A stretch of 43,412 nt of DNA from Gammaproteobacteria bacterium (GTDB taxonomy: Bacteria; Pseudomonadota; Gammaproteobacteria; Nitrococcales; Nitrococcaceae): the NCBI GenBank assembly GCA_030433275.1, contig JAUILK010000028.1, positions 1 to 43,412 on the forward strand. Reading direction: 5' to 3'. Positions 1 through 43,412 of the stretch are shown here, piece by piece. The notes beneath the pieces were generated by a model. The model was not told the DNA's origin. It saw only the letters and a list, made by a program, of their open reading frames with translations, and did no database searches. The position numbers were made by a program, and so were the translations under genes. How positions within the stretch are numbered: the stretch's first letter is position 1; each line of letters starts with the position of its first letter.

Positions 1-126
1 CTCCTTCGGCTGGCTGGAAAAATGCCGCCGCTTATGGAAGAACTGCGAGCGTAAGATTAATACCAGTCTGCAGTTCGTCCATCTGGCGTTCTTGACACTG
101 TTGCTCCGGAGATTGTGAACAGGCTC
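1..126 (+). mobile_element. right end of an IS5-family insertion sequence
   Basis: The window opens inside an insertion sequence whose transposase reads rightwards and stops at 116-118. The element probably ends near 125-126, just before a TTA at 127-129; IS5-family elements often target short TA-containing sites. The flanking host gene frame becomes recognisable right after this point (Tyr-Asn-Leu-Asn-Pro from 128). The left end and left inverted repeat lie outside the window, so the exact boundary is inferred. Confidence 0.7.
2..118 (+). CDS. IS5-family transposase, C-terminal fragment (cut by window edge)
   Basis: Frame 2 is open from the left edge to TGA at 116-118 and encodes 38 residues. 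They include Phe-Gly-Trp-Leu-Glu-Lys-Cys-Arg-Arg-Leu-Trp-Lys followed by a His-Leu-Ala-Phe motif and a Leu-rich end. This is the typical C-terminal tail of IS5-family DDE transposases, in which an Arg/Glu-rich helix follows the catalytic Glu region. The catalytic DDE residues lie upstream of the window. The enzyme would cut and paste the element; whether it is intact cannot be judged here. Confidence 0.75.
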   Translation, partial: SFGWLEKCRRLWKNCERKINTSLQFVHLAFLTLLLRRL

Positions 127-127
127 T

Positions 128-814
128 TACAACCTCAATCCGAAGCTGATGCGCGAGTTGCAGAAACCCCAGGAGGGACGGCTGCTGAAACCGGGCGGGG
201 AGAATATCGCTAGTGTGATCGGGCATCTCGAACGGGTCGCACCAGGGCAGCTGGCGATCATTCAGGAATATCTCCAGACCGTGGTGCCGATGGTGCATGG
301 TATAGAGCGCAAGCAGGTCGGCCCGATGGAGACTTTGGAATTCCGCCAGGATATGGCCGGCTCCAAGCATCCCTGGCGGTTCATGGCCCAGAACATGTCG
401 GACGGCACCCTGCGGGCGTTGGGCGTGCTGGTGGCCTTGTTTCAAGGCAATCGCGACTACTCGCCCATGCTGGTCGGTATGGAAGAGCCGGAAACGGCAT
501 TACACCCGGCGGCGAGCGCCGCACTGCGCGAGGCGCTGACGCGTGCCTCGGGCCAGACGCAGGTCATTGTCACCAGCCACAGTCCCGATCTTTTGGACGA
601 TCAGGATCTTGGCCCGGAGGCCTTTCTTGCGGTGATCTCCGAAGGCGGTGAGACGGGTATTGCGCCACTCGACGGGGCTTCCCTTGAGACTATGCGTCAC
701 CAGCTTTTTTCCGCTGGTGAGCTGCTGCGCCTGAATCAGCTCGCTCCGGACCGGGAAGAACTGGCTGCCCAGAATCAGCATCAGGCCGATTTGTTCGGAG
801 ACGCCGGTTCGTGA
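128..814 (+). pseudogene. AAA family ATPase (AAA_21/OLD-like), 3' part, truncated by IS insertion
   Basis: The frame is open from the IS end (about 128) to TGA at 812-814. It matches the C-terminal half of ABC/SMC-like AAA_21 ATPases: a Tyr-Asn-Leu-Asn-Pro start, a Leu-Leu-(x)n-Asn-Ile-Ala-Ser-Val segment, a signature-like MSDGTLR (about 395-415), a Walker B with EEPETALHP (about 482-508), and a switch-histidine segment VTSHSPDLLD (about 569-598). The N-terminal Walker A half is absent because the IS sits directly upstream. An internal ATG at 149 could give a 221-residue protein, but it would lack the P-loop and should not hydrolyse ATP. The gene overlaps the next one by 4 bp (GTGA at 811-814), so the two were translationally coupled. 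In related two-gene modules the ATPase acts as sensor or clamp for a TOPRIM-like effector. Family call confident; defence role inferred. Confidence 0.8.
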
Positions 815-1398
815 AAGTGGCGGCTATCGTTGAGGGCGACGGTGAGGTCAAGGCGCTGCCGACTCTTCTTCGCCGGCTCGCTGCATGGCGGACACCGGAA
901 TCGTTCGTCGATCCGCTGCCACCCATCCGGGTCCGTCGAGACCGCTTCCTCAACCGCAATGAGGAGTTCAGCCGCTATTTGCCGCTCGCTGCGGCGAAGT
1001 GCACAGAGGACGGCTGGGTCTTGTTGGTCTTGGACGCCGACGACGACTGTCCGGCTGAACTGGGGCCACAAATCTTGAAACGTGCACAGTGTTGCGTGCC
1101 GCACCGGCGGATCTCGGTCGTTTTGGCAAACCGCGAATACGAGTCATGGTTCATTGCTGCGGCCCAATCACTGAATGACCAGCGCGGTTTCAGCTTTGAC
1201 CCGATGGATCGGATTGATCCCGAGACGCCGAGAGACGCTAAGGGCTGGATCAGGGCGCGCATGGCCGGTGGCGCTTACGGAGAGACGACGGACCAACCCG
1301 AGTTTTCGGCGCGGATGGATCTGCAAGAAGCATATAATGGCAGCAGATCCTTTCGTAAGCTGTGTTCCGATTGGAGCAGGCAGGTGCGGACGGCATAG
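811..1398 (+). CDS. DUF4276 family protein (TOPRIM-like), partner of the upstream AAA ATPase
   Basis: A 195-residue protein starting at GTG 811 within the stop of the ATPase gene (GTGA overlap). It begins with an acidic strand Val-Glu-Gly-Asp-Gly-Glu (Glu8), then has a Leu-Asp-Ala-Asp-Asp-Asp motif (Asp75, 77-79) and an Asn-Arg-Glu-Tyr-Glu-Ser-Trp-Phe segment (Glu109, Glu111). That order (Glu, then DxDD, then acidic/Trp) is the TOPRIM-like layout of DUF4276 proteins. Such proteins usually sit immediately downstream of an AAA_21 ATPase, an arrangement resembling the ATPase+TOPRIM pairs of PARIS and other OLD-related anti-phage systems. The ORF itself looks intact at the usual length of about 200 residues, but its partner is broken, so the system is probably inactive. 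Nuclease activity is inferred from the fold, not demonstrated. Confidence 0.75.
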   Translation: MKVAAIVEGDGEVKALPTLLRRLAAWRTPESFVDPLPPIRVRRDRFLNRNEEFSRYLPLAAAKCTEDGWVLLVLDADDDCPAELGPQILKRAQCCVPHRRISVVLANREYESWFIAAAQSLNDQRGFSFDPMDRIDPETPRDAKGWIRARMAGGAYGETTDQPEFSARMDLQEAYNGSRSFRKLCSDWSRQVRTA

Positions 1399-1443
1399 CA
1401 TCATTGGTCGACTCCCCGTCTGAATGGGTTTGTCAGGTGGTGA

Positions 1444-1644
1444 TCAGACACTGCTAAAACGAAACACTACCCTAGGCAGGAGCAGAATGCGGCGCGCCGG
1501 CACAGGCTGGCCCGGCACAGTAGCAAACCGGTTGGCTAGGCGGGCGAGTTGCCGAGAGGCCGTCTTGCGTTTGTCGGGGGCCAAGCGTTGGAGCAAATGC
1601 TCGCAGACACCGTGGGATACAGATTGATTGGACAACGTTTCCAT
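1444..1644 (-). CDS. hypothetical short protein, third gene of the DoxX operon
   Basis: A 66-residue reading frame with ATG at 1644 preceded by a good ribosome-binding site (CAGGAG, about 7 nt upstream). It lies 60 bp downstream of doxX on the same strand. The sequence is basic, with Arg/Lys-rich stretches and a Val-Pro-Gly-Gln-Pro-Val-Pro-Ala segment, and has no evident membrane helix or metal-binding motif. I do not recognise the family. It could be the N-terminal stump of a longer gene, since the C-terminal 15 residues look unstructured, or a genuine small protein. The ribosome-binding site and position are the main support. Confidence 0.4.
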   Translation of the reverse strand: METLSNQSVSHGVCEHLLQRLAPDKRKTASRQLARLANRFATVPGQPVPARRILLLPRVVFRFSSV

Positions 1645-1704
1645 TGTGGTGCTCCTGGTGGGCCGGGGCGGATACGCCCCGGCGTGGGCTTATAACGAAC
1701 GCGG

Positions 1705-2157
1705 TCAGCGGCGGCCGGCGCGGTGGATCAGCGCCGCGTCGACCGACGCACGCCCGCTTCCGGTGATCGCCAGGGAGACCGCGGCCGCGAGCAGCGCCAG
1801 CGCGAACTCATAGCCGTTGTTGCTCATGAACAGACCGTTGCCGATGTGCACGGCGAAAATGGCGACCGCCATGGCGAAGGCCAAGGCGCTGGCCGCCGGC
1901 CTCACAAGCAGACCGAGCAGCAGCGCGAGGCCGCCGAAGAACTCCGTGCCGCCGGCCAGCAGCGCCATTACAAGGCCGGGGCTGAGACCGATCGAGGCCA
2001 TCCACTGCCCGGTGCCTTCCAGCCCATAGCCGCCGAACCATCCGAAGAGCTTCTGCGCACCGTGCGCGATAAAAATGATGCCGACCGGAACGCGCAGGGC
2101 CAGCGGGGCCCAGCCGCTCTCGGTTGCGACGAGGATTCGGCTCAGAATGGTGTTCAT
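1705..2157 (-). CDS. DoxX family inner-membrane protein
   Basis: A 150-residue hydrophobic protein with four predicted transmembrane helices (roughly residues 18-36, 52-70, 74-100 and 112-132). It carries DoxX-family signatures: Leu-Arg-Val-Pro-Val-Gly-Ile-Ile-Phe followed by His-Gly-Ala-Gln-Lys-Leu-Phe-Gly-Trp-Phe-Gly-Gly, and a Gly-Gly-Thr-Glu-Phe-Phe-Gly-Gly turn. DoxX proteins are small quinone/redox-linked membrane proteins, often induced by oxidative or electrophilic stress. The ATG at 2157 follows GGAGG by 6 nt. The gene starts 18 bp after the oxidoreductase gene ends, so they are almost certainly co-transcribed, perhaps as a redox-stress pair controlled by the divergent LysR regulator. 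The physiological substrate is unknown. Confidence 0.85.
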   Translation of the reverse strand: MNTILSRILVATESGWAPLALRVPVGIIFIAHGAQKLFGWFGGYGLEGTGQWMASIGLSPGLVMALLAGGTEFFGGLALLLGLLVRPAASALAFAMAVAIFAVHIGNGLFMSNNGYEFALALLAAAVSLAITGSGRASVDAALIHRAGRR

Positions 2158-2175
2158 GTCATGCCTCCAGTCAAT

Positions 2176-2808
2176 TCAATTCTTGCGGATCCAGGCCGGC
2201 GCAATGTTGCTGCCGAGTCCGGCGCCGTAGCCCAAGTAGATGTTCAGAAATGCCAGGGGCTCCAGATAGCGCGCGTGCTTCAGTCCGCCCGCATCGATGG
2301 TCGCAAATCCCATGCTCTCGGCGATCACGCGCGCCGTGTGCTTGGCGCGATCGGTGTCGGCGGCGTAGAACACCGTCACCTTGCGGTTACTGCCGAAGTC
2401 GGCGCCCTCGGCCAATACTTGGGCAAACACCGTGTTGAAGGCCTTGACGACTTCCGCGCCGGGCACCGCCTTGGCAATCTCCTCGGCGGCGGAGGTGTCG
2501 TGGCCGAGGCTCAGCCCCGTGTAGTCGGCGGTCAGCGGATTGGTGATGTCGATGACGACCGTGCCCTCCAGGTTCCCGACGGCTTGTAGGGCGCCGAGCG
2601 CGTCGTCATAACCGGTGGCCAGCACGACGGCGTCGGCACCGGCGGCGGAGCCGGCGCTTGTCATGGCCACCGCCCCGGGATTCGCGGCCGCGACCCGTTC
2701 GGCGTTAGCGGCGTCGCGGGCAGTTACGCTGACCTCATGGCCAGCACGGGTGAGTTGCTTGACGAAGGCCGAGCCCATATTACCGGCACCAATAACGGTG
2801 ATTTTCAT
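2176..2808 (-). CDS. NADP(H)-dependent oxidoreductase, F420-dependent NADP reductase-like family
   Basis: A 210-residue protein starting at ATG 2808, chosen because GGGAGG lies about 6 nt upstream; a longer frame to 2874 has no such site. The N-terminus is a Rossmann fold with Gly-Ala-Gly-Asn-Met-Gly (residues 7-12), followed by Asp-Ile-Thr-Asn-Pro-Leu and Val-Lys-Ala-Phe-Asn-Thr, both typical of the F420_oxidored family (coenzyme F420:NADP reductase and related NAD(P)-binding proteins). Gammaproteobacteria generally do not make F420, so the acceptor is probably a flavin or other electron carrier. First gene of the operon with doxX; divergent from the LysR gene across 140 bp. Confidence 0.8.
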   Translation of the reverse strand: MKITVIGAGNMGSAFVKQLTRAGHEVSVTARDAANAERVAAANPGAVAMTSAGSAAGADAVVLATGYDDALGALQAVGNLEGTVVIDITNPLTADYTGLSLGHDTSAAEEIAKAVPGAEVVKAFNTVFAQVLAEGADFGSNRKVTVFYAADTDRAKHTARVIAESMGFATIDAGGLKHARYLEPLAFLNIYLGYGAGLGSNIAPAWIRKN

Positions 2809-2948
2809 CGCGAGACCTCCCATGCCTTGATTGGCGCCTTCTTCGGCGCAGTCCAGCGGGAATTTGCTGGGCACGGGACTATCGTAGTTATACTAATTTG
2901 TGAGATAAATGCATAAAAATAATATTATAAGTTCCTTAAAATGAAACA
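2809..2948. promoter_or_regulatory. divergent promoter region between oxidoreductase-doxX operon and LysR gene
   Basis: 140 bp between two divergent genes, with a strongly AT-rich core at about 2886-2948 in otherwise GC-rich DNA. Candidate -10 elements are TATACT (2890-2895) for the plus strand and TATAAT (complement of 2924-2929) for the minus strand, but neither has a convincing -35 at ideal spacing. LysR regulators usually bind T-N11-A sites in such gaps and control the divergent operon. The regulator site itself is inferred. Confidence 0.45.
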
Positions 2949-3848
2949 ATGAACAAGTTCCTTGAGCTGCAGACCTTCGTGGCAGTCGTCGAGGCCGGAA
3001 CCTTCGTGAAGGCGACGGAAGGGCTTGTCATGTCCAAGGCGGCCGTCTCGCGCTATGTCGGCAGTCTGGAGGCGAGGCTGGGTGTGCGCCTTTTGCATCG
3101 CACCACCCGGCAGCTCTCTCTGACCGAGGAGGGCAAGGTTTTTTATGTCCGCTGCAAGGAGCTTCTCGGTGAGCTCGACGAGGCCGAAGCGGAAATTACC
3201 TCGCGCACCGGCCAGGCGGTGGGGCGGGTGAGGGTCAACGCACCGGTGACGTTTGGCATTCTGCATCTGGCAGCGTTGTGGGGGGCGTTCAAGGACGCGC
3301 ATCCGCAGGTCGCGCTCGACGTGACGCTCGCCGACCGGACCGTCGAGTTGGTGGAAGAGGGCTATGACCTGGCGGTACGCATTGCACGACTGCCGAGTTC
3401 GACCCTGGTCAGCCGCAAGCTTTCCTCGACCCGCCTGGTACTGTGCGCATCGCCGCAATACCTAATCCAGGCCGGCACCCCAAAGCATCCGAGCGAGCTG
3501 GCGCAGCACGCGGTGTGGGCCTACAGCTACTTCGCTTCGGGGGACGAGTGGCCCTTCGAGGGGCCCGAAGGCCCTTTTACTGCGAAAGTACGGCCGTGCG
3601 TTCGTACCAACAATGGCGATACCTGCCGAGCCGGGGCCTTGCAGCACCACGGCATCGTGCTGCAGCCGACCTTCCTGGTCGGGCCGGATCTCGACGCCGG
3701 TCGGCTTATCGAGTTGATGCCGGAGTACCGATCGATCGAACTCGGCATTTATGCGCTTTACCCGACACGAAGATACGTATCGACCAAGGTTCGGCTGCTG
3801 ATCGACTTCCTTGTCGAGGCATTCCGAATACGGCGTTGGCCAGAGTGA
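2949..3848 (+). CDS. LysR family transcriptional regulator
   Basis: A 299-residue protein with the LysR layout. The N-terminal winged helix-turn-helix (residues 3-60) contains Phe-Val-Ala-Val-Val-Glu-Ala-Gly-Thr-Phe and Ser-Lys-Ala-Ala-Val-Ser-Arg-Tyr-Val, and is followed by a linker helix and a periplasmic-binding-like effector domain (about 90-290). The Leu-Leu-His-Arg-Thr-Thr-Arg recognition-helix end is characteristic. ATG 2949 has only a weak ribosome-binding site. It is divergent from the oxidoreductase-doxX operon, so it is the likely regulator of that operon. The effector is unknown; the subfamily (CrgA/DsdC-like group acting on quinone- or aldehyde-stress genes) is a guess. Confidence 0.9.
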   Translation: MNKFLELQTFVAVVEAGTFVKATEGLVMSKAAVSRYVGSLEARLGVRLLHRTTRQLSLTEEGKVFYVRCKELLGELDEAEAEITSRTGQAVGRVRVNAPVTFGILHLAALWGAFKDAHPQVALDVTLADRTVELVEEGYDLAVRIARLPSSTLVSRKLSSTRLVLCASPQYLIQAGTPKHPSELAQHAVWAYSYFASGDEWPFEGPEGPFTAKVRPCVRTNNGDTCRAGALQHHGIVLQPTFLVGPDLDAGRLIELMPEYRSIELGIYALYPTRRYVSTKVRLLIDFLVEAFRIRRWPE

Positions 3849-4081
3849 AGCGCTCTGTGATCCGGCCAGTTGGATGCCTGTGTAGGCGATCGAGTCTCTA
3901 TCCGTGTAGCCACGCGAGAGAAATTAACTATTTTTCAAAAATATAGGATAAAACCGAAATCACAATTCACAAGCCATGTCATCATTGTTGACTGAGCCTC
4001 TGTAGCCGGCTTTGGGATGATAATGGATTGCTTCGAAGGCATTTGCCTCATTAGCCTGCTTCAGGCAACGATTGTCTGCTG

Positions 4082-5146
4082 TCAGGTTGATGATTGAGCG
4101 CGTGCCGGGTGGCTCAGTTGGCTGTCGACCAACCCGAGAAAAGCGGTTACCCAGGCGGTAACCGCAGTGACCATGAATAAGTACGACAATGGGGTTAAGA
4201 ACGATGCGGCCATGATTTGCGTCAAATGATACGTGCACACGGAATACATTCCTAGCGGGAAAACTCCGCCCCAGTAGAGTGGGTCATAAGTGAAAGGTAC
4301 GGCGCAAATCAGGTAACGCCATACTCCGAGGATCAAGAGCATAGGGATCCACAAGGTTCCGATGGCCCAAAAGAAGAGCGTCAATCCTTTGACGAACGGC
4401 GCGATCTCCACAACGATCGGAGACAAAGTCGAGTGCTCCAATAGGGTGGCCCCGGCCAGCGTGGAGATGGCTACGGTGCCCATATTGATCCAATAAGGGG
4501 GTGTCAGATCAGCCGGTGACATCCGCAAAAACGTGTATCGGTAAAAAATCAGCGTCATCAGCCACAGGTACAGCACGCCAGCGCCAAGCCACAGTACGAG
4601 CGCCGCGAACATGAGCGGTTGCGTCAGATTGGAGCAGACGCCGGAAGCCAGCATCAAAACGGTCAGGATAGACACCGACTGAGTTGCCACGACGCTGACG
4701 AGCCAGCCACCATTGAGGCCATCGACCAAACCGGGCTTATCCGGTCGAATGGTTAGCACGGCCAGTACGCCATAAATAACGACAAACCAGAGCATTATGG
4801 CGCCGGCCCAAAATAAAGCGGCGACCCCGACGGCTTGCATCTGAAGCACAAGCTGGTCGCCGAATACGCCAGCGGCCGCCGGCACGGTGAAAAAGCCAAC
4901 TCCACGGCTGTGGTTGCGCACGTCAGCGGCGAACGCAGCAGGGTAGCGCAGGATGCGCGTGCCCGTCAGCGTCACCAAGCCGGCGAGAAAGAGGACATTG
5001 AGCCAGAACAAAACGCTCGGCAGCTAGGGTACGCCATGCAAGTCAGTGGAGATAGCGACGATGCCGGTGGCCATGACGAGTGCGAAGTAGACCGGGTGCA
5101 AGGTCTCCAAATCGTCCGGTTTTCCACGTTTGAAACACGGTTTCAT
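4082..5146 (-). pseudogene. TDT/SLAC1-family transporter gene interrupted by an in-frame TAG
   Basis: The gene is homologous to the tellurite-resistance/dicarboxylate transporter (TDT, SLAC1/TehA) family of ten-helix anion channels or exporters. Reading leftwards, ATG at 5146 begins a frame whose residues 17-32 are the family's first helix (Pro-Val-Tyr-Phe-Ala-Leu-Val-Met-Ala-Thr-Gly-Ile-Val). The frame hits TAG at 5026-5024 (codon 41), then continues without a shift for 313 codons to the stop at 4082, through about nine further hydrophobic helices. Family features after the stop include Arg-Ile-Leu-Arg-Tyr-Pro and Trp-Gly-Gly-Val-Phe-Pro-Leu-Gly-Met-Tyr. Restart at TTG 5011 would lose helix 1. 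Either a young nonsense mutation, a suppressed amber codon, or a sequence error (CAG or TGG would restore it). Convergent with the LysR gene. Confidence 0.8.
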
Positions 5147-5550
5147 AACAGATGTCCCTAGCTGTCGACGCGAATCGCCACGCACTTTATGGCCAGAAGC
5201 CTCTTTTCTGTCAACATGATCCCTCCCCGGTTACGCGTCCAGGTTTTACGTCTGGGCGATCTCTCATTTCAGAGTCTAAACGGCAGTCGAAGTCGGTTGG
5301 TATTGCCTGCATGCCAGTCGAGTGAGTCGATTACATCGAGAGGCTCTACAATTGCAGAGGGTTGTGCGGTGATATAGTAAACACCGCTCGCTGTACTGCA
5401 GGGAATGGACTCCAAGGGGGTTAACTTGATCAGCGTGAGCCGCTGCCAGTAACGGTGTGGCTGCACCTTTTGAAAGCCGGCGGTGAGGAGTTCGCCTGCC
5501 TTTGTGAATGAGCCGTGCCCTCACAAAGCTGTCCCCAGCGAGGAATTGTC
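5147..5550. other. intergenic stretch without a recognisable gene
   Basis: About 400 bp between the divergent transporter pseudogene and the HdeD-like gene. Short frames on both strands lack ribosome-binding sites and family signatures. It must contain the promoters of both neighbours. A poor sigma70-like pair (TTGCAG 5352-5357 and TATAGT 5373-5378, spacer only 15) points toward the HdeD-like gene but is weak. Confidence 0.4.
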
Positions 5551-6093
5551 ATGATCAATACAACCGGTATCAATACGGCTGATGCACCTACCGGTCGCGG
5601 GCAGGTGGTGTGGGGCGTGCTGCTAATCATTGCCGGCATCCTGGCGGTGTTGATGCCGGGAATCGCGGCGTTGGCCACAGCGCTGTTCCTCGCGTGGCTA
5701 CTGATTTTCGGCGGAGTCTTCGAGATCGCTTATGCGGTCCACACGCGCGCAAGCGGTGGCTTGGGTTGGAAGTTGGCCTCCGGCATCCTGACCTTGTTGC
5801 TCGGGATCGCGATTTTGGCGGTCCCACTCGCCGGGGTCGCGTCACTGGCGCTGCTGGTCGGCGTTTTTCTGTTCGTCGGCGGTCTCGCTCGGGCAGTACT
5901 GGCCTTACAGCTCAAGCCACGGCGCGGTTGGAGCTGGGTGCTGTTCGATGGGCTGCTGGCGGTCGCGCTTGCAATACTCATCGTGCTCGGCTGGCCGCAA
6001 AGCTCGTTGGCGTTCATCGGCCTATTGACCGGATTCTCGCTGATTTCGACCGGTGTATGGAGAATCGTACTGGGGCGATACGCCACGGTGTGA
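5551..6093 (+). CDS. HdeD family membrane protein
   Basis: A 180-residue integral membrane protein with six hydrophobic helices in pairs, each ending in a glycine-rich turn. Motifs such as Trp-Gly-Val-Leu-Leu-Ile-Ile-Ala-Gly and Leu-Ile-Phe-Gly-Gly-Val-Phe-Glu-Ile (about residues 15-65), and the closing Leu-Ile-Ser-Thr-Gly-Val-Trp-Arg, are typical of HdeD/DUF308 proteins. Escherichia coli HdeD contributes to acid resistance at high cell density; most homologues are uncharacterised envelope-stress proteins. I chose ATG 5551 because AGGA lies 8 nt upstream; a longer frame from 5515 has no such site. It stands alone, followed by degraded transposase sequence. Confidence 0.8.
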   Translation: MINTTGINTADAPTGRGQVVWGVLLIIAGILAVLMPGIAALATALFLAWLLIFGGVFEIAYAVHTRASGGLGWKLASGILTLLLGIAILAVPLAGVASLALLVGVFLFVGGLARAVLALQLKPRRGWSWVLFDGLLAVALAILIVLGWPQSSLAFIGLLTGFSLISTGVWRIVLGRYATV

Positions 6094-6363
6094 CTCCTGC
6101 AGTGCGCGTGCTGACTAGGTTCAGCAAGCAAACGTGTGTGAAGCGAATGTCGGTGTGGCGCTTCCCGGTTTCGGCGAATATCCGGGCTGCGACCTCGAGG
6201 GTCCAGGCCGCCATCGGCTGCTGGCTCAGCCAGTGAACCGTGGCGGTGACATCATCGAGCCCTTAACGAAGGGGTTATCGGGTTTGCCCGGTACGGTCTC
6301 GCGGGTCCTTTCCAGATCGACGATTCCCTTGATGATCACGAGGGCCATGTGAATATCCGCCGC

Positions 6364-6870
6364 CTACAGGCTGCCTTCCACCACCCAGCGTCGTGGCGAC
6401 AACAGTACGAAATCGCTCTTGGCTTCGGGAAATTTGACTACCTGCAGCTCGATGCCGTTGTCCTGCGCCGCCTCCTTGGCCTGCTCGTCCGTGTAGCCTT
6501 GATCCGCTGATGCCAGCTTGACCGTGCCGTCCGTGGCCTCTTGCACGGCCTCGCACAGCCGCCGTACTTGCGTGTGTTTCTGCTCGTTGGCCAGCGTGAC
6601 GTGCACGGCCAGCAAATGCCTCAACGGGGGGCATCGCCATATGCAACTTGCGGCCGTCTCGACGCTTATAGCCATTGTAGCCGGCGTGGGGGCCGCTCTG
6701 GCAGTTGGATTGCAGCCGTGCGAGCATCCATCACTACGGCGCTGGTCTGGCTCTGGTGTCTTTGTACCATGCGGATGCTCGCGCGCAGGTCCGAGACCAT
6801 GGCCTCGAAACAGCCCGAATCCACCCGACGCCGGTTTTGCCGGTAGACCGCCGTCCCAGACGGCGCCGTG
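6364..6870 (-). pseudogene. IS5-family transposase remnant with two frameshifts
   Basis: On the minus strand three adjacent frames together rebuild the middle of an IS5-family DDE transposase. About 6866-6707 gives Tyr-Arg-Gln...Val-Asp-Ser-Gly-Cys-Phe-Glu-Ala-Met and a Met-Asp-Ala-Arg-Thr segment (first catalytic Asp). About 6709-6634 gives Gly-Tyr-Asn-Gly-Tyr-Lys-Arg-Arg-Asp-Gly-Arg-Lys. About 6618-6364 gives His-Leu-Leu-Ala-Val-His-Val-Thr, Ala-Asp-Gln-Gly-Tyr-Thr (second Asp) and Arg-Arg-Trp-Val-Val-Glu (catalytic Glu), then a premature stop. Frameshifts fall near 6706 and 6630; both ends are missing, so the element is dead. It belongs to a different IS5 subgroup from the copy at the left edge. 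The 270 bp between it and the HdeD-like gene (6094-6363) hold no gene I recognise and may be more IS debris. Confidence 0.75.
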
Positions 6871-6873
6871 CCG

Positions 6874-7659
6874 TCAACCGAGCTGCACGGCAAGCATTGA
6901 AATGGAGCCGCCGTCGAAGCCCTCGACCGGGAAGCTGACCGGATCGTGGTCGTGGTACTGGGCGAGCACGTAGAGCAGCGGCAGGTAGTGCTCCGGGGTC
7001 GGTGCGGCGAGCATCGCATCGCGCCCTAGCGCTTCATAAGCTACGAGTGGTGCGAAATTCCCGGGGCGAAGTAGATCGCGCGCCTTCGTCTCGAAGCGAA
7101 CGGCCCAGTCGTACGGCTCGACCTTGCGGTGGCCCCAAGCATAAGTGTGAAGATTGTGGACGAGATTGCCGCTGCCGATGATGAGTACTCCTTCATCACG
7201 CAGAGGGGCGAGCACTCGGGCGGTCCGGTAATGCCAGCTCGCGTCCTTGGTTTCATCAATGCTCAGTTGGATCACGGGAACGTTCGCGTCGGGATACATG
7301 TGCACGAGAATTGACCACGTCCCGTGATCCAATCCCCAGCCGTGTTCAAGCGCCACCGGCACAGGTTCCAGCAGCTTCGCAACGCGCGCGGCCAATTCGG
7401 GCGCGCCCGGCGCGGGATATTGAACTTCGTGGAGCGCCTGCGGAAATCCGCCGAAGTCGTGGATGGTGCGCGGTTGCGCGTTGGCCGTGACCGCGGTTGC
7501 GGGTACGTACCAATGCGCGGATATACACAGTACCGCCCTGGGTTTCGGGAGCGCGGCGCCGAGTGCCGCCCAGCGGTGGGTGTGGGCGTTGTCATGAAGC
7601 GCGTTCATTGGATTGCCGTGGCCGAGAAAGAGAGCGGGCATTCGAATATCGTGTGGCAT
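6874..7659 (-). CDS. extradiol dioxygenase, 4,5-DOPA dioxygenase (DODA/YgiD) type
   Basis: A 261-residue class III (LigB-type) extradiol ring-cleavage dioxygenase. Metal-ligand and active-site histidine contexts are visible: Phe-Leu-Gly-His-Gly-Asn-Pro (His14), Ile-Ser-Ala-His-Trp-Tyr, Glu-His-Gly-Trp-Gly-Leu-Asp-His-Gly-Thr-Trp and Gly-Asn-Leu-Val-His-Asn-Leu. This set matches DODA/YgiD proteins, which cleave L-DOPA or related catechols with a divalent metal (Zn or Fe). ATG 7659 is preceded by AGGAGG. Length and C-terminus (Ser-Ile-Ser-Met-Leu-Ala-Val-Gln-Leu) are normal, although the stop is only a few bases from the transposase remnant. The natural substrate in bacteria is unclear. It may share a transcript with the GH15 gene upstream (86 bp gap). 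Confidence 0.88.
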   Translation of the reverse strand: MPHDIRMPALFLGHGNPMNALHDNAHTHRWAALGAALPKPRAVLCISAHWYVPATAVTANAQPRTIHDFGGFPQALHEVQYPAPGAPELAARVAKLLEPVPVALEHGWGLDHGTWSILVHMYPDANVPVIQLSIDETKDASWHYRTARVLAPLRDEGVLIIGSGNLVHNLHTYAWGHRKVEPYDWAVRFETKARDLLRPGNFAPLVAYEALGRDAMLAAPTPEHYLPLLYVLAQYHDHDPVSFPVEGFDGGSISMLAVQLG

Positions 7660-7745
7660 AAAGGGCCCCTCCTAAATTGGAACCGACTTCGGCGCGTGAA
7701 CACCGACAAGCGCGACCCGAGGGTACCGAGGGTACGAGGCCGGCA

Positions 7746-9560
7746 TCAACCGGGCCCGTCGGCGCGCTGCTGGGCCGGACCGTGGGCGCAGGCGAGGTTA
7801 TTGGCGGTATTTACGAGCGCGATGTGGGAGAAGGCCTGCGGGAAGTTACCGAGCTGGCGGTTGATGCGCGGGTCGTACTCTTCGGCCAGCAGGCCGAGGT
7901 CGTTGCGCAGGCTGAGCAGTCGCTCGAATAAATCGACAGCATCCTCATGGCGGCCCAACATGATGTAAGCGTCGGCCAGCCAGAAGCTGCAGGCGAGGAA
8001 AACGCCCTCGTCACCCGGTAGCCCATCGGGGGTATCCTCGGCGCGGTAACGAAGCACCAGGCCATCTACTACGAGTTCTCGCTCTATGGCCTCGACGGTA
8101 GCGCGAAAACGCTCGTCCTGGGCCGACAAGAAACCGACCTCGGCCATCAGCAGCAACGAGGCATCCAGGGCCTTACCGCCGTAATATTGGACGAAGGCGC
8201 GTTTCTCGGCGTTCCATCCATTGTGACAGATATCGGCATGGATTTGCGCGCGCACCACACGCCAGCGTTCGACTGGGCCGGACAAACCGAAATCTTCCAC
8301 CGCCTTGATGGCGCGATCGAAGGCGGTCCAGCACATCAGCCGGGAGTGGGTGAAGTGGCGTTGGCCACCACGCACTTCCCAAATTCCCTCGTCGGGTTGG
8401 TTCCAGTCCTGTTCCAGTTGCCGCAGTATCGTTTTCTGCAGTTGCCAGCTGTGCTCGCTGTGATCGAGTTGGAGTTTGCGCCCGGCGTGCAGGGCGTCCA
8501 TCAATTCGCCGGGCACATCGAGCTGGCGTTGCCCGAAGGCGGCATTACCGATGCGCACGGGCCGGCTCTGCTCGTAGCCCGGAAGCCAGGGCAGCTCGAA
8601 TTCGGTCAACCGGCGCTCGCCGCTCAGACCGTACATGATTTGCAACTGCTTGGGGTCGCCGGCGGCTGCGCGCAGCAGCCACTCTCGCCACGCATAGGCC
8701 TCTTGTCGATAGCCCGCGTTGACCAGGGCGTAGAGTGTCAAGGTCGCATCCCGAATCCAGCAGAAGCGATAGTCCCAGTTGCGTATACCGCCCAAATGCT
8801 CGGGCAATGATGTGGTGGGCGCGGCGACGATGCCGCCGGTGGGACTGAAAGTAAGAGTTTTGAGCGTGATCAGCGAGCGGGTGACCGCCTCGTGCCAGGG
8901 ATGATCCTCGGCACGGTCGAATTGGCATCGTCCAGCCCAAGCGTGCCAGCGTGCGGTGGTTTCTTCGAGCCGGGTTAGGGCATCCGCCGGGGAGCGTGTC
9001 GGCCAGTGAGAGGGATGATACGCCAACGTGAATGGAATAAAGGCTCCGGCACCGACGCTGAATTCCGCGCTGGTGGTCAAATTCTGGCCTTTGAGCTCGA
9101 CCGGGGTGTGTAGTTGCAGGGCATCCGGTCCGGCGACGGCACTCAGACCATAGTCCTGGCTACGCACCCAAGGCACCACCTGACCATAGCCAAGCCGCAG
9201 GCAGAGCTCCATGCGCATGCGCACGTGGCCCGCATCACCACGCACCAGGCGAACCACGTCGACATAGTGCTCGTCATCGGTGAACGGCATGAAATCGATC
9301 AAAGTGACTTTGCCCCCGGCGGTTGCAAAGCAAGTTTCGAGGATCGCGGTTCGAGGTCGGTAGCGGCGGGTGACGTATTCGATTTCGTCGGTCGGCGCAA
9401 TGTGCCAATAGCCATGCTCGGCTCCGCCGAGCAGCGCCGTGAAGCAGGCATCGCTGTCAAAGCGCGGCAGGCACAGCCAATCGATGGCGCCGTCACGCGC
9501 TACCAGCGCACCGCTCACGGTGTTGCCTATGAAACCATAGTCCTCGATTGCTTTGCTCAT
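7746..9560 (-). CDS. glycoside hydrolase family 15 protein (glucoamylase/trehalase-like)
   Basis: A 604-residue GH15 enzyme. An N-terminal beta-sandwich domain (about 1-210) starts with Ile-Glu-Asp-Tyr-Gly-Phe-Ile-Gly-Asn and is followed by an (alpha/alpha)6 catalytic barrel. Hallmarks are Gly-Gly-Ile-Arg-Asn-Trp-Asp-Tyr-Arg-Phe-Cys-Trp-Ile-Arg-Asp-Ala (258-272), the Asp-Glu-Gly-Ile-Trp-Glu motif carrying the general acid (390-395), and Glu-Glu-Tyr-Asp-Pro (560-564) with the general base near the C-terminus. There is no signal peptide, so it acts in the cytoplasm. Bacterial relatives hydrolyse trehalose, alpha-glucans or related glucosides; the exact substrate cannot be read from sequence. 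It lies 65 bp downstream of the antiporter gene on the same strand; trehalose turnover plus cation exchange would fit osmotic adaptation (inference). Confidence 0.9.
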   Translation of the reverse strand: MSKAIEDYGFIGNTVSGALVARDGAIDWLCLPRFDSDACFTALLGGAEHGYWHIAPTDEIEYVTRRYRPRTAILETCFATAGGKVTLIDFMPFTDDEHYVDVVRLVRGDAGHVRMRMELCLRLGYGQVVPWVRSQDYGLSAVAGPDALQLHTPVELKGQNLTTSAEFSVGAGAFIPFTLAYHPSHWPTRSPADALTRLEETTARWHAWAGRCQFDRAEDHPWHEAVTRSLITLKTLTFSPTGGIVAAPTTSLPEHLGGIRNWDYRFCWIRDATLTLYALVNAGYRQEAYAWREWLLRAAAGDPKQLQIMYGLSGERRLTEFELPWLPGYEQSRPVRIGNAAFGQRQLDVPGELMDALHAGRKLQLDHSEHSWQLQKTILRQLEQDWNQPDEGIWEVRGGQRHFTHSRLMCWTAFDRAIKAVEDFGLSGPVERWRVVRAQIHADICHNGWNAEKRAFVQYYGGKALDASLLLMAEVGFLSAQDERFRATVEAIERELVVDGLVLRYRAEDTPDGLPGDEGVFLACSFWLADAYIMLGRHEDAVDLFERLLSLRNDLGLLAEEYDPRINRQLGNFPQAFSHIALVNTANNLACAHGPAQQRADGPG

Positions 9561-9625
9561 GCTCGAGTCACTCTCGCGTCGGTGGAATCCGGACCGGTGT
9601 TAGGAATACGTGTCGTTGCCACCCG

Positions 9626-11476
9626 TTACAATGTCGCCTCGTCCTCGTCGGATGCGTTGACGTATTCCACTTGCCGGGTACGCTTACGGTTGAAGTGAGG
9701 CTCGTCCTGCCTCGATTCGGCATCGGCCTCGAACAGCGCCTTGAGCTCCCGTGCCGCGTCCTTGGCGGATTGGATCAAGGCCTCGCGGTCTTCCCGGATC
9801 GAGCGTTGGCGGGCCAGCGTGCGCTCGTCATGATCGCGAAAGAGGGTCATGGCGTACGCGGCCCGGCTTGCGGACCAGCCCAGACCCTCCAGCACTTGAC
9901 CACCCAAATGGAGGCTGGATAGGAAGGTCTCCCGGATGATCGCCTTGGCTCCCAAGTCCATGAGCTGATGGGCGTGCTGGCGATTGCGGGCGCGGGCGTA
10001 CAGCGGCACATTCGGGAAGTGGCGGCGCAGCGATTGCGCGATTTTCATGGAGGCTTCCGGGTCGTCTACCGCGAGTACAAAAAGCCTTGCTTGATCCACC
10101 TGCGCGGCGCGTAGCAAATCCAACCGTGAAGCATCGCCGTAGTAAATTTTATTGCCGAAGCGGCGTACGAAATCCACTTGCGCCGGGCTGATTTCCAAAG
10201 CGGTAAACGGGATCCCCTGGGAGGCGAGCAACCGGCCGATGACTTGACCGAAACGCCCGAACCCGGCAATCACCACGGTAGGCTCGGTTTCCTCGATGGG
10301 ATCGAACGGGTGTGTCGGGGCGCTTTGGTGGCGATCGATGCGATTCTGCAGGGCTGTGAGCAGGGGGGTGAGCGCCATCGACAGGGCAACCACTACCGTG
10401 ATGAGCTCGACGGTGTTGGCCGGCAGAATACCGAGCTCGAGCGCTTGGCCGAGCAGCACGAAGGCGAGCTCACCGCCCTGCGCCAGATACAATGCCAGGC
10501 GCCGGGCTTGTCCTCCGCTGACCCCTTGGACGTGCGCGATGGCATAGAGAATCAAGGCCTTGACGGTGATCAAGCTCGCCGCTAAAGCGATTACCCGCAG
10601 CGGCTGCGTGACGATCAGACCGACGTTTACCGACATCCCCACCGCTATGAAAAACAATCCCAACAACAGACCCCGGAAAGGATCGATATCGGCCTGCAGC
10701 TGGTGGCGATATTCCGAGTCCGCCACCAGTGTGCCTGCTAGAAAGGCGCCCAGACCCATCGACATATCGATCATGTGCATGATCAACGCCGAGCCTATGA
10801 CGAGCAGCAGTGCGGCGGCCGTAAAAATCTCATGGCTCTGTACCGCGGCGACCAGCTTGAGTACGGGGCGCAGTAGATAGTGACCGCCGATGATGAAAAT
10901 TCCCAAGGCGAGGGCGATCGAGCCGGCATTCAATAGCATTGTCAGCGGCTGTGTTGCGGCGGCGGAATGGGCGGCGAGCAGTGGCAAGGCCGCGATCATC
11001 GGCACGGCGGCCAGGTCCTGAAACAGGAGAATACCGAAGCCGCGCCGTCCGTGTTGGGTTTTGAGCTCCTGCCGATCAGCCAAGAGATGGAGTACGAAGG
11101 CGGTCGAGGACAGCGCCAGGGCGAAACCCACGACCAAGGCGGCTTTGGGGTTGAGACCGAAGGCCAGCGCCAGCGCGGCGAGCGCGGTGCCGCTGAGCAG
11201 AACTTGAGCGATGCCCGGGCCGAATATCGCCCGGCGCATTGCCCGGAGTCTGGTCGGCTGGAGCTCGAGACCGATAACGAAAAGCAGAAATACGACTCCA
11301 ATCTCACTGAAGTGCATGATGGATTGGACGTTGCCGGCGCTATCAAGCCCCCAGGGTCCGATCACTACCCCGGCCATCAAGTAGCCCAGCACAGCCCCCA
11401 GGCCAAGCCGGCGGAACAGCGGCACCGCGAGCACGGCCGCCCCGAGGAAGATGACGATTTGCTGCAGCAGCGGCAT
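9626..11476 (-). CDS. monovalent cation:proton antiporter-2 (CPA2/KefB-KefC type) with TrkA-N domain
   Basis: A 616-residue protein. Residues 1-380 form a Na+/H+-exchanger-type membrane domain of about 12-13 helices, including the Phe-Gln-Asp-Leu-Ala-Ala-Val-Pro motif (152-159; Gln153-Asp154 replaces the Asp-Asp pair of electrogenic antiporters, as in KefC). A cytoplasmic RCK/TrkA-N nucleotide-binding domain follows (about 400-520) with Gly-Phe-Gly-Arg-Phe-Gly (405-410), then a charged tail. KefB/KefC proteins are glutathione-gated K+ efflux systems used during electrophile stress; some relatives exchange K+ or Na+ for protons. No KefF/KefG ancillary gene is adjacent. ATG 11476 is the first start in a frame preceded by a weak AGG. 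Probably first gene of a unit with the GH15 gene. Confidence 0.9.
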   Translation of the reverse strand: MPLLQQIVIFLGAAVLAVPLFRRLGLGAVLGYLMAGVVIGPWGLDSAGNVQSIMHFSEIGVVFLLFVIGLELQPTRLRAMRRAIFGPGIAQVLLSGTALAALALAFGLNPKAALVVGFALALSSTAFVLHLLADRQELKTQHGRRGFGILLFQDLAAVPMIAALPLLAAHSAAATQPLTMLLNAGSIALALGIFIIGGHYLLRPVLKLVAAVQSHEIFTAAALLLVIGSALIMHMIDMSMGLGAFLAGTLVADSEYRHQLQADIDPFRGLLLGLFFIAVGMSVNVGLIVTQPLRVIALAASLITVKALILYAIAHVQGVSGGQARRLALYLAQGGELAFVLLGQALELGILPANTVELITVVVALSMALTPLLTALQNRIDRHQSAPTHPFDPIEETEPTVVIAGFGRFGQVIGRLLASQGIPFTALEISPAQVDFVRRFGNKIYYGDASRLDLLRAAQVDQARLFVLAVDDPEASMKIAQSLRRHFPNVPLYARARNRQHAHQLMDLGAKAIIRETFLSSLHLGGQVLEGLGWSASRAAYAMTLFRDHDERTLARQRSIREDREALIQSAKDAARELKALFEADAESRQDEPHFNRKRTRQVEYVNASDEDEATL

Positions 11477-11579
11477 GTATCAGAGCCTGTTGATGTTTCC
11501 TGCGATCATTGTGCCTGTGGCTATTTTTTGGTAAGCCTAAACACACCCAATACATATACCAGTTTACGAAACGGTTTGG

Positions 11580-12145
11580 ATGGCTCGCGTCGCCATGTTT
11601 TTTAGCCATACGCTGCCGCTGAGAACGGCGTGGTTTGATCGGCTTCGTGGCGGCGTGTTATTCGGTCGGATTCATCGTGGGTGCCCGGGATGGGCAGGTC
11701 ATCCACAACGTCCAGCACATCCGCACTTTCGCCGCGATGAGCGCCATTGCCGCATCTACTACGCGCGCGTTTGTGCTGTTCGTCAATTCGGTGTTTTGGG
11801 CCGTTATGCGGCTGCTCTATGGCGGCTCGCTGGCCGGGCTGGACATGGTCACGGAGAGAGGGCTCAACGCCAACACACCATCGCAGGAGCGCGGCAAGAT
11901 ACTTGGGCTCGACAGCGTTGAGCACCTACATGGGGCTCGGCGGCGGGCAGTTCCTGCTCCTGCTGGCGGAGCCCCAAGGCGCAAGCCTGTTTTTGTTGGG
12001 CGCTATTCTGATCGGCCTGTCGCTGGCGCCGTTGGCGCTGATGCGCAGCAACATGCCCGATTTTCCGGATATTCAGCCTGTGCGCCTGTGCCCAACGTTG
12101 GGGGAGGCGGGTTCGGTTAGTGGCGACTTTGCGAGAATAGAGTAA
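11580..12145 (+). pseudogene. MFS transporter remnant (YcaD-like), frameshifted and C-terminally truncated
   Basis: Plus-strand translations give pieces of the N-terminal half of a YcaD-type major facilitator. There is a Leu-Pro-Leu-Arg start (about 11613-11624); then in another frame Gly-Phe-Val-Ala-Ala-Cys-Tyr-Ser-Val-Gly-Phe and Arg-Leu-Leu-Tyr-Gly-Gly-Ser-Leu-Ala-Gly-Leu (11638-11900); then after a shift near 11905-11915 Ser-Thr-Tyr-Met-Gly-Leu-Gly-Gly-Gly-Gln-Phe and a Leu-rich helix to the stop at 12145. Family members are about 380-400 residues with 12 helices; here at most five or six helices survive and about ten residues are lost after the first helix. No functional product is expected. 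Confidence 0.7.
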
Positions 12146-12293
12146 ACGCCGCAGTGGCGAGCGCGAGCCGCTCGCATAGGGCGACACACTGTGCTGCCCG
12201 GCGATGAGGTTGCCCGGTTTCGAAGTGGCTTGGCGCTGGCTGGAATTCAGCTTAGCATGCCATGCACCAGAGACCACAAGCAGGAGAGATCCG

Positions 12294-12683
12294 GTGCGTG
12301 CATTACGCTTTACGCGGTTTTGGCAGGCTACCGCATGGCTGCTGTTGGCGGGGGTGGTGCTCATGTCTTTGATTCCCGGACCGCCGAGTCCGCCGGTTTT
12401 GACCTGGGATAAGTCGCAGCATGCCTTCTCTTGGGGCCTGCTCACTTGGTGGTTTCTGCAAGCCTGGGAAGGGCGCCGCCCTGTGGGCTGGTGCCTGTTC
12501 CTGCTCGCGGCGGCGGGACTGGTGGAATTGCTGCAAGGGACGACCGGCTACCGAGTCGCCGACTCGCTCGATATGCTCGCCAATACCGTGGGTTTGGTGG
12601 TTGGCTTGATGCTCTGGTGCACGCCAATAGGTGGTACTTTCCGCTGGATGGAATACTGGGTAGTCGGGCGGCCCTACCAATGA
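12294..12683 (+). CDS. VanZ-like family membrane protein
   Basis: A 129-residue protein with three to four hydrophobic helices. VanZ-like features are an Arg-(x)n-Trp N-terminal helix, Asp-Lys-Ser-Gln-His-Ala-Phe-Ser-Trp (an Asp-Lys-x-x-His-Phe-type motif), Glu-Leu-Leu-Gln in the third helix, and Arg-(x)3-Asp-Ser-Leu-Asp-Met-Leu-Ala-Asn-Thr-Val-Gly before the last helix. GTG 12294 is chosen because CAGGAGAG lies just upstream; longer frames would add an unrelated hydrophilic leader. VanZ of enterococci lowers teicoplanin sensitivity by an unknown mechanism; chromosomal homologues are widespread and uncharacterised. It stands alone, convergent with the oxoprolinase gene. Confidence 0.82.
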   Translation: MRALRFTRFWQATAWLLLAGVVLMSLIPGPPSPPVLTWDKSQHAFSWGLLTWWFLQAWEGRRPVGWCLFLLAAAGLVELLQGTTGYRVADSLDMLANTVGLVVGLMLWCTPIGGTFRWMEYWVVGRPYQ

Positions 12684-12760
12684 ACCGATCGCTACCTGCG
12701 GAACCGCCGCGCCTTACGAGGGCTCCATAAGCGCCAAATAGGGTGGTCCATCAAGCGGGC

Positions 12761-16408
<3,648 letters not shown>

Positions 16409-16468
16409 CGGGCGGCATCTCCTTAAGGCATATGCTGTGAGCGGGTGCTAAGCGTACTGAATATGCCC

Positions 16469-16483
16469 CGAACCGATGGTTCG
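16469..16483. terminator. hairpin between RND permease end and oxoprolinase start (weak terminator candidate)
   Basis: CGAACC (16469-16474) and GGTTCG (16478-16483) form a perfect 6-bp stem with a GAT loop, 10 bp beyond the RND permease stop. There is no U-run on either strand, so it is at best a Rho-assisted or processing hairpin. Confidence 0.3.
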
Positions 16484-16493
16484 AGCTGATCGG

Positions 16494-19400
16494 CTAGTGC
16501 CCCGGAGCCGGTGAGGTTTGCCCGTGTTCGCCTGCGGTATTTTCCACGCTCGCGTGTCTTTGGCTCCGGCTATGATCACGGGCGAATAGGACATAGAAGG
16601 CCGGTAGCACGAACAGCGTGAACAGCGTGCCGATGCCGAGACCCGTTGCGACGGTCAGGCCGATGTCGAATCGGCTTACGGCGCCGGGGCCGCTTGCGGT
16701 GAGCAGTGGGAGCATGGCCACCACCATGGCTACCGTGGTCATGATGATGGGGCGCAAGCGAATAGCAGCCGCCTCCTCTACGGCGGCACGCTTCGAGAGG
16801 CCTTGCTTTTGTTGCAGCTGATTGGCGAATTCCACAATCAGAATGCCATTTTTTGACACCAGGCCGATCAGGGTGATCAGCCCGACCTGAGTGTAGATGT
16901 TCACTGAGGCGAAGCCCAGGGTAATGAAAATGAGCGCACCGGCGATCGACATGGGTACCGACACCAGGATAATGGCCGGGTCCCGCCAGCTCTCGAATTG
17001 GGCCGCGAGCACGAGATAGATTACCAGTAGTGAGAGGAAGAAAGTGACGACCAGCGCGCTGCCTTGCTGGGCATACTGGCGCGAGCTGCCCATGTAATCG
17101 TAACTGAACCCCTTTGGAAATTGCGTCTCGGCTTGGCTCTTCAGGTAGTTCAGGGCATCACCGCGCGCCACACCCGGGGCCGTTACACCTTCGACCGTCA
17201 GCGCATTGAGCTGTTGGAACTGAGTGCGTTTGCTCGGTTCGATGCTGCTTTGAAAGGTGACGATCATGGACAGAGGGACGAGATTCCCCGTGCCGGTCTG
17301 TAAATAATAGTTATCCAGCATTTGGGCATCCAGGCGGAAACGGCGCTGCACCTGCGGGATCACTTTGTAGCTGCGTCCTTCGAGGCTGAACCAATTGACA
17401 TAGCCGCCGCCGAGCATGCGCGCGAGGTTGCGCCCGACATCGCTCATCGTGATGCCGAGGTCCCCTGCTCGATCCCGGTCCACGGCCAACGTGATCATCG
17501 GCCGATCGAAGTCGATCGATTTACGCAGGAATGCGAACTGGCCGCTTTGCATGGCGTTGTCGATGAGTTGATCGGCCACCTGGTCGAGCTGCTGATAGTC
17601 CGTATCCGTGGTGATCACGAATTGGATCGGCAACCCGCCGCCGCCCCCGGGTAGGCTGGGGCGTGGGAAGACCGCGATCTGAAAGCCCGCCACGTCTTGC
17701 AATTTGCTCTGCAGCTCGGGTTGGACCTGCATCTGCGTGCGGGCGCGCTGGGATTGGGGCGGCATTTTGAAGCCACCGAAGGTGGTATCGGAGTCGCGTC
17801 CCAGGATATAGAAGCTCTCCTGGTACTCCGGAATGGTTTCGAAGATCTGTTGAATTTCATGCGAGTAAACTTCGAGATAATCCAGCGTGGCCGTGCGGGG
17901 GGCTGTTGCTTGGAAGAACAAAATGGCTTGATCTTCGGTGGGAGCGAGTTCGTTTTGACTGGTGATGAACATGAAGTAGATGCTCGCGAGCACCGCGAGG
18001 CCGAAGAGCACGGTGACCGCCAATGTGTCGAGCGAGCTGTGCAGCAGGCGTTGATAGGCACGGGCGAGCCCGCCGAAGGAGCGCTCCACGGCCCGCTCGA
18101 AGCGCCCCGGCTGGCCGTGAGCCTTGAGCACCTTGGAGGAGAGCATGGGTGAGAGCGTCAGCGCTACGACCCCCGAGATGAGTACGGCGCCGGCCAGGCT
18201 GAAGGCGAATTCGGTGAATAAGGTTCCTACCAGGCCGCCCATGAAGCCGATCGGAGCATAGACCGCCACCAAGGTCGTGGTCATCGCCAGGATCGGCAGC
18301 CCGAGCTCGCGGGCCCCTTCGATGGCCGCCTGAAACCGGGGTTTACCCTGTTCTATGTGGCGATGCACGTTTTCCACGACGATGATGGCATCGTCCACGA
18401 CCAATCCGATAGCAAGTACCATCGACAGCAAGGTCAGCAAATTAAGAGAAAACCCCATCAGCAGCATCAGGAAGGCGCCGCCGATCAGCGAGAGCGGAAC
18501 TGCGACCGCCGGGATCACGGCGGCGCGTATCGAGCCCAGAGTGAGGTAAATCACCAGCAGAACGATCAGTACGGCCTCGGCGAGCGTGCGATAGACCTCG
18601 TTGATGGAGTCTTTGATGAAGGTGCTGGCATCGTAGGGAAGGACCACATTGAGCCCTTCCGGCATCTGCGCACGGATGCGCGGCAAAATGTCTTGGACGC
18701 GTTCGGCGACGCCGAGCGGGTTGGCGCCGGGCGCCTGTTCGACGCCGATGAATACCGAGGGGCGGCCTTGATACCAGGTGGCGGAGTCGTAGTCTTCGGC
18801 CCCGAGTTCGGTGCTAGTGACATCGCGTAGGCGTACCAGTGTGTCCTTGCCCCGGCGAACCACCAAGTTCTCGAAGCTGCGGGGTGCGCTGACATCGGTG
18901 GTCGCGGTCAGATTGATGGCGACGTATTTGCCTTTTGTCTGGCCCACCCCGGCAAGGTAGTTGTTCTCCCGCAGTACATCGGCCACATCCTCGGCAGTGA
19001 CATCGAGGGCGGCCATGCGCCGCGGATTCAACCAGATGCGCATGGCGAAGGTTTTGTTGCCGATCAAGCGCGCCTTGGCGACACCGGGCAGTGCCTGGAG
19101 TTGGGGCTGAGCAACGCGCAGTAGGTAATCCGTGATCTGCGGCAGCGACATCGTGTCGCTGTAGAAGGCAAGATACATCAATGCCGTGGTATCGCCGGTG
19201 GTGGAATCGATGACCGGGTCCTCGGCGGCCTCCGGCAGCACATTACGCTGGCTTGCGACCTTGGCCTGAATTTCGGCTACAGCGGCGTTGGCATCGTAGT
19301 TCAGCTCCATATGCGCTTCGATCGTCGATTTCCCCAGCGAGCTGTTGGAGAGCAGATAATCGATGCCTTGCGCCTCCGCTATGGCTTGCTGCAGAGGCTG

Positions 19401-19592
19401 GGTCACGAACCCCTTGACCAGCTCGCTGCTCGCGCCCGAATAGGTGGTGGATACGGTGACCACTGTGTTTTCGGTCTCAGGGTATTGACGTACCTCGAGC
19501 AGTGCCAGCGCGCGTAGGCCGACAATCAATATGAGCAGGCTGACGACGCTGGCCAATACCGGGCGATGGATGAAGAGGTCGGTGAATTTCAC
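16494..19592 (-). CDS. RND efflux transporter permease (HAE1/AcrB-like)
   Basis: A 1032-residue inner-membrane RND pump subunit with two repeats of one plus five helices and two large periplasmic loops. Recognisable parts are the N-terminal Phe-Ile-His-Arg-Pro-Val-Leu-Ala helix, Leu-Asp-Val-Thr-Ala-Glu-Asp-Val in the porter domain, and the proton-relay pair Asp400-Asp401 in Gly-Leu-Val-Val-Asp-Asp-Ala-Ile. A second-half Gly-Leu-Val-Ser-Lys-Asn-Gly-Ile-Leu-Ile-Val-Glu-Phe motif carries the conserved Lys. It uses the proton gradient to expel drugs, detergents or other amphiphiles through an adaptor and an outer-membrane channel. It starts at GTG 19592 overlapping the adaptor stop (GTGA). No TolC-type gene follows, so the outer channel must be encoded elsewhere. 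Substrate unknown; MdtB/MexF/VexF-like group. Confidence 0.93.
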   Translation of the reverse strand: MKFTDLFIHRPVLASVVSLLILIVGLRALALLEVRQYPETENTVVTVSTTYSGASSELVKGFVTQPLQQAIAEAQGIDYLLSNSSLGKSTIEAHMELNYDANAAVAEIQAKVASQRNVLPEAAEDPVIDSTTGDTTALMYLAFYSDTMSLPQITDYLLRVAQPQLQALPGVAKARLIGNKTFAMRIWLNPRRMAALDVTAEDVADVLRENNYLAGVGQTKGKYVAINLTATTDVSAPRSFENLVVRRGKDTLVRLRDVTSTELGAEDYDSATWYQGRPSVFIGVEQAPGANPLGVAERVQDILPRIRAQMPEGLNVVLPYDASTFIKDSINEVYRTLAEAVLIVLLVIYLTLGSIRAAVIPAVAVPLSLIGGAFLMLLMGFSLNLLTLLSMVLAIGLVVDDAIIVVENVHRHIEQGKPRFQAAIEGARELGLPILAMTTTLVAVYAPIGFMGGLVGTLFTEFAFSLAGAVLISGVVALTLSPMLSSKVLKAHGQPGRFERAVERSFGGLARAYQRLLHSSLDTLAVTVLFGLAVLASIYFMFITSQNELAPTEDQAILFFQATAPRTATLDYLEVYSHEIQQIFETIPEYQESFYILGRDSDTTFGGFKMPPQSQRARTQMQVQPELQSKLQDVAGFQIAVFPRPSLPGGGGGLPIQFVITTDTDYQQLDQVADQLIDNAMQSGQFAFLRKSIDFDRPMITLAVDRDRAGDLGITMSDVGRNLARMLGGGYVNWFSLEGRSYKVIPQVQRRFRLDAQMLDNYYLQTGTGNLVPLSMIVTFQSSIEPSKRTQFQQLNALTVEGVTAPGVARGDALNYLKSQAETQFPKGFSYDYMGSSRQYAQQGSALVVTFFLSLLVIYLVLAAQFESWRDPAIILVSVPMSIAGALIFITLGFASVNIYTQVGLITLIGLVSKNGILIVEFANQLQQKQGLSKRAAVEEAAAIRLRPIIMTTVAMVVAMLPLLTASGPGAVSRFDIGLTVATGLGIGTLFTLFVLPAFYVLFARDHSRSQRHASVENTAGEHGQTSPAPGH

Positions 19593-20692
19593 TCGTCGAC
19601 GACCTCATCCGCTTTGAGCACGACGGAATTGTCGATTCGAATTGGTTGGCCGTTGCGCAGTTTCTGTTGACCGGCTTGGATTACCTGCTGGCCGGCTTCC
19701 AGGCCTTTGAGGATCTCTACTCGACCCTGTTGGGTGGCACCGGTGGTGATTTGGGTACGATGAACGGCTTTTTGACCGTTTTTGCCTTGCTTGATGCGAA
19801 AGACGAAGTCGCCATAGGGATTATAGCTTACGGCGGTGCGCGGAATTGTCAGGACTTGCCTTGGCGCGCCTTGCTCGGTGGTGACCTCGGCGAACATTCC
19901 GGGCCTGAGCCGGCCATCCGGATTCTGCAGGGTGGCGCGGGTCTGAATGGAGCGCGTTGTGGGGTTTACCGCGGCGTCGACAGCCGTGATCCGGCCGACG
20001 AAGGTTTCGTTTGGGTAAGCACTCACTGTTACTTGAACCGTTTGGCCCTCTTGTAGCTGATTGAGATGTCGTTCGGGGAGCGTATAGTCGACGAATATTG
20101 GGTTTAGTTGCTGAATTTGAACAATTTTAGTGCCGGGTGAGAGATACTGGCCCAGATTCACTTCACGTATGCCCAGCAGACCGTAAAAAGGCGCGCGTAT
20201 GGTTTTTTTGTTGATCAACGCCTCTTGTGAGGCCACCTTCGCCTTGGCGCTTTCGTACTGTGCTTTGGTTTCATCGTAAGCCGATTGCGAGATGGCCCGC
20301 CTCGGTAGCAGCCGTGCATTGCGCTCGAGCTGCAACTCCGCCAGTCGCATATCGGCCTTGAGCCCGTCCAAATCGGCGCGATCCACGGTGGCGTCGAGTT
20401 GTACCAGGATATCCCCCTTGCCAACCCGTTCGCCGGACTTGAACCGGATTTCTTCGACCTTTCCGGCCACTTCGGTAGTCACGTCGGTGCCGTTGATGGC
20501 TACCACGCTGCCCACGGCGCTCAGCGTCGGTTGCCAGTGTGCGACCGTCACTTCTGCAGAAGATACCGTGGCCGGCGGTGGCGGTTGGGACTTTAGCGCC
20601 TGACTTTGCTGCAGCTGCAGGTACTTCCAGCCAAAGACCCCCCCGAACAGCAAGGCGAGCAGCAAGATAATGAGAACGAGGCGCTTGATCAT
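19589..20692 (-). CDS. RND efflux periplasmic adaptor (membrane fusion protein)
   Basis: A 367-residue HlyD/AcrA-type adaptor. It has an N-terminal signal-anchor helix (about residues 4-24), then a Gln/Pro-rich stretch, a lipoyl-like domain (Val-Ala-Gly-Lys-Val-Glu-Glu-Ile-Arg-Phe with Gly-Asp-Ile-Leu-Val-Gln-Leu-Asp), an alpha hairpin (about 100-160), a second lipoyl half containing Ile-Arg-Ala-Pro-Phe-Tyr-Gly-Leu-Leu-Gly, and a beta-barrel with Asn-Pro-Thr-Thr-Arg-Ser-Ile. It links the RND permease to the outer-membrane channel. No Cys lipobox is seen, so it is anchored by its N-terminal helix. First gene of a two-gene operon; the last bases overlap the permease start (GTGA), which implies coupled translation. 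No regulator lies next to it. Confidence 0.92.
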   Translation of the reverse strand: MIKRLVLIILLLALLFGGVFGWKYLQLQQSQALKSQPPPPATVSSAEVTVAHWQPTLSAVGSVVAINGTDVTTEVAGKVEEIRFKSGERVGKGDILVQLDATVDRADLDGLKADMRLAELQLERNARLLPRRAISQSAYDETKAQYESAKAKVASQEALINKKTIRAPFYGLLGIREVNLGQYLSPGTKIVQIQQLNPIFVDYTLPERHLNQLQEGQTVQVTVSAYPNETFVGRITAVDAAVNPTTRSIQTRATLQNPDGRLRPGMFAEVTTEQGAPRQVLTIPRTAVSYNPYGDFVFRIKQGKNGQKAVHRTQITTGATQQGRVEILKGLEAGQQVIQAGQQKLRNGQPIRIDNSVVLKADEVVDE

Positions 20693-21036
20693 GGCGGCGA
20701 GTCCTTATGATCGGACGGTAAGCGAGTCGGCGGCCTGTTGATGATCCGACTGGCTAGAAGCGATTGCCAGTTTTCGGCAGAGTGTTAAGCACGCAGTTGG
20801 ACATCCTTTTTCTTGCATCCCTTGTTTTGCCTTGGGATTCGCAGTGGCCCGTTCGATTCCTGTTCTTTCACCGCAGAGGCCGAGTCGTCTCGTGACGCGA
20901 CGGTATTGCGTCGCGCGAGTAGAATAGTAGGTTTAGAGCCCAACTCGGCACTGTCGACTGCTTGCAGGGCGGACCACTGGACTGCGCTGGATGGCGACGT
21001 TCGCTCAGCACGGAGACAGAATCACGGTTATGGTCG
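20693..21036. other. 344-bp gap upstream of the RND operon, with one hairpin
   Basis: No convincing gene on either strand. It must carry the promoter of the RND operon (minus strand) and the 3' end of the HtrA-like gene's transcript. A GC-rich inverted repeat, CGCGACG (20896-20902) and CGTCGCG (20909-20915) with a 6-nt loop, could form a stem, but no U-run follows on either side. Confidence 0.4.
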
Positions 21037-22296
21037 CTATTGTTTGAGTACGGCAAGTTTCACGCGGGCCGTGCGTTTTTCGTGATCGTGCAGGAGTGTG
21101 AGCGCCAGCGTGTCACCGGCATGCTTCGAGTAGACGATATTCTGCAACTCCTCGGCGCTCTCGATGGCTTTGCCGTCGACCTCGACGATGATGTCTCCGC
21201 CCACTGGCCAGCGCTGGCCACTACCGGTAACCGCGTATTGGGCTGGCTGTATGTTCGCCTTGTCCGCAGGACTGTCCTCGGCCACAGCCACCACCATGAC
21301 GCCCTGATCCGGCAGGTTGAGGAAGTTGCGTACTTTCTCCGGATAGTCGGCCATACTCATAATTTGAATGCCGATTTGCGCTTTCTTGACCAAACCGCCG
21401 TGTTGCAGCTCGCCAAGGCGTGCCTGCACGAGATTGCTCGGGATGGCTAAGCCCACCCCGACAAAGGTGCCGTTGGGGGCGAGAATCTCGTCGTTGACGC
21501 CGATGACCTCCCCCCGCGAGTTCAGCAGAGGCCCGCCGGAATTGCCGGGGTTGATGGCGGCATCCGTTTGGATGAAATCGATGGGGACGCCACTGACCTG
21601 AGCGGCCTGGCGGCGATTGACGGCGGAGACAATGCCTTCGGTTACCGTCGAATCCAGCGTGAACGGGCTACCGATGGCGATGGCTTTCTCGCCTACCATT
21701 ACTTTGTTCGAGTCGGCGAGGGGAATCGGTATAGCGTCAGCCGGGCGGTCCTGCGGATTCTCCAGCTGTAGCAGAGCAAGGTCATAGGATTGATCAGCCC
21801 CTACCACTTTGACCGACAGGTTCCTGTCCTGGCCTCTGAAGTTAACGGTGATGGTTGCATTCGGCTTGAGCTTTGTGGAGCCGCTGCGTAGGGCCTGAGC
21901 CAATACATGGTAGTTGGTGACAATCTGGCCGCGGTCATTGACCACGAAGCCGCTGCCAGCGGCGCGCTCGACCACCCGCTCCGGCTGCGAGAAGGGGGTG
22001 TTTTGACCGAATTGCCGGAAAAACCGGCGCAACTCAGGTGGTAGATTCTCCAGCGGGTTGACCCGTTGCCCTTCGACGGTGACATTGATCGCCACCACGC
22101 TGGGGCTATAGCGCTGCACGATATCGATTGTGTTCTGTTCATAGGCGAGGCGCTCCTGCCCAGCAATAGCGGTGATAGCCGGTGCCGCCAAGGCCTTGCC
22201 GAGCGGATCGAGATCGGTCAGCCCAAGGCAGCCACCGGTTGCAACAGCAACACCAAGTAGGAGCGCTAGCGGCAGCGCTTTCCCTTCTCGCAACAT
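21037..22296 (-). CDS. S1C serine protease, HtrA/Deg-like with one PDZ domain
   Basis: A 419-residue trypsin-like protease. The N-terminal hydrophobic segment (about 8-22) ends in Ala-Thr-Gly-Gly-Cys, a possible but non-ideal lipobox, so it is periplasmic and perhaps a lipoprotein. The catalytic triad is visible: His130 in Thr-Asn-Tyr-His-Val-Leu, Asp172 in Ser-Tyr-Asp-Leu-Ala-Leu-Leu and Ser253 in Asn-Pro-Gly-Asn-Ser-Gly-Gly-Pro. A C-terminal PDZ-like region (about 310-415) includes Gly-Gly-Asp-Ile-Ile-Val-Glu-Val-Asp-Gly. One PDZ domain points to the DegS-like or short HtrA class, not DegP with two. ATG 22296 follows GGGGG; a TTG 15 bp upstream is less likely. It probably handles misfolded envelope proteins. 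Downstream of aroE by 88 bp, same strand. Confidence 0.9.
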   Translation of the reverse strand: MLREGKALPLALLLGVAVATGGCLGLTDLDPLGKALAAPAITAIAGQERLAYEQNTIDIVQRYSPSVVAINVTVEGQRVNPLENLPPELRRFFRQFGQNTPFSQPERVVERAAGSGFVVNDRGQIVTNYHVLAQALRSGSTKLKPNATITVNFRGQDRNLSVKVVGADQSYDLALLQLENPQDRPADAIPIPLADSNKVMVGEKAIAIGSPFTLDSTVTEGIVSAVNRRQAAQVSGVPIDFIQTDAAINPGNSGGPLLNSRGEVIGVNDEILAPNGTFVGVGLAIPSNLVQARLGELQHGGLVKKAQIGIQIMSMADYPEKVRNFLNLPDQGVMVVAVAEDSPADKANIQPAQYAVTGSGQRWPVGGDIIVEVDGKAIESAEELQNIVYSKHAGDTLALTLLHDHEKRTARVKLAVLKQ

Positions 22297-22384
22297 TCCA
22301 ACCCCCTGCAATCTTAAACGTGTTCCGAGTGTACCCCGCTGGCCGGCGGTGTGCCATGCTGCAAATTTTCGCTCCGGTGCCCCA

Positions 22385-23197
22385 TTATCCCCTGAGCGCG
22401 TGGATCACGGGGGCGGTCTGTGGCCTCATGCCCCGCCAGAGCAAGAACGATTCCGCGGCTTGCTCAACGAGCATGCCGAGCCCGTCCAATGCGCGGGCGG
22501 CACCCTGTTCGAGCGCCCAGCTACAAAATGCCGTGGGGGTTCTGCCATAAACCATGTCGTACACGGTCGTACCAGCGATTATCAGACCCTTCGGCAGTAC
22601 CGGGAGTTCCCCGTGCAGCCCGGCCGAAGTGCCGTTTACGATCACATCGAAGCGCTCGCCGGCGAGTTCCTGAAGGCCGCAGGCGGTCACGCAGCCGAGA
22701 CTGGCGAGCGCGGCGGCGATGGCATCGGCACGTGCCCGAGTTCGATTGGCGATGACCAGTTCGGCGGGTGTCTCGGCCAGCAAGGTCGGCAGCACACCGC
22801 GTACGGCTCCTCCCGCACCCAGGACCAAAATACGCCGTGCCTGCACTTGTACTCCATGGTTGCAGCACAGGTCTCGAACCAGTCCGGCTCCGTCCGTGTT
22901 ATCGCCCAGGCGGCCAGCGTCCGTTATAGCGATGGTATTCACCGCGCCGGCGCGCTCGGCGCGTGCTGTGCGTCGGTCGACCTCCGCCCAGGCCTGTAAT
23001 TTGAAAGGCACGGTGATATTGAGGCCGCGCCCGCCGCTCGCCGCGAACTCGGTTACGGCAGCGGCGAAGCCGTCGATTGGCACCAGAATGCGTTCATAGG
23101 CCACCGGTTCGCCGGTCTGATGCGCGAACAGCGTGTGGATGCGCGGTGATTGGCTGTGGGCGATGGGATTGCCCATAACGGCGTAGCGCTCAGGCAT
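22385..23197 (-). CDS. aroE: shikimate dehydrogenase (NADP+)
   Basis: A 270-residue AroE that reduces 3-dehydroshikimate to shikimate with NADPH in aromatic amino-acid synthesis (cytoplasm). The N-terminal substrate domain has Gly-Asn-Pro-Ile-Ala-His-Ser-Gln-Ser-Pro and Asn-Ile-Thr-Val-Pro-Phe-Lys with catalytic Lys66. The nucleotide domain has Leu-Gly-Ala-Gly-Gly-Ala-Val-Arg-Gly and the NADP-selective Ala-Asn-Arg-Thr-Arg. A conserved C-terminal Asp-Gly-Leu-Gly-Met-Leu-Val-Glu-Gln-Ala-Ala-Glu-Ser-Phe is present, which marks true AroE and argues against YdiB or RifI paralogues. ATG 23197 is the natural start. It lies 39 bp after hemB on the same strand, so the two are probably co-transcribed. 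Confidence 0.95.
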   Translation of the reverse strand: MPERYAVMGNPIAHSQSPRIHTLFAHQTGEPVAYERILVPIDGFAAAVTEFAASGGRGLNITVPFKLQAWAEVDRRTARAERAGAVNTIAITDAGRLGDNTDGAGLVRDLCCNHGVQVQARRILVLGAGGAVRGVLPTLLAETPAELVIANRTRARADAIAAALASLGCVTACGLQELAGERFDVIVNGTSAGLHGELPVLPKGLIIAGTTVYDMVYGRTPTAFCSWALEQGAARALDGLGMLVEQAAESFLLWRGMRPQTAPVIHALRG

Positions 23198-23236
23198 GAC
23201 TCGCTCGGCTGTGACTGCTGCTATCGAGCCGATCGC

Positions 23237-24310
<1,074 letters not shown>

Positions 24311-24410
24311 TCAAATTGGCAAATTATGCCTGTTCCGAGATGCAAGCCCAAGGTGGCGTCGATTCCCGTTTACCCTCCAATGAGGGTGGGGCAATAGAGA
24401 AGAAGCAACG

Positions 24411-24893
24411 CTAATCCTCCGATGCTTGAGAGGCATTCAGGCGTTGGCGGATCCAGTCGAGCACGCGGCGTACTCGGGGCGAGGTAAGGCGAAACGCCTC
24501 CTCGAGCGTTACCCAGCGATATTCATGGTGCTCGGCTCGACCAAGCTGTGGTGAGATGCCGAACGTAACCGCCGTTTCCGTGGTCTCGGCGAGATAATAA
24601 CGGGCGATCTTGCCCTGAGCATAGGGGCCAGTTTCGATATAATCGTAGCCCCAATGAAACTGCAGCTTCGTGATGCCCGTTTCTTCCATGACCTCGCGGC
24701 GGGCGGCCTGCAACGGTTGCTCGTTGTGTTCCACTTGACCTTTCGGAAAGTCCCAGTGCTGAAACGCCCGCAGCAGTAGAAAACGCCACTGTCCGTTTAC
24801 TCGCCGCAGCACTGCTACCCCGGCAGAGAATATCCGGATCTGGCGGTTTTGACCTCGGTTGGTATGGTTTCTATCGGCCTCGTGCGCTGTCAT
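24411..24893 (-). CDS. Nudix hydrolase (Ap4A hydrolase-like)
   Basis: A 160-residue Nudix protein with a perfect Nudix box from Gly52 to Ile74 (G-x5-E-x7-R-E-U-x-E-E-x-G-U), read as Gly52, Glu58, Arg66-Glu67, Glu70-Glu71, Gly73. The Gln-His-Trp-Asp-Phe-Pro-Lys-Gly approach before the box and Trp-Val-Thr-Leu-Glu-Glu-Ala after it resemble asymmetrical diadenosine tetraphosphatases of the NudA/MutT-like group. It hydrolyses a nucleoside diphosphate linked to another moiety; the actual substrate is not readable. Its ATG (24893) lies inside the 3' end of hemE, with a 23-bp overlap in another frame, so it is translated from the hemE message. This is not the RppH group by context. Confidence 0.85.
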
Positions 24894-25950
24894 GAATGTG
24901 GGTGCTGAATTCGTGTACAGCGTCGATCATGGCGGAGACGTGATCCGGATTGATTTCGGGGTGAATGCCATGACCCAGGTTGAAGACATGCCCCGGATGC
25001 GGACCGTAGGCTTCGAGTACGCGCTGCACCTCGCGCCGGATCACCGCCGGCGCGGCATAGAGTACGCACGGATCGAGATTGCCTTGCAGCGCGACCCGTT
25101 CGCCCACCCGTTGCCGTGCCGCCGCGATATCTACACTCCAATCCAGGCCGATTGCATTGGCTCCGCTATCGGCTAGGGCTTCCAACCAGAGTCCGCCACC
25201 TTTAGTAAATACAATGACCGGTATCCGACCTTCCGAGGTGTTCAGGTTCAGTTCTTCGAGGACACGTCGTACCGGATCGAGCGAGAACTCGAGATAGGCG
25301 TTATGCGCCAGCGCACCGCCCCAGGTATCGAAGATCATCAACGCCTGTGCGCCAGCTTCGATCTGGGCATTCAAGTAGTCAGCGACCGCCTGTGTCACCT
25401 TTTCGAGCAGTTGATTCAGCGCCTGCGGGTGTTCATAGAGCAAGGTCTTGATGCGGCGGAACGTGCGGCTGCTGCCCCCCTCGACCATGTAGGTTGCGAG
25501 CGTCCAGGGGCTGCCGGAGAAGCCGATCAACGGCACCCGGCCGGCCAGTTCATGGCGGATTAGCCTGATGGCGTCCGTGACGTAGTGTAAATCGCGGGCG
25601 ATGTCGGGTGGGGCTAGATCGGTGATCGCCCGCAGGCTGCGGACCGGGCGTTCGAACCGGGGCCCCTCACCTTCCTCGAAATAAAGGCCCAGCCCCATGG
25701 CATCAGGCACCGTGAGGATGTCCGAGAATAGGATGGCAGCATCCAACGGATAACGCTCCAGCGGCTGCAAGGTCACCTTGCAGGCCAGCTCCGGGTTGCG
25801 GCAGAGCGTCATGAAACTACCGGCTTGCGCTCGCACCTGGCGATACTCCGGCAGGTAGCGCCCCGCTTGGCGCATGATCCAAACGGGAGTTCTATCCACC
25901 GGCTCGCGGCGTAACGCCCGCAGCAAACGGTCGTTGTGTAAGTCAGTCAC
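24871..25950 (-). CDS. hemE: uroporphyrinogen III decarboxylase
   Basis: A 359-residue HemE that decarboxylates the four acetate side chains of uroporphyrinogen III to give coproporphyrinogen III. Signatures are [15 protein letters not shown] (active-site arginines) near the N-terminus, Phe-Ser-Asp-Ile-Leu (catalytic Asp), Gly-Phe-Ser-Gly-Ser-Pro-Trp-Thr, and Asn-Leu-Gly-His-Gly-Ile (His) near the C-terminus. Length is standard. It starts at GTG 25950 with only a weak ribosome-binding site. It lies 138 bp downstream of gltD; the Nudix gene overlaps its end, then hemB and aroE follow. Confidence 0.96.
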
Positions 25951-26088
25951 TATCGGTCTGCAGCCTTGCCAAGACGAATACTCGGCAGTGTATCATGCGC
26001 CGCGCCCACGTTTTGCAGTGTGCCGGGTCGGAAGTAGGTGCTGGCGTCACCGGACGCAAAATGCGCGCCGATGGTGCCGGATTAGATA

Positions 26089-31999
<5,911 letters not shown>

Positions 32000-32375
32000 G
32001 GGAGATTCGCCTCTGCGGTACCTTCTTTTGGACGAGAGAAGGGTGTTTCATGAAAAGCACCACAAAAGCGGATTGTCCCGCTCTTGAGTGCTGGGCTCTG
32101 TAACCCTCTCTGAACGATGCGATTGCGGCGCTGCGGCAGGCGCTCACCCCGCGCGCCGGCCGAATGTTATTTTAGTGATCGATGTATATGCGCGGTATAT
32201 GCGCGCGGGCGACCGGCCAGCCCGCAGGCAACAGCGCACGATCGCAACGCGACTCGTCAAGTTCTGACTCCCGCTTTCCGGAATTTGAAATCTACCCTAG
32301 ATTCCGGCTCTATGGACTAATCAATATAGCGCCTAGCAAAGGCATGGTAAAGGGTTCGCCCGGTTGCGAACCGGT
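32000..32375. other. 376-bp region upstream of gltB, promoter region
   Basis: No gene on either strand that I can support. Read on the minus strand, it should carry the gltBD promoter; a TAAAAT (complement of 32171-32176) is a possible -10 but lacks a good -35. An exact tandem 11-bp repeat lies at 32184-32205. A 6-bp hairpin (32360-32374, CCGGTT with AACCGG) directly follows the TgpA-like gene's stop and may end that transcript, but only a short T-run follows. Confidence 0.45.
32184..32205. repeat. exact tandem 11-bp direct repeat upstream of gltB
   Basis: GTATATGCGCG occurs twice back to back (32184-32194 and 32195-32205), about 190 bp upstream of the gltB start and beside the only AT-rich patch there. 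One turn of the helix apart, such a repeat may be a regulator's paired half-sites; it could also be a chance slippage product. Confidence 0.6.
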
Positions 32376-34388
32376 TCAGTGCGCTTGGCGCGCCCGCTTG
32401 AGCCGGCGTAGACCGAGCTTGAATTCCTGCTTGAGCTGGGCTCTGCGCGTGACGCTCAGATCCGCATCGGCGTAGGTCAGATCACAATAAATCTCCGTCA
32501 GGCGCTGCAACAGCGGCGCCCATTGCGGTAACGCCTGAGCCGCGCGCTCGGCGAACGCTGCAGGCCCCTCCCCGGGACTCCTCATCACTCCCAGGCGCGA
32601 TAGCCGGTCACAGAAGGTCAGGTAGGCCTGATCCAGAGGCGAGAGCGTGCGTATCCGATTGCGGGCCAGCAGCGATCCTGCTACCGGCAACAATACCAGG
32701 GTGCCACTGCCGAGTAGGATAAGTATGAATTTACTTGTATCCAGTTGCCCGAGCAATTCCTGCAGCACACGGTACTGTTGATCGCTGTTAAAACCCATTA
32801 CCCAGTTCTGCCACTGGTAGGTGAGCGCGTCGTAGCGCAAGCGTACTGAATTGAGCCAGGAAATGCTGCGATAGCGCAGCGGTGAGAGCGGCGAGTCTGC
32901 CAGGAAGCTACCCTCCGTCGCCACCGCTTGCTCCAGCCCCAATTCGATGCGCTGCGGCGATACTGCGGCAGTGGGATCGACTCGCACCCAACCGCGCCCG
33001 CTCAACCAGACTTCCACCCACGCATGGGCGTCGAACTGGTGCACGATCACGGTGCGATTGACTGGATTGATCTCGCCGCCCTGATAACCGGCCACCACCC
33101 GTGCGGGGACATCTGCGGCGCGCATCATGACCGCGAAGGCGTAGGCATAGTGCTCGCAGAAACCGCGCCGAGTTTGGAACAGAAACCGGTCCATGGGATC
33201 AGATCCCAGTCGCGGCGGTTGCAGAGTGTATACGAACGGTTGGCGAGTGAACATGGCGAGCACCGCGGCGACGAAGGCCCCGTCGCTGGCGCTGGCAGCC
33301 CGCATGTCACGGGCCAGTTGCCGAGTGCGGGGATTGCTCGCCTTCGGGAGCTGCAACTCGGTGCGACGGCGCCAGTCCGATAGCTTGGGTTCCAATGCAG
33401 CGTCCGGCCAGCTGTGGGCGCGGTATCGGTACTGTTCCTCCAGCGCCACCGAAGAATAGAGCAGGTAGTCCGTCGTGGCCTTGATCCCAGCCTGTTCGGA
33501 TTCTGCATAACGCAGACTGTACAGCCAGTGCTGTTGGGTGGGGTTGATGATGACGCTGTAGCGTAGCGGCTCGTCGTCGATTGTTATCGGAGTCGGCCAG
33601 CGCTCGTTCGACGCCATCTCATGGTTTTTCAGTCGACGCCAGGCCCCATCCGTCAGGCGGCTGAAAACCAGGCCGCGCCAGTACAGTTTCGAGCGCGGCG
33701 GAATTTCACCTTGGAATTTTACTCGGAATGCCACCTCATCCGACTGGCTCAGGTGCGAGATATCTCCGGGCTGCATGGCATCGCTGACCCCGGTCTTGGC
33801 AGTGTGGCGTTTGATCGGTACGGACCACAGTGGTCCGATACGTGGAAACAGGAAGAACAGCACTAACATCAGTGGGAAGGCCTGGGTCAGCATTACCGCC
33901 GCCAGGCGTAAACTGCCGCCGTTGAAACGGTGTTGAGCGGGTTGGTGCAGAGCCACCAGTGCGGTGGTAATCAGGGTGATGTTGAGCACCGAGTACAGGA
34001 CGATCAGCAGTTCCTGGCTGAACAGGAACTCGCTAATGCAGATAAAATAGCCTAGAAACAGCAATACATAGGCGTCCTTGCGTCTGGCGAGTTCGATCAA
34101 TTTGAGGGCGAAGGCGGTCAACAGCAGCGCGACCGTGGGTTCTAACCCCTGCATGCTGCCGTAACTGGCATAGATGCCGGCGCAAGCACAGAGAATCAGC
34201 GCTAGTTTGGCTAGGCGCCCGGGAAACGACCAGAGCCCTCGGTACACCATGCTGCGCCATAACGCCGCCACCCCGTATACCGCCAGCACCCATAACGGCA
34301 GCCGGCTTACATGGGGTGCCGCTAAGGTAAACAGACTGATGATCATCCACACCAGCGCGTTGCGCGGAATTTGCTGCTGCGAGTTCAC
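32376..34388 (-). CDS. TgpA-like membrane transglutaminase (DUF3488, transglutaminase core, DUF4129)
   Basis: A 670-residue protein. About five to six N-terminal helices (residues 12-190) form the DUF3488 region; a periplasmic transglutaminase/protease-like core has catalytic Cys411 (Gly-Phe-Cys-Glu-His-Tyr), His455 (Asp-Ala-His-Ala-Trp) and Asp471 (Val-Asp-Pro-Thr-Ala); then one more helix (about 608-628) and a cytoplasmic DUF4129 tail. Homologues include Pseudomonas aeruginosa TgpA, essential there and with periplasmic transglutaminase activity. It starts at GTG 34388, overlapping the DUF58 stop by 4 bp (GTGA); a longer frame to 34661 runs inside DUF58. Last gene of the moxR-DUF58-tgpA operon, so it works with the AAA+ partner. 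Substrate unknown. Confidence 0.92.
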   Translation of the reverse strand: MNSQQQIPRNALVWMIISLFTLAAPHVSRLPLWVLAVYGVAALWRSMVYRGLWSFPGRLAKLALILCACAGIYASYGSMQGLEPTVALLLTAFALKLIELARRKDAYVLLFLGYFICISEFLFSQELLIVLYSVLNITLITTALVALHQPAQHRFNGGSLRLAAVMLTQAFPLMLVLFFLFPRIGPLWSVPIKRHTAKTGVSDAMQPGDISHLSQSDEVAFRVKFQGEIPPRSKLYWRGLVFSRLTDGAWRRLKNHEMASNERWPTPITIDDEPLRYSVIINPTQQHWLYSLRYAESEQAGIKATTDYLLYSSVALEEQYRYRAHSWPDAALEPKLSDWRRRTELQLPKASNPRTRQLARDMRAASASDGAFVAAVLAMFTRQPFVYTLQPPRLGSDPMDRFLFQTRRGFCEHYAYAFAVMMRAADVPARVVAGYQGGEINPVNRTVIVHQFDAHAWVEVWLSGRGWVRVDPTAAVSPQRIELGLEQAVATEGSFLADSPLSPLRYRSISWLNSVRLRYDALTYQWQNWVMGFNSDQQYRVLQELLGQLDTSKFILILLGSGTLVLLPVAGSLLARNRIRTLSPLDQAYLTFCDRLSRLGVMRSPGEGPAAFAERAAQALPQWAPLLQRLTEIYCDLTYADADLSVTRRAQLKQEFKLGLRRLKRARQAH

Positions 34389-35383
34389 CCGGTTGGACTC
34401 CCACCTCGGTACAGAGCCAGCGCGGTTAGCACCTTCTCCAGATGTTGCGCTCCCATCCCTGGGTTGATGCTTTGATCGGGAAGGCGCAAACCGTATTGGT
34501 AGCGGCGCCGCTCGAAGACCAGGGCCCAGTAGCACAGGTGCGAGAGGCGCTGCTCCGTGCCTACCCCGGGGAACATAGCCCAGTCCAGCCACAGACTGCG
34601 CTCGGCATAGGCTGCGTATTGTTTGCTCTGCAGGGGTTGGCCCTTGGCCAGGCTTTTCCAATGCAGCTGGCGCAGGGAATCGCCGGGATGGTAGTTGCGC
34701 AGGTCGTAGAAGTCGTCACTGCCACTGATCGGCAGCGCGGCACCGTCAGGGTGCTGCGTAGCAAGCCCCGGTAGGTCGGCCGACGCCAGTGGCTGAGGAT
34801 AGACTAGGGCGTGCAAGTTCAGGTCCACCCAGGTCCAGCAGCGCAACAGTCCCAACGGATAAGTGCTTTCCAGCAGCAGTCGGCCCGGATTGTACCAGCC
34901 GCGCCGGTCCACCGCCGTGTGCAAACGGACCTCGACGCTGTCCGCCTGTACTAGGTTGATTACGCACTCGGTACTCTCGGGCCAGGCTAGGCGCAGGCCG
35001 TAGTGATCGCGCTGCCGGCCGCGCTCTAGGCGGATATCGAATTCCGAATGCTGCCCCGGAAACGCCGGTTTGGTCCGCACCGCGTGAACGGTCAGCCCCG
35101 CCAGGTTGGCGTAAGTGTGCAGTATCGCAATCACAAACAGAGTGGTCAGCAGAAACGTGAGCGCAAAGCTCATGTTGTTCTGGTAGTTGATCGCCGTGAG
35201 TAACATCACCAGCAGGCAGAGAAAGAAAAAAAAGCCCACTCGTGAAGGAAAGATAAAAATGCGTCGCTGGTCTAAGGTTACCGAGCGTGCCGGGGGCGCG
35301 CGGCGGTTGATCCAGGTTAGAAAACGGCGCTGCCATCGGTAGCGCAGACCGATTTTCACATCGGGTTCTTGCCGTACCCGCAT
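34385..35383 (-). CDS. DUF58 domain protein
   Basis: A 332-residue protein with two adjacent membrane helices near the N-terminus (about residues 46-88, including a Phe-Phe-Phe-Phe-Leu-Cys-Leu run) and then a beta-rich extracytoplasmic/cytoplasmic DUF58 part. Family marks are Tyr-Pro-Leu-Gly-Leu-Leu-Arg-Cys-Trp and Leu-Arg-Asn-Tyr-His-Pro-Gly-Asp-Ser-Leu-Arg-Gln-Leu-His-Trp-Lys. The MoxR-DUF58-TgpA trio recurs widely, and the MoxR ATPase is thought to act on the DUF58 protein. ATG 35383 is chosen 10 bp after the moxR stop; a GTG and a TTG just upstream (35386, 35389) are also possible. Its stop overlaps the TgpA start. Confidence 0.88.
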   Translation of the reverse strand: MRVRQEPDVKIGLRYRWQRRFLTWINRRAPPARSVTLDQRRIFIFPSRVGFFFFLCLLVMLLTAINYQNNMSFALTFLLTTLFVIAILHTYANLAGLTVHAVRTKPAFPGQHSEFDIRLERGRQRDHYGLRLAWPESTECVINLVQADSVEVRLHTAVDRRGWYNPGRLLLESTYPLGLLRCWTWVDLNLHALVYPQPLASADLPGLATQHPDGAALPISGSDDFYDLRNYHPGDSLRQLHWKSLAKGQPLQSKQYAAYAERSLWLDWAMFPGVGTEQRLSHLCYWALVFERRRYQYGLRLPDQSINPGMGAQHLEKVLTALALYRGGSPTG

Positions 35384-35393
35384 CACCAAGCAC

Positions 35394-36323
35394 TCAGGGT
35401 TTGATGACGTCCACGTTGCGCTGCAGCAGAGCCACTAGGGCTTGGCCGTCGCCGGCATAATCGCCGTTGGGCACTAGTCGATGAGCGGCTACAGCGGGCA
35501 TTATCACCTGCAGGTCTTCCGGCACTACGTGGCTGCGGCTGTCCATCACCGCCCAAGTGCGGGCGCAACCCAGTAATGCCAGTGCCCCGCGCGGCGAGAG
35601 GCCCACCGCAAATTCCGAGGCTTGGCGCGAATAGGCCACCAAGCGCTGCAGGTAGTCCAGCAGGTTGTCCGAGGCATGCACAGCGGTGACCGCGGTTCGG
35701 ATAATCTGTAATTGCTCGAGGTCGATGCATTGCTGTAGTCCCAGCCCCTGACTACTGACGCCGGGCTGGCGTAAAAGCATCTCTCGTTCCGCCTGGGGAT
35801 GAGGGTAGCCTAGCTCCAGCCGCATCAGGAAGCGGTCCAGTTGCGACTCCGGCAAGGGATAAGTACCAGATTGGTGGATCGGGTTCTGGGTGGCGATCAC
35901 GAAAAATGGCTCCGGCAGCTGGCGGGTTTCGCCCTCCACCGTCACCTGGCCCTCCGCCATCGCCTCCAGCAGTGCGCTTTGGGTGCGTGGGGTAGTCCGG
36001 TTGATCTCGTCAGCCAGTAGCACGTGGGTGAAAATCGGTCCCGGATGAAAACTGAAGCTGGCGTCATTGCGGTTGTAGACAGACACTCCGAGGATGTCTG
36101 CTGGCAGCAGGTCGCTGGTGAACTGCACCCGTTTGTACGACAGGCCTAGCACATCGGCCAGAGCATGCGACAGAGTGGTTTTGCCCATGCCAGGCAGGTC
36201 TTCGATCAGTAGGTGGCCACGGGCGAACAAACAGCATAGGGCAAGGCGGATCTGAGGCTCTTTACCCAATAGTACTCGGCCAACCTCGGTGACGGCATTG
36301 TCTATGACATCCTGTAGTCTCAT
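35394..36323 (-). CDS. MoxR family AAA+ ATPase
   Basis: A 309-residue MoxR-type AAA+ ATPase with Walker A Pro-Gly-Met-Gly-Lys-Thr-Thr (44-50), Walker B Val-Leu-Leu-Ala-Asp-Glu-Ile (101-107) followed by Asn-Arg (sensor/pore-type Asn-Arg-Thr-Thr-Pro), an Ala-Thr-Gln-Asn-Pro-Ile sensor 1, and Gly-Leu-Ser-Pro-Arg-Gly-Ala sensor 2. MoxR ATPases act as chaperones that help maturation of partner proteins or insertion of metal cofactors, often of vWA/DUF58 proteins encoded next door. First gene of the operon, 10 bp before DUF58. The promoter region to the right contains an inverted repeat (36574-36594) shared with a divergent small gene. Confidence 0.94.
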   Translation of the reverse strand: MRLQDVIDNAVTEVGRVLLGKEPQIRLALCCLFARGHLLIEDLPGMGKTTLSHALADVLGLSYKRVQFTSDLLPADILGVSVYNRNDASFSFHPGPIFTHVLLADEINRTTPRTQSALLEAMAEGQVTVEGETRQLPEPFFVIATQNPIHQSGTYPLPESQLDRFLMRLELGYPHPQAEREMLLRQPGVSSQGLGLQQCIDLEQLQIIRTAVTAVHASDNLLDYLQRLVAYSRQASEFAVGLSPRGALALLGCARTWAVMDSRSHVVPEDLQVIMPAVAAHRLVPNGDYAGDGQALVALLQRNVDVIKP

Positions 36324-36573
36324 GCTCGCTATCCTTGGGTTGCCTTGGGGCTCAGGTGGGCGCGTTCAGATTCCTGCAAGTCCGCTTTGCGCTCGTTCCC
36401 CTGCTGTAAGCCTTGCTGTGACCCGGGTCGGCCCGCTGCTGCTCGCCACCTCGGCGCGTTCCCGATTATTCGAGTGAGCTTGGGTGTCGGGCGGATACAC
36501 GATGATGCTTTGGCTGGGGTTGGCCGCAATCAGCGCAGCGCAGGGCTTCCCCAACCCATCTGTCCTGCCTAAA

Positions 36574-36594
36574 ATTACTTATACAAAAAGTAAT
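36574..36594. promoter_or_regulatory. inverted repeat between divergent moxR operon and small membrane-protein gene
   Basis: ATTACTT (36574-36580) and AAGTAAT (36588-36594) form a perfect 7-bp inverted repeat with a 7-nt AT-rich spacer, in the only AT-rich patch of the 287-bp divergent gap. Its centre contains -10-like hexamers for both directions. It could be an operator of a dimeric regulator. No regulator is encoded nearby and the regulator is unknown. Confidence 0.4.
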
Positions 36595-36610
36595 GCGCAG
36601 GAGGCTCGCA

Positions 36611-36835
36611 GTGCGGCGCAAACGAAGTCGATGGCAGGTGCAACACGTGGTATTGGCTCTTTTTGTCGTCTTCCTTATCCCCTTGCTGATTGCGCTGCTC
36701 TCCTGGGCAACCAGCCTTCCGTCCTTGCATTCGGTCATGATGCTCTTGTTGGCCCTCGTGGTGGTCGTCGCGGGTGTGTTCGGCATGCTTCGCACTGGCG
36801 GCCGAGTCGAGCGAAGGTCGTTGCGCGCCCGCTGA
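36611..36835 (+). CDS. small membrane protein of unknown function
   Basis: A 74-residue protein starting at GTG 36611, chosen because a perfect AGGAGG (36599-36604) lies 6 nt upstream; an ATG at 36593 is in frame but has no ribosome-binding site. A basic N-terminus (Arg-Arg-Lys-Arg-Ser-Arg) is followed by two hydrophobic helices (about 11-30 and 36-56) and an Arg-rich tail. By the positive-inside rule both ends stay in the cytoplasm. I do not recognise a family. It is divergent from the moxR operon and convergent with the BON gene. Coding is supported mainly by the ribosome-binding site and by the helices. Confidence 0.6.
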   Translation: MRRKRSRWQVQHVVLALFVVFLIPLLIALLSWATSLPSLHSVMMLLLALVVVVAGVFGMLRTGGRVERRSLRAR

Positions 36836-36917
36836 TCACTTGGTTTCGTTGCGCCCGCCCCACCCGAACGGCTCCTCAGGGCTGTTCGCTCGGCGAGAGG
36901 CGGGTGCATGGGTCCCT

Positions 36918-37613
36918 TTAGTCGGCCACCTCGAGTCGATTCTGGACATCGTGGACTCCAGGGATGTACCAACAGTCCCAGCCAGCGATGCGTCGATTCT
37001 CTACGCTGTGGACTGAGCCGTGTAGGGATACCACGCGATCGTCTACAGCGACTTGTATTTGGATGCTATCGATCGCGGGTTCCTTTTCCAGCACCATTCG
37101 GATGGTGCTGGCGATCTCCTCGTCGCTGTCCCGTTCCGGTGGCTGGACGTGGAGACGGTTATCCACGTCGGCTGTTCCCGGTGTCCACCAACTCAAAACT
37201 TCGGCCAAACGCCGGTGGGACAAGCTGCCGATAACGCCCTCGAGCATGACCACGCCCTCGTGGGTACTGACGCGGATCCAATTCTGACTCGCAGGTGGTT
37301 GCGCGTGCGCGTCTAACACTTGCAACTCGATGAATCTCGGTTCTTGCATCAGAACGTGTGCCACGGCTTGGCGTAGCTCGTTATCCGGGCGGGGGCGCGC
37401 AACCTCGAGCCGGAGTCGATCATCGATGCCCGCGTTGCCTGCAATCCGATGGGCAGTTTGAATGGCGCGCCGTTTAGCTTCGATATCTGCTACCGTGCCT
37501 TCCAACCGCACGGCATCGCCTTGATGTACGTGGATGGGGTAACGTCGCACATTAATGGCCGGGTCATGCTCCAGGGCAGCCCGGATTTGGCTCTCGATGG
37601 AATCCCTGCTCAT
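36918..37613 (-). CDS. protein with three BON domains
   Basis: A 231-residue protein built of three BON domains (about 4-66, 75-150 and 160-231). Each ends in a Gly-x-x-(Asp/Asn)-Val-x-(Asn/Asp)-Arg-Leu-like strand; the second and third share the Trp-Trp/Trp-Tyr-x-Pro-Gly-x-x-Asp-Val-x-Asn-Arg-Leu turn. BON domains bind membranes or phospholipids and usually sit in the periplasm, as in OsmY. Here no signal peptide is seen: the protein starts at ATG 37613 (GGGAGG about 6 nt upstream) with Met-Ser-Arg-Asp-Ser-Ile-Glu-Ser-Gln. A 9-residue longer start (37640) adds no signal sequence either. It is therefore probably cytoplasmic or exported by another route. Monocistronic. Confidence 0.85.
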   Translation of the reverse strand: MSRDSIESQIRAALEHDPAINVRRYPIHVHQGDAVRLEGTVADIEAKRRAIQTAHRIAGNAGIDDRLRLEVARPRPDNELRQAVAHVLMQEPRFIELQVLDAHAQPPASQNWIRVSTHEGVVMLEGVIGSLSHRRLAEVLSWWTPGTADVDNRLHVQPPERDSDEEIASTIRMVLEKEPAIDSIQIQVAVDDRVVSLHGSVHSVENRRIAGWDCWYIPGVHDVQNRLEVAD

Positions 37614-37946
37614 TTGACCTCCCCAGCCTGGTAGCCACATCGCTTAAATAATAATGATCATTGAGCCTTGTCCTCGGTCCGTCAAGCGTGTTTTAGGTGA
37701 AGGATATGGCGAGCCATGTATAGCGGGCTGGTAGAGGACGGTGATGCAGAATCGTTTACAGAGAGGCCTGGAGAGTATAAGGGGCAACAAGGAAAGCGCA
37801 GCCCTGCGCCATCTGTTCTGGAACTAACGGGATATCCGGTTGCCTAACTTTGCTGATCGTCTGGGCGCGGCGTTTTAGGAAGCCAGATGAGGGTGGCGAG
37901 TTTGAGCTGGATAGAATGTTGATCATAACTTGTTGAAACGTATCGA
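37614..37946. other. intergenic region right of the BON gene; no gene seen
   Basis: About 330 bp with no convincing reading frame. A minus-strand frame at 37756-37968 lacks a ribosome-binding site and family signature. The left part should hold the promoter of the BON gene (AT-rich near 37645-37665). The right part leads into the plus-strand promoter described next. Confidence 0.4.
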
Positions 37947-37976
37947 TTGACATTTTCTGGAGAGGCAATCTATTAT
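37947..37976 (+). promoter_or_regulatory. near-consensus sigma70 promoter, plus strand
   Basis: TTGACA (37947-37952, perfect -35) and TATTAT (37971-37976, one mismatch from TATAAT) with an 18-bp spacer. Transcription would start near 37983 and run right into DNA with no long reading frame. It is the best sigma70 match I noticed in the window. The same place also offers a weak ribosome-binding site (GGAGAGG 37959-37965) and an ATG (37975), an alternative reading discussed in the findings. Confidence 0.55.
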
Positions 37977-37991
37977 GTTGCGCAGCAACAT
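37975..37991. repeat. inverted repeat overlapping the -10/start region (operator candidate)
   Basis: ATGTTGC (37975-37981) and GCAACAT (37985-37991) are perfect 7-bp arms around a GCA centre. It overlaps the end of the -10 element and the predicted start of the plus-strand promoter, the usual place for a repressor site. A hairpin in DNA or RNA is also possible. The binding protein is unknown; a PhaR-type PHA regulator is only a guess from location. Confidence 0.5.
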
Positions 37992-38000
37992 TTGTGAGAT

Positions 38001-38030
38001 AAAAAAAAGGGAGGCCATGAGGGGCCTCCC
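38001..38030 (-). terminator. Rho-independent terminator of the phaE-phaC transcript
   Basis: Read on the minus strand, an 8-bp GC-rich stem (GGGAGGCC with GGCCTCCC, 38009-38030, 6-nt loop) is followed by eight T (complement of 38001-38008). This is a textbook intrinsic terminator facing leftward, about 300 bp after the phaC stop and the first such signal downstream of it. Confidence 0.75.
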
Positions 38031-38173
38031 GGATAATTGTAAAGCGCTCTTCTTATTGGATTTTTGTGGTGTATTAAACTCTCAATGAGTCGGAGCGCTT
38101 TTTGATAAGTCGAACTCGGAACCCGCTCGCAAGCTGCCCTTGTATGGGTGGCCCACTGCTTCCTCCTCGATTC

Positions 38174-38200
38174 GCCCTCTCGCTAGAGAGGGCTTTTTTT
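38174..38200 (+). terminator. strong Rho-independent terminator, plus strand
   Basis: GCCCTCTC (38174-38181) and GAGAGGGC (38186-38193) form an 8-bp stem with a GCTA tetraloop, followed directly by seven T (38194-38200). The T-run exists only on the plus strand, so it ends a rightward transcript, although no rightward gene precedes it. This supports the candidate RNA from 37983. It also shields the convergent phaC gene from read-through. Confidence 0.8.
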
Positions 38201-38328
38201 AATTGCCCTCTACGCGGGAGCCACGCACAGTCAGTTTATCGGGCATTGTAGATGGCCGAGGTCGCTTGGCAAGCATTTTCGTTGTTGCGGTGCAATAATG
38301 GACTGTCTGTTCCGCTGTTACAGTGCGT

Positions 38329-39369
38329 TCAGCCGCATTGATGCAGCCATTCCACTAGGATGGGATACAGACGGCGATGAGCATGTTGGCTGATGAACAA
38401 GCCTAGGTGCCCGCCGGGCTGTTCCGCCTCGTGATAGGCGAGCGATCCGGTCAGATTTGCCAAGGCCTTTGCCGCTGCGGGTGGCACTAGGTGATCGGCC
38501 GTTGCATAAGCGTTGAACAACGGGCCGGTAAATCGGGTCGGATCCACGCTTTTGCCGCAGAGTCGCAGGTTACCCGCAACTAAGCCATTGGCTTGGTAGA
38601 AATCACGAACAAACTGAACAAAAGCAGCCCCTGCCTGGTCAGGGCTGTCGTACATCCATTGCTCGAGACGCAGGAATGCTTGTAACGCCTGTTCGTCGTC
38701 ACCTAATTCTGCCAATCGCAGATAGCGCCGATAGAGGAGTTGGAAAGGTTTTAGGCTGGTAAACAGAGTGTTGAGCCCGGTGGCAGGTACATTGCCCAAC
38801 GCTTGCGTCAGCCGCTCAATGTTGACGTGGCGGACGATCCGATAGAGCGTGTCTTGCGGGGTTTGAAAATCCACCGGGGTGGCAAGGGTGATCAGGCTGC
38901 GAACGCGTTCGCGTCGCAAGGCCGCGTAGCAGACGGCGAGTGTCCCACCCTGGCAGACGCCCAGCAGGGAAATGCGGTCGGTGTCGTGTCGGGCGACGAT
39001 GTTGTCCACCGCGCAGTCGATTTCATCCTCGATATAATCATCGAGCCGCTGAAAGCGGTCCATCGGTCCCGGGTAGCCCCAATCGAGTAAATAAACGGTA
39101 ATGCCGCCGCGCACGAGCGCCCCAATAACCGAGCGCTCGCAACTTAGATCGAGAATATAGGGGCGATTCACCAAGGAGTAGACGACCAGTAGTGGTATGC
39201 CCTCCCCGGAGCCGTAACGATAGAGCGTGGCCGTGCCTGAATGCGGTAGATCGCGCGCGGGCGTGCTGCCAGCGCTCACCGGCTGTAGCTCGCGCGCCCG
39301 GCGCAGCACCCTGGCAAGCTTGCTTTGCAGTTGGAGCGAATCGTTAGGACAGGATGTATCGTTGCTCAC
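38329..39369 (-). CDS. phaC: class III poly(R)-hydroxyalkanoic acid synthase subunit PhaC
   Basis: A 346-residue alpha/beta-hydrolase-type PHA synthase that polymerises (R)-3-hydroxyacyl-CoA into carbon-storage granules. The lipase-like box Gly-Val-Cys-Gln-Gly holds catalytic Cys139, with Asp292 (Thr-Ala-Asp-His-Leu-Val) and His321 (Gly-Gly-His-Leu-Gly). The spacing equals that of Cys149/Asp302/His331 in the Allochromatium vinosum enzyme. The short length and a phaE neighbour fix class III. It starts at GTG 39369 overlapping the phaE stop by 4 bp. A terminator for the message lies at 38001-38030. No phaA, phaB or phasin gene is adjacent. Confidence 0.93.
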   Translation of the reverse strand: MSNDTSCPNDSLQLQSKLARVLRRARELQPVSAGSTPARDLPHSGTATLYRYGSGEGIPLLVVYSLVNRPYILDLSCERSVIGALVRGGITVYLLDWGYPGPMDRFQRLDDYIEDEIDCAVDNIVARHDTDRISLLGVCQGGTLAVCYAALRRERVRSLITLATPVDFQTPQDTLYRIVRHVNIERLTQALGNVPATGLNTLFTSLKPFQLLYRRYLRLAELGDDEQALQAFLRLEQWMYDSPDQAGAAFVQFVRDFYQANGLVAGNLRLCGKSVDPTRFTGPLFNAYATADHLVPPAAAKALANLTGSLAYHEAEQPGGHLGLFISQHAHRRLYPILVEWLHQCG

Positions 39370-40208
39370 GAGCGCTTGTCCCTGTCGGGGCGAGATGTCG
39401 TCTGCGGTGGGCCGGTGGTAGTCGCGCGTAGGGCGGCGAGCTCTTTGCGCAACGCTGTGATCTCGTGTTGCAGCCGTATAGTGTCAATACGTTGCTGGCG
39501 CCTTAATCGATCGAGATGCCGCTGAGTATCTTCCACCGCGTGCCGGGTCGGTAATCCCATATACGCAAAAAGCTCATCCAGTACGGTCTGTAGAGCGAGC
39601 CGCAGGTCAGCCCAGGCGTTCAGCAAAGCGCTGATGGCTTGCGGATACGTCTCCGAGTGCAGAAACCGTTCATAGGTTCGCTCTGCCACCTCTAGCCAGT
39701 GATCGTACAGTTCACGAGTACTCCGAGTGGTCCTTTCGAGGGGGGCTCTCCTGGTTAGTTCTTGTTGATATTCGCTCAGAGTGGCCTGGTATAGCTCGCC
39801 GAGCTCCTGGGTATAACGCAAGGCGGCGGTTTGGTACCCATCGAGTGTGCGCTGCAGTGCTTCTAGGTTGGTTTGTTCTTTTTGCAGTGGGCCGATACAG
39901 GGATAGCAATGCGCTGCGAAGTGCGCGAAGGGGTGTGCGAGCCGATCTATGGAGAGCAACTGGCGAGCCAAGTCCAGCAGGACATTGACGGACTCGACCG
40001 ACCGAGCGACCTCCTCGTGCAGTTGCTCCAGTGCCTGGTTTAAATGCTCGCCCAAGGCCGTCGCCGCCTCGCCATCTCGCGCGAACGCGGCGAGCGCAGA
40101 CCAGCCTGCGGCCAACAAGATTGCCAGCGCCCCTTGTCCTTTTAGGAGATCACAAAGCAAGCCTTGAATTTCTTCCGGCCTTGAATGGTTTGCACTATCC
40201 TTTTGCAT
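39366..40208 (-). CDS. phaE: class III PHA synthase subunit PhaE
   Basis: A 280-residue partner of PhaC, needed for class III synthase activity. The conserved C-terminal part (about 165-245) includes Tyr-Asp-His-Trp-Leu-Glu-Val-Ala-Glu, Tyr-Pro-Gln-Ala-Ile-Ser-Ala-Leu-Leu-Asn-Ala-Trp, and Gly-Leu-Pro-Thr-Arg-His-Ala-Val-Glu-Asp-Thr-Gln-Arg-His-Leu-Asp; a coiled-coil-like tail follows. The N-terminal half is mostly helical and less conserved, and the protein is shorter than the usual roughly 350 residues. ATG 40208 is preferred over a GTG just before it; neither has a strong ribosome-binding site. It overlaps phaC (GTGA), so the two are made together. Confidence 0.88.
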   Translation of the reverse strand: MQKDSANHSRPEEIQGLLCDLLKGQGALAILLAAGWSALAAFARDGEAATALGEHLNQALEQLHEEVARSVESVNVLLDLARQLLSIDRLAHPFAHFAAHCYPCIGPLQKEQTNLEALQRTLDGYQTAALRYTQELGELYQATLSEYQQELTRRAPLERTTRSTRELYDHWLEVAERTYERFLHSETYPQAISALLNAWADLRLALQTVLDELFAYMGLPTRHAVEDTQRHLDRLRRQQRIDTIRLQHEITALRKELAALRATTTGPPQTTSRPDRDKRS

Positions 40209-40297
40209 CACTCGCTACTCGCCGGGTCTGCTGGGCGGATGTTCCCGGTTGGTAAATATAGGGTAACCCCTTGGGGTGAACCGGTGTGATCGGTTAC

Positions 40298-41728
40298 TCA
40301 ACGCTCTTTCGATCGCTGTTTAAGCACCGCTTGCCACTGCGTGCGTAAGGCCGTAGCGCGAGATTTCTGATATTCATCGGCTTTGTTGCTGTCGAGTACG
40401 TGTTTTATTTGATCCAAGGCGCTGGGGATATCCCCGCGTAAATAGTAGTAATGGCCCATGGCCAATTGGGCTTGCACTTGTTGATCAGCACTATCGGCCG
40501 CACGGGCCGCAAGTTGCCAGAGATTGGCATCTTCCGGGTGGTCGCCGACCACGGCCGTGGCGATACGCTGAGCTTGCTGCGCGTGCCCTTCATCCAGCAA
40601 CGTCTCTACATGGAGAACGCGCAAGGCATAGTTATCCGGGAATAACGACAACCCCTCCCGCACGGCTGCTAAAGCCTGTTCGGGTTGTTTTGCGGCGCGA
40701 CTTACTTCGGCTAGGCCAACGAAATAAGGCGCGTATTCGCCGTGCACGCGCAGCAGTTGTAGGAGAATCGTGCGAGCGCGGGCATGCTCGCCTGTACGTT
40801 GCAGAGCCAGCGCCAGCCCATATTGGGCAGCCCAGGGTTTGGCGGTGCTATGCTCAAGCTGGGCTTGAAACTCATTTACGGCATCTTCGGGTAGGCGCGC
40901 GTTGAGCACCTCCAGGCGGGCGCGCATGAGATCGTACTCTGGGCTTTCGAAAATTTTGCTGCTGGCGAGTTGATGGGCGCGCGCTTGGGCATCGGCAATG
41001 CGCCGTTCGGTGAGCGGGTGGGTGCTGAGAAAAGCCGGCGGCTCATCACGATAGCGGCTTGCCTGTAGTAAGCGGCCGAAAAATCGGGGCATTCCCTCAG
41101 GATCGAAGCGGGCCTTGATCAAGGTGTGCATTCCAACCCGATCCGCCTCGCTTTCGTCGGAGCGGGAGTAAGCAAGTTGCTGTTGGATCATGCCGGCCAT
41201 GGCCGACATGGTGGCAGCGCTGCCGGCTTGCGGGCTTTGTGTGCCCACCAGAATTCCGGCCAGTATCAGCGCGGCCATGCGCCAGCCGCTACCGCGGTCA
41301 CGGAGAATCTGCCGTGCCAAGTGTCGCTGGGTGACATGGGCGATTTCATGGGCGAGTACCGCTCCGAGTTCGCTTTCGGTCCGGGTGGCCTGTATGAGCC
41401 CGGTATTGACGCCAATATAGCCGCCCGGCATGGCAAAGGCATTGATCTGCGGGCTATTCACGACGAAGAAGTGGTAACTATAATCGGGAGCATCGCCATG
41501 GGAGGCGAGCCGCGCGCCCAAATCTTGGATATAAGCATTGATTTCGGCGTCGTCGCCGAGAGGGAGTTGGCGGCGAACTTCGCCCATCATCTGCTGGCCG
41601 ATCTGCTGTTCCTCGGTCGGCGTCATTACTTGGCTCGCTGGATCGCCGATGTCCGGCAGCGATAAATCCAAGCCTGCACGCGCGCTTAGGCAGACACAGA
41701 TAAGTAGCGGTAGGACAAGGCGTTTCAA
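40298..41728 (-). CDS. bepA: M48 family metalloprotease with TPR repeats (BepA/YfgC type)
   Basis: A 476-residue periplasmic protein with a signal peptide (about 1-18, cleavage after Ala-Arg-Ala). The zinc protease domain (about 35-270) has His127-Glu-Ile-Ala-His131 and Glu194 in Glu-Ser-Glu-Ala-Asp as third ligand; a TPR array follows (about 290-470). BepA helps assemble or degrade the LptD outer-membrane protein and other beta-barrels; the domain order and length (about 480) match. It starts at TTG 41728, which is needed to keep the signal peptide; no ATG or GTG nearby is in frame. Divergent from the AI-2E permease gene across 385 bp. Confidence 0.92.
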   Translation of the reverse strand: MKRLVLPLLICVCLSARAGLDLSLPDIGDPASQVMTPTEEQQIGQQMMGEVRRQLPLGDDAEINAYIQDLGARLASHGDAPDYSYHFFVVNSPQINAFAMPGGYIGVNTGLIQATRTESELGAVLAHEIAHVTQRHLARQILRDRGSGWRMAALILAGILVGTQSPQAGSAATMSAMAGMIQQQLAYSRSDESEADRVGMHTLIKARFDPEGMPRFFGRLLQASRYRDEPPAFLSTHPLTERRIADAQARAHQLASSKIFESPEYDLMRARLEVLNARLPEDAVNEFQAQLEHSTAKPWAAQYGLALALQRTGEHARARTILLQLLRVHGEYAPYFVGLAEVSRAAKQPEQALAAVREGLSLFPDNYALRVLHVETLLDEGHAQQAQRIATAVVGDHPEDANLWQLAARAADSADQQVQAQLAMGHYYYLRGDIPSALDQIKHVLDSNKADEYQKSRATALRTQWQAVLKQRSKER

Positions 41729-42113
41729 GGTATTCTCAGCGATGGTTCAGTTTATGAATGGCAAATGGGCTCTAGAGGCAACTTGGGTGTTTTCGTCGCT
41801 GGCCCCCGGAGGCACTGGTCGATATAGTGGCCGGTTATAGGCATTGTCTGCAATCGAACCATATGCAAGGTGCGTTTAATTACAATGCTGCCGTCGCCCT
41901 GCCAGGAGCGGTTGTTGGTTGTATACGTTATCCGGCTCCATTGTTCGGCTTCTCGCTGCCCGGTTTTCGGTAAGCCTCTTTAAACTTAATGGATTGGCCC
42001 GACCGGAATATGACTGCCTTGAGGTAGACCTGCAATCGCCTTGTCCGCTATTGATTAGCGTACAGCGGTGTGGCTAACGTTGCAGCGGTTCGGCCAAAAG
42101 CGAGCACGGCAGA
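41729..42113. other. 385-bp divergent promoter region between bepA and AI-2E permease genes
   Basis: No gene recognised on either strand, and no strong hairpin or T-run. It must hold the promoters for both divergent genes; AT-rich pieces near 41855-41890 and 41975-42000 are likely sites, but I see no clear -35/-10 pair. Confidence 0.4.
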
Positions 42114-43235
42114 ATGAATTTTATTCGTACATGGTTCGAGCGCCATCTCAATGATCCCCAAGTGGTTGCGTTGGCGTTGGTATTGCTTGGTGGGCTCGGC
42201 ATTATCCTGTTCATGGGGGATATGCTGGCACCGGTGATTGCGAGCTTGGTGATCGCCTATCTGCTCGAGGATTTGGTGCAGTCTTTGGAGTGTTATCGAG
42301 TTCCCCGCCGGGCAGGCGTCGTGGTGGTGTTTTTTCTCTTTATCGCCGTCGTGCTGCTGGTGTTTTTCGCGTTGATTCCGTTGATCAGCAGACAATTTGC
42401 TCAGTTGGTGGATAATCTGCCGGATATACTCGATCGTGGCCAAATGGTCATATTGCATCTGCCGGTGAAGTATCCGCAATTTTTCTCCGCCGATCAGGTC
42501 AAGACCCTCATGGAGGGGTTGCGCAACGAATCACTGCAGATTGGTCGCAACGTGTTGGCCTCAATTTCGTTCCAGTCCGTGGTGATGCTCTTTATGGGTG
42601 CGATTTATTTGGTGCTGGTGCCTTTCATGGTGTTCTTTTTCCTAATGGACAAGGAACAGATCCAGGCTTGGCTCAGCCGCTTCCTCCCGGTACATCGGAG
42701 TTTAATCGCCACGATTTGGTGTGAGGTGGATGCTCAGATCGGTAACTACGTGCGCGGCAAATTCTTGGAAATCGTCATCGTCGGCGTGGTGACCTATGTG
42801 ACCCTTGCCCTGCTGGGGCTGCAGTTCGCTGCCTTGTTGGCTGTGGCTACTGGTTTGTCGGTGATCATCCCATACGTGGGCGCTGCGGTCGTGACCGTGC
42901 CGATTGCGGTTATTGGCTACTTTCAATTCGGGCCAAGCTCGGAGTTCGTTTGGGTGCTGATTGCCTACGGCATTATCCAGGCGCTTGATGGCAATGTTTT
43001 GGTGCCGTTGTTGTTCTCGGAGATCGTCAAGCTGCATCCGGTGGCAATTATTATCGCCATCCTGGTCTTCGGTGGTATCTGGGGATTCTGGGGAGTGTTC
43101 TTCGCCATACCTTTGGCGACGTTGATCCGTGCCGTTATCTTGGCCTGGCCGGGATTCGCGGATGATCCCGATGCCCAGAATGGCTATGCTATTAGATCTG
43201 AACACGAAATCACCCACAAGCAAGCGCGGGGTTAG
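42114..43235 (+). CDS. AI-2E family transporter (PerM/YhhT-like permease)
   Basis: A 373-residue membrane protein with about eight helices in the AI-2E exporter-like layout. Helices lie at about 21-45 and 62-85, a soluble stretch follows (90-140), then more helices including Met-Val-Phe-Phe-Phe-Leu-Met-Asp-Lys-Glu, Gly-Lys-Phe-Leu-Glu-Ile-Val-Ile-Val-Gly and Ile-Pro-Tyr-Val-Gly-Ala, ending with Gly-Ile-Trp-Gly-Phe-Trp-Gly-Val. TqsA (YdgG) exports autoinducer-2, but most family members are uncharacterised and some are Na+/H+ antiporters, so the substrate is not fixed. ATG 42114 has a weak ribosome-binding site. Convergent with the PhoH-family gene at the right edge. Confidence 0.9.
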   Translation: MNFIRTWFERHLNDPQVVALALVLLGGLGIILFMGDMLAPVIASLVIAYLLEDLVQSLECYRVPRRAGVVVVFFLFIAVVLLVFFALIPLISRQFAQLVDNLPDILDRGQMVILHLPVKYPQFFSADQVKTLMEGLRNESLQIGRNVLASISFQSVVMLFMGAIYLVLVPFMVFFFLMDKEQIQAWLSRFLPVHRSLIATIWCEVDAQIGNYVRGKFLEIVIVGVVTYVTLALLGLQFAALLAVATGLSVIIPYVGAAVVTVPIAVIGYFQFGPSSEFVWVLIAYGIIQALDGNVLVPLLFSEIVKLHPVAIIIAILVFGGIWGFWGVFFAIPLATLIRAVILAWPGFADDPDAQNGYAIRSEHEITHKQARG

Positions 43236-43276
43236 GCGAGACTTCGGGTTCGGCGAGCAGGCAGATGCAGCTGTAC

Positions 43277-43411
43277 TTATAGCGACTCGCTGGCGAAGTC
43301 GGCGAGACGTGAGCGCTCGCCGCGTTGCAGTGTCATGTGGCCGGCGTGCGGCCAGTGCCGGAACCGGTCGACGACATAGGTCAATCCGGAGGTGGTTGCC
43401 GTCAGGTAGGG
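43277..43411 (-). CDS. PhoH family protein (PIN-PhoH/YlaK type), C-terminal fragment (cut by window edge)
   Basis: The minus-strand frame entering from the right edge is open to TAA at 43277-43279 and gives 44 residues: Ser-Gly-Leu-Thr-Tyr-Val-Val-Asp-Arg-Phe, Gly-His-Met-Thr-Leu, and a closing Gly-Glu-Arg-Ser-Arg-Leu-Ala. This is the conserved C-terminal end of PhoH-type ATPases with an N-terminal PIN domain (YlaK family), which are predicted RNA helicase/nucleases. The P-loop part lies outside the window. Convergent with the AI-2E family gene, 41 bp apart. Confidence 0.75.
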   Translation of the reverse strand, partial: PYLTATTSGLTYVVDRFRHWPHAGHMTLQRGERSRLADFASESL

Positions 43412-43412
43412 C

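Follow-up and report, generated by a model that had tools for sequence, protein, structure and literature searches.

Between a BON-domain gene and the convergent PHA synthase genes phaC and phaE, the window (the whole stretch of 43,412 nucleotides analysed here, from a member of the Nitrococcaceae whose genus we take to be Nitrococcus) holds a promoter and a terminator enclosing about 215 nt without a long gene, and the question arises what this DNA encodes. The original prediction proposed an orphan small RNA that would either pair with the 3' end of the phaEC message or act independently in trans. Our analysis strongly supports a stand-alone small RNA (sRNA) gene on the plus strand. The best explanation, judged from the sequence, is that this gene probably encodes an sRNA of the PHB regulon, repressed by PhaR, released by PHB granules and blocking translation in trans via CUCCUC.

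The anatomy of the gene largely bears out what had been described. The promoter with its 18-bp spacer, the plus-strand terminator with its 8-bp stem and run of seven T, and the minus-strand terminator on the phaEC side are all present (Table 1). Within the 3-kb stretch that we scanned, three promoter sites with at least 9/12 matches compare with 1.2 expected in shuffles, and eight terminator-like sites with 2.8 expected. The longest plus-strand open reading frame in the sRNA region encodes 49 amino acids (38102-38251), and an ATG at 38017 is missing from two relatives (G004 and G001) in the alignment. The proposed hairpins are reflected in the predicted fold of 37983-38200 (-82.2 kcal/mol, z -4.2), which none of 200 shuffles equals in stability; four relatives give z values of -2.0 to -5.2. 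The CCTCCTC sequence, said to be unpaired, indeed falls in an open stretch, with 38161-38173 (TCCTCCTCG at 38161-38169 and the following bases) unpaired in the minimum-energy structure and 38153-38173 in the centroid structure. One hairpin precedes this stretch in Nitrococcus; in many other relatives a hairpin follows it. The name phaC rests on the neighbouring phaE and on the relatives, since only alpha/beta-hydrolase models pass the Pfam cut-off.

Table 1. Features of the predicted sRNA gene and its surroundings (positions in the window)
Feature	Position	Strand	Remarks
BON-domain gene	36918-37640	-	PF04972; occupies the phaB position of other genera
sRNA promoter, sigma-70 type, TTGACA, 18-nt spacer, TATTAT	37947-37976	+	11/12 matches; -35 box at 37947-37952
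Palindrome TGTTGC-GCA-GCAACA over the predicted start point	37976-37990	.	Predicted PhaR operator; half-sites spaced as in the published PhaR motif
Predicted sRNA transcript, about 215 nt	37983-38200	+	Start inferred from the -10 box
Hairpin GGGAGGCC/GGCCTCCC	38009-38030	+	With T8, acts on the minus strand as terminator of leftward transcription (phaEC)
Long stem-loop AAAGCGCTC...GAGCGCTTT	38041-38101	+	R1 model core; several relatives in family f5 show no such stem-loop
Hairpin GCTGCCC/GGGTGGC	38133-38152	+	Precedes the anti-Shine-Dalgarno stretch in this genus
Anti-Shine-Dalgarno stretch CTTCCTCCTCG	38159-38169	+	Presumed seed; unpaired from 38161
sRNA intrinsic terminator	38174-38200	+	Stem 38174-38193, 8 pairs, loop 4, T7 to 38200
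Leftward promoter-like site TTGCCA-16-TACAAT, phaC 3' flank	38245-38272	-	TACAAT kept in five aligned sequences
Second PhaR-type palindrome TGTTGCGGTGCAATA	38283-38297	.	Upstream of the leftward promoter
phaC, class III PHA synthase	38329-39369	-	Convergent neighbour of the predicted sRNA
phaE, class III PHA synthase subunit	39366-40211	-	PF09712, E 8e-24

The label "orphan" proves wrong, because the comparison of sequences indicates that the sRNA gene has been retained beside the pha genes across the order to which Nitrococcus and Spiribacter belong. The original prediction had made it a test whether close relatives preserve the promoter, stems and terminator, and these elements are indeed kept. 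A DNA search finds the region in two congeners at 86% and 82% identity; a partial match in a third congener (G003) and a weak one (E 0.026) in another genus (G007) follow, and the alignment supports all four. A covariance model of the core (R1), built from six sequences, matches 34 of the 54 order genomes at E 0.01, with phaB, phaC or phaR found in 28 of the 30 fetched R1 loci (one count over these loci omitted three, L087, L094 and L096). A PHA synthase match is present in 19 of the 20 order genomes that R1 does not match. When these 19 phaC loci were read, 11 displayed a complete promoter, palindrome, CTCCTC and terminator, often with a different 5' half, notably in family f5; two (L167, L172) were partial, and the remaining ones ended at a contig edge, held another gene or left no room. 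The last case is G006, which carries phaR and phaC with a phaB-phaC gap of 71 nt and has no R1 or R2 match (R2 being the model of the 3' module described below). In G005, G010 and G011 another gene lies beside phaC, and the sRNA unit is located after phaB.

Counts over the order refer to 50 of the 54 genomes, leaving out G002 (contig edge), G016 (no locus), and G022 and G029 (fetched locus without phaB or phaC). Their pha-side regions were located through R1 (27), phaC (18) or R2 (five: G032, G036, G046, G048, G052); those of G005, G010, G011, G012 and G014 were trimmed to 650 nt, and those of G015 and G019 redrawn after phaB. CTCCTC occurs in 48 of the 50 regions (dinucleotide shuffle mean 5.8); R2, used to locate five of them, itself includes the CU stretch. 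Among the 18 regions located via phaC rather than an RNA model, CTCCTC is found in 16, the misses being G006 and G053 (contig end). Named records carrying the element include Nitrococcus (among them Nitrococcus mobilis), Spiribacter, Alkalilimnicola (Alkalilimnicola ehrlichii), Methylonatrum and members of the Ectothiorhodospiraceae. Outside Nitrococcus the genes, as far as visible, run phaR, phaB, sRNA, followed by phaC and phaE in convergent orientation; beside the sRNA in Nitrococcus, phaB is replaced by the BON gene.

The palindrome over the start point was absent from the original reading. Its strict form, TGYTGC-N3-GCARCA, is found in 40 of the 50 phaB/phaC-side regions (dinucleotide shuffle mean 0), and in 41 of 50 the palindrome lies no more than 260 nt before CTCCTC (shuffle mean 0). 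The operator stands 48 nt or more inside 29 regions. In 25 of these, a promoter with 9/12 matches or better has its -10 box ending within the first 0-4 nt of the palindrome, and 2.3% of shuffled segments attain such a promoter score; G008, G015, G024 and G025 have no promoter of that quality ahead of it. In eight genomes, the palindrome with at most one mismatch is 1.7 to 3.6 times commoner than a reversed control. Of 23 phasin-domain matches, 20 have the core pattern TGC-N3-GCA in the 330 nt upstream and none (0 of 23) has the reversed pattern there; ten of these upstream regions contain the core as a pair 27 nt apart; upstream of phaR it was not found (0/7). The gene phaR is present in seven of eight genomes, the exception being G003 (95% complete), a congener in which the palindrome has decayed at the sRNA promoter (L004/L070).

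According to passages of PMC12542648, the PhaR motif of S. meliloti contains YGCRNYGCR, the mmgR promoter carries such a site, and PhaR of Cupriavidus keeps phasin genes repressed and is recruited to granules as PHB accumulates. The palindrome at the sRNA promoter is common to phasin genes, which places the sRNA in the predicted PhaR regulon; PhaR would bind at its operator, and by analogy with Cupriavidus PhaR the sRNA level should rise with PHB. On the other side of the region, the leftward promoter-like site and the PhaR-type palindrome upstream of it (38245-38297) are kept in several relatives.

The most widely kept piece of the sRNA is its 3' part, comprising the CU-rich stretch, a hairpin and the terminator. 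The model of this module (R2) was built from short-hairpin relatives, because MAFFT misplaced the anti-Shine-Dalgarno stretch of the long-hairpin ones. It matches 44 of the 54 order genomes at E 0.01, many of these matches being weak and some away from the pha locus. At 40 bits or more it matches 24 of the 54, and the best match outside the order reaches 39.5 bits; its E-values overstate significance, since at 0.001 it matches 41 of 369 genomes of the class and yet misses G000, the genome of the window.

The module covaries. In the MAFFT alignment of 12 distinct sequences, 97.8% of the cells pair, three of 15 pairs change on both sides, the middle hairpin has no broken pair, and the covariation score beats all 500 shuffles; two of five covariation measures in this unfitted alignment are not clearly above shuffles (30 and 318 of 500). 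In a set of 41 distinct sequences, which is fitted to the model and includes five rows that do not belong to the order, both partners vary in 13 of 15 pairs and covariation amounts to 0.302 versus 0.126 shuffled. GU cells exceed AC cells by 39 to 2 in the 3' module of the model-fitted alignment, with 22 of the 39 contributed by one terminator pair, and by 21 to 4 in the core; this excess favours a structure on the plus strand.

The 3' module also occurs in additional copies. Locus L080 contains it in tandem (1296-1367 and 1632-1703), 70 of 72 nt being identical downstream of unrelated 5' halves, and the second (upstream) module has its own palindrome. Further copies stand on separate contigs in G029 and G039, and in G026 at a distance of about 379 kb. 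At the paralogous modules L257 and L258 (G029 contig 275 and G026), repeated TGTACA-like elements upstream replace the PhaR-type palindrome, which suggests, as far as sequence can tell, control by another regulator. Near the copy in L258 lies a separate element, a glycine riboswitch (RF00504, 71 bits) at 2098-2195. Weak R2 matches off the R1 locus of G027 and G025 (L217 and L220, near 1501) display CTCCTCC, a hairpin and a terminator, and are possible further copies.

The same DNA can be read in other ways. An RNA acting in cis, which forms a duplex of 170-215 nt with the phaEC 3' UTR and thereby controls the stability or termination of the phaEC message, would fit the convergent layout, the minus-strand terminator at 38030-38009 and the adjoining convergent phaC of many genomes; the A-run and GGGA hairpin of that terminator occur in 37 of the 50 regions (shuffle mean 0.4). 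As the sRNA ends 128 nt before the phaC end at 38329, however, the antisense overlap proposed originally can involve the presumed 3' UTR and not the coding sequence, and it requires a phaEC message reaching about 38001. The A-run and GGGA pattern, a strict one to which G035 and G037 show near-misses, is missing from 13 regions, yet nine of these retain CTCCTC with the palindrome upstream, eight of them in genus g12 of family f5. Moreover, in five genomes taken as Spiribacter (G005, G010, G011, G012, G014), phaB and phaC are separated by about 1.2 kb, with the CTCCTC unit 142-161 nt behind phaB and away from phaC. The wobble asymmetry points to the plus strand, and the module copies elsewhere in G029, G039 and G026 likewise argue against a function in cis. 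We thus regard cis action as an unlikely account of the gene and, on sequence grounds, trans action as the better of the two options first put forward; in Nitrococcus, antisense pairing may add to the effect of the sRNA.

The leftward promoter-like site could, for its part, give an antisense RNA that ends near 38001 and spans the whole sRNA. Taking this RNA as the real product and the plus-strand features as its mirror image would account for the palindrome upstream of the site, for the TACAAT kept in five sequences, and for the TGCN3GCR that 28 of 48 regions contain within the final 190 nt ahead of the phaC end. We consider it very improbable, given that genus g12 keeps the plus-strand terminator and T-run where the leftward terminator pattern is absent, and that GU prevails over AC in both module and core. 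A promoter and terminator serving no regulatory RNA, be it a decoy transcript or just a terminator region with PhaR sites, would agree with PhaR-type sites flanking the region on both sides. The conservation of CTCCTC and the covarying hairpin exceed chance, however, and the 3' module is duplicated; in our estimate this reading is improbable.

The PhaR-repressed, trans-acting sRNA thus remains the preferred explanation. Gene anatomy, conservation, the palindrome shared with phasin promoters and the plus-strand covariation are its parts supported by sequence, and from them we infer transcription, PhaR binding, a role of Hfq, processing and targets, which would combine as follows. Without PHB, PhaR would occupy the start-point palindrome and stop transcription of the sRNA, as at phasin genes. 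Once PHB granules form, they would titrate PhaR, and the sRNA would be transcribed alongside the phasins. Its CUCCUC would then pair in trans with Shine-Dalgarno regions of target mRNAs, and their translation would be blocked. RNAs that repress translation with the help of Hfq usually have an unpaired anti-Shine-Dalgarno stretch followed by a U-tailed terminator. Hfq is probably involved here, as the unpaired CU-rich stretch, the hairpin (in many genera) and the U-tailed terminator have this layout, and hfq is encoded in all nine genomes tested. The relevant part of PMC12559287 shows this form of Hfq-dependent repressor for SisA. Processing of the sRNA may additionally leave a short 3' form, 45-75 nt in length; such a step, resembling that of S17 and ncS27, would fit the duplicated 3' module.

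Phasin messages were tried as preferred targets and rejected: the seed duplex averages -18.4 kcal/mol at 20 of 23 phasin starts versus -21.0 for 37 long frames of the window, a small background in which not every frame is a gene and the start positions are guesses.

Many bacteria use PHB storage as a main carbon switch, and industry too takes an interest in it as a target; RNA control of PHB storage is known for few cases, those named in part of PMC8401924 being MmgR, ArrF and Crc-linked RNAs. If true, a conserved sRNA at the pha locus with the predicted operator of the PHB sensor would link granule state directly to translation, and the PhaR site would offer a handle for finding counterparts in other PHB producers.

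At 1e-4, R1 matches six of 369 class genomes, and four of the six belong to other orders; none of these four loci has phaC, and one, L099, has a weak phaB-like match (29.8% identity). Among 30 fetched R2 class loci, CTCCTC stands at the expected place in 12, a count in which loci with a cut flank were examined at the wrong position, and phaR is found in four. The flanks of phaR were then tested without an RNA model, at 67 loci out of 109 genomes with PhaR. Promoter, TGC-N3-GCA, CTCCTC and terminator occur together at two of these 67 phaR loci outside the order (L272 and L281), and each of three altered operators gives 0 of 67; CTCCTC is identical when reversed, and a reversed Shine-Dalgarno sequence is unusable as a control. 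With the stricter palindrome, L272 alone passes among the phaR-flank loci. L272 and L281 represent two other gammaproteobacterial families, and the predicted design of promoter, operator, CTCCTC and terminator, as read from these loci, exists elsewhere but is not general.

A contig scan that included the downstream palindrome element returned 53 loci, 11 of them with phaC; the remainder includes several Cupriavidus. Six records of Cupriavidus or related bacteria (L102, L103, L121, L125, L140, L153) match the downstream palindrome near a shared ATAATTCATAATTATG, and the pha queries are unmatched there. In phaR loci of other gammaproteobacterial families (L236 and L237 near 1500, L232 at 1501-1572), an anti-Shine-Dalgarno stretch and a terminator follow an ORF that appears phasin-like by eye, with no Pfam match for those of L232 and L237; the element is possibly a 3'-UTR-derived sRNA. 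A layout of CTCCTCC, GAAAGG/CCTTTC hairpin, CGCAC and terminator recurs in several families (L231, L249, L238, L272), and L231, L238 and L249 have no Rfam match at gathering score.

We offer only tentatively, and as a rather doubtful proposition, that PhaR was repeatedly or ancestrally given an anti-Shine-Dalgarno sRNA across the Proteobacteria and that PHB granules thereby control translation at large. If true, granule growth would free the phasin genes and also release an RNA by which a group of messages is silenced. The present order, the families of L272 and L281, and rhizobial MmgR would be cases of one design, and copies such as L257 and L258 with other promoters would connect this RNA module to different signals.

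No Rfam family reaches its gathering score anywhere in the window, and relaxed searches yield below-threshold matches mainly to anti-Shine-Dalgarno sRNAs. A literature search covering few subscription journals found no title or abstract opening reporting this gene, and a term search of the available text of PMC8632094 gave no match for pha. MicX of Vibrio (21.7 of 75 bits) and tsr31 (23 of 50) were taken as chance matches. Betaproteobacteria toxic sRNAs (RF02278) score 25.6 bits in the window and 29.4 in the best relative, the gathering score being 50. For anti-hemB of Burkholderia (RNA 7, RF02837) the best relative reaches 28.7 bits against 49.5, and the window stretch searched has no match at E 10 or below. 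The alpha-r8 family (RF00519), which contains MmgR, gives 16.0 bits in the window and 24.1 in the best relative, with a gathering score of 41. The conserved unpaired alpha-r8 10-mer UUUCCUCCCU, as given in part of PMC12559287, is absent, 38159-38169 of the window reading CUUCCUCCUCG and sharing UUCCUCC only. The neighbourhood differs as well: alpha-r8 is linked to the N-formylglutamate amidohydrolase (FGase) gene in most species, whereas the present sRNA lies between BON and phaC, and in relatives between phaB and phaC.

Several likenesses of design are nevertheless apparent. Sub-threshold matches of several relatives to anti-hemB span the anti-Shine-Dalgarno stretch, hairpin and terminator. 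With ncS27/bdhR1 (RF02278) and Bordetella S17 the sRNA shares a CU-rich anti-Shine-Dalgarno stretch beside hairpins and a terminator. Passages of PMC5688073 and PMC11722255 report, for ncS27 and S17, long RNAs alongside short ones made by processing, the word PhaR being absent from the available text of PMC11722255. Like MmgR (alpha-r8) of S. meliloti and SisA-D of Caulobacter, the predicted RNA is short and terminator-ended and carries an unpaired anti-Shine-Dalgarno stretch (PMC12542648, PMC12559287, PMC8401924, each in part). A close parallel is MmgR, which the same parts of these three sources present as an anti-Shine-Dalgarno sRNA repressed by PhaR and tied to PHB. MmgR depends on Hfq and limits PHB. 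Its promoter has a PhaR (AniA) site of TGC-N3-GCA spacing (PMC12542648, in part), which here takes the form of a predicted site, a strict palindrome in most regions. Unlike MmgR, the present sRNA is about 215 nt long in this genus and belongs to Gammaproteobacteria. Failing the alpha-r8 tests of score, 10-mer and neighbourhood, it would yet, by analogy, work like MmgR.
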